In this document: positions 1-64,000 of the stretch, piece by piece | How positions within the stretch are numbered: position 1 is the stretch's first letter | Layout of the letters: the number at the start of each line of letters is the position of its first letter | Position numbers and translations under genes: made by a program | NCBI RefSeq assembly: GCF_039851975.1 | Contig: NZ_CP156660.1 | Span: 1,679,035-1,743,034, forward strand | DNA: 64,000 nt | Direction: 5' to 3' | Source of the DNA: Desulfoscipio sp. XC116 | GTDB taxonomy: Bacteria > Bacillota > Desulfotomaculia > Desulfotomaculales > Desulfallaceae | The notes under the pieces: model-generated | The model's database searches: none | Told to the model about the DNA's origin: nothing | The model's input: the letters and a program-made list of their open reading frames with translations, nothing else

Positions 1-49
1 GGCCCTGCTGCAATTCCCTGACAATTTGTTTTTCCAGTTCAGTCAGCAT
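1..49 (-). CDS. ahbA: AhbA siroheme decarboxylase subunit, N-terminus only
   Basis: Only the first 16 codons are inside the window: an ATG at 49-47 opens a frame reading MLTELEKQIVRELQQG, which overlaps the end of ahbB by 11 bases. The start of an Lrp/AsnC-like winged helix is expected for AhbA, and its position right after ahbB in a complete siroheme-to-heme operon supports that reading. AhbA pairs with AhbB to remove two carboxyl groups from siroheme. The assignment rests on context and on a short hydrophobic heptad pattern; the rest of the gene is off the left edge. Confidence 0.6.
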   Translation of the reverse strand, partial: MLTELEKQIVRELQQG

Positions 50-512
50 GCTGCACCTCGGACAGGTTAAAGTTAACGCGCACTTTAAAGATATTGACGG
101 CCGGCAGGTTTAATATATCCGTCAGGCCGGTTTTTTGTCTTATTTCATTTAAAACCCCTTCGATATGTTGTTCCGTTTGAGCCAGCAAGGTAAACCACAT
201 ATTATAACGGTGGTTGCGCAGGTAGTTATGGGTAATACCCGGATAGCTGTTGATTATCTGGGCTACCCGGTCAATGTCCTTTTCAGGTACTTGCATAGCA
301 CACAGTGTGCCCGTATAACCAATTTTACGGGAATCAAACAGCCCGCCCAGTCGCCGGATAATGCCGGCTTGCCGCAGCCGTTGTAATCTTTCCAGTACAT
401 TTTGCTCACTGATACCGAGCTTTTGACCAATCATATCGTAGGGCCGCTCGGTAACGGGGAAGTTGGACTGAATAATGTTTAGCAGCTGCTTATCGATTCG
501 GTCAACACTCAT
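39..512 (-). CDS. ahbB: AhbB, siroheme decarboxylase subunit
   Basis: A 157-residue protein of the Lrp/AsnC-derived AhbA/AhbB (NirD/G/H/L-like) family. Residues 1-55 form the HTH-like part (DxQLLNIIQxxFPVTERPYDMIGQKLGIS) and the C-terminal half is the AsnC-type fold with the conserved stretch HNYLRNHRYNMWFTLL. With AhbA it decarboxylates siroheme to 12,18-didecarboxysiroheme in the cytoplasm. It starts 3 bases after the ahbD stop with a GGGGAT ribosome site and overlaps ahbA, so the three are translationally linked. A DNA-binding role is unlikely given the enzymes around it. Which of the pair is called A or B follows order and sequence feel, not a search. Confidence 0.85.
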   Translation of the reverse strand: MSVDRIDKQLLNIIQSNFPVTERPYDMIGQKLGISEQNVLERLQRLRQAGIIRRLGGLFDSRKIGYTGTLCAMQVPEKDIDRVAQIINSYPGITHNYLRNHRYNMWFTLLAQTEQHIEGVLNEIRQKTGLTDILNLPAVNIFKVRVNFNLSEVQHAD

Positions 513-515
513 GCA

Positions 516-1508
516 CTAATATCCCCTTCTTCCGTGATAAAGACACCACGGTTCTTCGGCCATGTAATCTCCGTGGTAATAATAAGCTCTGGCCCGGCAG
601 CCGCCGCATATCTTTTTATACCGGCAGGTGCCGCAGCCACCGCTGTATTCCATAGTGCGCAGCTTTTGCAGCACTTCGTTCTCGCGCCAAATATGGTCAA
701 AGGGGATCCGGCGCACATTGCCCAGGGGTATATTAAGATAAGCGCAGGGCTGTACATCACCCCGGGGACCGATAATGCAGTAGGCCGTCCCGGCCAGACA
801 TCCGCGGCTAAAGCGCATGTTTACCCCCATTTGACGGGCGATGCGCATGAATTGGGGCGCGCAGGTTGGCTTAAGCTCTATATCCACCTGGCTTTGCTTG
901 ACCATAATACGCTGCAGCAGTTGTTCATATTGTTCTGCGCGCAGCGTTTCGGCTTCAATATTAACCGCTCGGCCGGTGGGCACCATAAAGAAAATATGGT
1001 GGCCCCGGGCGCCTAAGCTCACGGACAAGTCCGTTAAATCTTCAATTTCGCCGTTGTTCCACTCCATCACTGTGGTATGCACCTGAAAGGGCAGGCCGGC
1101 CTCCCGACAGGCTCGCATACCGTCCACCGCTCCTTGCCAAGCGCCGGCGGAGCCCCGAAAATCGTCATGCCTGGCCGGGTCGGTACTATCCAGACTGATG
1201 CCCACTGCCATAGCACCCGCGTTTTTCAATCGGGCGGCAGCTTCAGGGGTGATCAGCGTGCCATTGGAACCCAGCACGGGGCGGAGACCGGTGTCAGCGG
1301 CGTATTGAATCAGCTCATAAATATCGTTCCGCATGAGCGGCTCGCCACCGCTAAAAATCATGATCTTAAAACCGGCCCGGGCTATATCGTCAATCAGCTT
1401 TTTACCTTCTGCCGTATTAAGCTCCTCTTCCGCCCGGGCTCCCGAATCCCGGTAGCAGTGCTTGCAGTACAGGTTACAGGCGTTGGTGGTGTTCCAGGAT
1501 ACCAGCAT
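516..1508 (-). CDS. ahbD: AhbD-type radical SAM heme synthase (NirJ2-like)
   Basis: A 330-residue radical SAM enzyme. The SAM cluster motif CNLYCKHC lies at residues 11-18 immediately after the start, followed by FSGGEPLMR, and the C-terminus is a Cys-rich SPASM-like region (CLAGTAYC, then CGTCRYKKICGGC and a final Cys). AhbD converts Fe-coproporphyrin III to heme b by oxidative decarboxylation of two propionates. The short N-terminus separates it from the AhbC-type enzyme upstream. AAAGGA precedes the ATG, and the gene sits 18 bases behind hemB. The AhbC/AhbD split follows the NirJ1/NirJ2 pattern known from related Firmicutes; enzyme order is inferred. Confidence 0.85.
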   Translation of the reverse strand: MLVSWNTTNACNLYCKHCYRDSGARAEEELNTAEGKKLIDDIARAGFKIMIFSGGEPLMRNDIYELIQYAADTGLRPVLGSNGTLITPEAAARLKNAGAMAVGISLDSTDPARHDDFRGSAGAWQGAVDGMRACREAGLPFQVHTTVMEWNNGEIEDLTDLSVSLGARGHHIFFMVPTGRAVNIEAETLRAEQYEQLLQRIMVKQSQVDIELKPTCAPQFMRIARQMGVNMRFSRGCLAGTAYCIIGPRGDVQPCAYLNIPLGNVRRIPFDHIWRENEVLQKLRTMEYSGGCGTCRYKKICGGCRARAYYYHGDYMAEEPWCLYHGRRGY

Positions 1509-1526
1509 GCAGGTTTGTTCCTTTCT

Positions 1527-2501
1527 TTATTCGTTTAACCAGCGCGCCACATCCGGGGCATGGTAAGTAATAATAATGTCCGCCCCGGCCCTTTTCATGC
1601 CGGTCAGCAATTCCAGGGTGGTTCTGCGTTCGTCGATCCAGCCCAGGCGGGCCGCGGCTTTAAGCATGGAATATTCACCGCTGACATTATACGCCGCCAG
1701 CGGGCTATCAAAATTTCCACGCACTGCCGCAATTACATCCATGTAAGCCATAGCCGGCTTAACAATAATTATATCGGCGCCTTCGGCAATATCTTGCTCT
1801 GCCTCCCGCAGGGCTTCCCTGAGGTTGGGCGGGTCCATCTGGTAAGTTTTGCGGTCTCCGAATTGCGGTGCGGAGCCGGCTGCTTCCCGAAAAGGACCGT
1901 AAAAAGCCGAAGCGTACTTAACACTGTAAGACATGATGGGGATATTGGCGAACCCCTCCGCATCCAGGGCTTTTCTAATAGCCTGCACTCGCCCGTCCAT
2001 CATATCCGACGGCGCTACGATGTCTGCTCCGCTTTGTGCGTGAGAAACAGCGGTGCGGGCCAGCAGTTCCAAGGTGGGGTCGTTTAAAACTTGAGATTCA
2101 TGCACAATGCCGCAGTGTCCGTGATCGGTGTACTCACACAGGCAAACGTCGGTAATGACCAGCAGGTCGGGGAATTTATCCTTAACTGCCCGCACGGCTT
2201 GCTGGACAATGCCGCCGGCATCATAAGCACCGCTGCCAAAAGCGTCCTTGCTATCCGGAATACCGAACAGCAATATGCCCGGGATGCCCAGCGCTTGTAT
2301 TGCGGCCACCTTGGTAAGCAAGCGGTCGATGGATAAATTATATACGCCGGGCATCGACTCCACGGGTTTTTGCACATTGGAGCCGCCGGTGACGAAAAAA
2401 GGATATATTAAATCATCCACCCGCAAGTGGTTTTCCCTGACCAGTCGCCGCATATTGGCGCTGGAACGAAGGCGGCGCGGTCTGGCGACCGGAAAATACA
2501 T
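1527..2501 (-). CDS. hemB: Porphobilinogen synthase (5-aminolevulinate dehydratase)
   Basis: A 324-residue HemB, the usual length. It condenses two 5-aminolevulinates to porphobilinogen. The metal-binding Cys cluster [14 protein letters not shown] is present around residues 120-133, the Schiff-base region [13 protein letters not shown] is intact, and PAMAYMD closes the active site. An AGGAGGTG site precedes the ATG. It is unusual only in being placed between the two late radical SAM genes ahbC and ahbD, so early and late heme steps are made from one transcript. Confidence 0.96.
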
Positions 2502-2619
2502 GGTGCGTGCACCTCCTGATTTCTTAGAATAGATGGTACTGATGGATTTAGTCCAGTTTCCGCATAATTGATTTAAATGCCGGTATAAGCTAAATACATG
2601 CGAGGTATTCCATGCATGC

Positions 2620-3804
2620 TTATGTTCTTACGGCAAGGCCTATTTCTTCATCAGTCAGGTAACAGGCGGGATCGGGGGCCCAGAAATCACCGTATACCGC
2701 TTCGGCTCGCGTTCTGAAATTACCGTTGCACATATCAAGCCAGCGGCAGTCGGCACAGCGTTCTTTCAGCAGTGGTTTACGGTCTTTTAAACCCTGCAAA
2801 ACGGGATGGCTTGAATTTTGCCAGATATCTGCAAAAGATTTTTCCCGGATATTGCCCAGCACATGCTGGCGGGTGAACTGGTCGGGGTATACGTTGCCAA
2901 ACCAGTCTACTGCCCCGATGGCTATACCCGAGCGGTTGCCGCCGTTGGCTGTCAACAATTGGCGTACCCGCTCCCCCCGAGCCGGGTCGGCCTTTTGCAG
3001 GGCCAGATAAATATAGATGCCGTCGGCATGGTTGTCCACCGTTAGTATTTCCTTATTTAAACCGCGGCGGTGGTAATCTTGGGTACGTTCCATAATTAAG
3101 TCCATAGCCCGCCGGGTTTGGGTGTGGCTCACATCTTCGTTTATCATTTTACTGCCCCGGCCGCTGTAAACCAGATGATAGAAGCATACCCGGGGTATAT
3201 CTTCGTCCTCGATTAATTTAAATATGTCGGGCAGCTGATCAATGTTATGGCGGTTAATGGTGAACCGCAAACCCACTCGCTGGCCGATGGCCCGGCAAGC
3301 ACGAATTCCGCTTAAGGCGGCGTCAAAAGCCCCTTTGCGGCCCCGAAAACGGTCGTTATTGTCACCGATGCCGTCCAGGCTGATGCCCACGTAGCTGACG
3401 CCTATATCTTTGATCTGGGCGGCTACCTCGGGGGTGATTAATGTGCCGTTGGTGGAAAGGGTGCAGCGGATATTTTTACTGCGGGCGTAGCCGGCCAATG
3501 CAAAGAAATCATGGCGCAATAAAGGCTCGCCCCCCGAAAAAAGTATTACGGGCACTTTAAAGGCGGCCAGATCATCAATAAAGTTTTTGGCCTCGGCGGT
3601 GGTGAGCTCATTATCATAAATACGGTCGTCGGAGCTGGAATAACAGTGCAGGCATCTTAAGTTGCAGGTACGGGTGGTGTTCCATACCACCACCGGCCCA
3701 TGCCCCGCCGTTGTTCCGTTGCGCTGACAGCCCGCGTCATGTTTATAACGCAGGGAATCTCCGTAATATTTGGCTCCGCAAAGTAATCTGCTTACACTGA
3801 TCAT
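2620..3804 (-). CDS. ahbC: AhbC-type radical SAM Fe-coproporphyrin synthase (NirJ1-like)
   Basis: A 394-residue radical SAM/SPASM enzyme. From the chosen start [10 protein letters not shown] the motif CNLRCLHC falls at residues 47-54, preceded by VVVWNTTRT as in NirJ/AhbC proteins; FSGGEPLLR follows and a Cys set ([10 protein letters not shown], later C) ends the protein. AhbC removes two acetate side chains of didecarboxysiroheme, giving Fe-coproporphyrin III. The frame stays open 87 bases upstream, but GAGGAGA lies just before the ATG at 3804, and family members begin here. It follows cobA-hemD by 161 bases, the widest gap in the operon, where no clear signal was found. Confidence 0.88.
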
Positions 3805-3965
3805 AATCTTCTCCTCTATATCGGTCAATGGGGCAATAATGGTTCTAACGAGGTTATAACCTTTATGTAAACCGTAACTTAATATCGGCATTGTGCCTAA
3901 TCGTCTTGGTATACTGATGTAAAGCTAACCGCCGTTGGGAGCGGTCCTTCCCCGCATATTTCTCA

Positions 3966-5486
3966 TTATTGTATATTTAAAATAGCTTGCAGCAGTCCGT
4001 TTATGGTGTATGTGTCCGCTTCAATATGCACCGGCAGACCTAATTCCCGGGCCGTGGCCGCGGTAATGGGTCCAATGCAGGCTACTTTAGCGTTCTTTAC
4101 CAGTTGCCCCGGAGATACTGTTCCCAGCAGGGTGATAAAATTGCGTACCGTTGAAGAACTGGTAAAGGTAATTAAATCAATTGCATCTTCGGCCAGCATG
4201 TTCCGAATGACCTCTGCGTTGCCGTTCCCCAGCACGGTGCGGTAAGCGGTTACTTCATCCACCCGGGCGTCCAGGCGGGACAGTGCCTCCGGTAATATTT
4301 TCCTGGCTATGTCAGCCCGGGGCAACAACACCCGGTCACCTGGCGCTATCTGGTCTTTTAGCCCCTCTACGATGGCCTCGGCCCGGTATTCCGTGGGTAT
4401 GTAAGCTGTCTGCAGGGCCATTTTTTGCAGTGCTTTACCGGTTTGCGGTCCGATAGCGCATATTTTCAGACCTTTTAAATTGCGGATATCGCCGTTTAAT
4501 CGGCGTAGGGCATCGAAGAAATAGTTAACTCCGTTTACACTGGTAAAAATAATCCAGTTATACTCCGGCAACCGGGCCAGGGCGTTTTCCAGGGGTGCGC
4601 TGTCCTCGGGCGGAGCGATGGCAATGGTAGGAAACTCCACCGGTTCGCCGCCCAGGTTATAAATAGCCTGGGATAAGCTACTGGCCTGCTCCCGGGAGCG
4701 GGTAACCAGTATTCTTTTACCGAACAATGGCTTATTCTCAAACCAGCTTAATTTGTCTCGCAGCTGCACCACTTCGCCCACTATAATTATGGCCGGGTTT
4801 TTAAAGCCCTGATCCAGAGCCATCTGCGAGATATTATCCAGCCGGCCCACCAGTGTTTTTTGTTCCGGGCGGGTGCCCCAGCGGATCAGTGCCACGGGGG
4901 TTGCAGGATCTCGACCGTGCTCCGTTAGCTTTTGGGTAATACCCGGTAAGTTGCCCATGCCCATCAAAAATATCAAAGTGCCCACGCCGGTGGCTATTTT
5001 GGACCACTGGATGTTGGAATTTTCTTTGGTAGGGTCTTCATTACCCGTAATAATGGCCAAGGTGGATGTAAAATCCCTGTGCGTTACCGGTATGCCCGCG
5101 TAAGCCGGCACAGCAATAGCCGAGGTAACGCCGGGAATTATTTCAAAGGGTATGCCGTGGCGGGCCAGTTCCTCGGCCTCCTCGCCGCCGCGTCCAAATA
5201 GGAAGGGGTCTCCTCCTTTTAAACGTGCTACGGTATGGCCTTGCAAAGCCTTGTCCACGAGCAGTTGATTTATTTCCTCCTGAGATAGGGTATGCCGGTC
5301 AGGTTTTTTACCTACAAAAATACACTGTGCATCCGGTCGGCGCTGCTCCAATAGCCGCGGCCCGGCCAAACGGTCATAGACGATCACGTCGGCCTGTCTG
5401 ATGCACTCCAACCCTCTAACCGTGAGCAGTCCCGGATCGCCCGGTCCGGCACCGATAAGATATACCGTTCCCTTGTTATTTGTCAT
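3966..5486 (-). CDS. cobA-hemD: Fused uroporphyrinogen-III methyltransferase / uroporphyrinogen-III synthase
   Basis: A two-domain fusion of about 506 residues. The N-terminal half (to about 245) is SUMT: VYLIGAGPGDPGLLTVRG, VARLKGGDPFLFGRGGEE and PGVTSAIAVPAYAGIPVTHR. The C-terminal half is HemD (KRILVTRSREQASSL, IFTSVNGVNYF, ITFTSSSTVRNF). It closes hydroxymethylbilane to uroporphyrinogen III and methylates it to precorrin-2, committing flux to siroheme and heme. The ATG at 5486 is preferred over one 9 bases upstream because GGAG then lies at a workable distance; it overlaps the end of hemC by 11 bases. Such fusions are common in Clostridia. Confidence 0.95.
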   Translation of the reverse strand: MTNNKGTVYLIGAGPGDPGLLTVRGLECIRQADVIVYDRLAGPRLLEQRRPDAQCIFVGKKPDRHTLSQEEINQLLVDKALQGHTVARLKGGDPFLFGRGGEEAEELARHGIPFEIIPGVTSAIAVPAYAGIPVTHRDFTSTLAIITGNEDPTKENSNIQWSKIATGVGTLIFLMGMGNLPGITQKLTEHGRDPATPVALIRWGTRPEQKTLVGRLDNISQMALDQGFKNPAIIIVGEVVQLRDKLSWFENKPLFGKRILVTRSREQASSLSQAIYNLGGEPVEFPTIAIAPPEDSAPLENALARLPEYNWIIFTSVNGVNYFFDALRRLNGDIRNLKGLKICAIGPQTGKALQKMALQTAYIPTEYRAEAIVEGLKDQIAPGDRVLLPRADIARKILPEALSRLDARVDEVTAYRTVLGNGNAEVIRNMLAEDAIDLITFTSSSTVRNFITLLGTVSPGQLVKNAKVACIGPITAATARELGLPVHIEADTYTINGLLQAILNIQ

Positions 5487-6420
5487 GAAAACCATACTCC
5501 TGTCTTGCTTGCCGTAATATTCTTTCCGCGCCGCGCTCGATCAGCACGTCGGCCAGCTTAGTGCCCAAAAGCCGGGCATCGGCTAACTGTCCCGTTACAC
5601 TGTGACGCAACGCGGTTTGCCCGTTAAGGTCAACAACCGCTCCTTTAAGTGTCAGTATATCATTCTGTATTTGTCCGTAAGCGCCGATAGGTACCTGGCA
5701 GCCGCCTTCCAGCCTTCTCATGAATGCTCTTTCGGCTTCGATAGCCGCTCTGGAGGGATCGTGATCCAATGCTGCTATAATATCTCGAGTTGCGGTATCG
5801 GTACTTTTTATCTCCACTCCAATCGAACCCTGTCCTACGGCGGGCAGGCAAATATCAAAAGGAATTAACTCAGTTATCATTTCTTCGTAACCCATGCGCT
5901 TAATACCGGCGTAAGCCAGCACAATGGCATCCAAATTCAGCTCTTTAAATTTGCGCAGCCGGGTATTTAAGTTGCCTCGTATATCCACCATTTGCAGATC
6001 GGGACGGTAATTAAGCAGCTGGGCACGTCGCCGTAAACTGCTTGTACCGATACGGGCGCCAATCTTTAAGTCAGCCAGCCGGATATTATCCCTGGCTATT
6101 AAAACATCGCCGGGATATTCCCGCTCACACATTGCTCCGATGTCCAGCCCCTCCGGCAGCTTGGTGGGCAAATCCTTCATGCTGTGCACGGCCAGTTTTA
6201 TTGTACCGTTTAACAGCGCTACCTCAAGTTCCTTGGTGAACAGTCCCTTGTCACCAATTTTGGCCAGAGCCACATCTAAAATGTTGTCGCCTTTGGTTTT
6301 CATGCCTTGTATATGAAAACTGCGGTCGGGGTGGGCCCGTTGCAGTGTATTGGCCACCCACCGGGCTTGCCACATGGCTAAGTCGCTGTCCCGGGATCCG
6401 ATAATCACTTGGTCTACCAT
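5476..6420 (-). CDS. hemC: Hydroxymethylbilane synthase (porphobilinogen deaminase)
   Basis: A 314-residue HemC that polymerises four porphobilinogens. The dipyrromethane cofactor Cys is at about 241 in LEGGCQVPIGAYG; KDLPTKLPEGL and GTSSLRRRAQL are also intact. The start chosen is the ATG at 6420, with GGAGG five bases upstream, rather than an ATG seven codons earlier. It lies 117 bases after hemA and overlaps cobA-hemD. Confidence 0.95.
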   Translation of the reverse strand: MVDQVIIGSRDSDLAMWQARWVANTLQRAHPDRSFHIQGMKTKGDNILDVALAKIGDKGLFTKELEVALLNGTIKLAVHSMKDLPTKLPEGLDIGAMCEREYPGDVLIARDNIRLADLKIGARIGTSSLRRRAQLLNYRPDLQMVDIRGNLNTRLRKFKELNLDAIVLAYAGIKRMGYEEMITELIPFDICLPAVGQGSIGVEIKSTDTATRDIIAALDHDPSRAAIEAERAFMRRLEGGCQVPIGAYGQIQNDILTLKGAVVDLNGQTALRHSVTGQLADARLLGTKLADVLIERGAERILRQARQEYGFHDK

Positions 6421-6537
6421 TTCAGCCTCCGATACGAACAATTTGCCTTATGGCACAGGATACCCATATTTACAATAAAAATTTCGGGTGCGGCCACGGA
6501 TAAAGCTCGTACCCGGAATTATAACAGTCAATTTATA

Positions 6538-7908
6538 TTAATGCTGGCCCGAGGCCCGGGCCGCAGGTTTCGGCTGTTTACCCCGCTTCTCCTTTGTCGG
6601 CTGCCCGGCAACAGCTCGTCTGTCCGATTCATCCAAATCGTCCGGATTATCCGGAAGAAATAGTTTTTCCACGGCCTCTTGATAGACCGGACCATGCTCG
6701 GTAAGGGCGTATTCTTTTAAGCGGGTAACGGGAGTGTGTAATAATTGATTGACAATGGTATTGGCCATTGATTCAATTATCTTACGGTCATGGGCGGACA
6801 GATCACCCAATTTGCTGAGCGCCCGGGTCATTTCCCGCTGTCTGATTGATTCACCGTGTTTTTTTAGCGCGGTGACGGTGGGAACGACATATTGTATGCC
6901 CTGCCAGCGGGAAAACTCTTCCACCGCCTCTTCTATAATAGCGTCCGCCATAATGGCGGCCCGTTTGCGTTCCATAAGATTATTGTCCACTACATTCTGC
7001 AAATCATCAATATCGTAAAGCTTAACACCGGGCAGGCTGCCCACAGCCGGGTCTATATCCCTGGGTACCGCAATGTCAATCAGCATAATTTTTTTACCGG
7101 TATTCTCGGCCAGCGTTCTTTGCATTTCGGGCGCTCGCACCACGTAATGGGTCGCGGCCGTGCAGCTGATTACTATATCGGCTGCTTCCAGGTAGCGATA
7201 TAATTGATTAAATTTGACGGCTTGACCGCCAAATTGCCGGGCCAGGCATACGGCCCGGTCATAGGAACGATTGGAAACAATAACCCCGGAAACGCCGTTG
7301 GCCACCAGGTGTTTAGCGGTTAATTCACTCATTTTACCGGCTCCGATAACCAGCACTGAACGGCCGGTCAGGTCCTGGAAAATTTGCTTGGCCAACTCCA
7401 CTGCGGCATAGCTAATGGAAACTGCATGCTGGTCGATGCCCGTTTCTGTCCGGGCTTGCTTACCCACCGTAATGGCCTGTCTAAATAAAGTACTAATTAC
7501 CTTATCGGTGGCGTTATGTTTTTGGGCCAGCTGGTAAGCGGTTCTAACCTGGCCTAAAATCTGGGTTTCCCCCAGCAGCATGGAATCAAGCCCGGCTGCC
7601 ACTCTAAACAAGTGTCGGGCGGTTTTATGCTGTGCAAAGGCGTAAGTATATTTTTTAATCATAACCGGTTCAACGCCCGACTTATGTTGCAAAAAACTTC
7701 TGATAGTTTCAATGCCGCTTTCAACATCAGTAACATGGGCATATATTTCTGTGCGGTTGCAGGTGGAAATAATCACGCAGCCCAATATCACCGGTTGGTC
7801 AAGCAGCCTGTCCAAGGCGTCCGATAATGAATTTTCCGAAAAAGATAGTTTTTCTCTAATTTCCACCGGAGCAGTTTTATGATTGACACCGATTGATACG
7901 ACAGACAT
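6538..7908 (-). CDS. hemA: Glutamyl-tRNA reductase
   Basis: A 456-residue GluTR, first committed step of the C5 pathway to 5-aminolevulinate. The catalytic Cys is at 50 in [11 protein letters not shown], the Rossmann motif [17 protein letters not shown] is intact, and the C-terminal dimerisation helix is followed by a basic 25-residue tail ([14 protein letters not shown]) not needed for catalysis. The ATG has an AAAGGAG site and overlaps the sirC end by 32 bases. Confidence 0.96.
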
Positions 7909-8521
7909 TGTTTACCCGCTCCTTTGCTCTCTCTAAATCCCCTTGCGCGACCATCGCAAATGTAGTTTCATCCACTAGATCTTTTAAAATCTGCTCGCGT
8001 TTGGCGGTATTCGTCACTTGCTCTCGTACCTGCCTGCGTATTGCGCCTAAAAAATTGGTGAATTCGGTGAAGGCAGTGCCAAATTCCTGTTCCAGTTTTT
8101 GGCGTATCATTCTAGCCAGCCTGGGACTGCTGCCGCCTGTGGAAACAGCCAGTTTAAGCGAGCCCCGGTGTACCACGGAGGGCACAAAAAAATTACATCT
8201 GGGCGGGTCATCCACTACATTAACCATTATATTGCGCTGCATGCAATCGTTGGCTACGGTGTGGTTTGCGGCCTCATTGTTCGTGGCGCTGATTACTAGA
8301 AAAGCATCTGCCAAATCGCTGGTTTCATAATAACCATGACGATGCTTAATCAGTCCGCATTCTACCATATTTTGCAATTCAGCGGTTAATTGCGGACTAA
8401 TGACGTGGATCTGAGCACCACAGCGGGCCAGAGCACTTACTTTACGCTCGGCTACTTTGCCGCCGCCTACCACCAGGCACTTTTTATCTTTTAGATTGAG
8501 AAATATGGGGTAAAGTTCCAA
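7877..8521 (-). CDS. sirC: Precorrin-2 dehydrogenase (SirC/Met8-like)
   Basis: A protein of about 214 residues of the CysG N-terminal/Met8 family: [13 protein letters not shown] binds NAD, and [19 protein letters not shown] and [14 protein letters not shown] are family signatures. It oxidises precorrin-2 to sirohydrochlorin and may also insert iron. The TTG at 8521 is chosen because GGAG lies nine bases upstream; an alternative TTG at 8542 has no site. As first gene of the heme operon it supplies the siroheme that AhbAB needs. No separate SirB/CbiX ferrochelatase is in the window. Confidence 0.9.
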
Positions 8522-8627
8522 ATAAATCAACTCCGGGTGCAATGGTAAAAAGAATATGGTTTGCTCAATTTTAAAATATCGAAATTAGTATGCCTTGCCG
8601 GGCTATGCTTTGCCGATGTAAATAATA

Positions 8628-9593
8628 CTAAAACTTTCTGATATTGATAAAATCAGCAATAGTTTGCATGGTTCTCTTTACCGGTACTTCAGGCAACTTG
8701 GCCAACTCCTTTTTAGCTTTAGCCACATATTGGCCGGCAATATCGGCCGAATAGGCTATACCGCCGTTTTTGGTAATCAAGTCAATTGCCTCGTTTACTT
8801 CTTGTTCACTTTTATCGGGTTTATTAATAATTGCTTGCAGTTTATCCCCGGCATTGCTTTTTTTTAATGCATAGATAGCCGGCAGGGTGATAATGCCCTG
8901 CCTTAAATCACCGCCTACGGGTTTACCAAGTCTGATTTGCTCGGCGGTCATGTCCAAAATATCATCGGTAATTTGAAAGGCCATGCCAATGTAATGGCCG
9001 AACCGCCGCAGCGATTGATGTAAACGCCGCGGAGCTCCGCAGGCCACTGCCCCCAACTGGCAGGATGCTGAAATTAAAAGGGCGGTTTTCCGGTTAATGC
9101 GATAAAAATAGTCTTTGATACTCTGATCGGTATTATAGGTGGCGGTAATTTGTAAGATTTCCCCCTCGCACATTTTTATGCTGGTGTCTGCCAGCACCCT
9201 GGGAATCGATGGTTCCTCATAACGGGAAATCAGTATTAATGACTTGCCCAGCAGGTAATCACCAATGTGGGTGGAAATACGATTACCCCATTGTGCCTTT
9301 ATTGTGGGTATGCCCCTTCTGGTTAAAGACGAATCCACCACATCATCATGCACCAGGCTGGCCATGTGAATTAACTCCAGGGCTACGGCCAGGGGTACCA
9401 GTTTGTCCATGTTAAAATTACAAAATTTACCACCCAGCAAACAAAACGCGGGACGCAGACGTTTACCTCCCGCGCTGATTAAATGCGTGGCTGTTTCCGT
9501 TAATAACGGATCGGAAGAACGAACAGCTTTTTTCAGCTCATCTTCCACAACGCCTAATTCGTTTTTAATTTCACTGAAGAAATCAAATATCAT
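8628..9593 (-). CDS. hepT: Trans-polyprenyl diphosphate synthase (HepT-like)
   Basis: A 321-residue long-chain prenyl diphosphate synthase with both Asp-rich motifs intact: DDVVD at 83-87 and DDILD at 210-214, plus GGKRLRPAF and GDYLLGK. It extends farnesyl-type primers with isopentenyl diphosphate, most likely to make the menaquinone side chain. It is separate from the menaquinone cluster, where a homologue lacking both motifs is found; a two-subunit enzyme like HepS/HepT is possible. Side-chain length cannot be read from sequence here. Confidence 0.9.
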   Translation of the reverse strand: MIFDFFSEIKNELGVVEDELKKAVRSSDPLLTETATHLISAGGKRLRPAFCLLGGKFCNFNMDKLVPLAVALELIHMASLVHDDVVDSSLTRRGIPTIKAQWGNRISTHIGDYLLGKSLILISRYEEPSIPRVLADTSIKMCEGEILQITATYNTDQSIKDYFYRINRKTALLISASCQLGAVACGAPRRLHQSLRRFGHYIGMAFQITDDILDMTAEQIRLGKPVGGDLRQGIITLPAIYALKKSNAGDKLQAIINKPDKSEQEVNEAIDLITKNGGIAYSADIAGQYVAKAKKELAKLPEVPVKRTMQTIADFINIRKF

Positions 9594-9835
9594 TATGTTA
9601 GTTCACCTACTTATTGTGAAAGAAGGCTGTAGATTTCTTAAGCTTAACCTTCGACAAAGTGATATAATTTTCCTTCTTTGGCGGTATTTAAGCCGCTGTT
9701 CCGGTATTTTGGAGTGTGTTCGGTTGTCTTTGGTGCCGGTTATTGAAAGTTAACGGGTGAAGGCTCAAATTAAATCACTATAATAGATTATTATATTTTA
9801 CTCTTAAAATCAATGAGAATTGTATACACATAAAC

Positions 9836-9864
9836 TTGTTTAATTAAATTTTCTTTGTTATAAT
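9836..9864 (+). promoter_or_regulatory. Sigma-A promoter of tRNA-Sec
   Basis: TTGTTT (9836-9841) and TATAAT (9859-9864) are 17 bases apart, placing the start a few bases before the tRNA at 9889. Confidence 0.75.
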
Positions 9865-9888
9865 ATTTATTGTCGCAAAAATGAATAT

Positions 9889-9987
9889 GGGGGTGGATGG
9901 TGCCTGGTGGTGCCCCTGGTCTTCAAAACCAGTCCGCGGGGCGGCGATCCCGTCCCTGGTGAGTTCGATTCTCACACACTCCCGCCA
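9889..9987 (+). tRNA. selC: Selenocysteine tRNA, anticodon TCA, CCA encoded
   Basis: A 99-base tRNA with all selenocysteine-tRNA hallmarks. The acceptor stem is 8 bp long (9889-9896 with 9976-9983; the last pair is G-A), the D arm has a 6-bp stem (GGTGCC twice) closing a 4-base loop, the anticodon loop CTTCAAA places TCA at 9923-9925, a long GC-rich variable arm spans about 9933-9957, and the T arm GTGAG/CTCAC encloses TTCGATT. A G discriminator and CCA follow. It delivers selenocysteine to UGA codons with SelB and is charged through SelA, both encoded at 23.8-27.2 kb. It has its own promoter and terminator. Confidence 0.96.
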
Positions 9988-9995
9988 ATGATAGC

Positions 9996-10026
9996 AAAGC
10001 TTCCGGAGTTCCGGAGGCTTTTTTAT
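9996..10026 (+). terminator. Rho-independent terminator of tRNA-Sec
   Basis: A 10-bp stem (AGCTTCCGGA with TCCGGAGGCT) is followed by six T; it starts 10 bases after CCA. Confidence 0.88.
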
Positions 10027-10284
10027 GTTGCCAATAAAGATGGCAACATATTTGACAATATCATTTTTTAGTCCGGTTCTTTCTATTGTATTGTGTTCTG
10101 CAAATAATGCGGCCGGAAGACAATAAATAATCATTGCTAATCTATGCCAGGAAAATCAACTGTTGTGCACATATTGTCATTTTAATGAATAGTATGTTGG
10201 AAAATATTAATATAGATGTTTTGGAATGGTTTTATCTTTTCTAATCCTATTCAGAACAAAAAGGTAAAAAAAGGAGGTTCTCAA

Positions 10285-10395
10285 ATGGCTTATGGCATTG
10301 GCGGCGGTGGATCTTTATTGTGGTTACTGTTATTGCTGGTGTTCTTTCCCTTCTTTGGAATTTTCGGTGCGGCAGGACAAAAAAATAAAAGCTAG
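10285..10395 (+). CDS. 36-residue glycine/leucine membrane peptide
   Basis: A short gene with a perfect AAGGAGG site seven bases before its ATG. It encodes 36 residues: a Gly-rich start (MAYGIGGGG), a hydrophobic segment of about 18 residues from 11 to 30 (LLWLLLLLVFFPFFGIFG) and a charged end QKNKS, so a single membrane span with the C-terminus probably in the cytoplasm. The layout recalls the small YjcZ-type sporulation peptides of Bacillus, but similarity is only architectural. The stop is about 55-90 bases before the hairpin array, and the two may share a transcript. Function unknown. Confidence 0.7.
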   Translation: MAYGIGGGGSLLWLLLLLVFFPFFGIFGAAGQKNKS

Positions 10396-10449
10396 CTTTG
10401 TACGCTAAATGTTGCCACATATTAACAGACATATAATTTTGTTGACCGG

Positions 10450-10815
10450 GCATTATATTAGCGTAAGGTTCGTAATGGCCGAGCCAAGATTATTACAGGG
10501 TCATAAAGGCTCTGTAATAGTCGGCCAAAGGTTATTATCGGGTCGCAAGGCTCGATATTAGCCGGCGGGCAGATCGGTAAGTGTTCCGGCAGGCTATATA
10601 ATAGTCATAAAGATTATTATATGGTCGCAAGGGATGTTTATCGGTCGAGCTAAGATAATTATGGGTGCCGCATGGATAGTGTCTCTTAGCTAATCCTATG
10701 GGTTTGCAGCAGTCGAGAGATTGTTGCAGGCTCATCAGGTATCCATAATTGTCGAGCAAAGATCACTATGGGTGTCGTAATGGTTCATGATAGCCGAAAG
10801 GTTGTCATGAGCTGC
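10450..10815 (+). ncRNA. Tandem-hairpin array, candidate structured RNA
   Basis: About eight units of 40-44 bases, each with an A arm (type GATTATTAnnnnGGTC) and a B arm (type GGCTnnnnTAATAGTC) that pair. Best stems: 10488-10502 with 10508-10522 (15/15, loop ATAAA); 10530-10544 with 10549-10563 (14/15, loop GCAA); 10592-10606 with 10612-10626 (15/15, loop ATAAA); 10698-10714 with 10719-10735 (17/17, loop GAGA); 10738-10753 with 10761-10776 (14/16); 10781-10795 with 10800-10814 (15/15, loop GAAA). Stem sequences differ between units while pairing is kept. Many pairs are G-U, and the loops are GNRA, only when read on the plus strand, so a plus-strand RNA is implied. No coding frame fits. Family not recognised. 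Confidence 0.75.
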
Positions 10816-10865
10816 GCAGATATGCATGGTGGTTGTAGCGTAGGTCATTACGGGCTTGAAAAGAC

Positions 10866-10898
10866 GAAATCCCCTTCTGGTATCAAGAGGGGGATTTC
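10866..10898 (+). other. 9-bp hairpin closing the RNA array
   Basis: GAAATCCCC (10866-10874) pairs perfectly with GGGGATTTC (10890-10898). There is no T run behind it, so it is not a standard terminator; it may be the 3' boundary or another element of the array transcript. From here to 11140 only weaker arm-like pieces are seen (an A-arm-like stretch at 10912-10926, a 10/14 stem at 11051-11082). Confidence 0.45.
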
Positions 10899-11139
10899 TC
10901 CTGTTAGGGATGATAATACTTGGGTCGGGGTGAAATTCTAAAGTACTGGGAAGCAGCCGCTGACTATTCTTTTTCGGGGGTGGTAAAGGCATGAGTGGTA
11001 GTCGGGATGATTGTGCATACCGCGCGAAACTAAAGCATGATACGGCAGGTGTTCATAATTATGTTTTCTGTAATACTGCGCCGGGGAGCATACGTGGTTG
11101 GAATTTTGTGCGTGATTATAACGCCTGGATAAACAGGGA

Positions 11140-12066
11140 TTAATCAAAAATTAATTCATTTTTATACAGTAAACCCACTAAAAAACCGGTTAGGCCTATA
11201 AATAAGTTTATTACGCCAAATATAATATAGATGGTACTGAGCAACCCGGTTTGTAAGGCGGCAATGATTAAAAAAAACAGGCCGAGCAAAGTGAATAACA
11301 AAGCTCTTTTTTTTGAGGCCATTATATTATCCTTGATAGAAAGAGCCATTTCTATGCCTGATATTCGAGTGTCCCCTTCTTCCTGCCATTTTTCCAACGG
11401 AAAAACGGGATGCCGGGTGTGTTTGGCCATGTGCAGTAATCCATGACCGTCAATGAGATGTATTTTAACCCGTCCATGCACCCGCCGGGCTAAACGGCGT
11501 GCTTCATCTGTGTATGAGCCGCTGCTTATAACAATACCTTTTTGAAAATGGGCTTGCTTAATTTCCCGTAGGAAATTTTTAATCTGATTGGCGGTCATCC
11601 GGTGCTCCTCCTCGGTGGGATTTAAGCACATGATGCCAATCTTTTGATTGCGCAGGTTGCCGGAAAGGGCGATGGTCGAGTTTGCACAGTGACTGAACGT
11701 TTTAAGTTTTTCAAAGGGAGCCATACCCTCAAGCAGCTCTTGAACCAGCTGGATAAATTTCTCTTGGGTATCCATGTTCTTGATATTTTGCCGGCATTTG
11801 CGGGCGCTGTACCATATATCTCGATGGGTATTCAGTGCTTTACGGCGGTTGATTTTTATTTTGGTGACTAATATAACTTCGGCTATCATTAGGGGAATGA
11901 TTATCATGTTAGTTATTGTTTGACCCAACGGTAAAAGCTGTACGGCAAAAATTGTGAAGAACCAGGTAAATATTAACGTAAGTACAAAGTCTATAGTCCG
12001 GGCCAGTCGGGTGCGCTCGTCCCGCGGTTGTTTATGCATATAGCGGTGCATGTGGTTGTTAAACAT
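11140..12066 (-). CDS. Membrane protein with Mrr-like restriction-endonuclease fold
   Basis: A 308-residue protein: two membrane spans near residues 25-70, a cytoplasmic middle domain (about 100-235), and two more spans near 250-305. The middle part reads like an Mrr_cat domain (GIMCLNP, then KGIVISSGSYTDEARRLARR and VKIHLIDGHGLLHM). The usual catalytic (D/E)-xK pair is not evident: the strand that should carry QxK reads IGIMCLN, so nuclease activity is doubtful. It stands alone and ends facing the hairpin-array region. A role in DNA-damage or phage response is only a guess. AGGAGG lies 11 bases before the ATG. Confidence 0.65.
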   Translation of the reverse strand: MFNNHMHRYMHKQPRDERTRLARTIDFVLTLIFTWFFTIFAVQLLPLGQTITNMIIIPLMIAEVILVTKIKINRRKALNTHRDIWYSARKCRQNIKNMDTQEKFIQLVQELLEGMAPFEKLKTFSHCANSTIALSGNLRNQKIGIMCLNPTEEEHRMTANQIKNFLREIKQAHFQKGIVISSGSYTDEARRLARRVHGRVKIHLIDGHGLLHMAKHTRHPVFPLEKWQEEGDTRISGIEMALSIKDNIMASKKRALLFTLLGLFFLIIAALQTGLLSTIYIIFGVINLFIGLTGFLVGLLYKNELIFD

Positions 12067-12369
12067 AACAATGAATTCCTCCTGTGCTAACGCAATAGGT
12101 AAGATAAAGAAGCGGCTTAAATTTTGCCTTATTAAAGGATAGCTATTATTATTTTAATTACTATAAAATGATAGGTAATGTTAATGAAAAGTATTGCCTG
12201 CTTTTAATATTTTTACACTTTAGGGCTATAATTTTTCTGCGTAAGGCCGACCCTGAACAGGGTCGGCCTTTTTGGCATAATACCGATATCTCGTGCCGGG
12301 TTCGGAAATGTTGTCACAATGGTAATCAATAAATGTCAGCAATTCCAATACGATTAATAAAAAGTCGTC
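12067..12369. other. Intergenic region, no gene seen
   Basis: AT-rich. It holds a TATAAT at 12229-12234 without a clear -35 box and a strong plus-strand terminator directly after it; no frame with a ribosome site was found. Confidence 0.5.
12243..12273 (+). terminator. Strong plus-strand terminator without an obvious gene
   Basis: A GC-rich stem of about 12 bp (AAGGCCGACCC with GGGTCGGCCTT) followed by five T on the plus strand. The nearest genes on either side are on the minus strand, where the T run is lacking. Confidence 0.65.
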
Positions 12370-13137
12370 TTAAACAACTTTTTCACCTACGGCAGGGTTC
12401 TCAGGATTTTTCAACTCACCTACTTTAAAATGGTTGGTCATGTCTTTTTCTACAAACCGCCAGGTCTCCTCGGCGTTGGTACGCCAATTGGTGGGGCAGG
12501 CCGCCAGTGCCTCTACAAAGGAGAAGCCCCGTCCGGCCAGCTGGTTTTCCAGCGCTTTTTTTATATACCCTTTCAACTGTCTTAAGTTGGCGATGGTGCC
12601 ACGTGCCACATAAGCCCCTTCCCGGGTTATGGCGGCGACCATTTCCGGCCCTTGCATGGGGTAGCCTGTGGGTGCCGGGTCGCGCCCGTAAGGGCTGGTT
12701 TCGGTTTTTTGCCCCGGCATGGTAGTGGGAGCCATCTGGCCGCCGGTCATGGCGTATACCGTATTGTTGGCTAAGATGACCGTGATGTTTTCATTGCGGC
12801 TTGCTGCGTTAACCAGGTGCTGCGAGCCAATGGCGTAGCCACCGCCGTCGCCCATATAAGCTATGCAAACGGTGTCGGGGTTGGCTCTCTTAATGCCGGT
12901 GGCCACCGGGGTGGTGCGTCCATGGTGTGTTTGTACACTATCCACATTGAAAAAGTCCCAGGACAGCAGTGAACAGCCAATATCGCAGCCAAATACGGTG
13001 CGCTGCTGGATATCCAGTTCGTCTATGGCTTCACCCAGACATTTTAATACCAGTCCGTGGCCGCACCCGGGACAAAACTTATGTGGTTTGGTTTCTATTC
13101 GCCAGCTGCGCGGCATTACCGGTTGGGGTTCGGGCAT
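12370..13137 (-). CDS. 2-oxoacid:ferredoxin oxidoreductase, beta (TPP-binding) subunit
   Basis: A 255-residue KorB/VorB-type subunit. CPGCGHG near residue 20 and the thiamine diphosphate motif GDGGGYAIGSQHLVNA (about 96-111) followed by NNTVYAMTGGQ are intact. Such proteins pair with an alpha subunit and a ferredoxin-like subunit to convert a 2-oxoacid and CoA to acyl-CoA with reduction of ferredoxin. No alpha or gamma subunit gene adjoins it: the gene has its own AAGGAGGG site and sits alone between hairpins. Substrate (2-oxoglutarate or branched 2-oxoacids) cannot be decided. Confidence 0.85.
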   Translation of the reverse strand: MPEPQPVMPRSWRIETKPHKFCPGCGHGLVLKCLGEAIDELDIQQRTVFGCDIGCSLLSWDFFNVDSVQTHHGRTTPVATGIKRANPDTVCIAYMGDGGGYAIGSQHLVNAASRNENITVILANNTVYAMTGGQMAPTTMPGQKTETSPYGRDPAPTGYPMQGPEMVAAITREGAYVARGTIANLRQLKGYIKKALENQLAGRGFSFVEALAACPTNWRTNAEETWRFVEKDMTNHFKVGELKNPENPAVGEKVV

Positions 13138-13282
13138 ATCATTCCCTCCTTGTAGCTTATCGTGAAAAATTAATTCTTTTTTGTGATGTTGTTTTTTGTT
13201 GATATGCTTATCTATTATTTCAATATCACCCGGTAAAGCTCTTGATATACAGGGATGGTGTTAATTTTTTTGACGGTGTGAA

Positions 13283-13323
13283 TATAGAAAGACCCCCGTG
13301 TAATAAGCGGGGGTCTTTCTATA
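13283..13323 (-). terminator. Terminator after the ArgA-like gene
   Basis: A near-perfect 16-bp stem (core GAAAGACCCCCG with CGGGGGTCTTTC), 15 bases beyond the stop of the acetyltransferase gene. Confidence 0.8.
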
Positions 13324-13337
13324 TAAGGTTATTTAGT

Positions 13338-13796
13338 TTAAATATCAAGTGTTTTAATTACTGCTACTTCGTCACAATTAGGGAATTTGGGGCAGTTGAT
13401 GCATTCTTTCCAAACCTTCTGGGGCAGCTCTTCTTTGTCAATTAGTTTAAAGCCGCACTTGACAAAAAAGGGGGCCTGGTAGGTAAGGGCAAATACTCTG
13501 GGTATTTCGATGTCCACGGCCTCGGCAAGAAAGGCATCTAGCAGACCGCGACCGACTTGTTGATGCTGGTATGGTTCCTCTACAGCCAGGGAGCGTATTT
13601 CAGCTAAATCATCCCAAATAATATGCAGTGAACCTGCTCCCACAATGCGTCCGCCTACATCGGCAACGATAAACTCCCGCAAACTTTCATACAAAGAGGA
13701 ACGGGAACGGGCCAGCATCAGATTTCGTTCGGCAAAGTGAGTAATCAGTTGATGGATGGATTCAATATCCGAAATTTTAGCTTTGCGAAAAAGCAA
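13338..13796 (-). CDS. argA: ArgA-type N-acetyltransferase (N-acetylglutamate synthase)
   Basis: A 152-residue GNAT protein. The acetyl-CoA loop reads YQHQQVGRGLL (about 88-98); the end FFVKCGFKLIDKEELPQKVW with two Cys pairs near CINCPKFPNC is typical of short stand-alone ArgA proteins of Clostridia and actinobacteria. It would acetylate glutamate, the first step of arginine synthesis. No other arg genes are near. The start is a TTG with CAGGAG six bases upstream. Confidence 0.8.
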   Translation of the reverse strand: MLFRKAKISDIESIHQLITHFAERNLMLARSRSSLYESLREFIVADVGGRIVGAGSLHIIWDDLAEIRSLAVEEPYQHQQVGRGLLDAFLAEAVDIEIPRVFALTYQAPFFVKCGFKLIDKEELPQKVWKECINCPKFPNCDEVAVIKTLDI

Positions 13797-13979
13797 ATTA
13801 ATCTCCTGCCTTTAAACTGGTATATGTCCGGGCGGAATAATTGCGGTCCGGTATTTCGAAACGAAACGTCTTTGGTACCGTACGTCGCTAATGACACAAA
13901 CAGCACCGAACCAACAATGGTATCTCAGTCCGGCGTTGATAACGCCAGGGAATCTATAAGCGTGCTTTTATGGCCGGGG

Positions 13980-14813
13980 TTAGTATCCGGCACCGGTTTG
14001 CGCGGCATAGGCCACGGCGTTGCGAAATAAAGGCAGACCGTGGGGTTCACCTAAAGAGGCCCGTCGCCAGTTGGGGTGGTGGAACGTTTCCACAAACCTT
14101 TCCGGGTGCGGCATCAATCCCAGTATTCGTCCGGTCTGATCGCATATGCCGCCGATGGCGTGCAGCGAGCCGTTGGGGTTTTGCGGATAATCCTGTGTGG
14201 GTTGCCCACAGGCGGTGCCGGCGTAACGAAACACTACCTGCCCCGCCTGTTCTATTTTTTGCAAAGTTATCTCATCGGTAAAAAATTTGCCTTCACCGTG
14301 AGCTGCTTGGTACTGCACTACGGTGCCCGCCAGACCCCGGGTGAATACGCAGTGGTTTTGCTCGACCAGAAGGTTGGTCCAGCGGCATTCAAAATGGCCG
14401 CTGTCGTTTTGCATCAGCGTGGCCTTGATGCTGCCCAGCTCGCTCCAGGGTAAAAGCCCGGTGCGCACCAGCACCTGAAAGCCATTGCAAATGCCCAGCA
14501 CCAGTTTGCCGTCGTCCACAAACCGTCTCAGTCTGTCGCTTAAGAAAGAGGCCATTTCTACAGATAACACCTTACCTGAATGGATATCGTCGCCGTAAGA
14601 AAATCCCCCGGGCACAGCCAGTATCTGGTAGTCGCTCAACTTTTCCGCACCGCATCTAAGCTGGTTGACGTGTATCAGCCGGCAATCCCCACCGGCCTTG
14701 CTGAAAGCATAAGCTGTTTCCTGGTCGCAGTTGGTGCCGTCGGTATGCAATATGCATACCCGCGGTTTGACACCACGGACAATTGACTCCTTGGGCTGAC
14801 AAGTATTTAACAT
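13980..14813 (-). CDS. purQ: Phosphoribosylformylglycinamidine synthase, glutaminase subunit
   Basis: A 277-residue class I glutamine amidotransferase (PurQ). The nucleophile Cys is in VLGICNGFQVL (about 101), and MPHPERF near the C-terminus carries the catalytic His and Glu. It feeds ammonia to PurL for FGAM formation in purine synthesis. It overlaps purL by 7 bases, with GGGAGGTG ahead of the ATG. The first 14 residues are an extra tail compared with typical PurQ. Confidence 0.93.
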   Translation of the reverse strand: MLNTCQPKESIVRGVKPRVCILHTDGTNCDQETAYAFSKAGGDCRLIHVNQLRCGAEKLSDYQILAVPGGFSYGDDIHSGKVLSVEMASFLSDRLRRFVDDGKLVLGICNGFQVLVRTGLLPWSELGSIKATLMQNDSGHFECRWTNLLVEQNHCVFTRGLAGTVVQYQAAHGEGKFFTDEITLQKIEQAGQVVFRYAGTACGQPTQDYPQNPNGSLHAIGGICDQTGRILGLMPHPERFVETFHHPNWRRASLGEPHGLPLFRNAVAYAAQTGAGY

Positions 14814-17647
14814 CCGCCGAACACCTCCCGCATGGGTTTCTGCCAGGCTTGCAACAGTTTGGCGGTGGCAAGGTTAAAAATGCTGTTGTTATCCCGGGTG
14901 ACCGAAATATTTTGATTGGCTGTGGTGCGGCCCAGTATGATATGGGGCACGTCAGCCAATAGCTCATCAATTTGGGCTTGGTCAGCCAGTTCCACCACAA
15001 AGCAGCCCGCTGTTTCGTTGAACAGGAAGTAATCCGTCCGTTCTTGGGCCGGTACATTTACTTCAGCGCCCAAGCCTCCGCCCAGACACATTTCGGCCAG
15101 GGCGGCCAGCAGACCGCCTTCGCTAATGTCATGGCAGGCCAGTATCGCGCCGTTTTTAATAGTCCGGTGCAGACCGTGCAAAGTTGTGGTGAACTGCGCC
15201 AGATCTATTTGCGGCACCCGGGTCGATGTGGCAGCCGTAACGTCAAAGTACGCAGAGCCGCCCATTTGGCTGACTTTACGCTGACCCACCAGGGCGATAA
15301 TATTGCCGGGGCGCTTGAAATCGGTGGATATTGTTTGGGTGACGTCCGCTATCCGCCCGAAACAGGATATGCAGAGTACGGGCGGTATCTTAAGCACCGA
15401 GCCGTCCGGGGCGCGATAGGTGCTGCTAAGACTGTCCTTGCCCGAGATAAAGGGCATGCCTGTGGCTTTGACAAAATCCACACAGGCATCCACGGCCCGG
15501 TCCAGGTCATATAAAGACTCTTCGTCCGGGTAGGGCCAGATAAAGTTGTCTATTAAAACCAGTTCATTCGGGTTGGCACCCGAGGCCACTGCGTTGGCCA
15601 CCGCCTCTGCGGCAGCCCAAAGGCTTCCGGCGTAGGGGTCAATGGTGTTCAGCACCGGGTTTAGGCCGTGGGCGATAACAGCTCCGTATTTATGCCCGGG
15701 CACAGGGGCTATGATCACGGCGTCATTGGGAGCGTTTCCCTCTACCCCGGCGAATGGAGGCAATGCACTGCTGCCCTGTACACCGTGATCATACATGCGT
15801 ACAATGGGCTCTTTGGAACATACGTTGAGATGCTGCATTACTTTAGTGCATAATTGCTCCCAGGCACAGGGTAAGTCAGGCTCGCAAGTTTCCGCCGTGA
15901 TCTTACGGGGCACGGCGGTCATAGTTCGATCGGGGATGCCGTGGTGTAAAAACTCCATACCCAGATTACACACCGGCTTATCGTGATAGAAAACCTCAAG
16001 CTGGCCGGTGGCGGTAAACTCGCCGATAACGGTGACTTCGACATTGTGCTCCCGGCAGATGTCCGCCAGGCGTTCCATGTGGGCCGGGTCCACTGCCAGG
16101 GCCATTCTTTCCTGACTTTCGGACAGCCAGATTTCCCATGGTGCCAGCCCCTGGTATTTTAGAGGTGCCCGGTCCAGGAGAATGCGTACCCCTGTTTCTT
16201 CACCCATTTCCCCGAAGGCCGAGGCGAAGCCGCCTGCACCGCAGTCGGTGATAGCCCGGATAAGTTTTTCATCCCGGGCACGCAAAAGGGCGTCGCTCAT
16301 GCGCTTTTCTTCAATGGCATGGCCTATCTGCACCGCGCTGGCATTGACATCCATAGTGCGGTGGGTCATTTCACCGCTGGAAAAGGTAGCCCCGTGGATG
16401 CCGTCCCGTCCGGTGCGTCCCCCCACAATCACAGCCAGATCACCGCTTACCGCCTGTCCCTTGCCGGCGTCGGCGGCCGGCATGATACCGTAGGCGCCTA
16501 CGATAATGGTGGGCTTGGCTCTGAAATCACGGTGGAAATGTATTGAACCGTTATTAGTGGGTATGCCCATGCGGTTACCGTAATCCCGTACCCCATCTAC
16601 CACCCGGCGCAGCAAATAATGGGGGTGTAGACAGCCCGGTGGCACATCGGCGGTGGGCAGGTCCGGCGGTGCAAAGCAGAACATGTCCGTGGAAGCAACC
16701 ACCTTGGCGCCTTTACCGGTGCCCATAATATCCCGGAAAACCCCGCCGCTGCCTGTCATAGCCCCGCCGTAGGGCTCGATGGCCGACGGGGAGTTGTGCG
16801 TTTCCACCTTGCCGCACAGGGCCAGGCCGTCGTAAAATTCGATTACGCCTGAATTATCCTCGAAGGCGGATAGCACCAACGGGTGGGCTGCCTGGTCGGT
16901 AGATTCCCGCAACCTCTGGTAGAGCGGTTTTTTGGCCCGGCCTTCTACCATAATAGTGGCCTTGAACGTCTTATGCACGCAGTGTTCCGACCAGGTTTGG
17001 GCCAGGGTTTCAATTTCGCAGTCTGTAGGGTCACGGTCCAGGTCGGCAAAATAATTCTTAATGGCCCGCATTTCTTCAAGGTTTAAAAATAAGTTATCCC
17101 GGCTCAGCTCCAGCAGTGCTTTATTATCCATCTGTCTGACGGGAATTACCCGGGTGCTGCCGGGACGGCCCTTAAGTATAAGGGTGGCCGGTTTTTCCGT
17201 GACCACTCTCTCCACTGTTTCATTAACCAGTAATCTGGTTAATATGTGTTCGGTATCGGCATTTGATAAAGTGCCGTAGAACCCATATTCATAACTGGAA
17301 TCGGCCGCTATGAGTCCGGTAATGCCTAAATCTGCGGCCGCCTTTACAATGGAGCCGGTCTCCGGGTTCATTACGCCGGGTTTATAGGACACTTCCAATA
17401 GCTTATCGGCATCTTTAATAACTGCCTCGTTGATCGTATAAATCTGAAACACTTCTTCAGCCAGCAAGTGGCGGGCTAAAAAATCGGCTTGCAAGGCACT
17501 GATGCCCTCCAGGCGGTAAACCTTGGCGGTAACCAGCCCGGTAATGCTTGTGATGTGCAGGGTGTTTTGAATCTCGTGCAGCAAGTGCTTACCTTTGATA
17601 TCCTCCAGGTGGGGCATGGTTTTTACCCGCACTTCCTGTATTGCCAT
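14807..17647 (-). CDS. purL: Phosphoribosylformylglycinamidine synthase, large subunit with PurS-like N-terminus
   Basis: A 946-residue PurL, about 200 residues longer than the small-type enzyme. Residues 1-180 look like two PurS-type modules (VRVKTMPHLEDIKGKHLLHEIQ...), so the separate PurS protein is probably built in. The catalytic core follows: TWSEHCVHKTF near 220, VETHNSPSAIEPYGGA, and CHDISEGGLLAALAEM. It converts FGAR, ATP and glutamine-derived ammonia to FGAM. GGAGGTG lies seven bases before the ATG. The 5' region was opened by the insertion sequence; no purine riboswitch is visible. Confidence 0.93.
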   Translation of the reverse strand: MAIQEVRVKTMPHLEDIKGKHLLHEIQNTLHITSITGLVTAKVYRLEGISALQADFLARHLLAEEVFQIYTINEAVIKDADKLLEVSYKPGVMNPETGSIVKAAADLGITGLIAADSSYEYGFYGTLSNADTEHILTRLLVNETVERVVTEKPATLILKGRPGSTRVIPVRQMDNKALLELSRDNLFLNLEEMRAIKNYFADLDRDPTDCEIETLAQTWSEHCVHKTFKATIMVEGRAKKPLYQRLRESTDQAAHPLVLSAFEDNSGVIEFYDGLALCGKVETHNSPSAIEPYGGAMTGSGGVFRDIMGTGKGAKVVASTDMFCFAPPDLPTADVPPGCLHPHYLLRRVVDGVRDYGNRMGIPTNNGSIHFHRDFRAKPTIIVGAYGIMPAADAGKGQAVSGDLAVIVGGRTGRDGIHGATFSSGEMTHRTMDVNASAVQIGHAIEEKRMSDALLRARDEKLIRAITDCGAGGFASAFGEMGEETGVRILLDRAPLKYQGLAPWEIWLSESQERMALAVDPAHMERLADICREHNVEVTVIGEFTATGQLEVFYHDKPVCNLGMEFLHHGIPDRTMTAVPRKITAETCEPDLPCAWEQLCTKVMQHLNVCSKEPIVRMYDHGVQGSSALPPFAGVEGNAPNDAVIIAPVPGHKYGAVIAHGLNPVLNTIDPYAGSLWAAAEAVANAVASGANPNELVLIDNFIWPYPDEESLYDLDRAVDACVDFVKATGMPFISGKDSLSSTYRAPDGSVLKIPPVLCISCFGRIADVTQTISTDFKRPGNIIALVGQRKVSQMGGSAYFDVTAATSTRVPQIDLAQFTTTLHGLHRTIKNGAILACHDISEGGLLAALAEMCLGGGLGAEVNVPAQERTDYFLFNETAGCFVVELADQAQIDELLADVPHIILGRTTANQNISVTRDNNSIFNLATAKLLQAWQKPMREVFGGC

Positions 17648-17748
17648 TTATTCACACCTCCAGGATTTTATGCGGTGTTTAAAAAATAAAAATTCCGGCC
17701 TGGTAGGGCCGAAAACTAACCTTGCGCAGTACTATTGTATTTTAATAT

Positions 17749-17828
17749 ATCTAAGTCCTAAAAACAACTCTAATAAACTAAATACGCTTTCTACCTTAAT
17801 CAATACAAGGAAAACCTGTAGTACAATC
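17749..17828 (+). repeat. Left copy of 80-bp direct repeat (IS target duplication)
   Basis: Identical over 80 bases to 19841-19920, and the identity stops exactly at both ends. The two copies bracket the insertion sequence, so this is best read as a long target-site duplication. Only noncoding DNA upstream of purL is involved. Confidence 0.93.
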
Positions 17829-17865
17829 GGGTCTTTGACAGTTGCATGGTCAAAAAAACGCTGGA

Positions 17866-17893
17866 AGCCTTGAAATAGGCTTATTTTTTTGTC
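17866..17893 (+). terminator. Hairpin with T run at the IS left end
   Basis: AAGCC and GGCTT pair around a short loop, then a run of seven T ends at 17890. It would block read-through transcription into the transposase gene. Confidence 0.6.
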
Positions 17894-17911
17894 AAATTTC
17901 CTGGTTTACTA

Positions 17912-17940
17912 TTGCGTAATGTTTGGTATTGTGTTACAAT
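17912..17940 (+). promoter_or_regulatory. Transposase promoter
   Basis: TTGCGT (17912-17917) and TACAAT (17935-17940) with a 17-base spacer, 25 bases before the transposase ATG. Confidence 0.65.
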
Positions 17941-17965
17941 ACAAAGGATTGGGGGTTTTTAAGGT

Positions 17966-19744
17966 ATGCGATTATCTTTATCCAAATCAAAAAACGCCAC
18001 CTCTTTTTATGTGATTAAGTCCGTCTATGAAAAGGGGGTGCGCTCCACTAAAATCGTTGAAAAACTTGGCACGGAAAAGGAGCTCCGTAAAAAATTAAAC
18101 GGTCGTGATCCCTACGAATGGGCTAAGGCTTATATCGATGAACTTAATCGTCAAGAAAAAGAATCTCAACGCAAAGTTATAGTTGAGTTTTCCCCTACAA
18201 AAGTTATCGCTAAAGATCGCCAGGCTTCATTCAATGGCGGCTATTTGTTCTTGCAAAGTCTGTATCACAGTTTGGGTCTACATAAAATTTGTGCTGTCCT
18301 TCAGAAAAAATACAAAATCACCTTTGATTTAAATACGATTCTTGCCTCGCTCCTTTATGGCCGCATCCTCTTTCCCGGCTCAAAGCTTGCTACCAAGGAA
18401 CTGGTGCGGAACTTTCTTGAGCAACCGCGCCTTGAGCTGCAGCATGTATATCGTGCATTGGAGATTTTAGCCAAGGAGAGTGATTTCATCCAAGCTCAGG
18501 TATATAAAAACAGCCTTAACGCTTGCAAGCGCAACACAGCGGTTTTGTTCTATGACTGCACTAACTTCTTCTTTGAAATTGAACAGGCTGAGGGCTTAAA
18601 ACAGTATGGCAAAGGCAAGGAGAACCGTCCGAATCCCCTTGTGGAAATGGGATTGTTTATGGATGGTGATGGTGTTCCTTTGGCTTTCTGTATTCATCCC
18701 GGAAATACCAATGAGCAGGTGACCCTGAAACCTTTAGAACGGAAAATCCTTGCCAATTTTAAACTCTCTCAATTTGTTGTCTGTACTGATGCCGGTCTTG
18801 CCAGTACCGCCAACCGGAAGTTTAACGACATCCAAGAGCGAGCTTTTATCACCACCCAGTCGATCAAGAAGTTGAAGCAATTTTTGAAAGAGTGGGCGCT
18901 CGATCCGGCAGACTGGAGCCTTAATAAACACAAGAGTGAAACGTCTTCGCACGATAAGACGAAAACCTCTTACAATCTAACGGAAGTCATTCAGCGGTTT
19001 CAAAGCGACACGACCTCAGAAGAGGAGAAAAAAACGCTGGAATCTATGGTTTTCTATAAAGAACGCTGGCTCAAGGAGGGTGATCTTGAACAAAGGTTGA
19101 TTGTGACCTTTTCTTTAAAATATAAAAATTATCAGGAGATCATACGCAGCAATCAGATTGAACGCGCCCGTAAAATCATGGAGAAAAACCCAGCCAAACT
19201 AAAAAAGTGTAATGCTAATGATTACCGGAGGTTTATTCAAAAGAGTTTTTGCACTCCTGATGGTGAGCTTGCTGAAAAAGAGTTGCTCAGCATCAATCAA
19301 GATGTGATCAATGAGGAGGCGCAATATGATGGCTTCTATGCGGTTTGTACCAATTTAGAAGATTCTATTTCTGATATCGTTAAGGTGAACAAGGGACGAT
19401 GGGAGATTGAAGAATGCTTTCGCATCATTAAGAGTGAATTTAAAGCCAGACCTGTTTATCTGAGCCGAGACGACCGGATTACGGCTCACTTTATGACCTG
19501 TTTCCTGTCGTTGATCCTCTATCGAATGCTGGAAAAGAAACTGGGGGGCGAATTCACATGTAAAGAGATTTTAACAACGATACGGGATATGAATTTCTAC
19601 AAGATCCCTGGAGAAGGGGTTGTTCCTACGTATAAACGCACCAATATCACGGATGCTTTGCATAGCCATTTTGGATTTCGAACAGACTACGAGATCGTAA
19701 ATACAAAAGAGCTAAAAAGAATTTTTAATTTCACTAAGAAATAA
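17966..19744 (+). CDS. IS1634-family DDE transposase
   Basis: A 592-residue IS4-related transposase. Candidate catalytic residues are Asp in VLFYDCTNFFFE (about 195), Asp in VVCTDAGLAS (about 272), and Glu in GRWEIEECFRIIKSEF (about 490), the last being the YREK-like region, followed by the hydrophobic HFMTCFLSLILYRML helix typical of IS1634. The N-terminus (MRLSLSKSKNATSFYVIKSVYE) is also characteristic. The frame is complete, so the element may be active. Base composition is more AT-rich than the flanking genes. Confidence 0.93.
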   Translation: MRLSLSKSKNATSFYVIKSVYEKGVRSTKIVEKLGTEKELRKKLNGRDPYEWAKAYIDELNRQEKESQRKVIVEFSPTKVIAKDRQASFNGGYLFLQSLYHSLGLHKICAVLQKKYKITFDLNTILASLLYGRILFPGSKLATKELVRNFLEQPRLELQHVYRALEILAKESDFIQAQVYKNSLNACKRNTAVLFYDCTNFFFEIEQAEGLKQYGKGKENRPNPLVEMGLFMDGDGVPLAFCIHPGNTNEQVTLKPLERKILANFKLSQFVVCTDAGLASTANRKFNDIQERAFITTQSIKKLKQFLKEWALDPADWSLNKHKSETSSHDKTKTSYNLTEVIQRFQSDTTSEEEKKTLESMVFYKERWLKEGDLEQRLIVTFSLKYKNYQEIIRSNQIERARKIMEKNPAKLKKCNANDYRRFIQKSFCTPDGELAEKELLSINQDVINEEAQYDGFYAVCTNLEDSISDIVKVNKGRWEIEECFRIIKSEFKARPVYLSRDDRITAHFMTCFLSLILYRMLEKKLGGEFTCKEILTTIRDMNFYKIPGEGVVPTYKRTNITDALHSHFGFRTDYEIVNTKELKRIFNFTKK

Positions 19745-19770
19745 AACATTACTCATTTTTATAGAATATG

Positions 19771-19815
19771 AAAAAAGCCTATGACCCTTTATTACCAAGG
19801 GATATAGGCTTTTTG
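19771..19815 (+). terminator. Transposase terminator
   Basis: A stem of AAAAAGCCTAT and ATAGGCTTTTT with inner CCCTT/AAGGG pairs, then T; it lies 27 bases after the transposase stop. Confidence 0.8.
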
Positions 19816-19840
19816 TCTCCACATAAGTGTCAAAGATGAG

Positions 19841-19920
19841 ATCTAAGTCCTAAAAACAACTCTAATAAACTAAATACGCTTTCTACCTTAATCAATACAA
19901 GGAAAACCTGTAGTACAATC
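19841..19920 (+). repeat. Right copy of 80-bp direct repeat
   Basis: Identical to 17749-17828; marks the right boundary of the insertion. Confidence 0.93.
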
Positions 19921-19989
19921 ATAGATACGGCAGATTCATGGCTGCTGTAAGGCGCCGGGATAATGTATGTATTCCGCGTTAAATTCGGT

Positions 19990-20427
19990 TTATCTGACAA
20001 CCAACACCGGGCATGGGGCATGCTTGGTGATCCGGTTGCTTACGCTGCCCATTACGTAGCCTTTAATTTCGCCTAAACCACGGCTGCCTACGACAATTAA
20101 ATCGTATTGCCCGTCTTTGGCCTCTTGAATAATTTCCTGAGAGGGATGGCCCCACAAAAGTTTTTTATCTATAATGACTCCGCGATCGGTGAATTCTTTC
20201 CGGGCATCATCAAGTATTGTTTCGCCGTTGGCTGCAAACTCTTCTGCTAGCTGGTTGAAATCTATGGCTGCCTGAACTTGATGGCTGCTCACAAAATTAG
20301 TCAGGTTGGGAACGACATGAAGAAAAGTTACCTGTGCTCCAAAACCGGCTGCAATTTGCATGGCGTGCTCCGCTGCTGCTATAGAACGATGCGAGCCGTC
20401 CAAGGGAACTAAAATCTTTTTATACAT
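19990..20427 (-). CDS. Universal stress protein (UspA family)
   Basis: A 145-residue single-domain Usp. The start MYKKILVPLDGS and the ATP-binding motif GSRGLGEIKGYVMGSVSNRI, close to the G-2x-G-9x-G(S/T) rule, are intact, so it is probably an ATP-binding type. The cellular role is not defined by sequence. AGGAGG lies nine bases before the ATG. The IS landed about 70 bases beyond its stop. Confidence 0.92.
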   Translation of the reverse strand: MYKKILVPLDGSHRSIAAAEHAMQIAAGFGAQVTFLHVVPNLTNFVSSHQVQAAIDFNQLAEEFAANGETILDDARKEFTDRGVIIDKKLLWGHPSQEIIQEAKDGQYDLIVVGSRGLGEIKGYVMGSVSNRITKHAPCPVLVVR

Positions 20428-20463
20428 TTAGTAAGACCTCCTCTGAAAGTGAAAGTTTTCATT

Positions 20464-20492
20464 ATAATATATTACATTGATTAATATTGCAA
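20464..20492 (-). promoter_or_regulatory. Promoter of the universal stress gene
   Basis: On the minus strand TTGCAA (20492-20487) and TATTAT (20469-20464) are 17 bases apart, 37 bases before the ATG. Confidence 0.65.
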
Positions 20493-20646
20493 GGTGACTG
20501 CTACTCTCAAGATTTGACGAGTCATCTCTGTTGCGATATTCTGCGGTTGAGCGTTCGGGTGCCGGACACTGCGGATGGTGACTCGGCCGCCGGTTGAAGA
20601 GGCGATGGGAATTAGCGACAATAGGCAAAACAGGTGCACAAAGATA

Positions 20647-20675
20647 TTGTCAATATATAACAGACGTGATAAAAT
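20647..20675 (+). promoter_or_regulatory. Promoter of rnhA
   Basis: TTGTCA and TAAAAT separated by 17 bases, about 70 bases before the GTG start. The rest of the 20428-20743 gap shows no gene. Confidence 0.7.
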
Positions 20676-20743
20676 TACCAGCATGCAGTTTTAGAGTTGT
20701 TTTGGGCAATGTGAAGTAATCTTAAATTAAAGTAGGTGATCAA

Positions 20744-21202
20744 GTGAAAGAAGTTGATATATATACGGACGGGGCTTGCAGTGGTAATCCCGGGCCGGGG
20801 GGCTATGGCGCTGTCTTAAAGTATGGCGGTCATGAAAAAGAGTTGGCCGGCGCGTATGAAAATACCACAAACAATCGCATGGAATTAATGGCTGTTATCA
20901 AGGGTTTGGAATGTTTGAAGGAACCTTGCCGGGTAACGGTATATTCGGACAGTAAATATGTGATAGACGCTATGACCAAGGGGTGGGTTACCAAGTGGCG
21001 GGCCAAAGGTTGGATGCGCAACGACAAGGAGCCGGCGAAAAATGTGGATTTGTGGAAGCGATTATTGCAGCTGGCCGAAGGTCACCAGTTGCGGTGGGTG
21101 TGGGTAAAGGGCCATGCTGACAACGAGTACAACAATCGTTGTGACAGGCTGGCAGTGGATGCCATAACAAATTGCCCTCGGTTGTCGGATAGCCCTTTGT
21201 AA
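20744..21202 (+). CDS. rnhA: Ribonuclease HI
   Basis: A 152-residue RNase HI. The four metal ligands are present: Asp9 ([15 protein letters not shown]), Glu47 (NNRMELMAV), Asp69 (YSDSKYV) and Asp134 (NRCDRLAV), with catalytic His124 in VKGHADN and the basic protrusion [13 protein letters not shown]. It cuts RNA in RNA-DNA hybrids. The start is GTG with AGTAGGTG upstream. It is the only plus-strand gene in its neighbourhood. Confidence 0.95.
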
Positions 21203-21222
21203 AATATTTGGTTGAAACTTTA

Positions 21223-21711
21223 TTAGCCATGGGAGTAAACGGCCCAGAAAAACCAGATAATCATGGTTATTTGGATAGCCAGCTTTACTATAGCTCCGCC
21301 CAACAGGCCCAGCAGCGTGCCCACACCGGACCGGAGCGCGTTATTTAACGGCCGTTGATTCAGCAGCTCCCCGCCTACGGCCCCTGCAAAGGGTCCAAAA
21401 ATAATGCCCGCAGGTCCCAGAAAAATAATGCCCACCAAGGTGCCGACGACACTGCCGTACACGGCATACCTGGAACCGCCGTATCTTTTGACGCCATAAA
21501 CCCCGGCCAAGTAATCCGTGGCGTATACTAAAGCTGCTGCCAGGGCTTGCCCGATAAAAAAAACGGTATTTAAGGCGGCGAATTTTGTTAGGAAGCCGTA
21601 AATCAGCATACCCACCCATATTAATACAGCCCCCGGTATTATTGGCAATAATGAACCGGCCAGACCTACAATAAAAAACAGCACGGCCAGAATCATGGCC
21701 AGCACATGCAT
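21223..21711 (-). CDS. DUF456 membrane protein
   Basis: A 162-residue hydrophobic protein with four or five spans and Gly-rich turns (SLLPIIPGAVLIWVGM, GIIFGPFAGAVGGELL), matching the DUF456 family, whose function is unknown. GGAGGTG precedes the ATG by five bases. It faces rnhA tail to tail, 20 bases apart. Confidence 0.85.
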   Translation of the reverse strand: MHVLAMILAVLFFIVGLAGSLLPIIPGAVLIWVGMLIYGFLTKFAALNTVFFIGQALAAALVYATDYLAGVYGVKRYGGSRYAVYGSVVGTLVGIIFLGPAGIIFGPFAGAVGGELLNQRPLNNALRSGVGTLLGLLGGAIVKLAIQITMIIWFFWAVYSHG

Positions 21712-21803
21712 ACGTTCACCTCCAAAAAGCAGGTTTTTAGCGGCACTTTTTTATTATTGTATATTAATTTATTTTGGGCGTCTATATGTTGTTTTATAAA
21801 TAG

Positions 21804-21827
21804 AAAAAACGGGGCCCAAGGCCCCGT
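21804..21827 (-). terminator. Terminator of the Ser-rich peptide gene
   Basis: An 8-bp stem (ACGGGGCC with GGCCCCGT, 3-base loop) followed by six T on the minus strand. Confidence 0.8.
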
Positions 21828-21905
21828 CAAACATTTAGACTGCATTTTATGTTTGTAAAAATCATGTAGTGGTTTCTGCCCTGATGTCGGGCAGAATGGT
21901 AACAT

Positions 21906-22067
21906 TTACAGGTCTTCTGAACAACTTTTCTCCGATGGCGAATTCTCCATTGATTCTTCTTCAGAGGATTTAGATTTTAATGATTCCTGCGATTTGACAC
22001 TGCCGCATCCGCCCTTGGAATCGCTTGAACTTAAACTTGCATCGGATGAGCTAAATATTTTGGACAA
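21906..22067 (-). CDS. Ser-rich acidic 53-residue peptide
   Basis: A short frame starting with TTG at 22067, with AGGAGG ten bases upstream, and ending about 80 bases before a clean minus-strand terminator. The product is 53 residues, over one third Ser, with many Glu/Lys and two Cys (MSKIFSSSDASLSSSDSK, GGCGS, then SSEEESMENSPSEKSC). No domain, signal or membrane segment is visible; it should be disordered. The terminator and ribosome site argue for a real gene. Function unknown; a precursor or spore-type peptide are only possibilities. Confidence 0.55.
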   Translation of the reverse strand: MSKIFSSSDASLSSSDSKGGCGSVKSQESLKSKSSEEESMENSPSEKSCSEDL

Positions 22068-22162
22068 GAGTTCATCACCTCCTGCCCATATTGTACCCGC
22101 CGATGCGGCGTTAAATACAGATGATGATGAATTTTAAGGAAATCGCAGTGCATATGAAATTA

Positions 22163-22540
22163 TTATAATGGGCAACTGGCAATGAGTTTATTGACCAGCT
22201 GTTCACAAAGGTTCTTAATTTGTTTAATTTGCACGTCTGTTGCATGTTCCACATGGATGCCCGCTACTACCACTACCGGGCAGTTATAATTGATGGCTAC
22301 TTTTTCCGCCAGTGGCTTAGCAAGTTCATCCTCTTTATGTCCCAGCTCAGGGATAACAATAGAGTTGCAGCTTACTTTTCCTGGTTCGGTTAAACTCGGC
22401 CGGGGATGGGTGATTACGGTGGCGCCGATATGCGGCTTATCGCCGCCCAGCAGTTGGATGATCAGGCCCGAAGCGGTGCGTGTTGCAAGCATGTGCACTT
22501 CCAGAGGAGGCTGTCCGGCGCGAAAGTGTTTAAATTCCAC
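22163..22540 (-). CDS. LpdD-like protein
   Basis: A protein of about 125 residues. Visible signatures are GATVITHPRPS, SCNSIVIPELGHKEDELAKPLAEKVA and VVVVAGIHVEHATDVQIKQI. This resembles the small family that contains LpdD, the accessory subunit or chaperone of UbiD-type gallate decarboxylase, recalled from memory and not searched. The GTG at 22540 is chosen because AAGGAGGTG lies seven bases upstream; the open frame runs 19 codons further into the preceding gene. It follows the methyltransferase gene by 16 bases and is probably cotranscribed. A UbiD-type enzyme (mqnL) is encoded elsewhere in the window. Confidence 0.6.
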   Translation of the reverse strand: MEFKHFRAGQPPLEVHMLATRTASGLIIQLLGGDKPHIGATVITHPRPSLTEPGKVSCNSIVIPELGHKEDELAKPLAEKVAINYNCPVVVVAGIHVEHATDVQIKQIKNLCEQLVNKLIASCPL

Positions 22541-22556
22541 TGGTACACCTCCTTTA

Positions 22557-23687
22557 CTAGAGGCTTTTAACTTGAACAAGTACTTTGAAAATATCACCCA
22601 TGCCGCCGGGTAAAACCAGCTGTTTAATGGCGGACGTTACTTTGGCAAGCTCCGGATTGGGTGTGTAGTCCGGTTGTTTTTGCAGGGCATCTAAAATGCC
22701 CAGATTTAATAAAAATTGCGGTTGACTGGTAAGTTCTATTTTCTGCAGTCCCAGTTGATGGCCCCAGGTGATCAAAGTGGAAAAATTAACGTGAGCGGTT
22801 ATATCCTGCCGACCGATATTGATCAAGGGATTGTCAGCCAGATGGTGCTTGTGGAAACAGCGCAGAGTACCGTTAAAACGGTGTTCAGAGTAAAGCTCCC
22901 GGGATGTTGCACCGTAGTCAATGGTTAATAGATAGCCTTGCTTTAAGTGGCCGGCTATTTCAGTGAGCCAATTGTGGGCCTGCAGGTTGACTTCGGCTCG
23001 CTGGCCGTTTTCCAGCCGTATGTTTTGCATATTGAAGTATTCGGCTAATTTTGCAGTTGATGGAGGTCCCGCAGCCAATTCAAATAAGCTGTGGTCATTG
23101 TCACATAGACTTACGTACAGTTCCGCCAGGCCGCTGTCGTTTTGCTCGACCAGGTGCACCGGAAAGGCGTCCACCAGTTCGTTGGCCAATATGCAGCCGT
23201 TTTCTATATATCCCGGGTTAATTTCCGTTAGTTTGCTTATCCAGTGGAATTTATTAATTTCCACCCCTGGTCGGTTATCACCCGGAATGGGTTCGGACAG
23301 TGTTTTTTGCTGCAATTCTTTTAGCGTGCTGCTGATTTCTATTAAATAATATTCTAGCGCTGCGTGTAAATCGGGGTAATTCCGGTGTATAGCGGTGGTA
23401 ATGTCTCTGGGCAGAATGCCGGTACCCGGACCGTACTCGGCCACTACCCACCGGTCCGGCCGGCCGTTCGAATCCCACATTTGGTAAAGCCGACGGGCCA
23501 GCATGGCGCCAAACAGCGGGCTGACGCCGGGCGCTGTGTAAAAGTCACCGGCTCGCCCGATTTTAGTACCCGGCGATGTATAGTAGCCCAGTTCGGGGTG
23601 ATAAAGGGCCTGCTCCATGAACCGGGCAAAGGTGATGGGACCGCCTGAAGTTATTTCTTGTTGAATAATGCCGGACAGAACAGACAC
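22557..23687 (-). CDS. MidA/NDUFAF7-family SAM-dependent methyltransferase
   Basis: A 376-residue protein of the COG1565 (DUF185) family: GPITFARFMEQALYHPELGYYTS at the N-terminus, GDFYTAPGVSPLFGAMLARR, the SAM motif VVAEYGPGTGILPRDI, and NELVDAFPVHLV. The mitochondrial homologue methylates an Arg of a complex I subunit; bacterial targets are not known. A GTG three codons inside the open frame (23687) has AAGGAG at eight bases and is the likelier start. Confidence 0.85.
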   Translation of the reverse strand: MSVLSGIIQQEITSGGPITFARFMEQALYHPELGYYTSPGTKIGRAGDFYTAPGVSPLFGAMLARRLYQMWDSNGRPDRWVVAEYGPGTGILPRDITTAIHRNYPDLHAALEYYLIEISSTLKELQQKTLSEPIPGDNRPGVEINKFHWISKLTEINPGYIENGCILANELVDAFPVHLVEQNDSGLAELYVSLCDNDHSLFELAAGPPSTAKLAEYFNMQNIRLENGQRAEVNLQAHNWLTEIAGHLKQGYLLTIDYGATSRELYSEHRFNGTLRCFHKHHLADNPLINIGRQDITAHVNFSTLITWGHQLGLQKIELTSQPQFLLNLGILDALQKQPDYTPNPELAKVTSAIKQLVLPGGMGDIFKVLVQVKSL

Positions 23688-23743
23688 TATAACCACTCCT
23701 TGTCAAGGCAATATATAAGGCTGTCTTCATTACCGATCATCTG

Positions 23744-23824
23744 TCAATTCCGAGACGCCCACTTCTGTAAGTGGGCGTTCCTATTTTTATTTCAGGTGGG
23801 GTGAAATCCCCGTCTGAATGCCGG
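23744..23824 (+). repeat. Dispersed three-hairpin element, truncated copy A
   Basis: Begins TCAATTCCGAGAC, has hairpin 1 (GCCCACTT / AAGTGGGC) and hairpin 2 (TTCAG, GGGG / CCCC, CTGAA) and the AT-rich spacer between them, but lacks hairpin 3. Its right edge touches the selB stop codon. Shared order with copies at 38946, 43055 and 51008. Confidence 0.75.
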
Positions 23825-25756
23825 TTATCCATTGTTTTTCTCTCCGGACAATGATCTTCCGGCCACACGCTTATCCCCTACCCGCCGGGTAATTTTTTCA
23901 CGATCCAGATACTCCAGCAGCGGCAGCGCGTATTTACGGGAGGTTTGCAGTAGATCCCGTACCTCGCCCAGTGATAACTCTCCTTTTTGGGCCAGGTGGT
24001 CTTTTATTAGCTCCACGGCTTCCGCCAGGGCACGGTGGTGGAAGAACAAGCCCTCCGCTATTTTTACCAGCGTACCTTGTGTCAGCAGGTAATTTAGCAG
24101 CTCCATGTCATTCTTGTTTATCCCTGCTTCCCGTGTTGCTTCATCCCAACCCGGAGGTTGATACGGAGCAGCCAGATAAATTTTTTCCAGCTGTTTGATT
24201 CCCGTACTCTGGGCGGGACTGGGTTGCGGGTTGAATCCGCGGACGGCCACGCTATTGGCTCGTAAATCAATACTGCCTTTTTGTTCCAGGTGCACCAGCA
24301 GCATTTGAAACTGCTTATTGTTCTGGGCGGTGAATAAACGGGAGCGCAGTTCCTCCTTGGGATATCCTTCCCGCAAGGGGAATTTCTGATGGTAATCCAG
24401 CAGAGCTTGTTTTATTTTATCTTCCCATCCGGCCAGTATCCGGGGTGGTATGTAAGCTTTTTCTCCTTCGTAGACCAACTCTACAGCTTGTCCATGGTCC
24501 AGCAGTTCCTGCAGTGCTCTGCCTGTTATATCCGCAGCCAGGTTTGTTCCCGCGCATAAATCGGCCGGTGTGCATAAACGGGCGCTTGCCGTTAGGAATT
24601 GCTCCAGTAGTTCGGCAGGGGTACCCTTTTCCGCGGTAGCCAGTGCTTTGATAAGCTCGTCCCGGTAACGCTTGTGTTTGACGGCGGTGGGATCAACGAC
24701 AAGTCCGCCGCCGATGGTGCGCATAGGCGAATAGGAACGAATCACCAGGTGGTCTCCCCTGGCCGCCACTGCCGGTTCCTCTAACTGTAACTGTATGTAA
24801 GCCTGAGCGCCCGGTTCCAGCTCCTCGCGATCCAGCAAGATCACCCGGGCTAATATTTCAGCAGTGCCCAGGTATACCCGTACCCTGGCCCGGTGCTTTA
24901 AAGGTCTGGGAGCGCTCGGTAAAAAGCGCAATTTAACATCCAGCCGGTGGGATGGCTTAAGGCTGCCCGGTACTGCCAGTACTTGGCCGCGTTTAAGTTC
25001 GCCGGTTTCCAGTCCGGATAAGTTAATAGCCACTCGCTGGCCGGCTTCGGCTGTATTCATCCTGTGCCCGTGCACCTGGACATTGCGTACCCGGTACACT
25101 TCGCCGGCCGGGTAAATTTGCAGGCTGTCTCCGGTGTTTATTTGACCGGTAAGCAGTGTGCCCGTGGCCACGGTGCCAAAGCCGGTAACTGTAAATACGC
25201 GGTCCACAGGCAAGCGCGGCGGTCCGGTAGATGACCTTTCTTTTATATCGGCGGCCAGTTGATTAATCTCGCGCAGCAGTTCGCCAATGCCTTCGCCGTT
25301 GACGGCGGATACGTTAATGAGCGGCGCCTGCTCCAGTACGGTGCCTTCTAAAAAATCGTGGATATCTTCGGTGACCATGTCCAGCCATTCTGTGTCTACC
25401 AGATCTTTTTTGGTAATCACCACCACACCTCGTTTGATATCGAGGAGTTGGATAATGTCCATATGTTCCCTGGTCTGGGGCATGACTCCTTCGTCGGCGG
25501 CGATGACCAATAAAACAATATCTATACCGCCTACCCCTGCCAGCATGTTCTTAATAAATCTTTCGTGACCGGGCACATCAATAATGCCTGCGGTTTGACC
25601 GCCGGCCAGCTTAAGATAGGCAAAACCCAATTCTATGGAAATGCCGCGCTCTTTTTCTTCCTTGAGCCGGTCGGTGTCCACACCCGTCAGTGCTTTGATG
25701 AGCACTGTTTTGCCGTGATCCACGTGGCCAGCCGTACCAATAATAATATGTTTCAC
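23825..25756 (-). CDS. selB: Selenocysteine-specific elongation factor SelB
   Basis: A 643-residue SelB. The GTPase domain opens with GTAGHVDHGKTVLIKALTG, then DVPGHERFIKNM and TKKDLVD; EF-Tu-like domains 2 and 3 follow to about 370, and the C-terminal half is a chain of winged helices (e.g. LREGYPKEELRSRLF, LSLGEVRDLLQTSRKYALPLLEYLDREK) that bind the SECIS stem-loop. It brings Sec-tRNA to in-frame UGA. The GTG start overlaps the selA stop by 4 bases. With tRNA-Sec at 9.9 kb this shows that the host makes selenoproteins; none is recognised in the window. Confidence 0.96.
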   Translation of the reverse strand: MKHIIIGTAGHVDHGKTVLIKALTGVDTDRLKEEKERGISIELGFAYLKLAGGQTAGIIDVPGHERFIKNMLAGVGGIDIVLLVIAADEGVMPQTREHMDIIQLLDIKRGVVVITKKDLVDTEWLDMVTEDIHDFLEGTVLEQAPLINVSAVNGEGIGELLREINQLAADIKERSSTGPPRLPVDRVFTVTGFGTVATGTLLTGQINTGDSLQIYPAGEVYRVRNVQVHGHRMNTAEAGQRVAINLSGLETGELKRGQVLAVPGSLKPSHRLDVKLRFLPSAPRPLKHRARVRVYLGTAEILARVILLDREELEPGAQAYIQLQLEEPAVAARGDHLVIRSYSPMRTIGGGLVVDPTAVKHKRYRDELIKALATAEKGTPAELLEQFLTASARLCTPADLCAGTNLAADITGRALQELLDHGQAVELVYEGEKAYIPPRILAGWEDKIKQALLDYHQKFPLREGYPKEELRSRLFTAQNNKQFQMLLVHLEQKGSIDLRANSVAVRGFNPQPSPAQSTGIKQLEKIYLAAPYQPPGWDEATREAGINKNDMELLNYLLTQGTLVKIAEGLFFHHRALAEAVELIKDHLAQKGELSLGEVRDLLQTSRKYALPLLEYLDREKITRRVGDKRVAGRSLSGEKNNG

Positions 25757-27192
25757 GAGGGAGCACCTTCCTTGAGCACGCCGGACAGTACTTGCACCAA
25801 GGCGCTTTCCTCGCCGGGTAAAATGGCGCGCATGTCCAGAAGCAGTTTCTCATCCTGCAGTCTGCCGATTACCGCGGGCTCGGACTCCCGCAGTATACCG
25901 GCCAATTCATCAACCGTCATGTTCCGGGGGGCCACTTCCACTGCCCATGAGGGTAAGTCGGCGGTAGGCAGCGCTCCCCCCCCCACCGCAGAGGGTGTTT
26001 GAACCGGAGTAAAAAAAGCCTCCGCACCGGCTGTGGCGTTCAGTTCTTCACTTAAAGTTTGTGCTTTTTGCCGAAGTAAATTATTGTCTGCGGTGAGCAT
26101 ATCCAGGGTGGGGATGTGCTGCCACAGTGTTTGCGGATCAATGTATTCCCGCAGGGTGGCTTCCAGGGCGGATACGGTAAACTTATCGATACGTACCGCT
26201 CTGGTCAGCGGGTTTTTTTTCATGCGGTCCAGGTATTCTTTTTTGCCCACGATAATGCCCGCCTGGGGTCCGCCCAGCAGCTTGTCCCCGGAAAAGGTGA
26301 CCACATCGGCACCGTCCTTGACCACCTGTTGTACGGTGGGTTCCGCAGGCAGCCCGCGGCCGGACAGGTCAACCAGTGATCCGCTGCCCAAATCGCACAT
26401 AACCGGCAGTTGGGTGATCCGGCCCAGTCCAACCAGCTCGGCAGTGGATGTTTCCCTGGTAAAGCCTATAATACGGTAATTGCTTGTATGTACTTGTAAT
26501 AATAATGCGGTTTGGGAAGTGATGGCTTTCTGGTAATCGGTAACATATGTTTTGTTTGTGGCGCCGACTTCCACCAGGCGGGCACCGCTTTGGGCCATTA
26601 CTTCGGGTATGCGAAAAGAACCTCCTATTTCCACCAGCTGTCCCCGGGAAACAATAACTTCTTGCCCCCGGGCCAGGGTGCTGAGAGCCAGCAATACGGC
26701 GGCAGCGTTATTATTCACTACCAGCGCCGCTTCGGCTCCGGTCAGTTGGGTAAGCAATTGTTCCACCGGGGCGTAGCGCGACCCCCGTTTGCCGGTGGCC
26801 AGATCCAGCTCCAGGTTGGAATAACCCGAAGCGGCATTTATAATAGCTTGCCGAGCACTTTCCCCAAGCACGGAACGCCCCAAATTGGTATGCAGTACCA
26901 CTCCGGTGGCATTGAGCACCCGGCGAAGATTGGAGCGTTTTTGGGAGTGGGCCCGATAGACTGAATTTTTTACAATGATGGACATGAGAAAATCACGGGC
27001 CTGTTGTTCTTGTTGAATCAGCAGCCGGCCTGCCGCAAGTTCTTTTCTCAATTGGCTAATGCTGTCCCTGATCGCTTTTAGCACCAGCGGTCGCGGTGTT
27101 GACGAGGTTAAGTCGGCTATGGCGGGGTCTTTAAACACTTCGTCCACCGCGGGTATTTGCCTTAATAAGTATGTGTGGTTATTTACAGACAT
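25753..27192 (-). CDS. selA: L-seryl-tRNA(Sec) selenium transferase
   Basis: A 479-residue PLP enzyme, usual length. The lysine for PLP is in VTFSGDKLLGGPQAGIIVG near residue 290, with NATGVVLHTNLGRS and NNNAAAVLLAL earlier. It converts Ser-tRNA-Sec to Sec-tRNA-Sec using selenophosphate. GGGAGG lies ahead of the ATG. selA and selB form an operon; selD, which makes selenophosphate, is not in the window. Confidence 0.96.
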   Translation of the reverse strand: MSVNNHTYLLRQIPAVDEVFKDPAIADLTSSTPRPLVLKAIRDSISQLRKELAAGRLLIQQEQQARDFLMSIIVKNSVYRAHSQKRSNLRRVLNATGVVLHTNLGRSVLGESARQAIINAASGYSNLELDLATGKRGSRYAPVEQLLTQLTGAEAALVVNNNAAAVLLALSTLARGQEVIVSRGQLVEIGGSFRIPEVMAQSGARLVEVGATNKTYVTDYQKAITSQTALLLQVHTSNYRIIGFTRETSTAELVGLGRITQLPVMCDLGSGSLVDLSGRGLPAEPTVQQVVKDGADVVTFSGDKLLGGPQAGIIVGKKEYLDRMKKNPLTRAVRIDKFTVSALEATLREYIDPQTLWQHIPTLDMLTADNNLLRQKAQTLSEELNATAGAEAFFTPVQTPSAVGGGALPTADLPSWAVEVAPRNMTVDELAGILRESEPAVIGRLQDEKLLLDMRAILPGEESALVQVLSGVLKEGAPS

Positions 27193-27293
27193 ATAGAACC
27201 TCCCGATATTACTGTCTTAAACATTATATGGCAGCGGAACTTGTGACGCAAGGGGAGTGCGGCGCACGGAGTTATTTCGGGATTCCTTAATTG

Positions 27294-28619
27294 TTAAATT
27301 CCAATCCGCTTGCGCACCCGTTTAATGGCGTTTTGGCACTGTACCATCACGTTAGCCTCGTCTATGGTGGCTAGCCGTCCATTTTCATACACAATTTGCC
27401 CGTCCACCATAGTCAGTGTAATATCGCTGCTCCTGGCCTGGTAAACCAGTTGACTGTATATGTCGGTTTCGTTCAGCGGTGCACAATGCAGATTGTTTAA
27501 GTTGACCATGGCCAGATCGGCTTTATTGCCTGCTTCCAGCGAACCGATTTGCTGTTCCAAACCCATTGCCGAAGCTCCTCCCAGTGTAGCCAGCTCGAAT
27601 GTTTGCCGGGCAGGCATGGCTGTGGGGCCGTGCAGTGGTTTTTGGATTAAGGCTGCGGTACGCATTTCCACGAACTGATCCAGATTATTGTTGCAGGGAG
27701 CACCGTCGGCCCCTATAGATACGTGTATCCCCAGGTCCAGCATTTGGGGTATCATGGCTATTCCCGAACCCAATTTAAGGTTGGAGGAGGGACAGTGTAC
27801 CACTCTGGTGCCGCTGCGGCGCAGTATTTCCATCTCTGCGTTGTCCAGCCAGATGCAGTGAGCAAGAATTAAATTGTTGCCCGTCAGGCCAAGATGATCA
27901 AAATAGACAATATTGCGCATTCCTCGCTCAGCCTGCACAATAGCGATTTCGTCGCGGTTTTCCGAGGCGTGGGTATGTACTGCTACGTTGTATTGGCAGG
28001 CTAAATCGCGGATCTGAACCAGCATGGCCTCACTGCAGGAAATGGCAAAACGGGGGTTAAATGCGTAAAGCAATCTTCCTTCGCCCGCGCCATGCCATTT
28101 TTCCAGCAGGTCAACGCTTTGTTGTATTGAAGTATCGGTTTTTTCCAGCAAGCTGCCGATCCCTTCCGGTCCGCGGTCCATCATACATTTGCCGCTGACA
28201 GCCCGAATGCCTGCATCTAAAATAGCCTGAAAGGCGGATTCGGTATGGTGTACAGTTTCCATGTCTATAATGGAGGTGGTGCCGCCCCGAAATAACTCGC
28301 CGATGCCCAATAAAGCCGAGTAATATATGGATGCGGGGTCATGGGCCCCTTCAAGAGGCCAAATGCGGGTTTGCAGCCAGTCCATCAGCGGTATGTCATC
28401 AGCCTGGCCCCTGAAAATTGTTTGACAGAGGTGTACATGGGTTTGGATCAATCCGGGAATAATCACTTGCCCTCGCGCGTCAATCACTCGGTCAGCGGTA
28501 CGGCAGCCGTTTCCAATGCAGGCAATGCGGTCGTTCTCCACCAGCAGGCTGCCTTGCAGTACCTGCCGATCAGGGTTCATTGTGATGATCAGAGCGTTGT
28601 TAATTAATATACTGGACAA
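27294..28619 (-). CDS. Amidohydrolase (TRZ/ATZ/MtaD-like deaminase)
   Basis: A 441-residue metal-dependent deaminase. Metal and catalytic residues are visible: HVHLCQT, HTHASENRDE, ILAHCIWLD and SIGADGAPCNNNLDQFVEMR. The family includes S-adenosylhomocysteine/5-methylthioadenosine/5'-deoxyadenosine deaminases and guanine-type deaminases; the LMDWLQTRIWPLE stretch fits this family, but the substrate is open. In a cell rich in radical SAM enzymes a 5'-deoxyadenosine salvage role is attractive but unproven. The start is TTG with AAGGAG upstream; it lies 101 bases after selA. Confidence 0.8.
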   Translation of the reverse strand: MSSILINNALIITMNPDRQVLQGSLLVENDRIACIGNGCRTADRVIDARGQVIIPGLIQTHVHLCQTIFRGQADDIPLMDWLQTRIWPLEGAHDPASIYYSALLGIGELFRGGTTSIIDMETVHHTESAFQAILDAGIRAVSGKCMMDRGPEGIGSLLEKTDTSIQQSVDLLEKWHGAGEGRLLYAFNPRFAISCSEAMLVQIRDLACQYNVAVHTHASENRDEIAIVQAERGMRNIVYFDHLGLTGNNLILAHCIWLDNAEMEILRRSGTRVVHCPSSNLKLGSGIAMIPQMLDLGIHVSIGADGAPCNNNLDQFVEMRTAALIQKPLHGPTAMPARQTFELATLGGASAMGLEQQIGSLEAGNKADLAMVNLNNLHCAPLNETDIYSQLVYQARSSDITLTMVDGQIVYENGRLATIDEANVMVQCQNAIKRVRKRIGI

Positions 28620-28766
28620 AGGCGCTCTCTCCTTTTCTAAATCTTAAATACCGTTTATGCCGGTAGTGCAGCGTTATGCTGCTTCGCTTGAATATGACTT
28701 GTGGAATTATCGAAGCTAATAAGGTTAAACAATGTTATTTAAAACTATCGTGTCACCTTTTGCCCT

Positions 28767-29438
28767 TTATCTCTTTTTATTGCCGAAGTTAGCATCTTCA
28801 AATTTATGCAGTTTGGTTTTCCGGCCGAAGACGACCATGATGTCGCCTTTATTAAGTCGGGTGGCCGCCGTGGGCTGAACCGGTTCATTACCCTGATATA
28901 CGATTAAAATCCACATGCCGAATCGGTTGGAAGTGTTAAGCTTTTCAAGTGTTTTATCTGTAAAACCCGGTCCCACTTCCAATTGTTCTACTACAAATCC
29001 CCGGGGTAATTCCAGCATGTCGATTTCCGCTTCAGTGGATATAACGTGGGCCAGACGGCGGCCCATATCCCGCTCGGGAAATACGACCCGGTCGGCCCCC
29101 ATCTTTTCTAATACAACCCCTCTCCTTTGATTAGGCGCTTTTACAGATACCTTAACTCCTGCATCTTTTAAAATGCTGGTGGCAATTAAGGCGCCTTCGA
29201 AATCTGTACCCATAGCCACCACCGCCTCATCAAAATTCTTTTCACCAACAATTTTTACCAACTCATCATCATTATCTCCTACATCGAAAATTGCACCTGA
29301 AACAATCATATTTCGTACATCATCCAAATTTTCTTCGTTTTGGTCAATGGCGAAAATGTCATGTCCTCTGTCATAAAGTCCCTCAATGACACCCCGACCA
29401 AAACGGCCCACTCCAATAACCAAGACGGATTTTTTCAC
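28767..29438 (-). CDS. ktrA: KtrA/TrkA-type potassium uptake regulator
   Basis: A 223-residue RCK protein: Rossmann motif VIGVGRFGRGVIEGLYDRGHD at the start, RCK_N to about 130, then a TrkA_C domain (FVVEQLEVGPGFTDKTLEKL). It gates the TrkH/KtrB channel on the inner face of the membrane by binding nucleotide, and TrkA_C can bind c-di-AMP. It lies 59 bases behind ktrB and starts with GTG. Confidence 0.93.
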   Translation of the reverse strand: MKKSVLVIGVGRFGRGVIEGLYDRGHDIFAIDQNEENLDDVRNMIVSGAIFDVGDNDDELVKIVGEKNFDEAVVAMGTDFEGALIATSILKDAGVKVSVKAPNQRRGVVLEKMGADRVVFPERDMGRRLAHVISTEAEIDMLELPRGFVVEQLEVGPGFTDKTLEKLNTSNRFGMWILIVYQGNEPVQPTAATRLNKGDIMVVFGRKTKLHKFEDANFGNKKR

Positions 29439-29497
29439 GGTACTGAATGCACCTGCCTGAATTTGAATTTAATTTTTTTCTTTTTAATTTTAACGTA

Positions 29498-30811
29498 CTA
29501 GCCGATAATAATATCCTCTTTCATATACCGGAAACGTTGTTTCTCTGTGCCGGCCAGCACGATTATTATAGTTAAAACACCTATGCGGCCTACAAACATT
29601 AGAAGCCCGATTAACAGCAAGCCAAAAGGAGACAATTGGGATGTAATGCCCATAGATAGGCCAACCGTTGCCATTGCGGAAACTACTTCAAACAGTACCG
29701 GCATAAACGGCAGATCTTCCACAACCATGAGCAGCAGTGTGCTGACTGCAATCAGCATACCGGCCATGACTATTACAGTAAATGCTTTGGTGACGCTTTC
29801 CGGAGCAATTTCTCTTTCAAAGAGCACCACTGCTTTTTTGCCTCGGACAATAGACCAGGCAGCTAAAACGGTCGTGCCAAAGGTGGTGGTCTTGACTCCT
29901 CCGCCCACGGAACCCGGACTGGCCCCGATGAACATCATGATAATCATTAAAAAAATAAATGGTTCACCCCAGGACGACAGCGGAACGGTAGTAAAGCCGG
30001 CTGTGCGGGTTATTGTTTGAAATAGACTGGTTATTATTTTATCTTCCAAAGGTACATTCGCAAGAGTATGCTGATATTCAGCAGCTAAATAAAAAACGCT
30101 GCCTGCCAGAGTAATGGCGCCGGTGACCAGTAATACCATGCGGCTGTGCAAGCTGAGTCTGCGCCAATTGCGCACTGAAAGCAGTTCTTGTAAAACAACG
30201 TAACCAAGGCTGCCCAGAATAATCAGTGTCATAATTACCAGGTTGACGCCCAAGTGATAGCGGAAGGGTTCCATGCTTTGCCCGGTTAAGTCAAAGCCTG
30301 CACCGTTAAACGCGCTTACCGCGTGAAAGGCTGTGAACAGCAGTCCTTCAATTAGACCGTTATTCCATACGCTGGGAATAAGAAAGCCTAATAATATCGC
30401 GCCTATGCCCTCCAGCAACAGGGTTAGTAAAATGATGCTGCGCGCCAGGCGTACTACTCCCGATATATTAAAATAATTGCGGTCCTGGGCAATCAGCATA
30501 CGATGGCCCAAATGAATACGCAGTCCCAGCATGGTTAATGTGATGGTGGCCAGAACCATGAGCCCCAGTCCGCCGATTTGCATTAGCACCAGCAGTACCA
30601 TATGTCCGAACATAGTCCAGTGACCGGCGGTGGTAACTACCGTCAGCCCGGTTACGGTAAGCGCGGAGGTGGCGGTAAACCAGGCTTGCAGCAGATCGGC
30701 GGTCCCCGGTTGCGTGTATGATACCGGCAGCATAAGTAATAATGTGCCTATCAGGTCGACCAAAGCGTAGCTGATTACCAGTAATTGCCCCGGTTTTAGT
30801 TTGTTTGTCAT
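29498..30811 (-). CDS. ktrB: KtrB/TrkH-type potassium channel subunit
   Basis: A 437-residue membrane protein with the four pore-loop repeats of the TrkH/KtrB superfamily; the filter-like pieces TSALTVTGLTVV, HAVSAFNGAGFDLTG, RTAGFTTVPL and SAMATVGLSMGITS are visible. It imports K+, probably coupled to Na+. It forms an operon with ktrA. The 284-base region upstream shows no c-di-AMP riboswitch that I can recognise. Confidence 0.93.
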   Translation of the reverse strand: MTNKLKPGQLLVISYALVDLIGTLLLMLPVSYTQPGTADLLQAWFTATSALTVTGLTVVTTAGHWTMFGHMVLLVLMQIGGLGLMVLATITLTMLGLRIHLGHRMLIAQDRNYFNISGVVRLARSIILLTLLLEGIGAILLGFLIPSVWNNGLIEGLLFTAFHAVSAFNGAGFDLTGQSMEPFRYHLGVNLVIMTLIILGSLGYVVLQELLSVRNWRRLSLHSRMVLLVTGAITLAGSVFYLAAEYQHTLANVPLEDKIITSLFQTITRTAGFTTVPLSSWGEPFIFLMIIMMFIGASPGSVGGGVKTTTFGTTVLAAWSIVRGKKAVVLFEREIAPESVTKAFTVIVMAGMLIAVSTLLLMVVEDLPFMPVLFEVVSAMATVGLSMGITSQLSPFGLLLIGLLMFVGRIGVLTIIIVLAGTEKQRFRYMKEDIIIG

Positions 30812-31095
30812 ACTAACCTCTGTTTTGTGTGCACCAGTTGTACCGCATCATGGTTGTAATTAATATTATCTTTGCAGTTAATGTCTTCGATTTTAGAATA
30901 CCAAAAGAAGCAGGCAATAACAATGATTGTTGAAAAATATGTCATAACAAAAAAGCGTTCTATAGTATTTAATACTACAAAACACTTTTATATTTTAATA
31001 TTCAACAGGTTGATATTATATCTCATGGAATATTTATTATGCGAATATCTCATATGCCGGCTTACGTTTATCGTTGAACGCTGCAGCGCGGTCTT

Positions 31096-33246
31096 TTACT
31101 TCATTACTATTAGCGCGTCAGCTGCACAGGCGCCTTGACCTTCAGGAAAAACAATGAGCGGGTTAATATCTAGTTCGGCGATGCCGGGGAAATCCCGGGC
31201 CAGGCATGCTGTTCGCTGAATAATTTCCACCAGTGCTTTTTTATCGGCGGGAGGCTGGCCGCGCAGGCCGTCGAGTACACGCCGACCTTTCAGTTCGCTA
31301 AGCATTTCTACGGCGTCCAGTGATGAAACGGGGACCACTCTAAGGGCGATATCTTCCAGCGCTTCCACGAATATACCCCCCAGCCCGACCAGTACTGTGG
31401 AGCCAAATATGTTGTCGTTGCCAATACCTACAATCATTTCCGTACCGCAAGGCAGCATCTGCTGCACCAGTACGCCTTTAATATCGGCGCTGGGATTATA
31501 GTTCCCGGCATTATCCATTAATTTACGGAAACTGCTGCGCACTTCAATGGGGGTGTTGATATCCAGCAGCACTCCTCCGGCATCGGTTTTGTGCAGTATG
31601 TCGGGTGACTCTATTTTCATTACTACCGGGTAGCCGATGGCTCCGGCTGCGGTTACGGCTTCTTCTGCCGTGGTAACCAGCTGTTCCGTGGTGGTTGGTA
31701 TACCGTAAGCCCGCAGTACTTGTTTGGTGGTGTACTCGGACAACTTGGCGCCGGGCGATAGATTATCCAGTATGGCGGCTGCCTTATTCTTGGACTCCTC
31801 CGGTATTATCGGTCCGGCTGATTTGCTTTTCTTGCGGGATTGTACGAAATGGTGGTAATTCGCCAGTGTGGCCAGACCCTTGATAATGAAATCAACTTCC
31901 CGGGCTGCGGGGGTCAACTGACTGTTCATATACTGCAAGGCATCCTGTACCGCCTTTTCCGGGCCCCAGGACAGGTTGAAAACGGGTTTGTCGGTGCGGC
32001 GTCCCACCCGGATCATTTGATCCAGATTGCTTCGGTCGCCGAACTCGGTCCAGTAGGCCACGATCATCATATCCACATTCGGGTCACTGATTACGATTTG
32101 AGCGCACTGCTCCAAAAGCCCGGGCTGGGTCATGATGGCCGAGGTGATGTCTACGGGGTTGGCGGTGGAAGCAAAGTCGGGCAAAAGAGCTGCCAGGGCC
32201 GACCTGGTTTTATCTTGCAGGGGCACAACTTCCAGTCCGTAATGAGCACATTTGTCCGCCAGCATAACTCCGCTGCCGCCCGAAGTGGCCAGTATGGCTG
32301 TTCGCTTGCCCCGAGGTATTTTATTATTGTGCATTACGGAGAGCATCGTTTGAAATTCCTCCAGGTTTTCTACCCGGATAATGCCCTTTTGTCTAAACAC
32401 AGCGTTGTATACTTTCTCGGAGCCCACCAGCGCGCCGGTGTGTGAAGCGGCAGCCCGGGCCGCTGCGGGATAGCGGCCTGCTTTCATAAGCATGATGGGT
32501 TTGCTGTTGGCAAGGGCCATGTCTGCGGCCTGTAAAAATTTTTGTCCGTCCTTAACGCCCTCCAGGTAGCCGCCGATTACACGGGTATGGTCATCGGTAG
32601 CCATATAGCCCAGGTAATGGGAAAACTCTAAATCTGCTTCATTGCCGGTGCTTACAAAATGGCTGAAACCGTAGCCCTTCTCTTTGATCAGTTCGTAAAT
32701 AGCCACCCCAAAGCCGCCGCTTTGGCTGATAAAGCCCAAATAATCGGGTACCAGCACTTTATCGGGCAGGTCGGTAACCGCGAAATTAGCCATCAGTGCG
32801 TTTTGGGCGCTGAAAATGCCCATGCAGTTGGGACCGCATATGCGCATGCCGGTTTCACGGGCCAGCGTGGTCATCTGCCGCTGGATGGCCGCACCTCCGG
32901 AGCCTACTTCGGCAAATCCCGAGGTGAATATAATTACTCCCCTGACATCTTTGGCCGCACATTCCTCAAGAGCGGACATAGTCATGCGAGCGGGTACCGC
33001 GATAATACACAGATCCACTTGATCCGGGATGTCCTTTAATGAAGGGTAGCAGGGTAAGTTCAGTAAAGTATGATAATTGGGGTTCACCGGGTATACTCGT
33101 CCCTTAAAACCGCAGCGGGTTAAGGAGACTAACGGCTGGCCGCTGGGCTTGGCCGGATTGCTGGACGCTCCGATAATAGCGATAGATTCGGGTTTAAAAA
33201 GAGGGAGTAAGCTATTTATTTCTTTAAGAAAATTCGCCGTACTCAT
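31096..33246 (-). CDS. ADP-forming acyl-CoA synthetase (acetate-CoA ligase type)
   Basis: A 716-residue NDP-forming acyl-CoA synthetase with fused alpha and beta parts. The CoA-binding domain comes first (SIAIIGASSNPAKPSGQPL, GPNCMGIFSAQNA), then a succinyl-CoA-synthetase-like flavodoxin domain (SQSGGFG, SHTGAL), and an ATP-grasp domain from about 490 (YPVVMKIESPDILHKTDAGGVLL, ELDINPLIV). It interconverts acyl-CoA and acid plus ATP. AAGGAGG precedes the ATG, and a TetR/FadR-type palindrome sits 26-39 bases upstream, suggesting control by acyl-CoA. Confidence 0.92.
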   Translation of the reverse strand: MSTANFLKEINSLLPLFKPESIAIIGASSNPAKPSGQPLVSLTRCGFKGRVYPVNPNYHTLLNLPCYPSLKDIPDQVDLCIIAVPARMTMSALEECAAKDVRGVIIFTSGFAEVGSGGAAIQRQMTTLARETGMRICGPNCMGIFSAQNALMANFAVTDLPDKVLVPDYLGFISQSGGFGVAIYELIKEKGYGFSHFVSTGNEADLEFSHYLGYMATDDHTRVIGGYLEGVKDGQKFLQAADMALANSKPIMLMKAGRYPAAARAAASHTGALVGSEKVYNAVFRQKGIIRVENLEEFQTMLSVMHNNKIPRGKRTAILATSGGSGVMLADKCAHYGLEVVPLQDKTRSALAALLPDFASTANPVDITSAIMTQPGLLEQCAQIVISDPNVDMMIVAYWTEFGDRSNLDQMIRVGRRTDKPVFNLSWGPEKAVQDALQYMNSQLTPAAREVDFIIKGLATLANYHHFVQSRKKSKSAGPIIPEESKNKAAAILDNLSPGAKLSEYTTKQVLRAYGIPTTTEQLVTTAEEAVTAAGAIGYPVVMKIESPDILHKTDAGGVLLDINTPIEVRSSFRKLMDNAGNYNPSADIKGVLVQQMLPCGTEMIVGIGNDNIFGSTVLVGLGGIFVEALEDIALRVVPVSSLDAVEMLSELKGRRVLDGLRGQPPADKKALVEIIQRTACLARDFPGIAELDINPLIVFPEGQGACAADALIVMK

Positions 33247-33271
33247 TTAACTCCTCCTTAATTGTTACTAA

Positions 33272-33285
33272 TGAATGAACATTCA
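33272..33285. promoter_or_regulatory. FadR-like palindromic operator
   Basis: TGAATG-AA-CATTCA is a perfect inverted repeat 26 bases before the acyl-CoA synthetase gene. It resembles the TGAATGA...TCATTCA sites of the Bacillus TetR-type regulator FadR of fatty-acid breakdown. No such regulator gene is in the window. Confidence 0.6.
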
Positions 33286-33377
33286 CTCTGTTTAGAATTA
33301 TTTTATCATAAAATATAGCAAATAGTAATAATTATTTCAGTAAGTGGCATTGTTTTGATTGCGGAATAAATAACAAT

Positions 33378-33402
33378 CCCGTGCCGCTGTTCAAGGCACG
33401 GG
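33378..33402 (-). terminator. Probable terminator of the menaquinone operon
   Basis: An 8-bp GC stem (CCCGTGCC with GGCACGGG) about 80 bases beyond the mqnC stop, followed on the minus strand by a mixed T-rich stretch. Confidence 0.55.
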
Positions 33403-33483
33403 GATAGATGTTTTCTTGACTAATGATATAGATCCAAGCGGTTAACCGGCACATATGGGCGAGACCGGGGGTGGGCGAATTCT

Positions 33484-34563
33484 TTAATCGAATTCTTTAA
33501 TAATGGTGTAATCGGTGCGGCGTTGAGCAGGCATGAAACCGGCGTCGGCGATGCACCGGTGGATTTCTTCCAGGGGTACCCGGTAAGTGACTCCGGCGGC
33601 TCGCACCACGTTTTCCTCAAGCATAGTGCTGCCAAAGTCATTGGCTCCAAAGGTCAGGGCCAGCTGAGCGATTTTAGCACCCTGGGTAACCCAGGAAGCC
33701 TGGATGTTGGGTATGTTATCCAGCATAATACGGGCGACGGCAATTGTTTTCAGATACTCCACTCCCCCGGCGACAGTTCCTCCCAGTTGTGTGTTGCGGG
33801 GTTGGAAGCTCCAAGGGATAAAGGCGGTGAAGCCGCCGGTGGCGTCCTGCTGTTCCCGCACTCGCACCATGTGCAAAACTCGCTCGGCGGCGGTTTCCAC
33901 ATGACCGAACATCATGGTGGCGGTAGTTTTCAGCCCCAGGCGGTGGGCGCCGTCCATTACATCCATCCACAGCCGCCAGCCTATCTTGTTGGGACTGATG
34001 ATCCGGCGCACCCGGTCCACCAGTATTTCGGCACCGCCGCCGGGCAGTGAATCCAGTCCCGCCTCTTTTAGCCGGGCCAGCACCTCCGTAATGGACAGTC
34101 CCGACCGGCGTGAAAAGTGAACGATTTCCGGCGGAGAAAAGCAATGGTTATGGATGTGAAACCGCGCTTTAATAGATCGAAGCATATCCACATAAAAGTT
34201 TAGCGGCAGATCCGGGTGCAGGCCGCCCTGGATAAGCAATTCCGTACCGCCTACGACCAGAGTTTCTTCAATTTTTTTATACAGAGTGTTTTTGTCCATT
34301 ATATAAGCATCGGTATCGCCGACTTGGCGGTAAAATGCGCAGAAGCGGCACCGGCAGGCGCATATGTTGGTGTAATTTATGTTACGGTCTATGATATAGG
34401 TGACCCTTCGCTGCGGGTGCAACCGCTGTCTGATGGCGTTGGCCGCGTGACCAAGTGCAAGTAATTCACCTTTTTCCAGCAAAACAGTGCCCTCCGAAGC
34501 GGTCAGCCGCTCACCGGTCAAAGCTTTTTGCAGCAGTTCGGGTACTTCTGTCGAATATTTAAT
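33484..34563 (-). CDS. mqnC: Cyclic dehypoxanthinyl futalosine synthase (radical SAM)
   Basis: MqnC closes the spiro ring of dehypoxanthine futalosine in menaquinone synthesis. The cluster motif CACRCRFC (CxxxCxxC) follows TYIIDRNINYTNI; ASWVTQGAKIAQLAL and FGANDFGSTMLEENVVRAAG are MqnC signatures. The first TTG (34521) has no ribosome site and would cut off conserved residues STEVPELLQKALTGERL; the frame runs back to a TGA, and the only start with an AGGTG site is an ATT at 34563, giving about 359 residues. That start is inferred. Last gene of the mqn set. Confidence 0.9.
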   Translation of the reverse strand: MKYSTEVPELLQKALTGERLTASEGTVLLEKGELLALGHAANAIRQRLHPQRRVTYIIDRNINYTNICACRCRFCAFYRQVGDTDAYIMDKNTLYKKIEETLVVGGTELLIQGGLHPDLPLNFYVDMLRSIKARFHIHNHCFSPPEIVHFSRRSGLSITEVLARLKEAGLDSLPGGGAEILVDRVRRIISPNKIGWRLWMDVMDGAHRLGLKTTATMMFGHVETAAERVLHMVRVREQQDATGGFTAFIPWSFQPRNTQLGGTVAGGVEYLKTIAVARIMLDNIPNIQASWVTQGAKIAQLALTFGANDFGSTMLEENVVRAAGVTYRVPLEEIHRCIADAGFMPAQRRTDYTIIKEFD

Positions 34564-34658
34564 GCTTTGTCACCTGCCTTGTTGTTAATATTTAGCGTTA
34601 GATGCATTGTTGTTCTCAATACAGCCTGTTTAATTGAAATGGTGCCCCGGGCATTCGT

Positions 34659-35492
34659 TTAAAAAATATTAAGCTTTACGCGTTCTTCAATAATGCCGCT
34701 TTTGTAAGCGTAATCGAAGTAAGTAAGCAGTGCCTTTTGCTCTTCTTCGCCCAGTTCATGGTGGATGGTATCCAGGTATTTATCCACTACCTCAAATGGT
34801 AATCCGGAACGCTGCCGGGCTTTATCAATCAGTGCTTTCCTTTGGGACCAACCGGTCTGCTTTGCTTCGTAAAGCAGACCGGCCATTTGTTCAATGACAT
34901 GCGGTGCGGTCCGGGCCAGGGCGGTATGAGCCACCCACACGGCGTAAACCATTTTCTGTCCGGTAAATTCCTTCCAGGCTTCGCCCAAGTCGGTGACAAT
35001 TAGTTTCCGGTGGTCGCTAAGCACTTGCTGGTGGGCTTGCATGGCGTCATCACCAATGAGCAATGCCCCGTTCGCTGTGGAAAGCATAGTGTTTAGGTCC
35101 GGGGCGGCGCTGATCAGTTCCACATCTACATGGTAAAAGTGCTCAAATAATATGCGCAGCAGCACCACCGAGGTGGCGGAGGAAGTGGTTACGGCAATAG
35201 TTTTGCCCTCCAGTTCGGTAGGCTGCAAGTGACTGAAGAGAAGAATACTTTCCACCCGACCGTCGGCACTAATGGACAGGTTGGGCAAAATAATGCATTG
35301 GTCGGCATGCCTGGCGTATTCAATAGAAGAAATGGGGGTAATATCCAGCTCTCCTTTTAAAAACATTTTATTTAAGTGACTGGGCGGTCCTTTGACCAAT
35401 TCTATATCGCTTACCAGCAGACCTTCCTCCAAGGCGTGGTAAACCGGTATGCAGTTAATGTATTCAACCTGTCCCAGGCGTATTCCGGGCAT
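34659..35492 (-). CDS. mqnA: Chorismate dehydratase
   Basis: A 277-residue MqnA with the periplasmic-binding-protein-like fold; GQVEYINCIPVYHAL at the start and LLIGDDAM near the middle are typical. It makes 3-enolpyruvylbenzoate from chorismate, the first futalosine step. Its ATG overlaps the mqnE stop (TAATG), so the two are translationally coupled. MqnB is not in the window. Confidence 0.9.
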   Translation of the reverse strand: MPGIRLGQVEYINCIPVYHALEEGLLVSDIELVKGPPSHLNKMFLKGELDITPISSIEYARHADQCIILPNLSISADGRVESILLFSHLQPTELEGKTIAVTTSSATSVVLLRILFEHFYHVDVELISAAPDLNTMLSTANGALLIGDDAMQAHQQVLSDHRKLIVTDLGEAWKEFTGQKMVYAVWVAHTALARTAPHVIEQMAGLLYEAKQTGWSQRKALIDKARQRSGLPFEVVDKYLDTIHHELGEEEQKALLTYFDYAYKSGIIEERVKLNIF

Positions 35493-36589
35493 TAAAAACC
35501 CTCCTCCACTACATTGTAAAGCGTATCGCGCTGCACTGGTCTAAAGCCTGCGCTTTTTATCAGGTGTATCAACTCATTTTTCGTCATGGACTGTCCGGTA
35601 TCGGCACCGGCGTCGTGGGCGATTTTTTCTTCCACCACAGTGCCGTCCAGGTCGTCCACGCCAAAGGATAATGATATTTGTGCCAATTTTGCTCCCACAT
35701 AAATCCAAAAGGACTTGATATGGTCAAAATTATCCAGCAGCAGTCTGGCTATGGCCAATACTTTTAGATCGTCATAACCGGTTGTGCCGGACATCCCCAG
35801 GGATTCCAGAGACGTGTTCCGTGGGTGAAACGCCAGGGGAATGAAGGTTAAAAAGCCACCGGTATGGTCCTGTAATTCTCGCAGGCGGAGTAAGTGATCC
35901 ACTCTTTCCTCAATTGTTTCCACGTGTCCGTACAGCATGGTGGCATTAGTGCGCATACCCAGCTCGTGAGCGGCCCGGTGTACCGACAGCCAGGTGTCGC
36001 CGTCTATTTTATTGGAACAGATAATTTTTCGCACTCGAGGGGCGAATACTTCCGCACCACCGCCCGGCAGCGAGTCGAGGCCCGCCTCTTTTAAGGCAGC
36101 CAGCACTTGTCGGCAGCTCATGTGGTGTTGCCGGGCCAGGTATTCAATTTCTACCGCAGTGAGTGATTGAATTACAACCCCGGGCAATGCCCGGCGCAAA
36201 CGCTGCATCATTTCCAAGTAGTAATCCAGAGTTAAATCAGGGTTTAGCCCGCCTACGATGTGTAATTCAGATAGATTAAGATTGGCGCAAGATCGGGCTT
36301 TGGCTTCTATTTCATCCAGAGTCAGGGCGTAGGCGCATACGTCGTTCGCATCACGGCCGAAGGCACACAGCTGGCATCGGTTGACGCATATATTAGTATG
36401 GTTAATATGCCGGTTGGCGATAAAATATGTTTTGCGGCTGTTTTTTCTCAACCGTACCATATGGGCCATTTGGCCGATAGCCAGTAAATCATTTGATTGG
36501 AAAAGCACCAGGCCATCCTCGGCAGAAAGCCGTTGGCCCGCGGCAACTTTAGCGGCTACGGCTGTAAGGGAAGCGGAGCTGCTTGACAG
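35492..36589 (-). CDS. mqnE: Aminofutalosine synthase (radical SAM)
   Basis: MqnE joins 3-enolpyruvylbenzoate to the SAM-derived adenosyl radical. The motif CVNRCQLC follows ANRHINHTNI; YGHVETIEERVDHLLRLRELQ and FGVDDLDGTVVEEKI are family marks. A GTG at 36508 would omit conserved residues (AAKVAAGQRLSAEDGLVLF) that belong to MqnE N-termini. The frame extends back to the mqnP stop with no ATG, GTG or TTG; a CTG at 36589 (or ATT two codons earlier) stands right after GGGGGG. The CTG start is inferred, giving about 365 residues. Confidence 0.9.
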   Translation of the reverse strand: MSSSSASLTAVAAKVAAGQRLSAEDGLVLFQSNDLLAIGQMAHMVRLRKNSRKTYFIANRHINHTNICVNRCQLCAFGRDANDVCAYALTLDEIEAKARSCANLNLSELHIVGGLNPDLTLDYYLEMMQRLRRALPGVVIQSLTAVEIEYLARQHHMSCRQVLAALKEAGLDSLPGGGAEVFAPRVRKIICSNKIDGDTWLSVHRAAHELGMRTNATMLYGHVETIEERVDHLLRLRELQDHTGGFLTFIPLAFHPRNTSLESLGMSGTTGYDDLKVLAIARLLLDNFDHIKSFWIYVGAKLAQISLSFGVDDLDGTVVEEKIAHDAGADTGQSMTKNELIHLIKSAGFRPVQRDTLYNVVEEGF

Positions 36590-36613
36590 AGTAATCCCCC
36601 CTATTATTAAACG

Positions 36614-37492
36614 CTACCATATCTGTACAGGCACCAGTATATCCAGCAGTGTAAAACAAAACATGACTACACTAAGTGTGCCGTTTAAATTGAAAAAAGC
36701 TACCCCGGCCCGGGTCAGATCGCCCGGGGTAACCAGTTTATGCTGATAAAAGAGCAGGGATACCGCTATGGTAAGTCCCGCCAAATAGAACACGCCAAGG
36801 TGCAGCAGCACTCCCACTGTCAGGAACAGTAGTGGTGCTATAATATGAAAAACAGCGGATATTTTAAGCGATTTGGCGATTCCGAACCGGGACGGAATGG
36901 AATGGATGCCGTATTCTTGGTCGAAATGATAATCGTCACAGGCGTAAATTATATCAAAACCCGCGACCCAAAATAGCACACCCAAGCCCAGCAGCACCGG
37001 AGCGGTTTGGAATTGACCCGCTATGGCTATCCAAGCCCCCAGCGGGGCCAGACCCAAAGTTAACCCCAACCATAAATGACAAGTCCAGGTAAACCGTTTG
37101 GTAAAGGAATAAAATGAGAGTGCTGCCACGGCTGCCGGAAACAGGTGAAAAGCCAGTGGCGAAAGCTGGTAGGCGGCATAAAACAAAAGAGCAAAGGATA
37201 GTATTGTATAAACCCATACTTCCCCCACGGACAGCATCCTTTTGGGCAGGGCGCGGCCGGCTGTGCGAGGGTTTAGGGCATCGATATGCCGGTCAATAAT
37301 TCGGTTCAGTGACATGGCCGCGGTACGGGCGCCAACCATTGCCAGAGTTATCCAAAGCAAATCGACGCCGGCGGGTAATTTTTTAGCCACCAGCAGTGTC
37401 CCCATGTAAGCAAAGGGTAGGGCAAATATGGTGTGCTCAAATCGAATCATATCCAAGAAAACTTTGGTTCTATTGGGTATTGCCAAAGCCAT
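36614..37492 (-). CDS. mqnP: UbiA-family prenyltransferase (MqnP-like)
   Basis: A 292-residue membrane enzyme with about eight spans and both Asp-rich motifs: NRIIDRHID (near 60) and YACDDYHFDQEYGIHSIPSRFG (near 190). It attaches the polyprenyl chain to the naphthoate ring made by the futalosine route. It overlaps mqnL by 23 bases. Resembles 4-hydroxybenzoate prenyltransferases; the menaquinone role comes from context. Confidence 0.88.
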   Translation of the reverse strand: MALAIPNRTKVFLDMIRFEHTIFALPFAYMGTLLVAKKLPAGVDLLWITLAMVGARTAAMSLNRIIDRHIDALNPRTAGRALPKRMLSVGEVWVYTILSFALLFYAAYQLSPLAFHLFPAAVAALSFYSFTKRFTWTCHLWLGLTLGLAPLGAWIAIAGQFQTAPVLLGLGVLFWVAGFDIIYACDDYHFDQEYGIHSIPSRFGIAKSLKISAVFHIIAPLLFLTVGVLLHLGVFYLAGLTIAVSLLFYQHKLVTPGDLTRAGVAFFNLNGTLSVVMFCFTLLDILVPVQIW

Positions 37493-38927
37493 AACTCCGC
37501 CACTTCCTATCCACTAGTTCCTTAATCCGGGGCGACATCACAATATCGGGGGGCCACTGGCGCGTGTGTCCTTCCGCCGCCGTCTTAACGGTGGCGTCGA
37601 CGCCCATTTTAGAACCGTAATGGGGCAGCGGGGATGAATGATCCAGAGCGTCCAGCGGGCCGTCCACTATCAGCACATCCCGGCGCGGGTCGATATTGTT
37701 AAATACCCGCCACATAACTTCGGAGGTATTTTGTACGTCCACATCCGCGTCTACTATAATGATCAGCTTGGCCAACATCATCAGGCCCATGCCCCACAGC
37801 GCGCACATTACCTTTTTAGCCTGGCCGGGGTAGTTTTTGCGGATGGAAACGAGCACGCAATTATGAAAAACGCCTTCGGGCGGCATGTTCATATCCACTA
37901 CTTCGGGCAGCTGCATACGCATCAGCGGTAAAAATATACGCTCGGTAGCCTTGCCCAGGTAGGCGTCCTCCATAGGCGGCCGGCCGACTATAGTAGCGGG
38001 GTACACCGGGTTCTTGCGCTGAGTGACGCAGGTCAGGTGGAATACGGGGTACTGATCCGCCAATGAATAGTACCCTGTGTGGTCGCCGAAGGGCCCCTCC
38101 AGTCTGGTTTCCGCCGGGTCAACATACCCTTCCAGAATAATTTCCGCTCTGGCCGGTACCTCAAGGTCCACTGTTTCGCACTTAACCAATTCCACCGGTT
38201 CTTTGCGCAAAAAACCGGCCAGCAGTATTTCATCAATACCGTGCGGCATGGGTGCGGTGGCGGCGTAAATGGTGGCCGGATCGGCGCCGATGGCAATAGC
38301 TACGGGCATTTGGCCGCCCTTCTTGCGATAGTGCTCGGCGGCATCTTTATGGATATGCCAGTGCATGCCCGTGGTCTGATGGTCAAAAACTTGCATCCGG
38401 TACATGCCTACATTGCGGCGGCCTGTCACCGGGTCTTTGGTGAATACCAGGGGCAGCGTGATAAACGGTCCGCCGTCTTCGGGCCAGCAGTACAGCACCG
38501 GCAGTTGGGCCAAAGACGGTTTATCTTTGATTACTACTTCTTTGCATGGACCGGTGCGCACATGTTTGGGTAAAAATGAAGCTAGCTGAGCCAGTTTGGG
38601 TAAAGTTCTTAATTTATCCATTAATGTGGCGGGCAGCTCCGGCGGCTGAATTATTTTTGTTAATTCGTCGCCGATTTGGTCCAGAGAGTCTACTTCAAGC
38701 GCCAGTTGCATTCTGGACAGTGAGCCGAAAGCATTGGTCAAAACGGGCATGTTATAGCCCTTGACGTTTTCAAACAACAGTGCGGGACCGTTTTGTTTGC
38801 TCACCCGGTCGGTAATTTCGGTTATTTCCAGGTGGGCGTCTACTTCGGCCGTAATTTTTTTTAAAAGCCCTTGTTTGTCCAGTTTATCTATAAAAGCGCG
38901 TAAATCGGGATAGGCCAAACCATACAC
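37470..38927 (-). CDS. mqnL: UbiD-family decarboxylase (MqnL-like)
   Basis: A 485-residue UbiD-type decarboxylase, which uses prenylated FMN. ETRLEGPFGDHTGYY contains the conserved Glu/Arg region, and VGRPPMEDAYLGKATERIFLPLM is typical. In futalosine-route organisms it decarboxylates the prenylated 1,4-dihydroxy-6-naphthoate. The FMN prenyltransferase (UbiX/MqnM) is not in the window. The start is GTG with a weak AAAGCGG site. Confidence 0.88.
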   Translation of the reverse strand: MYGLAYPDLRAFIDKLDKQGLLKKITAEVDAHLEITEITDRVSKQNGPALLFENVKGYNMPVLTNAFGSLSRMQLALEVDSLDQIGDELTKIIQPPELPATLMDKLRTLPKLAQLASFLPKHVRTGPCKEVVIKDKPSLAQLPVLYCWPEDGGPFITLPLVFTKDPVTGRRNVGMYRMQVFDHQTTGMHWHIHKDAAEHYRKKGGQMPVAIAIGADPATIYAATAPMPHGIDEILLAGFLRKEPVELVKCETVDLEVPARAEIILEGYVDPAETRLEGPFGDHTGYYSLADQYPVFHLTCVTQRKNPVYPATIVGRPPMEDAYLGKATERIFLPLMRMQLPEVVDMNMPPEGVFHNCVLVSIRKNYPGQAKKVMCALWGMGLMMLAKLIIIVDADVDVQNTSEVMWRVFNNIDPRRDVLIVDGPLDALDHSSPLPHYGSKMGVDATVKTAAEGHTRQWPPDIVMSPRIKELVDRKWRSYGFGNTQ

Positions 38928-38945
38928 CCGCTTTCTTTATATATA

Positions 38946-39062
38946 TCAAATTCCAGGACTCCCACTATAGTGGAAGTTACTATTCTTACCTCATGTGGGG
39001 CAGCATCCCCATCTGAAGCGCCGATAAGCTCTGATGTTCAGCTTTGGCTGAACGATTTTACT
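38946..39062 (+). repeat. Dispersed three-hairpin element, copy B
   Basis: Starts TCAAATTCCAGGACTCCCACT, then the middle hairpin (GGGG / CCCC with ATCTGAAG) and hairpin 3 (GTTCAGC / GCTGAAC), ending near TTTTACT. Hairpin 1 is partly decayed. It lies 18 bases upstream of mqnL. Confidence 0.8.
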
Positions 39063-39080
39063 GACTTCTGTAGTACTTGC

Positions 39081-39851
39081 TTACACTACCATGCGTTTGG
39101 CCGTAGTATTTTCATCGCTGATTAAACCAAGTAAATCCCGTAGGCTCTCTTTATCTTTGCTGTATGGCAGCTGCTTTAATGTAAGATGGGCTTTTGTTGT
39201 ATAATCACTTATTTGTTGTGTTGAAGCGCCCCTTGACAGCAGCCCGAAAGCCATGCCCAGATTAAGCCCCAAATGATAGAGTTTATCCTTAGCGGTGCTG
39301 TCGGCACCGGCTAAATCGGCACCGAGGCAGGCGGCACAGGCTAACAGCTCTGCATACTCGCCGCGGATAACTTCGTTATATGCCAGCGGATCGGTAGTCG
39401 CCAGATCCGGATTTCTCAATATCATGATCCCGTTTTTATTAATTGTACAAATAAGCTCCGCCATGTTTTTCAGGTAATGCACAATACCGGCGTCGCACAG
39501 GGTGGTAAAAAACTTGCCGTACAGGTAATCGCCTACCAGTACGGGAAACTGGTATCCGGTACGGATATCAACCGTTTTTTCTTGGCCGGAGTCGTCTTCC
39601 GTTAGCTTAATATGCACTTGGGAAGCCATATAAATAAACTGTATTACGGCTGCCAAGGCAACGGCCTGCCGATTGGCCGGACAAAATAAACGGTGGCAAA
39701 TGAGTACCAGGGCGGGCCTTAAATTAATATATAAGTAATTGAAATCCTGTCTAACATAGTCTTTAATATTACTTGTTTTAATAAAAAAATTTTTGTGTAT
39801 TAGCTTTTGTACTTTGTCCAAGTCATCGCTGATATGCTGAAAAATGTGCAT
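39081..39851 (-). CDS. Polyprenyl-synthase homologue lacking both catalytic Asp motifs
   Basis: A protein of about 256 residues (start at the ATG 39851, AGGAGG 13 bases upstream; the frame is open 37 codons further). The fold matches trans-prenyl synthases (LRPALVLICHRLF, AVIQFIYMASQVH, VLVGDYLYGKFF, GEYAELLACAACLGA, LGLNLGMAFGL), but QVHIKLTE stands where LVHDDxxD should be, and the second DDxxD is replaced by LLSRGAS. It cannot be an ordinary catalyst. It may be the regulatory partner of the HepT-like enzyme at 8.6 kb, as HepS-type subunits are. Upstream of and colinear with the mqn genes. Confidence 0.7.
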   Translation of the reverse strand: MHIFQHISDDLDKVQKLIHKNFFIKTSNIKDYVRQDFNYLYINLRPALVLICHRLFCPANRQAVALAAVIQFIYMASQVHIKLTEDDSGQEKTVDIRTGYQFPVLVGDYLYGKFFTTLCDAGIVHYLKNMAELICTINKNGIMILRNPDLATTDPLAYNEVIRGEYAELLACAACLGADLAGADSTAKDKLYHLGLNLGMAFGLLSRGASTQQISDYTTKAHLTLKQLPYSKDKESLRDLLGLISDENTTAKRMVV

Positions 39852-39936
39852 TTGCAGGTGCAGCCTCCTTTGCTTTAAACAATAATATATTCGGTGCTGC
39901 AATAAAATTTCCTTCCGGCAATGTATTTTTGCCTTT

Positions 39937-39980
39937 AAAAAGCAATGACCTTGCGTTATCAATCAAACGGCAAGGTCATG
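39937..39980 (-). terminator. speD terminator
   Basis: An 11-bp stem (CATGACCTTGC with GCAAGGTCATT) then five T on the minus strand, about 40 bases after the speD stop. Confidence 0.8.
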
Positions 39981-40018
39981 CTAATCTTCACTTAAGTTGG
40001 TACTAATAAAAATCCCTC

Positions 40019-40399
40019 CTAAAGATTTACGGCTTCCTGATGCGGTATATCAGGAAGGATACCCCGTTTTGTCTCTTTAGCTGTGAGATGCTTGGCGCAG
40101 AATTGTTCGGTTAAAAAATTGCACGCATCCCAGGGATCCACCTTGTCCCCACAGGTAAATACGTCAACGGCAGCATAACCCAGTTCCGGCCAGGTGTGAA
40201 TGGCCAAATGTGATTCTGAAATTACGACCACTCCACTGACCCCCTGCGGGCTGAATTTATGGAATACAAATTCTCTTACCTCGGCGCCTGCCTCAAGGGC
40301 TGCGTTTACCATTATTTTTTCCACTTTGCCGATATCATTGAGAATATCGTATTCACATCCATAGATTTCAGCTAGTACATGGCGGCCCAAAGGTTTCAT
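40019..40399 (-). CDS. speD: S-adenosylmethionine decarboxylase proenzyme
   Basis: A 126-residue class 1b Spe[26 protein letters not shown] contains Ser63, which becomes the pyruvoyl group after self-cleavage behind Glu62; the catalytic His68 and Cys83 regions follow. It makes decarboxylated SAM for spermidine synthesis. No speE adjoins. A GGGGGAAG site precedes the ATG. Confidence 0.95.
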
Positions 40400-40481
40400 T
40401 CTAATTATCTTCCCCCTTATTTGTCGTTTTTTAACTGGCCTTCGGCGGTGTAAATTACCTGCCGTGTTCCAATCAAACTCA

Positions 40482-40509
40482 ATTTTAGCATAAAATCATG
40501 TAATGTCAA
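40482..40509 (-). promoter_or_regulatory. speD promoter
   Basis: Minus strand TTGACA (40509-40504) and TAAAAT (40487-40482), 16-base spacer, about 80 bases before the ATG. The remaining gap to 40643 shows nothing else. Confidence 0.75.
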
Positions 40510-40643
40510 CAAAATTTTATGTGTGGTTGTGATTTATCTCAATTAGGACTGCTTTTTAATTGGATACCTTTAGTTTACTCTGTTTTGCTTATATGCTTAA
40601 TTTAAAATTTGCGTTATTAGCCCGCAGTGTTAAAAAAATTCAC

Positions 40644-42917
40644 TTATTGCACATTGATATGCAGCATGCGGATAACCAGGTAAAGCAGCGGCGGAGCACC
40701 ATAAATCATAGCGGTGGCCGCGGCTACTATACCCGAGTCGTTAAAAATAAGTGCCGTGATACTGGCTGCAGCCACACCGATAAAACCTTTATAAATGTCG
40801 GCGTAGCGGACAAAAACTTGCTGCATAACCCCCACCGGCCTATAAAATAGGATAATCAGACTGGCCAGGCTGGCCAGGAAAACCCGGCTCCAGATGGTGT
40901 ATTTAATTAGTTTTATGTTCATACTTACTTTACGATAAATGATGTTTATGATCTCGCTCGGACCGTTCTGCCAGATCAAATTAGCCGTGCGTCCGATATG
41001 AGATTGGGATTCCAACGGTCGTTGCAGATCGTAAAAGATTAATAGCAGCAGAAAGAAGCCGACCGCAAAAGTCGTTTTAAGAATCGTCTTAATGTTAAGT
41101 TTGACATTTGCCAGCAGCAAAAAGGTAATTAAAAACGAAAAAGCTCCCGCTAATGAACCTCCTACGTTTGTGCCTCTTTCCGGAGCGGCGATGGCGTATA
41201 AAGTTATTAAAAAGTAAAGACCGGTAACAGCTAAAAGTGTTTTGCGGTTGACAGCGGTCAGACGGGTGATCAGAGCGGTTGTACCGATGATGGTGGAGCC
41301 GATCAGTACGCCCATGTATTCGTTGCCTATACCGTAAAACCTGGCCCCCGCAATTGGATGATAGCCCAGCAGTGAATTTTTCTGCAGTGGTGCGCCCAAA
41401 AAAAGATCGGCGATAATGCACAGCGATGTAAATAAGCTGATGATGATAAACGGGTCCAAATCATTGGCGTAGTTATCCAGCCATAGATAAATGACAGCCG
41501 TAATGCCTACGGTTAAAGCAATTATTTCAATAAGCAGCACCGCCGGAGACCCGTTTGGCAGCACTGCAACCAGCAGCAAGGCCACGGGCACGGCCATTAC
41601 TGCCAGTAGCAGTGGTTTTAGCGCCAGCATTAATGCGTTGATCCGGGGCAAAAAAATAGCTATCAGAGACAGTAGCACCAGTATAAGCTGCAGCAATACG
41701 TAATTGCGCAATACCGGTGTGCGAGTCTGGTAGGTTTGTTCCAATTGTTCGTACAGAGAAGAAAGCCTGGTCACATTTTGATTTGCGTGAATGGCCTGCA
41801 ACGAGCGCCCGTATATTTGTGCCGTCGTGTCTAAATTATAAAAATCAAGTACAGTGGCGGCCAAGTCGGTATTTCTTATTATCCCGGGCCGCCGGGTGGT
41901 GGGCGAGGTTAGGATGCCCGGCTCGATGGCACTATTTACGGCCAGCACCGGGGTAATATAATTAGTGCCCGGTAGATAGTTGCCTTTGGGTGTGGGCGAA
42001 ACAATCAGCAATAGATCCCTCTTGGTATCCATTTGGCTGAGCAGAGAGGTTGTAAAAGCAGCTACCCGTGCCAGTGTTTCTCTGCGTTTGTCTTGAAGTA
42101 CTTTTTCCTCCAGGTATTCACCTTCTCTTTCCAATCGTTCCAGGTCACCCAACTCCACTGTGATCAAACCGGGGTTCTTCCGGTACTCCGGCAGCAAGGT
42201 TAGTATTTTGTCATAATCGGTTCGCACCCCGCCGGGAAAAGAAGGGTCATGGACTAATAAATGATCGCTTACATTGCCGTTGTCCACTAGGCCATCTTCA
42301 TTCATAGCCAGCGCCACTGCCGGGCGGACGGATTTTTCGCTGCTGTCGGCGTTGCCCAGCACGGATACCGTCAGGAGGTTGTCTTGCAATATAGTACCCA
42401 GCAGGCCCGGTATAGCTGAATAATCGTTCTGCTCATTTGTCTTTTTTATGCGTTCAATGTCCAATTGGAGTACGGATCCTGCGGGCGCGGTCAGCCCGGT
42501 TCGCTGTTGGAATATTTCACCGGCTGTGATGCCCAGTAATGTTTCCCGGTCATTTAGTCCATGCGTACCGGTGCCCGAAGCGTTAACGGGGGCGCCTGCA
42601 CCTATTGAGGCGTAGGAACTGTCTGCTGTTAAGCTGCCTTCCACTCCCACACTCATTAGACCCAGAGCAGCCCGCCCGGTTATGTCATTAAAGATATCCG
42701 GGTGATTAACCAGGTCTTGTATTGCTAACCGGTCAACGGTTAGCATGTACACATGGTTTGCCTCCGAGGCATATTCGGTAAGCTCGGGTCGGGGCAGGCC
42801 AAATCCATATACGGACGGTATTGCGGGGCCTTTGTCCGCGCTGGACGGCCAAAATGCGCAGACTGATATGGTTATTGCCGATATAAGCAAAATGACCCAG
42901 AGGGATGATCTTTTCAC
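40644..42917 (-). CDS. Membrane protein with alkaline-phosphatase-like extracellular domain
   Basis: A 757-residue protein: an N-terminal anchor (5-22), an outside domain of about 380 residues, and about ten membrane spans from 405 on. The ectodomain carries pieces of the sulfatase/alkaline-phosphatase fold (VYMLTVDRLAIQDL, ADSSYASIGAGAPVNASGTGTHGLNDRE, LLLIVSPTPKG, GIIRNTDLAATVLDFYNL), although the usual nucleophile motif is not certain. GYHPIAGARFYGIGNEYMG and ERGTNVGGSLA in the membrane part look conserved. Possibly a cell-envelope phosphotransferase or polymer transporter; function unknown. GTG start with AAAGGGGA. Confidence 0.6.
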   Translation of the reverse strand: MKRSSLWVILLISAITISVCAFWPSSADKGPAIPSVYGFGLPRPELTEYASEANHVYMLTVDRLAIQDLVNHPDIFNDITGRAALGLMSVGVEGSLTADSSYASIGAGAPVNASGTGTHGLNDRETLLGITAGEIFQQRTGLTAPAGSVLQLDIERIKKTNEQNDYSAIPGLLGTILQDNLLTVSVLGNADSSEKSVRPAVALAMNEDGLVDNGNVSDHLLVHDPSFPGGVRTDYDKILTLLPEYRKNPGLITVELGDLERLEREGEYLEEKVLQDKRRETLARVAAFTTSLLSQMDTKRDLLLIVSPTPKGNYLPGTNYITPVLAVNSAIEPGILTSPTTRRPGIIRNTDLAATVLDFYNLDTTAQIYGRSLQAIHANQNVTRLSSLYEQLEQTYQTRTPVLRNYVLLQLILVLLSLIAIFLPRINALMLALKPLLLAVMAVPVALLLVAVLPNGSPAVLLIEIIALTVGITAVIYLWLDNYANDLDPFIIISLFTSLCIIADLFLGAPLQKNSLLGYHPIAGARFYGIGNEYMGVLIGSTIIGTTALITRLTAVNRKTLLAVTGLYFLITLYAIAAPERGTNVGGSLAGAFSFLITFLLLANVKLNIKTILKTTFAVGFFLLLLIFYDLQRPLESQSHIGRTANLIWQNGPSEIINIIYRKVSMNIKLIKYTIWSRVFLASLASLIILFYRPVGVMQQVFVRYADIYKGFIGVAAASITALIFNDSGIVAAATAMIYGAPPLLYLVIRMLHINVQ

Positions 42918-43054
42918 GTATAATTTCCCCTTTGGTTAAAATAACATTCTCTATTATAGCTGAATTATAAAAGGCTGGCTAGTAAATTGGGCAAAAATTT
43001 CCTAAACTAAGTTAAACAGACTTTGGCTATTCAATCTTTCAACACAGGCAAGAA

Positions 43055-43165
43055 AGTGAATCCGTTCAGCTAAAGCTGGACATCGGGACTACAGGTGGGG
43101 ATTCTACCCCACCTGTAGCAGCCAATAGGAACTCCCGCTTGCAGAAGCGGGAGTCTTGGAATTTA
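43055..43165 (-). repeat. Dispersed three-hairpin element, copy C (inverted)
   Basis: Read on the minus strand: AAATTCCAAGACTCCCGCTT, hairpin 1 CTCCCGCTT / AAGCGGGAG, hairpin 2 CTACAGGTGGGG / CCCCACCTGTAG, hairpin 3 GTCCAGCT / AGCTGAAC, ending in TTCACT. Compensatory changes in hairpins 1 and 2 relative to the other copies keep pairing. Confidence 0.85.
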
Positions 43166-43201
43166 ATAAAAAGCACGGCTGATTCAGAACAGCAGCCGTG
43201 C
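43166..43201 (-). terminator. Ferredoxin gene terminator
   Basis: A 9-bp stem (GCACGGCTG / CAGCCGTGC) with a T run on the minus strand, 17 bases after the ferredoxin stop and directly abutting repeat copy C. Confidence 0.85.
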
Positions 43202-43217
43202 CCGGGTGATATAGCCT

Positions 43218-43406
43218 TTAATTAATGGTTATGGCGTCCGTGGGGCATCCCTCGGCGGCCTCTGTCGCTTGCTCCTCCAGATCAGTGGGAATTTCGTCCA
43301 CTACAGAATGGGCTTTTTCATCATCGTTCCAATCAAATACATCCGGGCAGGTATCTATACAAGCCCCGCAGCTAATACAAAGGTCCTGGTCTACTTCAGC
43401 ATGCAT
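43218..43406 (-). CDS. [4Fe-4S] ferredoxin
   Basis: A 62-residue acidic ferredoxin with one cluster: CISCGACIDTCP near residues 10-21 and a distal GCPTDAI holding the fourth Cys at about 54. It is a soluble low-potential electron carrier; partners could include the radical SAM enzymes or the 2-oxoacid oxidoreductase. GGAGGTG precedes the ATG. Single gene with its own terminator. Confidence 0.94.
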   Translation of the reverse strand: MHAEVDQDLCISCGACIDTCPDVFDWNDDEKAHSVVDEIPTDLEEQATEAAEGCPTDAITIN

Positions 43407-43692
43407 TTATGATGCACCTCCGGCTTATATTATTGCTAAAACGGTAGTAGTTTGGCACTTTTACTAGAATATTATGCCTGCAAGAGATTATTTTGATAAA
43501 ATTTTAACGGTTCGGGTGCTTGGCCATTGTCTGCCGGTATAGGGATGGTTGACAAAAATTGCTGGCTCCCCAATAATTGTATAAGGAATATTCTTCAGCG
43601 TTAGTCTGTGTCCGACAGTTGAATAATAATTACCAGCGGGGAATTATAAACTTGTAGAAGTTTTTTCGTTGAGGGAAGGAACGGTGCCTGAA

Positions 43693-44211
43693 ATGTCCAG
43701 TCAAGCTGCTGATCAGGCCAAAAGAAAGTGGCTTATTTTTTTAATCTTTGCACCAGGAATTTTTTTTATTGTTTACTGGTTGGCCACCCAGACCGGCGAT
43801 CGGTCCGGGGTGCCGACAGTAAAACTGCCTACTCAATATGCATTGCTGGGAGAGCAGGTTAATTTTAACGGGGAGCGTTACGCAGTCCGGGGTGGTAAAA
43901 ACATTTTTACCGATACAGTGGATTTAGCAAATAATGTTGCCGTTGCGGAGCCGGGGCGGGTATTTGTAGGGTTGGCCCTAATCACCGATGCCACAGTAGA
44001 CAGGGCCAACGTGCAGGTAATTGATGGGCAAGGACGCACTTATAGTCCTTTGGATGTGAGCAAGACAATAGTGGTCCGTAATTTCGGGCTGCAGGGTACC
44101 GAAAGTCATCTGTATATGTTCAAGGTCGATTCCGGGCCGGAGTATTATTTCATCCGGGTGAATGGCGATGCGCTTTTAACTTGGCGCTTTGACAACAGTT
44201 ATAAAAAGTAG
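43693..44211 (+). CDS. Membrane-anchored extracytoplasmic protein of unknown function
   Basis: About 172 residues: a hydrophobic anchor near 13-32 (WLIFLIFAPGIFFIVYWLA) followed by a mostly beta, extracytoplasmic domain (VKLPTQYALLGEQVNFNG, FVGLALITDATVDRANVQVIDGQGRTYSPL). The pattern suggests an Ig-like beta sandwich of DUF4352 type, but I do not recognise the family. The start could be the ATG chosen here, or a GTG three codons earlier that has AAGGA at four bases. It converges on an acyl-CoA dehydrogenase gene. Confidence 0.65.
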   Translation: MSSQAADQAKRKWLIFLIFAPGIFFIVYWLATQTGDRSGVPTVKLPTQYALLGEQVNFNGERYAVRGGKNIFTDTVDLANNVAVAEPGRVFVGLALITDATVDRANVQVIDGQGRTYSPLDVSKTIVVRNFGLQGTESHLYMFKVDSGPEYYFIRVNGDALLTWRFDNSYKK

Positions 44212-44235
44212 CCGGTAGTAATCGTATTATTTTCG

Positions 44236-45486
44236 CTACTCGTATATTTTCTCGTCCGCAGCTGCAGCCTCGGCAGCGTCGAGTTCGTAGTCTCTTTCCG
44301 CTCGCTTCTTTTGGGCTTTATAGTATTCCCGGTACCATTCATGAGCGGTAATCAGCGACATTACCTCGCTGGTGCCCGTCCAGATGGAGGCCAGACCCAG
44401 GTCTCGATTGATGCGTTCCACAGGGAATACATTGGTGTAGCCGATGCCGCCCATGATCTGCATAGCGTTGCGGGCCGCCTTTTGACAGGACTCGGTAACA
44501 AACTTTTTGGTTTCGCTGACCAGGCGGCGCACCCGATTGCTGTCGATGCCGCCATCCACGGCGCGGCAGGTGGTATAAACAAGTGAGCGCGCGGCGTCAA
44601 GCAGCATGACCGCCTCGGCTACCTGGAAGCTGACACCCTGGAACTGGTTGATCACCTGGCCAAAGGCTTTGCGCCGTGAAGTGTAGCGGGTGGCAATGTC
44701 CAAGGCGGGCCGGGCCGCGCCAATGGTCATGGCTGCGGTACCCAGGCGTTCGGGTATCATCATGGTATTAAATACCGCATAGGCGCCGTTTAGTTCGCCC
44801 ACGATATTTTCTTTGGGGACTACGGCATCTTTAAATACAATACGTCCGGCCCCGCCGCCCCGGCAGCCCATAAGCCCGTACAAATATTCCACGCTAACGC
44901 CGGGGCCGCGGTCCACGATAAAGCAGGTTAGCGCTTTGTGGGGATGAGCCTTGGGACTGTGGTCGGTTCGGGCGTAAACCAGGAAATAATCCGCCCCCTC
45001 GGCACCCACGATAAATCGCTTTTGTCCGTTTATTAAATAATAGTCACCTTTATCCTCGGCCATTGTTGTGGTACCAAAGAAGTCCGAACCTCCCCGGGGT
45101 TCAGTGAGACATTCAGCGGCAAATATTTCACCGGCCAGCAGCGGCTTTACGTATTTCTCCTTTTGTCCGTCGGTACCATGCCGGACAATGGCGTCACAGA
45201 CCAGCTCGGCCCCTACGCCGAAAGTACAGGCGAAAATGTAGCCTAAAGTGCCTACCTCTTCCATTACCATAGCCGTGCTCACCCAGTCCATTCCCCGTCC
45301 TCCCCACTCTTTGGGGTAACGGCAGCCCAGCAGGTTGCGCCGTCCGGCCTCCTGGAGAAATTCCTCGGGGAACTGGATCTTGTCCTGATCCATATCCAGG
45401 ATCATTTGGCGGGGCACCCACCTGACCAGTTCTCTGACCTCATCACGCAGTTTAAGCTGTTCTTCATTTAATATATAATCAAACAT
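44236..45486 (-). CDS. Acyl-CoA dehydrogenase
   Basis: A 416-residue FAD enzyme of the acyl-CoA dehydrogenase family: CLTEPRGGSDFFGTTTMA, GQKRFIVGAEGADYF, RRKAFGQVINQFQGVSF and QIMGGIGYTNVFPVERINRDLG. It introduces a 2,3 double bond into an acyl-CoA and passes electrons to ETF. The charged C-terminal tail (KAQKKRAERDYELDAAEAA) is an extra. It follows the acyl-CoA ligase gene on the same strand, 65 bases apart; substrate not evident. Confidence 0.92.
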   Translation of the reverse strand: MFDYILNEEQLKLRDEVRELVRWVPRQMILDMDQDKIQFPEEFLQEAGRRNLLGCRYPKEWGGRGMDWVSTAMVMEEVGTLGYIFACTFGVGAELVCDAIVRHGTDGQKEKYVKPLLAGEIFAAECLTEPRGGSDFFGTTTMAEDKGDYYLINGQKRFIVGAEGADYFLVYARTDHSPKAHPHKALTCFIVDRGPGVSVEYLYGLMGCRGGGAGRIVFKDAVVPKENIVGELNGAYAVFNTMMIPERLGTAAMTIGAARPALDIATRYTSRRKAFGQVINQFQGVSFQVAEAVMLLDAARSLVYTTCRAVDGGIDSNRVRRLVSETKKFVTESCQKAARNAMQIMGGIGYTNVFPVERINRDLGLASIWTGTSEVMSLITAHEWYREYYKAQKKRAERDYELDAAEAAAADEKIYE

Positions 45487-45551
45487 GGCATTTGTCCTTT
45501 CGTGGGGTATTAAGTAAATTTATTAGATAGTTGATAAGTACTATTCCACTG

Positions 45552-47066
45552 CTAACGGCATTGGGTATTTTTTTCGCGTAATTCAAATTTTTTCACTTTG
45601 CCGGTTGGGGTGTGGGGCAGCGTGGCGGTAAAATGTATATCCCTCGGAATTTTGTATTTAGCCAGTTTTTCGACCAGATACTCCTTAAGTTCCTTTTCAT
45701 TTACAACTGCATCCGTTTTTAGCACTACAAATGCCACCACCGTCTCACCCCATTGGTTATGTGGCTGTCCGATTACCGCGGCTTCCATTACACCGGGATG
45801 GCCGACGATGGCGTCCTCTACTTCTTTTGAATATACATTTTCACCGCCGGTGACGATCATATCCTTTGTGCGGTCCACAATATAAAGGTATCCATCATTG
45901 TCCAGACGGGCAACATCGCCGGTTTTATACCAGCCGTTGCAAAAGGCCTCGGCGGTGGCCCGGGGGTTCTTGTAATAACCTGCCATGATGCTGTCCCCTT
46001 TAAGCCATATTTCACCCGTTTCGCCCGGGACAGCCGGTTCGGTATCACTCTTCATGACTCGCAGGTCCGCCCCTGGCAGAGCATTTTGTCCTATGGAGCC
46101 TGCTTTGCGTATCTGATCCCGGGGGAATAATACAGTACCCGTTGGGCCTGCCTCGGTCATGCCGTATACTTGGAAGAAATTATCGCTTTGGTACTTTTCC
46201 ATTAACATAACGACCGTATCGCCGGCAATGGGTCCGCCGCCGTAGATCCAGCAGCGCATGGAGGAAAGGTTGAAATCGCTAAAATTGGGTACAATCTGCA
46301 AAGGCATGATATAACTAATGGGTGCGCCAAAATAGATAGTGCATTTTTCATCTTGTACTGCCTGTAAAAAGCGTAAAGGGTGATAATCGCGGAGCAACAC
46401 CGTGGTGGCACCCATGAATTGGGCCCCTATGAACCAGTTGTTCAGTGGCGAGGAATGCCATATGGGCATAGCCATTAACAGGCGATCCTGTTCATCCATT
46501 TTCATGGCCAGAGCACCGGTGATGCCGGCGAAGATAACGTTTTTGTGGCTATGCAGGCAACCCTTGGGTTTACCCGTTGTGCCGGAGGTATAAAGTATTT
46601 CAGCCAGATCATGATTTTCTATTGATACGGGAGTAAATGCCGGTGCCTTATCCAGAAGCTTTTCAAAACTCTCAAACCCTTCGGCGTCCGAATCAATGGC
46701 GACCATGCGTGCCCGAACCGAGACTTTCCTGACCACTTCGCCCAGCATACCGTCAAAAAAGAGAGCTTTAGCCTCGCTGTGCTCCAGTATGTAGCTGACC
46801 TCCGGGGCGGCAAGTTTATGGTTGACCGGGACTACTGCCGCTCCCGCCTTCAGCGCCCCGTAAAACGCTACGACGTAGGCCGGGGTATTATAGCTCATAA
46901 TGGCGACCTTATCACCCTTGGTCACTCCCCAGGATTGTAACAGTCCGGCAGCCTCCTCAGCCCGGGCATACAATTCGGCAAAAGTCAGTCCCTGACTGTT
47001 ATAGCGCAAACAATCCTTGTCTGCGAATTTGGCGGCATTGCGCTCTAACATGTCGACCAAATTCAT
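45552..47066 (-). CDS. AMP-forming acyl-CoA ligase
   Basis: A 504-residue ANL-superfamily ligase: P-loop-like LYTSGTTGKPKGCLHSHKN near 165, YGMTEAGPTG, YKTGDVARLDNDGYLYIVDRTKDMIVTGGENVYSKEVE, and PHTPTGKVKKFELRE with the catalytic Lys. It activates a carboxylic acid for beta-oxidation. The ATG at 47066 has AAAGGAGG six bases upstream and is preferred over a start 12 codons earlier. Divergent from the XRE regulator gene. Confidence 0.92.
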   Translation of the reverse strand: MNLVDMLERNAAKFADKDCLRYNSQGLTFAELYARAEEAAGLLQSWGVTKGDKVAIMSYNTPAYVVAFYGALKAGAAVVPVNHKLAAPEVSYILEHSEAKALFFDGMLGEVVRKVSVRARMVAIDSDAEGFESFEKLLDKAPAFTPVSIENHDLAEILYTSGTTGKPKGCLHSHKNVIFAGITGALAMKMDEQDRLLMAMPIWHSSPLNNWFIGAQFMGATTVLLRDYHPLRFLQAVQDEKCTIYFGAPISYIMPLQIVPNFSDFNLSSMRCWIYGGGPIAGDTVVMLMEKYQSDNFFQVYGMTEAGPTGTVLFPRDQIRKAGSIGQNALPGADLRVMKSDTEPAVPGETGEIWLKGDSIMAGYYKNPRATAEAFCNGWYKTGDVARLDNDGYLYIVDRTKDMIVTGGENVYSKEVEDAIVGHPGVMEAAVIGQPHNQWGETVVAFVVLKTDAVVNEKELKEYLVEKLAKYKIPRDIHFTATLPHTPTGKVKKFELREKNTQCR

Positions 47067-47114
47067 TTTTATCCCTCCTTTAGCTATTCGCCGGTTTATC
47101 AATTGTTATTAGCA

Positions 47115-47144
47115 ATTGACATAATTATATCAATTTGTCATAAT
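47115..47144. promoter_or_regulatory. Promoter and operator between acyl-CoA ligase and XRE regulator
   Basis: TTGACA (47116-47121) and CATAAT (47139-47144), 17 bases apart, form a plus-strand promoter for the regulator. ATTGACATAA with TTATATCAAT (47115-47134) is a near-perfect palindrome lying over it, and CAATT recurs four times between 47099 and 47155. On the minus strand the same DNA gives TTGATA-16-TAATAA toward the ligase. A shared operator is inferred. Confidence 0.6.
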
Positions 47145-47218
47145 AAATTCAATTATTTCCGTGTGATTTTATTAAAAATTATGATAAATTTAAAAAAACA
47201 AAAAATGAGGCGTTAATA

Positions 47219-47650
47219 ATGGGGTATAAATCCATTGGCAAGCAGTTACAGTTGGCCCGGGAGCAGGCCGGGTACAGCCAGGAACAGCTGGCGGCGAAAA
47301 TTGGCTGTTCCCAGTCTACCCTTTCCAACTATGAAAAGGGCAAACGTCGCGTTTACCTGGCGCAATTGGCCCTTATAGCGGAGATACTGGGCAAGCCCAT
47401 CGAGTTTTTTTTGCGCTCCGCCGATTTTCATACCCCGGGCCAGCATAACCTGCCCGGGGATAAGCTGTATGATTTGTATGCAAATGATTTAAAACAAAAA
47501 CTGCCTGTGTTCCCCGGTACCGGGTCAGCCGGCAGTTCTGAGGAGCAAAATTTGTTAGCGGCTTATGCATCTCTTTCCCCCGAAGGGCAAAGGTTGGTTA
47601 TTGATTTTATTACCTGGCTTAAAAAAAAGGAGGCTTTGGGAAATGGCTAA
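47219..47650 (+). CDS. XRE-family HTH regulator
   Basis: A 143-residue regulator. Residues 5-60 form a lambda-Cro-type HTH (GKQLQLAREQAGYSQEQLAAKIGCSQSTLSNYEKGKR). The rest is a linker and a C-terminal helix (LSPEGQRLVIDFITWLKKK) likely for dimerisation; no ligand domain is recognised. It overlaps the next acyl-CoA dehydrogenase gene by 8 bases and is divergent from the acyl-CoA ligase, so it probably controls both, and itself, in response to an acyl-CoA or fatty acid. GAGG precedes the ATG. Confidence 0.9.
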   Translation: MGYKSIGKQLQLAREQAGYSQEQLAAKIGCSQSTLSNYEKGKRRVYLAQLALIAEILGKPIEFFLRSADFHTPGQHNLPGDKLYDLYANDLKQKLPVFPGTGSAGSSEEQNLLAAYASLSPEGQRLVIDFITWLKKKEALGNG

Positions 47651-48785
47651 TTTTAATATTTCAGCCGAGCAGCGGCAATTAGTAGAAGAAGTCAGAGCGC
47701 TGGCCCTGCGGCAGATAGCGCCTGCAGTGGGGATGCTTGACGAGGCTGATGACGGCCGGTTTAATGATGGACCGTTTAGAGCACTGGCCGAACATAATTT
47801 ATTGACTCCCACCGTGCCACAGGAGTACGGCGGGCGGGGTCTGGGGTACTTTTCCACTGCTCTGGCATTGGAAGAATTAGGCGCTGTGTGCGCCGGTGTG
47901 GCCACCGTGGTTACAGCCAATATACACGCCGCCAGTCCTATTATATTGGCCGGCTCTGCCGGGCAAAGGGGAACCTATTTACCTCCCCTGGCCTATGCTG
48001 AACCATGTCTAGCCGCTTTTGCCCTCACCGAACCTGAAGCGGGCTCGGATATTACATCGATAGCAACGACGACAGCGTGTAATAAAGGCCTGTGGACAAT
48101 CAACGGGGTCAAGGAATTTGTTATAAACGGAGGTCTGGCTCGTTTCACTACTTTATTTGCCACCACAGATAAAGAGGACAAAAGGGCGGGGCTTGTGGCG
48201 TTTATTGTTCCCTATGATGTGCAGGGATTGAAAGTGGGAACTGTGCATAATAAAATGGGTATCCGGTGTGTGCGGACAGCCCGATTAATTTTGGACAAGG
48301 TAATTGTGCCCGATGAACTTGTAATCGGTCCCCGGGGCAGCGCTTACTTGTTGCTGATGCAAACTTTCGACCGGGGGCGTGCCTTAGCTGGGGCTGTTGG
48401 CGTGGGGCTGGCCCGAGCGGCATTTGAATTTGCCCTGCAGTACAGCAAACATCGGCAGCAGTTTGGTCGACCGGTCTTTGCTCAGCAGGCGGTTTCCTTT
48501 GTTCTGGCCGAATTGGCCGCCAGGATAGAGTCTGCCCGTCTACTGGTATGGAAAGCCTGCTGGCTTATTGATAATGATTTGGATTATACAATGGCATCTT
48601 CTATGGCGAAGATAGCAGGCAGTCAGGTGGCTCAGGAAGCCGCGGCGGCGGCAATGGATATTTGCGGGGGACGGGGATATTTAAAAGATTTACCGGTGGA
48701 AAAGTACCTGCGGGATGCTCGGGTGCTGTCATTAATTGAGGGTACGAACAACATTCAAAAGGCGGTTATAGCTTCGCTTTTGTAA
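47643..48785 (+). CDS. Acyl-CoA dehydrogenase
   Basis: A 380-residue acyl-CoA dehydrogenase of normal length: FALTEPEAGSDITSIATTT, NGVKEFVINGGLARFTTLF, YSKHRQQFGRPVFAQQAVSF and DICGGRGYLKDLPVEKYLRDARVLSLIEGTNNIQ. The ATG at 47643 has AAGGAGG at nine bases; the open frame runs 26 codons further into the regulator gene. Its translation is coupled to that of the XRE regulator. The 3' end forms part of the terminator stem. Confidence 0.93.
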   Translation: MANFNISAEQRQLVEEVRALALRQIAPAVGMLDEADDGRFNDGPFRALAEHNLLTPTVPQEYGGRGLGYFSTALALEELGAVCAGVATVVTANIHAASPIILAGSAGQRGTYLPPLAYAEPCLAAFALTEPEAGSDITSIATTTACNKGLWTINGVKEFVINGGLARFTTLFATTDKEDKRAGLVAFIVPYDVQGLKVGTVHNKMGIRCVRTARLILDKVIVPDELVIGPRGSAYLLLMQTFDRGRALAGAVGVGLARAAFEFALQYSKHRQQFGRPVFAQQAVSFVLAELAARIESARLLVWKACWLIDNDLDYTMASSMAKIAGSQVAQEAAAAAMDICGGRGYLKDLPVEKYLRDARVLSLIEGTNNIQKAVIASLL

Positions 48786-48808
48786 GCGTAAGCGGTAACC
48801 GCCTTTTT
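48758..48808 (+). terminator. Terminator overlapping the acyl-CoA dehydrogenase stop
   Basis: AAAGGCGGTTA (48758-48768, inside the coding region) pairs over 11 bp with TAACCGCCTTT (48796-48806), with an inner GCTT/AAGC stem, then T. Confidence 0.7.
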
Positions 48809-48817
48809 GCGGTTTAA

Positions 48818-49162
48818 TCAAACACTGATATCTTTAACTTCCTTATCATAAACATAATACTTAGCGCCGCAGTTGAAGCAATTGTAAGAACCAATGTGCT
48901 TCAGCGTTTGGTCGTTTTGGCCACAGGATGTGCAAGTAACGGTTCTAACCTCATACAAGGAACCGCATACCAGTATAAAAAATCCCAGCACTCCGGCCAC
49001 TAATCCGCCAATGGCACTGGATAATCCCACCGGTGCGCCGGCCACAACTGCGGTGAGCCAAGCGGAAAAGCCCACGGTCAATACCACAAAGACAAAGGCT
49101 AACACTCTTGCGCCGGACAGTGCCCCTCCCTGACCAGGTTCTTTTAAACGCGGACTTGCCAT
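48818..49162 (-). CDS. Membrane protein with C-terminal zinc ribbon
   Basis: About 114 residues: two membrane spans (ARVLAFVFVVLTVGFSAWL and GLVAGVLGFFILVCGSLY) followed by a zinc ribbon with CTSCGQNDQ and CFNCGAKYY. Start at the ATG 49162 with AAGGAGGGGGG upstream; the frame is open 16 codons further. Function unknown; the ribbon should face the cytoplasm. Confidence 0.75.
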   Translation of the reverse strand: MASPRLKEPGQGGALSGARVLAFVFVVLTVGFSAWLTAVVAGAPVGLSSAIGGLVAGVLGFFILVCGSLYEVRTVTCTSCGQNDQTLKHIGSYNCFNCGAKYYVYDKEVKDISV

Positions 49163-49259
49163 TAATACTCCCCCCTCCTTAAATGGCTGGATATATAAGT
49201 ATAATACCACTTTGTAATTTAATTCTGCAAAAAAATAATTAATCCTCTATCTGATTATA

Positions 49260-50042
49260 TTATTTACCTTGGTATACCGGTTCTCTTTTCTCCAGGTAAG
49301 AAGTCAGAGCCTCGCTCTTATCCTTGGTTCCGCAGCAAAAGGTGGATGCCAATTCTTCGTAAAGCATACCCACGGCTATGCTGCTTTCGGTGGCCAGGTT
49401 AATGGCTTTCTTAGCGTATTTAACGGCCAGCGGTGCATTGGCGGCTATGCGTTTTGCTATGGCCAGCGCTTCTTCCAATACCTTGTCCGCAGGCGCTACT
49501 ATGTCAACCAGCCCAATGCGGGCGGCCTCCGCAGCATCTATGGTCATACCCGTAAGTACCAGCCTTTTAGCCTGGCTGGGGCCGATTACTTTGGTTAATC
49601 GCTGAGTGCCCCCCATATCGGGTGCTAGTCCTACCCGTACCTCGGGTATAGAAAATATCGCTTTGTCGGCGGCTACCCGTATATCACAGGCCAGTGCCAG
49701 TTCTACTCCGCCGCCGATTGCCGCACCGTTAATGGCGGCGATGACGGGGCGGGAATGAGTTTCCCAGCCTGTGTTCACTTGTTGCAGCCAGGTTAAGGAC
49801 TGGCCCACGAATTCGGAGTTGGCCATGCCCAATAAGGATAAGTCAATACCGCCGCAAAAGGAACGGTCTCCTGCACCGGTGAGTACGACGGCTCTAATTG
49901 ATTTATCCTCGTGCAACTCTTTCTGCAGACTGGCAAATTCCTCGTACAGACGCATAGTCCAGCAGTTGCTCTTGGCCGGCCGGTTGATGGTTACTACAAC
50001 CACATTATCCAGTTCTTTAATTAATAATTCTTGATATTCCAT
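49260..50042 (-). CDS. Enoyl-CoA hydratase/isomerase
   Basis: A 260-residue crotonase-fold protein. NGAAIGGGVELALACDIRVA (near 105) and the oxyanion region GDRSFCGGIDLSLLG are present; Glu in PEVRVGLAPDMGGTQRL is in the usual catalytic place, while the first catalytic Glu (after GGGVELA) aligns less surely. It would hydrate 2-enoyl-CoA in beta-oxidation. The ATG at 50042 has AAAGGTGG seven bases upstream; an earlier in-frame start lacks a site. Confidence 0.88.
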   Translation of the reverse strand: MEYQELLIKELDNVVVVTINRPAKSNCWTMRLYEEFASLQKELHEDKSIRAVVLTGAGDRSFCGGIDLSLLGMANSEFVGQSLTWLQQVNTGWETHSRPVIAAINGAAIGGGVELALACDIRVAADKAIFSIPEVRVGLAPDMGGTQRLTKVIGPSQAKRLVLTGMTIDAAEAARIGLVDIVAPADKVLEEALAIAKRIAANAPLAVKYAKKAINLATESSIAVGMLYEELASTFCCGTKDKSEALTSYLEKREPVYQGK

Positions 50043-50317
50043 GCAGATGCCACCTTTCACATTGATATGTGCAATATTGGGCGGCCGGGGCCGCAAATCC
50101 TGCGAGACGCTTAAAGAATAGTGATTGAAATATTAAAAATTTGCTCTAATTAACTTGTCTGGTAATTGTTTCCTATATCAAATGTCAGTTGGAATTCGTG
50201 CAAATAGTTGGTTTTTTATCGCCTTATAAGTACCAAAGCAAATCACAAATGCAGTTGACTATTTTTTTAATATCCATATAATAATATATATAGATATGAA
50301 GTTAAGGGGGGCCGGCT

Positions 50318-51007
50318 ATGAAAGTGCATGAATCTATGCTGCGCAGGGTCAACCTGCAGGCCTACACCTGGGTGGTTCTGCCGCTGGTGGCCATAGGCGG
50401 TTGGTTTTACCCGCTCATGGGGTTTTTATTGTTCGGATGTATGATTGGCGCGGTGGGCGTTTCCTTTTTCCGGGGGCGTAATTGGTGTAACTGGATGTGT
50501 CCCCGGGGTGCTTTTCTGGATTTATTCCTGGGTCCTGTCAGCCGTAAAATTACCATTCCCGCTTTCTTTAGACATGAAGCGGTGCGTTCTTTTATGGTGC
50601 TGTTTATTTTTACTGTCATTGGTGTGCAGTTTTACATGGCGTGGGGAAATCTTCCCGCCATGGGTCTGGCCTTGGTCAGGATACTGAGTATTACCACGGT
50701 GGTGGGCATATTATTGGGTTGGGGTATTCATCCCCGCACCTGGTGCCATATCTGCCCGATGGGTACGGTGGCCCACTGGATTGGCCGGGGCCAAAAACCG
50801 CTTCAGATCGATAGTAACTGTATATCATGTGGCATTTGTGCCGATGCTTGTCCCATGCAGCTGACTCCGAATCATTTTGGCCGGGATAATACTTTTGACT
50901 ATAGTGATTGTCTGAGGTGCTCCTCCTGCATGTACAGCTGCCCCAAAAACGCACTGTCCTTTAATGATAGCACGTTTAGCACGGGATCTTGTAAAAGGAT
51001 AGCTTGA
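50318..51007 (+). CDS. NapH-like membrane 4Fe-4S protein
   Basis: A 229-residue protein with four membrane spans, Cys motifs WCNWMCPRGAFLDL and WCHICPMGTVAHWIG at membrane edges, and a C-terminal bacterial-type ferredoxin part with two CxxCxxCxxxCP sets (CISCGICADACP and CLRCSSCMYSCP). Such proteins move electrons between quinone and periplasmic or cytoplasmic partners (NapH/NosR/MauN-like). No partner gene adjoins. GGGGGG lies nine bases before the ATG. Copy D of the dispersed element begins right at its stop. Confidence 0.88.
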   Translation: MKVHESMLRRVNLQAYTWVVLPLVAIGGWFYPLMGFLLFGCMIGAVGVSFFRGRNWCNWMCPRGAFLDLFLGPVSRKITIPAFFRHEAVRSFMVLFIFTVIGVQFYMAWGNLPAMGLALVRILSITTVVGILLGWGIHPRTWCHICPMGTVAHWIGRGQKPLQIDSNCISCGICADACPMQLTPNHFGRDNTFDYSDCLRCSSCMYSCPKNALSFNDSTFSTGSCKRIA

Positions 51008-51117
51008 TCAAATTCCAAGACCCCCACTTCTATAATTGGGAGTTCTATTTTTACTTCAGGTGGGCTAGAATCCCCATCTGAAGCCCCGATGTTCGGCTCT
51101 AGCTGAACGAGTTCACT
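51008..51117 (+). repeat. Dispersed three-hairpin element, copy D
   Basis: TCAAATTCCAAGACCCCCAC, hairpin 1 (CCCACTT, decayed 3' arm), the spacer GTTCTATTTTTACTTCAGG shared with copy A, hairpin 2 (GATTCTAG..., ATCCCCATCTGAAG), hairpin 3 (GTTCGGCT / AGCTGAAC), ending GTTCACT. It starts at the base after the NapH-like stop codon. Confidence 0.82.
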
Positions 51118-51127
51118 ATTATAATCA

Positions 51128-51176
51128 CAAAAACCAGCCCTTATCGCTATTATATGGATCTAGGGCTGGTTTTTTA
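51128..51176. terminator. Bidirectional terminator between NapH-like gene and alr
   Basis: A stem of AACCAGCCCT and AGGGCTGGTT with T runs on both strands; serves the plus-strand gene and alr. Confidence 0.85.
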
Positions 51177-51222
51177 TATCTGTTTAATATTTTGCTGTAT
51201 ACACTAAAGAAATCTAATTTAA

Positions 51223-52359
51223 TTACCGATGCTCACCAATATAATATTTGGGCATCCGGCAGTTGACCGCACATAACACTTCATAAGCTATCGTATTTAT
51301 TTTCTGGGCAATATGATCCGCAGTTATTTCATCACTGCCCTGTCGGCCCAATAGCACAACCTCTTCCCCTGGCTGAATGTCCGGCAGGTGTCCTGCGTCC
51401 ACCATGAATTGGTCCATGCAGATGCGGCCGATTACCGGTGCTCGTCGGCCACGAATCAGCACTTCCCCTCTTGAGGAAAGCAAGCGGTTATAACCATCGG
51501 CGTAACCTATCGGTATGGTGGCTACTATGGTAGGGGCAGGGGTAACATGGGTTACCCCGTAGCTAATACCGGAACCTTTGGGTACGTGCTTAATTTGGGC
51601 CACCCGGGCTTTAACTGTCATTACAGGCCGCAATTTAACATGCTTTTGGGCAACTTCGTTGGAAGGGTGGATGCCGTAAATGGCAATACCGGCCCGCACC
51701 ATATCCAGGTGAGTTTCGGGCATATCCATCAGTGCCGCACTGTTAGCGGCATGCCGGCATGGAAATCTAAGGCCTTCCCCGGCAAGGAGGTCTAGGAAGT
51801 CTGTAAAACTGTTCCATTGCTTTATAGCATAGCTTTTGTCACGGCAGTCCGCGGAAGCAAAATGGGTAAAGATGCCCTCCAATTCAAGGTGGGGCAGCCT
51901 GGCAACACTGATAATATTTTTTGCCCCGTTAATGTCGGGGAAGAAGCCAAGTCTACCCATACCGGTGTCAACTTTGATATGCACCAGTACGTTTTTCCCG
52001 GACTGGGCGGCTATCGTGGAAAGGTCTTGAGCTAATTGCATGCTGTAAACGGTTTGGGTAAGATTGTATTCCAGTATAAGAGGATATTCTTCCGGTACGG
52101 TATAGCCCAGTACCAGAATAGGGGCATCGATACCTGCCTCTCGCAGTTCAGCTCCCTCGCTGGCTCGGGCCACGCCCAGCCGGGCGGCTCCATTGGCCAG
52201 TGCTGTCCGGGCTACTTGCAGCGCCCCGTGACCATAGGCGTTGGCTTTGATTACCGCCATCAATTCAGCCTGTGGGCTGGTAATGTTCCTTAACTGTTTA
52301 ATATTATGAATTAGTGCTTCGATGTTAATTTCAGACCATGCCGGTGCATTGTAAATCAT
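51223..52359 (-). CDS. alr: Alanine racemase
   Basis: A 378-residue PLP racemase supplying D-alanine for peptidoglycan. PLP Lys is in AVIKANAYGHGAL (near 38), and the opposing Tyr lies in GISYGVTHVTP, with RICMDQFMVD behind it. Fold type III; normal length. It lies 159 bases after nnrE-D, a common neighbour in Firmicutes. Confidence 0.95.
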   Translation of the reverse strand: MIYNAPAWSEINIEALIHNIKQLRNITSPQAELMAVIKANAYGHGALQVARTALANGAARLGVARASEGAELREAGIDAPILVLGYTVPEEYPLILEYNLTQTVYSMQLAQDLSTIAAQSGKNVLVHIKVDTGMGRLGFFPDINGAKNIISVARLPHLELEGIFTHFASADCRDKSYAIKQWNSFTDFLDLLAGEGLRFPCRHAANSAALMDMPETHLDMVRAGIAIYGIHPSNEVAQKHVKLRPVMTVKARVAQIKHVPKGSGISYGVTHVTPAPTIVATIPIGYADGYNRLLSSRGEVLIRGRRAPVIGRICMDQFMVDAGHLPDIQPGEEVVLLGRQGSDEITADHIAQKINTIAYEVLCAVNCRMPKYYIGEHR

Positions 52360-52518
52360 TGTCGTACCTCCGGATGCTAAATCGCAAAATGAAATTGCTA
52401 TCTGTTGCGCTTGTGCACGCGTGCTTAATCTACTTTATTAAATCTAATGACAGACTAAGCTATATTTTCATCCTTCCGCCGGTGTCGCGTTAGCGGCATG
52501 GATGTTCATAAGGGAAGC

Positions 52519-54261
52519 TTACTCCATTGTTTTTAGTACCGCAGGCAATTGCTCAAGTAAGTCGCTTGCCAAAAGGCCGGACATTCCTTTGTTCCGGACG
52601 GCCTTGTCGCCCGCCAGGCCGTGCAGGCAGACTCCGGCCGCCGCGGCGTGCAACGCTTGCATGCCCTGGCCTAAAAGACCGGCAATTATTCCGGTTAAAA
52701 CATCGCCGGAACCTCCGGCGGCCATGCCCGGGTTGCCCGTATTGTTAATAAAAATGGTGCCATCGGGGCCGGCCACTACTGTGCCCGCACCTTTAAGCAC
52801 TACTGCGGCATCCCATTGCGCGGCTTTGGCGGCTGCTGTTCCAAGCCGGTCGTTTTGTATTTGGTCAATGGTACGCCCTGTCAGTCGAGCCATTTCCCCG
52901 GGATGGGGAGTAAGCACAAGGTCAGTTCGGATTGCCTTAAAAAGCTCGGTTTTGCCTGCCAGTACATTTAAACCGTCGGCGTCCAGTACGCAGGGAATAT
53001 TTAAATGCAATAATATTTCTTTTACTATATCTGCAATATCTTCGCCGGTGCCCAGTCCCGGACCCAGAGCCAGTACATCATTATTATTGGCGCGTTTGAT
53101 GATTTCCTCCAGTGCCGACAAACAGATGGTGCCCCGATCGGTCTGAGGTAATGGAAAGGTCATTACTTCTGTTAACTTGGCTTCGACAATATCGTGTATA
53201 CCAACGGGCACACCCAAGGTAACCAGTCCCGCGCCTGACCGGGCTGTTGCTTGGGCCGCCAGTACCGCGGCCCCGGACATACCCCGTGACCCCGCAATCA
53301 ACAGTACTCGTCCGAAATTACCCTTATGTTCGGTACCTGTTCGCCGTGGCCACCAGCTTCGTACCATTTGTTCGGTGATTAAGTAACGTTTGCTGCCTCC
53401 GTTTAAGGGATCGCTTCCGCTCACTTTCTTGTCGCTGGCGGCACCACCGGGGTTGGTAACGCCTCTGCCGGCGGTTTTATTTATGCTCTCTCCGTTGCTG
53501 CTTTTTATTTTTTTTATCAGACCTTTGCTTTCGGGGACGTTTTTTTTATCGTCCTTACTCTGATTGACGGTGCTCAGGTTCCCAACCTCCGGGGGGGCTG
53601 TGGTTATTGCATTCGGAATGGATATATCCACTACATGCAGCTCGCCCACATATGGACGGGCGTTGGGCAGCACCAGACCCAGTTTGGGCAGTGCAAAGGT
53701 TACCGTATGCCGGGCTGCGATACACGGGCCATTGGTTCTGCCTGTATCCGCTTCCAAGCCCGATGGAATATCCACAGACACCACGGTCTTGCCGCTTGCG
53801 TTAATGGCTTCGATGATGGGAACCATTTGATCGCGCATCGATCCTTTAAAACCGGTGCCATACAGTGCATCTATAACCAGATCGGCTTTCATTAATGCTA
53901 GCCGGACTAAGTTCACATCGTTATTTTTATTTATTTGGTAAACTTTTTGTCCCATTTTACGCCAGATATTTAAATTAATAAGCGCGTCGCCCTTTACCTT
54001 TTCCGCTTCCGTAGCCAGAAAAACTTGCACCTCGGCTCCCCGGTTATGTAAATGCCGGGCAGCTACGAAGCCATCGCCGCCGTTGTTTCCTTTGCCTGCA
54101 AAAACCATAACGGAACTTTGGCTAAGGTTATTCAACAGCGAGGCAACAATTTCCGCTATTTTAAGACCGGCGTTTTCCATTAGCACTACACCGGGTATGC
54201 CATATTCCTTGATGGCTATTTGGTCCATTGCAGCCATTTCTTGCGCGGTTACCAGACGCAA
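52519..54261 (-). CDS. nnrE-nnrD: Bifunctional NAD(P)H-hydrate epimerase / dehydratase
   Basis: About 580 residues. NnrE first (VFAGKGNNGGDGFVAARHLHNRG, VSVDIPSGLEADTG), then NnrD (LIAGSRGMSGAAVLAA, LGPGLGTGEDI, LTPHPGEMARL, AAGGSGDVLTGIIAGLL). It repairs hydrated NAD(P)H. Between the domains, near residues 220-285, is a long hydrophilic Ser/Lys/Asn/Gly-rich insert not usual for the family. A TTG at 54261 with AAGGAG at eight bases is preferred over the GTG at 54270; it gives the typical start MRLVTAQEMAAMD. Overlaps the acpS stop region. Confidence 0.92.
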   Translation of the reverse strand: MRLVTAQEMAAMDQIAIKEYGIPGVVLMENAGLKIAEIVASLLNNLSQSSVMVFAGKGNNGGDGFVAARHLHNRGAEVQVFLATEAEKVKGDALINLNIWRKMGQKVYQINKNNDVNLVRLALMKADLVIDALYGTGFKGSMRDQMVPIIEAINASGKTVVSVDIPSGLEADTGRTNGPCIAARHTVTFALPKLGLVLPNARPYVGELHVVDISIPNAITTAPPEVGNLSTVNQSKDDKKNVPESKGLIKKIKSSNGESINKTAGRGVTNPGGAASDKKVSGSDPLNGGSKRYLITEQMVRSWWPRRTGTEHKGNFGRVLLIAGSRGMSGAAVLAAQATARSGAGLVTLGVPVGIHDIVEAKLTEVMTFPLPQTDRGTICLSALEEIIKRANNNDVLALGPGLGTGEDIADIVKEILLHLNIPCVLDADGLNVLAGKTELFKAIRTDLVLTPHPGEMARLTGRTIDQIQNDRLGTAAAKAAQWDAAVVLKGAGTVVAGPDGTIFINNTGNPGMAAGGSGDVLTGIIAGLLGQGMQALHAAAAGVCLHGLAGDKAVRNKGMSGLLASDLLEQLPAVLKTME

Positions 54262-54266
54262 TTTAA

Positions 54267-54638
54267 TCACTCCTTGCGTAATGCAGTAGCAAAAGCTATC
54301 GCCCGTTCCCGGTCGTGAGATATGGATAACAATATGTTACCTACCTGTTCGGTTTGGGCATGTTGTTCCGCTGTCCCCGTGAGCTTCACCTGTACCGGCC
54401 GATTGCCTCCGCCATGAATTTCTACCTCGTGCCAGGCCGTAATTCCGGTTCCCAGGGCTTTGAAAACCGCTTCTTTAGCAGCAAACCGGGCCGCCAGACA
54501 GGGCCAAGGGTCACGGCGGCGCAGGCAGAAAGCAATTTCCCCGGAGGTAAAAACACGATTTAAAAAATGTTTTCCACGGTGCGCGGCAGCTTCTTCTATT
54601 CTGGCAATTTCTATTATATCTGTACCGATGCCCTTTAT
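54267..54638 (-). CDS. acpS: Holo-[acyl-carrier-protein] synthase, no canonical start
   Basis: About 123 residues of AcpS: KGIGTDIIEIARIEEAA, FTSGEIAFCLRRRDPWPCLAARFAAKEAVFKALGTG and LLSISHDRERAIAFATA. The conserved Asp (GTDIIEI) and Glu (AAKEAVF) that bind Mg are intact. It transfers phosphopantetheine to ACP. No ATG, GTG or TTG exists in frame before the conserved region: the frame opens after a TAA with CAT GGG ATA AAG. An ATG lies one base out of frame at 54643, so either an ATA start or a one-base loss in the G run is implied. Upstream of and abutting nnrE-D. Confidence 0.85.
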   Translation of the reverse strand: MKGIGTDIIEIARIEEAAAHRGKHFLNRVFTSGEIAFCLRRRDPWPCLAARFAAKEAVFKALGTGITAWHEVEIHGGGNRPVQVKLTGTAEQHAQTEQVGNILLSISHDRERAIAFATALRKE

Positions 54639-54800
54639 CCCATGTTACATCACGTCACTTTCTAAAACAAATTATATTAATCCTGATTTGACGGTAACTT
54701 TACCGTTTTAAAGTAAAAAAAATGTGCTGTGCCTTTTTTTTCAAAGTGTTATAAAAACTAGTAAGATAAGAGATCTGTCAGTAATTCAACGCGCTAAATG

Positions 54801-54823
54801 AAAAACCTGCCTGTCAGCAGGTT
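54801..54823 (-). terminator. Terminator after the 54.9-kb gene
   Basis: AACCTGC / GCAGGTT stem with five T on the minus strand, about 50 bases after the stop. Confidence 0.75.
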
Positions 54824-54871
54824 AAATAAAGGGTAGTTAAATTTATGCAAAAGTGCAATTCCTGAGCATTT

Positions 54872-55219
54872 TTATTGTTCAAGATGCTTAGTAAACTCGC
54901 CATTTATTTTAAAGTTAACCCATTCAGGAAAGGAAACGCCCGAACTGGCAAAGAAATCGCTTTCCCGAGCCGACTGTTCCTCTTTCATTTTTAAAAAATC
55001 ACGCACCGCTCCTTTAAAGGAGTTAAATAGTTCCTGATCCACCAGTCCTTCTTCCATAAGCAATATACGCAAAGCAAGGTTTTCCTCTTCCAGTGTCTTA
55101 AGCCTGCTGAACAGTTCTATAAACATAAGCCGTGTAATATCTTCGTCAATTGTACGGTTAACATTGCTTAACAGCGCCCATATTTTTTTATCACTAAGCA
55201 TTTCCCAAACAACTTGCAT
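54872..55219 (-). CDS. Small helical protein of unknown function
   Basis: About 115 residues, starting at MQVVWEMLSDKKIW with GGTGGT nine bases upstream; the frame is open 18 codons earlier. Predominantly helical with a likely coiled coil near 35-55 (LFSRLKTLEEENLALRILLMEE) and a polar C-terminus. No Cys, signal or membrane segment. I do not recognise it. The Leu/Glu heptads suggest oligomerisation or a partner protein. It has its own terminator. Confidence 0.6.
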   Translation of the reverse strand: MQVVWEMLSDKKIWALLSNVNRTIDEDITRLMFIELFSRLKTLEEENLALRILLMEEGLVDQELFNSFKGAVRDFLKMKEEQSARESDFFASSGVSFPEWVNFKINGEFTKHLEQ

Positions 55220-55310
55220 ATTTATCATACCACCAATCTTTATTATTTGCGAAAAGGTAGGAACACTTAACACTTATATTTTTAACTGGTAGTTTAATAT
55301 ATATACGTAA

Positions 55311-55378
55311 AAAAGAAAGCACAGGGGCGGCTCTTGCTAATACCAAATGAAAAAAGACAAGAATCGCCCCCGTGCTTT
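55311..55378 (-). terminator. Terminator of the lytS-lytR operon
   Basis: A long stem (AAAGCAC...GGGGCG with CGCCCCC...GTGCTTT plus TCTTG/CAAGA) and a T-rich end on the minus strand. Confidence 0.82.
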
Positions 55379-55394
55379 TCCTATAAGGGAGTTT

Positions 55395-56165
55395 TTAAAA
55401 GCCCAGTATTTTACGCAATTTTTTAGCTTGGGCCCTGCTAACAGGCACTTCGCTTTGTTCTTTATCTTCCACCACCAGGTTGTAGGTGCCGTTAAAAAAA
55501 GGCACTATTTCCTTTACCTTGTGCAAATTAACCAAATAACAGCGGTGGGTGCGAAAGAATATCTGAGGGTTGAGACGGGCCTCAAGTTCTTTTAAAGTAA
55601 AGCGAGTCATCAGCTTGTCATTATGGGTCTTAATGTAAATATAGTCTTGTTCCGTAAAGGCATAAAAGATATCCGATTCGGCTACCAGTACAGTTTTGCC
55701 CAGCTTTTCCGCCGGTATGCGGTCTATCTTTATTGGGGACGGACCAGATTTCGTACGACCGGCTTCCGCGGACTGGTTATCTTCGTTACCGGTTACTTCC
55801 TGATAAGCTTTAATAACCTTATCGATAGCCTTTTTAAGACGGCTTGGTTGCACAGGCTTTAAAAGGTAATCAACCGCGTTAACCTCAAAGGCCTTTAAGG
55901 CATACTCGTCATATGCCGTGATAAATATTACCTGGGGTGGTTTGGGCAGTTCCTGGATAGCTGCGCCTAACTCCAGCCCGGTCATGCCGGGCATGGACAC
56001 ATCTAAAAAAAGCACCTGATAGTCAAGCGCTTTGACCAGTGCCAGGGCTTCCTGGGCATTGGCTGCCTCGCCGACGATTTCAATATTGTTAAAGCTGCTT
56101 AAAAGGAAGCGCAACTCCTGGCGGGCAGGGTATTCATCATCAACGATCAATGCCTTTAACTTCAA
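55395..56165 (-). CDS. LytR/AlgR-type response regulator (LytTR)
   Basis: About 256 residues: a receiver domain (ALIVDDEYPARQELRFLL, FLDVSMPGMTGLELG with the phospho-Asp, ITAYDEYALKAFEVNAVDYLLKP) and a C-terminal LytTR DNA-binding domain (IKTHNDKLMTRFTLKELEARL, FFRTHRCYLVNLHKV, VPVSRAQAKKLRKIL). It is the partner of the overlapping kinase gene. The open frame begins earlier, but the conserved domain starts at a TTG (56165) three bases after a GGGGGAGG site, so this start is likeliest. Targets are not known. Confidence 0.88.
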   Translation of the reverse strand: MKLKALIVDDEYPARQELRFLLSSFNNIEIVGEAANAQEALALVKALDYQVLFLDVSMPGMTGLELGAAIQELPKPPQVIFITAYDEYALKAFEVNAVDYLLKPVQPSRLKKAIDKVIKAYQEVTGNEDNQSAEAGRTKSGPSPIKIDRIPAEKLGKTVLVAESDIFYAFTEQDYIYIKTHNDKLMTRFTLKELEARLNPQIFFRTHRCYLVNLHKVKEIVPFFNGTYNLVVEDKEQSEVPVSRAQAKKLRKILGF

Positions 56166-57474
56166 TTGCCTCCCCCTCTCTTTCCGCCGTACCATACAAA
56201 AGCGGTATTCTGACATATATTGATGTGCCTTCACCGGGCACGCTTACAATGCGCAGACCATGATCCTGACCAAATAATCCTTTTAAACGTTCGTGTACAT
56301 TACTCATACCTACCCCGTTGCCCGAACCAAATCCCGGAGTGAGTACTTTGGGCTGTAGTTCCACATTGATGCCCACACCGTCATCTCTTACTACAATGAG
56401 CATCTCGTTTTCGTGTTTGCTGGCGGTAATTTGTACCGTGCCCTGACCTGGTTTAGGTAAAATTCCGTGTTTAATAGCGTTTTCCACCAGTGGCTGAATA
56501 GTTAATACAGGCACCTTGCAATCCAGTAACTCATCGTCTATTTCACGTACTACACGCAACTTATCTCTGAATCTGGCCCGCTCTAATATTAGATACGTGT
56601 TCAAGTACTCCATTTCCTCTTTTAAAGTGTTGAAATGTCCATGCCTTTTTAAGGCATGGCGGAAAAACGTAGCCAGACGGACGAGCAGCCGTCGAGCTGT
56701 TTCCGGATTGGTACGGCTGAACATGATTATGGTGTTGAGGGTATTAAATAAAAAGTGCGGGTTAATTTGAGCCTGTAGGGCATCCAGTTCAGCTTTGGTA
56801 ACCAATTGAGCCTGGCGGTCCACTTCAGCCAGTTCCATCTGCATGCCTAAAAGCTGAGCCACACCAATAGCCAGTTTGATCACGGCATGAGGCAGTTCAT
56901 CCTGTTGAGTTTGGTAAAGCTTGACGGTGCCTACTATTTCGCCCTTACACTGCAGTGGCACAATCACCGCTGATTGCAGAGGGCAGTCCGGTACCGGGCA
57001 GTCCAATCCGTAGCCGTCACGAACTATTTTTATTTTTCCCGTCCGAATGACTTCTTTGGTGGCCAAAGTCATAATAGGACGTCCTGCTTTATGGTGATCC
57101 GACCCGGCACCAATATAGGCCAACACCTTTTCCAGGTCGGTAATGGCCACCGCTGCTACGTCAGCAGTGCGACGAATTATTTCCGCTGTATTGCCGGCAG
57201 TTTCTTCATTCAGCCCCCGGCGCAAAAAAGGCAGTGTTTCATTAGCTATACGCAATGTGGGATCCAGCGGTTCATCAGCGGGGTCGCGTTTGGGACTGTG
57301 CTGCTTGCTAAAGATGAATATTGCGGCCAGCGTGGAGGCCAAGGCGGAAAAGGTTAAAAGAGCTGCTGCGGCATAGAGCTGCGGTTGCCATAAGTGTATA
57401 GCCGTAAGTGTTGCCGCAAATATGACGCACCAGCAAAGTAATGCTTTGTGGGTGGGGTTTACTTTCGATGGCAT
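56140..57474 (-). CDS. LytS-like sensor histidine kinase
   Basis: A 444-residue kinase: two membrane spans (12-55), a GAF-type sensory domain (about 90-220: IIRRTADVAAVAITDLEKVLAYIGAG), a His_kinase domain with the phospho-His in ALQAQINPHFLFNTLNTI, and an HATPase (ENAIKHGILPKPGQG, VVRDDGVGI, GVGMSNVHERL). The five-span LytS/5TM domain is absent. It should phosphorylate the LytTR regulator encoded next; in related species such pairs sense metabolites or control acetate or pyruvate handling. An acs gene lies just upstream, but a link is only context. Confidence 0.88.
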   Translation of the reverse strand: MPSKVNPTHKALLCWCVIFAATLTAIHLWQPQLYAAAALLTFSALASTLAAIFIFSKQHSPKRDPADEPLDPTLRIANETLPFLRRGLNEETAGNTAEIIRRTADVAAVAITDLEKVLAYIGAGSDHHKAGRPIMTLATKEVIRTGKIKIVRDGYGLDCPVPDCPLQSAVIVPLQCKGEIVGTVKLYQTQQDELPHAVIKLAIGVAQLLGMQMELAEVDRQAQLVTKAELDALQAQINPHFLFNTLNTIIMFSRTNPETARRLLVRLATFFRHALKRHGHFNTLKEEMEYLNTYLILERARFRDKLRVVREIDDELLDCKVPVLTIQPLVENAIKHGILPKPGQGTVQITASKHENEMLIVVRDDGVGINVELQPKVLTPGFGSGNGVGMSNVHERLKGLFGQDHGLRIVSVPGEGTSIYVRIPLLYGTAEREGEAIEVKGIDR

Positions 57475-57903
57475 ACCCTTGCCCCCATATAAATAATATT
57501 TTTAATATTCTAATATTTAATTTTTCATAATTACTATTCGACAATATAAAAACTATTCCTGCAGGTAAATAACTAAAAAAAATGATTGATTATGACAATT
57601 AACCATCCCAGTGTTTTCGCAATTAAAAGGTTTACACGGAAAAAGGCTCAAATGCAGCAAAATAGCAGTCATTTGAGCCTTTTTAAAACTTGCCGTTTTT
57701 GAATTGTAAATAAAGTATGACGAAGTTCCTGGCTGGGAGCATCTTCTCTTCGGTGATTTCAACATTATTCGTTTATTTTTAAAAAATTACGTTATGTTGC
57801 TACACTAATAAATTATTACATTCTCTATATGGCAGAATTTTAAATCAATACTGAATAATCTGATATATACACCCCTTGTTATTTTTAGGCCGTATTACGT
57901 AAA
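57475..57903. other. AT-rich intergenic region
   Basis: Separates acs from the kinase gene. Apart from the acs terminator no gene, riboswitch or convincing promoter was recognised. Confidence 0.5.
57640..57685 (-). terminator. acs terminator
   Basis: A perfect AAAAAGGCTCAAATG / CATTTGAGCCTTTTT stem with T runs on both strands, about 220 bases after the acs stop. Confidence 0.75.
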
Positions 57904-59931
57904 TTAGTCCTGAACTTGCTTGCGAATTTCCTCGACTACATCCGGGTTGGCCAGGGAGGTAACATCGCCTACGTCTGCTTTATTGGAGATGGAGGCTAAA
58001 ATGCGGCGCATGATTTTACCGGAGCGAGTCTTGGGCATATCGGAAACGATGTGCACGGCACGTGGCCGGGCGATCTTGCCTACCACAGTGGATACGGCAT
58101 TGGAAATTATAGCGGCCAGGTCAGCGCCGGCTGCAGAACCAGGCTTTAAGGATACATACAAATCGGGCACAACGCCTTTAATTTCATCCTTTGCGGCAAT
58201 GACGGCCGCTTCGGCGACTTCCTCCACCGTAAGAGCGGCAGACTCGATTTCTTTAGTGCCAAGTCGGTGCCCGGCTACGTTAATAACGTCGTCTACCCGA
58301 CCTAGTATACGTACATATCCGTCATTGGAAATCACGGCCGCGTCGCCGGCCATGTATGGCCAATCGCGCCAGTCTTTGCTTTCTTCATTTTTGCAGTACT
58401 TGCGGAAATAAGTGGAGACGTAACGCTCGCGGTCCTTCCAGATAGTCTGCATAAGTCCGGGCCACGGGTTTTTAATGCAGATATTGCCCGCTTTACCTGC
58501 GCCGGCCGGAATTTCATTGCCTTCATTATCAAAGATTATCGGGTGGATGCCGGGTACGCCCGGTCCGGCACTGCCTGGTTTCATGGGGCTGATGCCCGGT
58601 ACGGTACTGCACAAAAAGCCGCCTGTCTCTGTTTGCCACCATGTATCCACAATGGCGGCACGGCCTTTGCCCACTACGTTATAGTACCATCTCCACACCT
58701 CGGGCTCAATAGGTTCGCCCACTGTGGTCATATGTTTAAAATTATAATTATACTTGGCCGGCTCATCCGGGCCTGCTTTTCTAAGACCGCGAATGGCTGT
58801 GGGTGACGTATGGAATATGTTGACGTTCAGTTCTTCTGCGATTCTCCATACCCGTCCGGCATCCGGGTATGTGGGCAGCCCTTCGTAAATGACTGTGCTG
58901 GCGGCTATGGCCAGTGGCCCGTATACGATAAATGAGTGGCCTGTGATCCAACCTATGTCCGCCATACACCAATATACGTCCTCGGGGTGAATATCCTGGA
59001 TCACTTTGGACATCCAGGCCACATAAGACAGATAGCCTCCGATACTGTGCTGTACCCCTTTGGGACGGCCCGTTGAGCCACTGGTGTACATTAGGAATAA
59101 GATGCCGTCGGCCGGCATGGAAACGGGGTCTACCGTAGTTCTGGCGTATTGTTTCATTAGTTCATTCATAAAGTAGTCCCGACCATCGATCATGGGTGCC
59201 CCGGAAGAATTCTTGCCGGGGTAGCGCTGCCAAACAAGTACTTTATCAACTTCTTGCCCCTCTTTTTTTGCCACTTCTACTGCTATATCACCTATAGCCT
59301 TGTGGTCAAGCAGCTTACCGTTACGATAATAGCCGTCCATAGTAATCAGTACATGGCTCCCGGAGTCCCAAATCCTCTCGCCGCAGGCCTGGCCGCTGAA
59401 TCCCGCGAATACCTGGGAATGGATGACACCCAGCCGGGCGCAGGCCAGCATGGTGATGGGCAGTTCGGGTGTCATGGGCAAGTGTAAAGTTACCCGGTCG
59501 CCGGCTTTCAGACCACAAAAATTTTTTAATACAGCCGCAGTTTCGTTAACTCTGTGGTACAGTTCCTGATAGGTCATGTGGACAATGGGTTCATCTTCGG
59601 GTTCCGGTACATAGTGGATGGCGGTTTTGTTCCTATACTTGGGCAGATGTCTGTCCACGCAGTTATAGCTGGCGTTTAGTTTACCGCCCGCGAACCACTT
59701 CCAGCACGGGGCGTCGCTGGTGTCCAGCATAGTATGCCAGTACTGGTCCCAGTCCAATAAATCGGCAAATTCTTTAAAACACTCGGGGAAGTTTTCCAAA
59801 CTGAATCTTTCGAATACCTTAGGATCCGTCATATTGGCCTGACCGACAAAGCTAACCGGCGGGTGAATGTACTGTTCTTCCTGCCAGTGCACAGCATAGT
59901 GAGCTCCGCCGCCATTTCCGTTTTCGGACAC
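57904..59931 (-). CDS. acs: Acetyl-CoA synthetase, AMP-forming
   Basis: A 675-residue Acs: FLMYTSGSTGRPKGVQHSIGGYL, DTWWQTETGGFLCST, YMAGDAAVISNDGYVRILGRVDDVINVAGHRLGTKEIE and PKTRSGKIMRR with the catalytic Lys that is commonly acetylated. It activates acetate through acetyl-AMP for assimilation or oxidation. The GTG start has AAGGAGG. An 18-bp palindrome and a TATAAT lie 60-90 bases upstream. A second, ADP-forming acyl-CoA synthetase is encoded at 31 kb. Confidence 0.95.
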   Translation of the reverse strand: MSENGNGGGAHYAVHWQEEQYIHPPVSFVGQANMTDPKVFERFSLENFPECFKEFADLLDWDQYWHTMLDTSDAPCWKWFAGGKLNASYNCVDRHLPKYRNKTAIHYVPEPEDEPIVHMTYQELYHRVNETAAVLKNFCGLKAGDRVTLHLPMTPELPITMLACARLGVIHSQVFAGFSGQACGERIWDSGSHVLITMDGYYRNGKLLDHKAIGDIAVEVAKKEGQEVDKVLVWQRYPGKNSSGAPMIDGRDYFMNELMKQYARTTVDPVSMPADGILFLMYTSGSTGRPKGVQHSIGGYLSYVAWMSKVIQDIHPEDVYWCMADIGWITGHSFIVYGPLAIAASTVIYEGLPTYPDAGRVWRIAEELNVNIFHTSPTAIRGLRKAGPDEPAKYNYNFKHMTTVGEPIEPEVWRWYYNVVGKGRAAIVDTWWQTETGGFLCSTVPGISPMKPGSAGPGVPGIHPIIFDNEGNEIPAGAGKAGNICIKNPWPGLMQTIWKDRERYVSTYFRKYCKNEESKDWRDWPYMAGDAAVISNDGYVRILGRVDDVINVAGHRLGTKEIESAALTVEEVAEAAVIAAKDEIKGVVPDLYVSLKPGSAAGADLAAIISNAVSTVVGKIARPRAVHIVSDMPKTRSGKIMRRILASISNKADVGDVTSLANPDVVEEIRKQVQD

Positions 59932-59989
59932 GATACCGACCTCCTTAACTTTTTTAGATTAGAAAGTTATATTTGTGCTTAAAACTATG

Positions 59990-60017
59990 ATTATAAATTA
60001 GATCATCATGATGATCT
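59990..60017 (-). promoter_or_regulatory. acs -10 box and 18-bp palindrome
   Basis: On the minus strand TATAAT (59995-59990) lies 59 bases before the acs start. Directly upstream, AGATCATCATGATGATCT (60000-60017) is a perfect palindrome covering the place of the -35 box, which itself is poor. A regulator site is inferred. The rest of the gap to 60290 holds a GGCGGG/CCCGCC hairpin at 60249 and nothing coding. Confidence 0.55.
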
Positions 60018-60289
60018 GTTCATTTAAATTGATCAGGCTATGACAATTTTGGGACCAGTTAACTAAGCACCTCCTTTAAAGGATATAGAGCAAAAAGCGG
60101 CCCCGGGTAATTATTCGGTGGGGCTTTAGGGTATCAATACTGTATGAAATATATAATAAAGCCTATTTGTAAAAAAATTAAGAAAATTCAGGCAAACGGT
60201 TTTTTTTAAGTGTTGAACGGTGCCGGCAATAATAAGATACCGTTTAAGGCGGGATATGCCCGCCCAAGTTAATTTTGCCGGTATAACTT

Positions 60290-60317
60290 AAAAACCGGTT
60301 CCTTTTTGCGGAACCGG
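60290..60317 (-). terminator. Terminator of the Na/Pi symporter gene
   Basis: AACCGGTTCC / GGAACCGG stem and five T on the minus strand, just after the stop. Confidence 0.85.
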
Positions 60318-60323
60318 CATGGC

Positions 60324-62030
60324 CTAGTTATTAATTGCTATAGTGTAGTCATCGCAGGAAATGGTTTTATCATCAATAAGATGGCCATAGTTAATGTCGC
60401 TGTCATTACCCTGGATAATGACAATCTCATGGCAGATATTGCGTATATGTTCGCTGATGCGTAAAAATGAATTAATCAAATCCAGATGCAGCGCGCTGGT
60501 GGAAATGGATAGTGCGGTACCATCTTTCAGCCGGTTAAAATGCTGCGCTCGCAAGCGTCTTTCCATACGAGCCAGTTCAGGGTGCCCTTTAATAGCTTCA
60601 ACGGCAAGTTCGGCATCGTTAGAGGATAGGGCGATATTAGCCATGCGCATTAAATCGCCCAGCCGCCGGTGCATATCCTTAATTTCTTCCCAGCCTGCTT
60701 CGGAGAATTGACACCGTTGGCTTATCTTGCAGCTGGCGATATAAGTGATATCTTTTTCGATGATATCTCCAATATGTTCTAAATCGTTAATTATATGCAT
60801 GTGGCTCATGCTTCGGTAAAATTCTTTGCGCGATAAAGGTTGACGCATAACACTGGTTAAATAGTTGGTTATAGATTTGCACAGTATATCCAGGTAATCT
60901 TCTTTTTTGTTGATTTTATCCAGTAAGTCGATATCACTTTTTTCAAATATTTTTATTATGGATTGAGTCATATCAAATACTTGATCGGCGGCGTGATTTA
61001 TTTCTTTAGATGCCAGCCCCAGGGCAATGGATGGTGTGTTAATTAATTTATCATCCAGGTATTTAGGTTTCAGCAGTTTTTCCCGGGGCAATTTGCGTTC
61101 CGGAACAATTATCTCCAGCAGCCTGGCAAATTGATTAATAAAAGGTAAAAATATAACTGCAATACCGATATTAAAAACAGTATGAGCGTTAGCGACCTGG
61201 TAACCCGGGGATGCTGTTATTTTAGTCATTAAAAGAGCATACGGATTAACAAAAGGCATTAGAATTAGTACGCCCGCTATTTTAAACATTAGGTGGGCGG
61301 TGGCAACTCGCTGAGCCTCCCTTGATGACCCCAAGCTGGACAATACCGCCGTAAAGGAAGTACCAATGTTGGCGCCAAACAAAAGGTAGATGGCAGAGTG
61401 TAATGATACCAGGTCCTGCATGGCCATGATCATAATAATACCTACTGATGCCGCGCTGCTTTGCACTAAAAATGTAAATAAAGCGGCCGCCGCAACAGCC
61501 AGCAGTGGGTAGTCACCGGCGCTCATCAGCATTTGACGGAAAAAAGGCTCGTCTTTAAGCGGCTGCATAGTATCGGCTATCATTTTGAGCCCTAAAAATA
61601 ACAGACCGAAGCCCAGCAGTACTTGCCCCACCCGCTTATATTTGTCTCGCTTGGAGAAGAATATAATGGTGGCTCCTATGCCCACAATGGGTAACGATAT
61701 TTCGGTAACATTCAGGGCGATAAGCTGGGCGGTTACTGTGGTGCCTATATCGGAGCCCAATATAACTCCCAAAGTTTGTTTTAATGACATGATTGATGCG
61801 CTGGTCAGGCCTACTAAAATTACAGTTGTAGCGGTACTGCTTTGAAAAAGCATGGTTACCAGTGCACCAACTATAAGAGCGGTAAAGCGGTTATGAGTGA
61901 GAGTACTGAGAATACTCCTGAGTCTGTGTCCGGCGATTTTTTGCAGACCTTCACTCATGATGAACATACCGTACAGCAATAGCCCCATACCGCCCAGTAA
62001 TCCCAATATTACGGTTTTCCAAAGTTCCAC
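60324..62030 (-). CDS. Na+/phosphate cotransporter (NptA/PhoU-domain)
   Basis: A 568-residue protein: about eight or nine spans with the two inverted SLC34-type repeats (LVTMLFQSSTATTVILVGLTSA and FLVQSSAASVGIIMIMAMQ, each with the QSS motif), then a cytoplasmic PhoU-like helical domain from about 345 on. It imports phosphate with Na+, or a related anion. The GTG at 62030 with GGGGAGGTG seven bases upstream is the likely start, 14 codons inside the open frame. Confidence 0.9.
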   Translation of the reverse strand: MELWKTVILGLLGGMGLLLYGMFIMSEGLQKIAGHRLRSILSTLTHNRFTALIVGALVTMLFQSSTATTVILVGLTSASIMSLKQTLGVILGSDIGTTVTAQLIALNVTEISLPIVGIGATIIFFSKRDKYKRVGQVLLGFGLLFLGLKMIADTMQPLKDEPFFRQMLMSAGDYPLLAVAAAALFTFLVQSSAASVGIIMIMAMQDLVSLHSAIYLLFGANIGTSFTAVLSSLGSSREAQRVATAHLMFKIAGVLILMPFVNPYALLMTKITASPGYQVANAHTVFNIGIAVIFLPFINQFARLLEIIVPERKLPREKLLKPKYLDDKLINTPSIALGLASKEINHAADQVFDMTQSIIKIFEKSDIDLLDKINKKEDYLDILCKSITNYLTSVMRQPLSRKEFYRSMSHMHIINDLEHIGDIIEKDITYIASCKISQRCQFSEAGWEEIKDMHRRLGDLMRMANIALSSNDAELAVEAIKGHPELARMERRLRAQHFNRLKDGTALSISTSALHLDLINSFLRISEHIRNICHEIVIIQGNDSDINYGHLIDDKTISCDDYTIAINN

Positions 62031-62305
62031 TGCCGAACACCTCCCCAAAAGCTTAGTGTTATAATACAACAAAATTAAAAAAATGTTAATATTATATTAA
62101 TTTTATGTTAAGTGGATTGTACCATGCTTCACATTGTTTATGCAATAGATATTCTAATAATTATCTGATAATTATATGGCAGTTTGGCTAGCTGATCAAG
62201 ATTAAAATGCCATAGCGTCATAAATATTATGGCTATGGCTCTGAAAAAATGTGTAGCCCCAGGGTTTAATGCGTTGTATATATCTTGTTGTAAATACATG
62301 AGGGT

Positions 62306-62776
62306 TTAAATGTGCCCTGTTAGGTCTAGGTCCGGCACCTCGGTCTTAATCAAATCAGGCCGTACTTTACTGATTCGTTTAAGTGCCCTGACGACCCCCG
62401 GATTCAGTGCCGGGTCGTCAAGAAAAGAGGCCAGTATGGACACATAGTCTTGGAAAAGTTCCGGCTGATGATAAATAATTTCTCCCGCGGCCTCGGGAGC
62501 CACCCAAAGAGACCCGCCCGATTCATCATTTAACTCCCAAAATATACGCCGCATGATAGTTTTGGCCCGTTCGGGATTATTTTGGGCTATTCTGTCCGTA
62601 AGTAGTCCTAAACCTTCTATTGCCCGCTGGCGCACATATTCGTTCAGGCTGTACAGAAATGAAAAAAGAGCGCCGGTAACTCTGCCGGTATGCTGTTCAC
62701 CCAGGTTGATTAACTGATTTAGGTCCCCATATAGCAGTATTTGTTCTACGTTTTTTTTAATGGCTGAAAAATTCAT
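62306..62776 (-). CDS. HEAT-repeat-like protein (DVU0298-like)
   Basis: About 156 all-helical residues with HEAT-like repeats: VRQRAIEGLGLLTDRIA, APEAAGEIIYHQPELFQ, NPGVVRALKRISKVRPDLI. It recalls the DVU0298 family seen in sulfate reducers and related Firmicutes, from memory only; no activity is known. The ATG at 62776 has AGGGAG nine bases upstream, preferred over a TTG three codons earlier. Single gene. Confidence 0.7.
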   Translation of the reverse strand: MNFSAIKKNVEQILLYGDLNQLINLGEQHTGRVTGALFSFLYSLNEYVRQRAIEGLGLLTDRIAQNNPERAKTIMRRIFWELNDESGGSLWVAPEAAGEIIYHQPELFQDYVSILASFLDDPALNPGVVRALKRISKVRPDLIKTEVPDLDLTGHI

Positions 62777-62984
62777 ATAAAACAACTCCCTTCTCCCATC
62801 TTATTCTACCATGCATATCCATAACGATAATCTAATATTAACCTTTTGTGCGCAAAAGCTAAAGGCATGCTCGGCCCGAATGATTGAAATCGAATCATGT
62901 TTTAAGTTCACAAGGTGTTTGGGAAGGAACTTCAGAAGATAATGTCGAAAAAGTGATAATGATTTTTTCTAAGGATGGGTTTTG

Positions 62985-64000
62985 ATGCGAAAAGTTGCCG
63001 TATTCAGGCTCAAGCCGGGCATGAAAGTGGCCCGCGCAGTATACAATGCCAATCAGCAGGTGCTGTTGGCCGCCGGTACTGTTCTAACGTCGAATTTCAT
63101 TAAAAAATTACTGCAGCTTAATATACCGGGTGTATACATAGACGACGGCTTATTATCCGATGTGGAGCTTGACGACGTAGTTTCGGAGGATACAAGGAAC
63201 CGGGCTATTAGTTACACTAAAAAAATATTTCATGATTTTTATTATACCAGAAGTCTTAGCGGTTTAAAAAAAATGGAGCAAACCGTTAACAATATACTTG
63301 AAGATTTGATGAATAATTCCTCCCTCATGGTAAATCTTGTGGATATTCGCAGTTCGGATGAATACACTTTTGGACACTCGGTGAATACATGTATTTTATC
63401 AATAATTACCGGCATGAAAATGGGTTATACGGGAAAAGCCCTGTGCCGCTTGGCAATGGGAGCGATTATGCACGATTTGGGGAAAACACTTATACCTGCA
63501 GAAATACTTAATAAGGCTGGTAAGCTAACGGCAGAGGAATATGCAATTGTTAAGAAGCATACGGAATACGGTTATTCGATATTGACAAAAACCAGGCGCT
63601 TTAATGCTGTATCAGCGCTGATAGCGCTGCAGCATCATGAACGATACAATGGATCAGGTTATCCAAACGGTCTTACGAGTGACCAGATTCACGAATTTTC
63701 AGTTATTGTGGGTTTAGCCGATACGTACGATGCTTTAACTTCGGACAGAGTTTATCATACTGCCTATACCCCTTATGAGGCTTTTGAAATGATATCTGCT
63801 TTTGGCGATTACATGTTTGACTTTAATGTAGTTAAGTCGTTTTTGCATCATGTAGCCGCCTATCCGGTGGGTAGTTTGGTTAAGCTCAGCACCGGGGAAA
63901 TTGGTGCGGTGGTGCAAAACCGCCCCGGCTATTCATTATGTCCATTGGTAAGAATTTTATTTACATCCGAACATGAGCCATTGACTTGTCCGGCGGAGAT
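62985..64000 (+). CDS. HD-GYP domain protein, cut by the right edge
   Basis: The first 338 codons are present; the frame is still open at 64000. Residues 1-60 are a small beta domain (VFRLKPGMKVARAVYNANQQVLLAAGTVLT) seen in many clostridial HD-GYP proteins. The HD-GYP part follows: GHSVNTCILS, MGAIMHDLGKTLIPAEILNKAGKLT, KKHTEYGYSIL, ALQHHERYNGSGYPNGL and GLADTYDALTSDRVY. The HD pair and HHxxxxGxGYP are intact, so c-di-GMP hydrolysis is likely. The ATG has AAGGATGG upstream. Confidence 0.9.
   Translation, partial: MRKVAVFRLKPGMKVARAVYNANQQVLLAAGTVLTSNFIKKLLQLNIPGVYIDDGLLSDVELDDVVSEDTRNRAISYTKKIFHDFYYTRSLSGLKKMEQTVNNILEDLMNNSSLMVNLVDIRSSDEYTFGHSVNTCILSIITGMKMGYTGKALCRLAMGAIMHDLGKTLIPAEILNKAGKLTAEEYAIVKKHTEYGYSILTKTRRFNAVSALIALQHHERYNGSGYPNGLTSDQIHEFSVIVGLADTYDALTSDRVYHTAYTPYEAFEMISAFGDYMFDFNVVKSFLHHVAAYPVGSLVKLSTGEIGAVVQNRPGYSLCPLVRILFTSEHEPLTCPAE

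Follow-up and report, generated by a model that had tools for sequence, protein, structure and literature searches.

Positions 10450-10815 of the window, by which we mean the whole 64,000-nucleotide stretch of Desulfoscipio sp. XC116 DNA analysed here, had been described from the sequence as a tandem array of covarying hairpins with GNRA loops and as a candidate new structured RNA. The locus raises the question of whether these units are repeats in their own right or parts of one RNA molecule and, in the latter case, when such an RNA would be made and what it might do. Our analysis shows that the stems are real and that they do not constitute an array; they are the arms of a single molecule of ~390 nt closed by a long-range helix, P1. 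The locus probably encodes an undescribed, independently transcribed, forespore-expressed structural non-coding RNA of endospore-forming Bacillota.

Architecture of the RNA

The consensus fold of the homologue alignment contains ten helices, including a 2-bp helix (P1b), around a six-way junction (Table 1). Arms 4, 5 and 6 are built from two helices each, and the only local hairpins are P2, P3, P4b, P5b and P6b. The core measures 342-417 nt across homologues, with a median of 392 nt, and about 70% of it is paired. The long, near-perfect stems noted in the preliminary description are borne out by the window copy, which forms 136 of the 137 consensus pairs; 35 of them are G-U, in line with the earlier estimate of about a quarter. 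Because P1, P4, P5 and P6 pair over long range, the repeat units are arms of one molecule, and the tandem-repeat reading was dropped. The original limits of the region are revised to those of the likely gene, about 10465-10905, with its promoter boxes at 10429-10457.

Table 1. Features of the RNA locus in the window.
Feature	Position	Strand	Evidence
-35 element ACATA, forespore-type (sigma-G/sigma-F-like) promoter	10429-10433	+	[GTA]NATA conserved at constant spacing in 78 upstream regions
-10 element GGGCATTATA	10448-10457	+	consensus GGNCATAATA; ends 8 nt before P1
Predicted transcript, ~440 nt	10465-10905	+	limits set by the promoter and hairpin positions
Conserved RNA core, ten helices, six-way junction	10466-10857	+	consensus fold of homologue alignment
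P1, closes six-way junction	10466-10480 / 10843-10857	+	15 pairs, 99.2% kept, 10 with double changes
P2 hairpin (10489-10521)	10489-10502 / 10508-10521	+	14 pairs, 13 with double changes
P3 hairpin (10530-10563)	10530-10544 / 10549-10563	+	15 pairs, 11 with double changes
Arm 4 (10572-10646)	P4 10572-10587 / 10631-10646; P4b 10592-10606 / 10612-10626	+	31 pairs, 25 with double changes
Arm 5 (10649-10757), GNRA loop on P5b	P5 10649-10669 / 10738-10757; P5b 10704-10714 / 10719-10729	+	30 pairs, 22 with double changes
Arm 5, length-variable segment between P5 and P5b	10670-10703	+	
Arm 6 (10761-10834), GAAA loop on P6b	P6 10761-10776 / 10819-10834; P6b 10781-10795 / 10800-10814	+	30 pairs, 22 with double changes
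Terminator-like hairpin after core	10866-10898	+	14 of 15 pairs; weak T tract in window copy

GNRA loops are conserved at only two of the places where they might be expected from the preliminary description. They are kept at P5b and at P6b, each in 93 of the 95 alignment rows, with GAAA in 90 of 95 at P6b. The other terminal loops are variable, with the GNRA type in 17 (P2), 3 (P3) and 2 (P4b) of the 95 rows; the GTAA at 10777-10780, previously counted among the loops, is part of the internal loop of arm 6 and not a terminal loop. At least 95% conservation is seen in 48 unpaired columns; most of them belong to junction strands or internal loops, or to the GNRA loops at P5b and P6b. The strands between the arms are highly conserved. 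Several junction words are alike in the alignment consensus (GAGCCAAGA, GGCCAAAGG, GAGCTAAGA, GAGCAAAGG), and a model of arm 6 and the 3' strand of P1, termed R1, also matches arm 4 of the same molecules, for example with 65.5 bits in locus L280. Both observations point to an internal duplication of arms, which would explain the ability of neighbouring arms to cross-pair. The repetition in the region comes at least partly from duplicated arms within one RNA. In many homologues, the internal-loop words GUAA and GCAG are found on opposite strands in arms 4 and 6, as if one module were used in both orientations.

Other classes of element were also rejected. The units are only 67-88% alike and their arms pair at long range, which argues against a direct-repeat array of the CRISPR or satellite type. 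A protein gene was dropped as well: the longest stop-free stretch in six frames differs from copy to copy, anywhere between the 40-59 and the 120-139 aa bins.

Folding and covariation

The plus strand of 10441-10915 folds with a predicted energy of -229.3 kcal/mol, compared to -136.6±7.0 kcal/mol in 100 shuffles (z -13.3), against z -2.9 for the minus strand, in agreement with the plus-strand folding proposed at the outset. Alignment A1 comprises 95 homologues, after removal of L040, which repeats L009, and of one fragment of 106 positions. RNAalifold gives 138 pairs for this alignment, 103 of them with double-sided compensatory change; one isolated pair was left out, and all covariation counts refer to the remaining 137.

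Pairing is kept in 98.4% of the 12,943 pair cells (95 homologues, 137 pairs), compared to 88.9% in shuffles, and 1410 cells are doubly changed, against 364.6±24.2 in shuffles and at most 260 in slid controls. None of 500 shuffles reached any of the five covariation measures. When the partner strand is slid by 1-3 columns, pairing falls to 31-42%, and each of the ten helices taken separately is paired in 97.7-99.2% of cells. The covariation that had been read from differences between units thus holds between homologues, with compensatory double changes in 103 of 137 pairs; rather than ignoring the pairing, mutations in homologous loci preserve it. Together with the lack of an Rfam family match (see below), the double changes and the slide controls strongly support the earlier proposal of a new structured RNA on the plus strand.

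The preliminary description also envisaged two mutually exclusive folds, in which an arm pairs with its other neighbour. Such cross-pairing is possible on paper in the window copy, where 14 of 15 pairs can form between 10508-10522 and 10530-10544, but the second fold is not conserved: the alternative pairing is kept in 87.8% of cells versus 87.1% in shuffles, with 4 doubly changed pairs versus 4.3, and has no covariation of its own. A bistable switch built on this pairing was therefore dropped.

Promoter motif and terminator-like hairpin

Upstream of P1, 78 non-redundant copies share a bipartite consensus of a -35 element, [GTA]NATA, a 14-nt gap and a -10 element, GGNCATAATA. Of the 95 rows, 93 remained after two were lost to gaps or contig ends, and 78 after removal of 15 near-duplicates. 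The position of the -10 element relative to P1 predicts a transcript start at about 10465. We take the motif to be similar to the sigma-F/sigma-G consensus sequences, and the promoter resembles, by this likeness, one used by a forespore sigma factor. In C. difficile, promoter recognition by SigF and SigG is reported to be promiscuous, with SASP genes belonging to the set under the control of both (PMC7438776). A scan of 10200-11150 gave no sigma-70-type site on the plus strand.

A matrix derived from the 78 copies was compared with 27 SASP genes, found by text pattern in 30 loci of the same order. Scores of at least 12 bits are reached by 68 of 78 RNAs (the training set), 16 of 27 SASP genes (the other 11 fall below), 5 of 76 other long ORFs and none of 135 shuffles; for at least 14 bits, the corresponding counts are 49/78, 11/27, 0/76 and 0/135. 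The genome to which the window belongs has ACATACTCATTGTTATAAAGGGCACTATA at its SASP site and ACATATAATTTTGTTGACCGGGCATTATA at the RNA. The order-trained matrix also recognizes held-out distant RNAs: 57 of 69 score at least 10 bits and 12 score lower, compared to none of 101 random positions at this level and 3 of 345 shuffles. In 68 of the 69, counting weak sites too, the highest-scoring site has its end 5-14 nt upstream of P1. This set, which includes related genomes, was drawn from 70 loci, namely 19 of 20 from a first batch (L152, a near-copy of L150, was left out) and 51 of 55 from a second, and lost L319, located near a contig end.

The 9-bp hairpin noted earlier at the end of the region is present, and is corrected here to a longer, terminator-like hairpin. 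In all 94 testable homologues (one of the 95 rows had too little downstream DNA), P1 is followed by a hairpin with 9 or more pairs, compared to 22 of 186 random positions, and in 88 of 94 it is accompanied by at least 4 T in the 10-base tail, compared to 6 of 186. A stricter terminator scanner did not flag the plus-strand hairpin of the window copy. The RNA has no fixed neighbour gene: the commonest neighbouring protein family occurs at 11 of 130 distinct RNAs, on the opposite strand.

Distribution and link to sporulation

DNA searches returned matches in 33 of 41 genomes and in 80 of the 113 genomes of the order; a second DNA query, run over the class, again gave 80 of 113. The window's own genome holds three copies (C1:1689475, 3299464 and 3370394). 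The third (L035, 3370394-3370805) is less regular, with 78% identity and 130 of 137 pairs, and is possibly decaying or specialised. Each of the seven genomes of genus g1 has 2-4 matches, some of them fragments, including some neighbouring duplicates (contig C8 of G005), and many genomes of the phylum sample have a single match.

Model R1 and a second model, R2 (P2 and P3), were both built from 46 of the 95 rows. In the order, R1 matches 85 of 113 genomes; in a phylum-wide sample the count is 145 of 398. Its E-values, which like those of R2 are rough, are about 1e-24 at best outside the order and about 5e-4 for the weakest of the 145, the weaker matches being unconfirmed. Whenever more than 40 genomes were searched, filtering was stricter, and a missing match is therefore soft evidence of absence. 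From 79 of the 132 R1-positive genomes outside the order, 82 stronger loci were taken (L131 is among those left out). The independent R2 model matches upstream on the same strand with E <= 1e-6 in 68 of them (20/22 and 48/60 in two batches), at 1e-6 to 1e-5 in three (L286, L322, L323) and at 1e-5 to 1e-3 in four (L292, L299, L301, L304); in seven (L134 and L149 of the first batch; L268, L302, L310, L312 and L324 of the second) it was not matched in place.

A pattern that recovers 82 of the 95 near copies and 17 of the 22 distant ones already known was scanned against 84,980 species and yielded 81 stretches. The carriers include Pelotomaculum, Desulfofundulus, Desulfoscipio, Desulfotruncus, Sporotomaculum, a Moorella sp., Carboxydocella, Fervidicola and Tepidanaerobacteraceae; none of the 81 records is from Bacillus. 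The pattern was found in no viral contig, and phage records and plasmids gave no match to the RNA.

In the phylum sample, R1 matches 140 of 336 spoIVA-positive and 5 of 62 spoIVA-negative genomes (Fisher p = 5e-8, uncorrected for shared ancestry). The five RNA-positive genomes without a spoIVA match, G188, G230, G341, G387 and G434, are 97, 80, 75, 61 and 90% complete, respectively. Within the order, SASP genes are present in 111 of 113 genomes, and the two that lack them (G051, G057) also lack the RNA. All nine genomes of genus g17 (G026, G038, G065-G071) have SASP genes; R1 finds no match in six of them and matches with E-values of 2e-7 to 8e-12 in three. As 196 of the 336 spoIVA-positive genomes likewise give no match, the RNA is not needed for sporulation generally, unless divergent copies were missed.

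Comparison with known RNAs

Large structured RNAs such as OLE, GOLLD, ROOL and raiA have families in Rfam. At gathering score, Rfam 15 finds only a selenocysteine tRNA in the whole window, elsewhere than the RNA, and in 20 of the 93 homologous loci only SSU rRNA and TwoAYGGAY, both outside it. Permissive scans of three copies gave nothing on the RNA that reaches gathering score, so the covariance-model comparison suggested earlier places it in no Rfam family. Among the papers listed by the literature searches, none was recognised as describing this RNA; the excerpt of PMC11109978 makes no mention of Desulfotomaculum, Pelotomaculum or Peptococc-. The RNA class, which matched nothing in Rfam or in this literature, is probably new.

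The closest likenesses are of two general kinds that are already known, ornate RNAs and forespore sRNAs of Bacilli. OLE, 577 nt long in C. acetobutylicum, is a membrane-located homodimer (PMC12286853). Like the present RNA it is large, ornate and standalone, and it comes from anaerobic or extremophilic Bacillota; the present RNA is smaller, has a spore-type promoter and lacks an Rfam match. GOLLD and ROOL are also large structured RNAs, of unknown function, which build RNA-only cages (PMC12286853), but they occur in phages or prophages, often near tRNA islands, whereas the present RNA is smaller and matches no viral, phage or plasmid sequence. The raiA motif RNA (ModT) is likewise a conserved structured RNA of Bacillota, and C. 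difficile sporulates less without it, an effect that runs through c-di-GMP; it differs in being expressed in exponential phase (PMC11706538) and in having an Rfam family.

CsfG and Bvs196 are forespore sRNAs of Bacilli under sigma-F/sigma-G (PMC9147052). Bvs196 is 294 nt long, is reported across Bacillus and is independently transcribed, with a putative terminator and a fold that is both stable and conserved; spores made without it show altered resistance to heat and UV, and it is reported to bind spo0A and sspN-tlp mRNAs (PMC9147052). A sigma-F/sigma-G-type promoter, shared with both, is found here at the motif level only, and the terminator-like hairpin is a further likeness to Bvs196. Bvs196 is shorter than the ~440 nt predicted for the present RNA, and is reported from Bacillus, a genus without a record among the 81 stretches of the pattern scan.

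Proposed role and alternative explanations

Structure, covariation, breadth, promoter motif, terminator-like hairpin and the absence of a fixed neighbour are all read from sequence; from them we infer transcription itself, its forespore timing, action in trans, a scaffold role and any partners. In the proposed mechanism, polymerase carrying a forespore sigma factor (sigma-G, possibly sigma-F too) would start at about 10465, read ~440 nt and stop at the terminator-like hairpin. The RNA would then fold into a closed flower: the 15-bp P1 leads into the six-way junction, from which two simple hairpins and three arms of two helices each emerge, with the conserved GNRA loops capping arms 5 and 6. 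Its own promoter motif and terminator-like hairpin, the lack of a fixed neighbour, and the conserved fold and junctions make it most like a trans-acting RNA of the OLE/ROOL/GOLLD type. Its most likely place of action is the forespore or the stored spore, where it would work in trans as a compact scaffold, either by itself or assembled into a homo-oligomer or with proteins; a switch that controls a neighbouring gene is less likely.

A large conserved structure followed by a 3' terminator-like hairpin is also what a terminator riboswitch, or another cis-regulatory leader of a downstream gene, would present. This is very unlikely here, since no downstream gene is conserved, every helix of one fold is supported while the tested alternative pairing is not, and the hairpin is found in every testable copy. 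Less probable still is a mobile or selfish repeat (MITE, REP-like or array) or a phage RNA of the ROOL/GOLLD sort. The multiple matches, fragments and neighbouring duplicates in genus g1 would fit such an element, but many genomes have one match only, promoter motif and hairpin are conserved around the copies, the RNA pairing, with its many G-U pairs, is under selection, and viral, phage and plasmid sequences gave no match.

An antisense sRNA that pairs in trans with spore mRNAs, with its structure serving mainly for stability, would have a precedent in Bvs196 (PMC9147052) and would suit the forespore-type promoter motif and the RNA's own terminator-like hairpin. We consider it unlikely, as most of the core is paired and its terminal loops are either variable (P2, P3, P4b) or GNRA (P5b, P6b), so that the sequence that is both conserved and single-stranded is mainly in junction strands and internal loops. 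It is also distinctly unlikely that the RNA is a conserved structural RNA of stationary phase or stress, not specific to the forespore, whose promoter only looks forespore-like and belongs to another alternative sigma factor. This would be compatible with the structural part of our explanation; the sigma assignment is by motif, and five genomes of 61-97% completeness carry the RNA and no spoIVA match. However, the same bipartite motif is found at SASP genes of the same genomes, and the RNA is associated with spoIVA.

If the RNA is indeed a forespore-expressed structural RNA, a more specific and frankly tentative picture is possible. It may be an RNA machine or scaffold of many anaerobic Bacillota that is produced in the forespore and retained in the dormant spore. 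Such an RNA, with its duplicated arms arranged about a six-way junction and GNRA loops on two of them, would perhaps form homo-oligomers like OLE, ROOL and GOLLD and aid dormancy, resistance or revival. Bacteria have only a small number of large conserved RNAs, and these are often a sign of biology yet to be discovered. The present one has strong covariation support and is distributed over many families of spore-formers, and its promoter indicates when to look, which makes the role of a structured RNA in the forming or dormant spore directly testable.

Genomic surroundings

The selenocysteine tRNA of the window (Rfam RF01852, 67.1 bits) is encoded on the plus strand at 9889-9983, and the RNA gene follows it after about 480 bases. 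Between the two, an ORF at 10285-10395 (plus strand) encodes a glycine-rich hydrophobic peptide of 36 aa, for which a Pfam search gave no match. A TwoAYGGAY RNA (RF01731, 47.4 bits) is located near another RNA copy, at 1157-1314 of locus L022. In two other genomes (G011:C87 29300-29983 and G013:C6 34670-35341), an RNA copy lies 55-71 nt past a match to a SASP, a spore DNA-binding protein, on the same strand.
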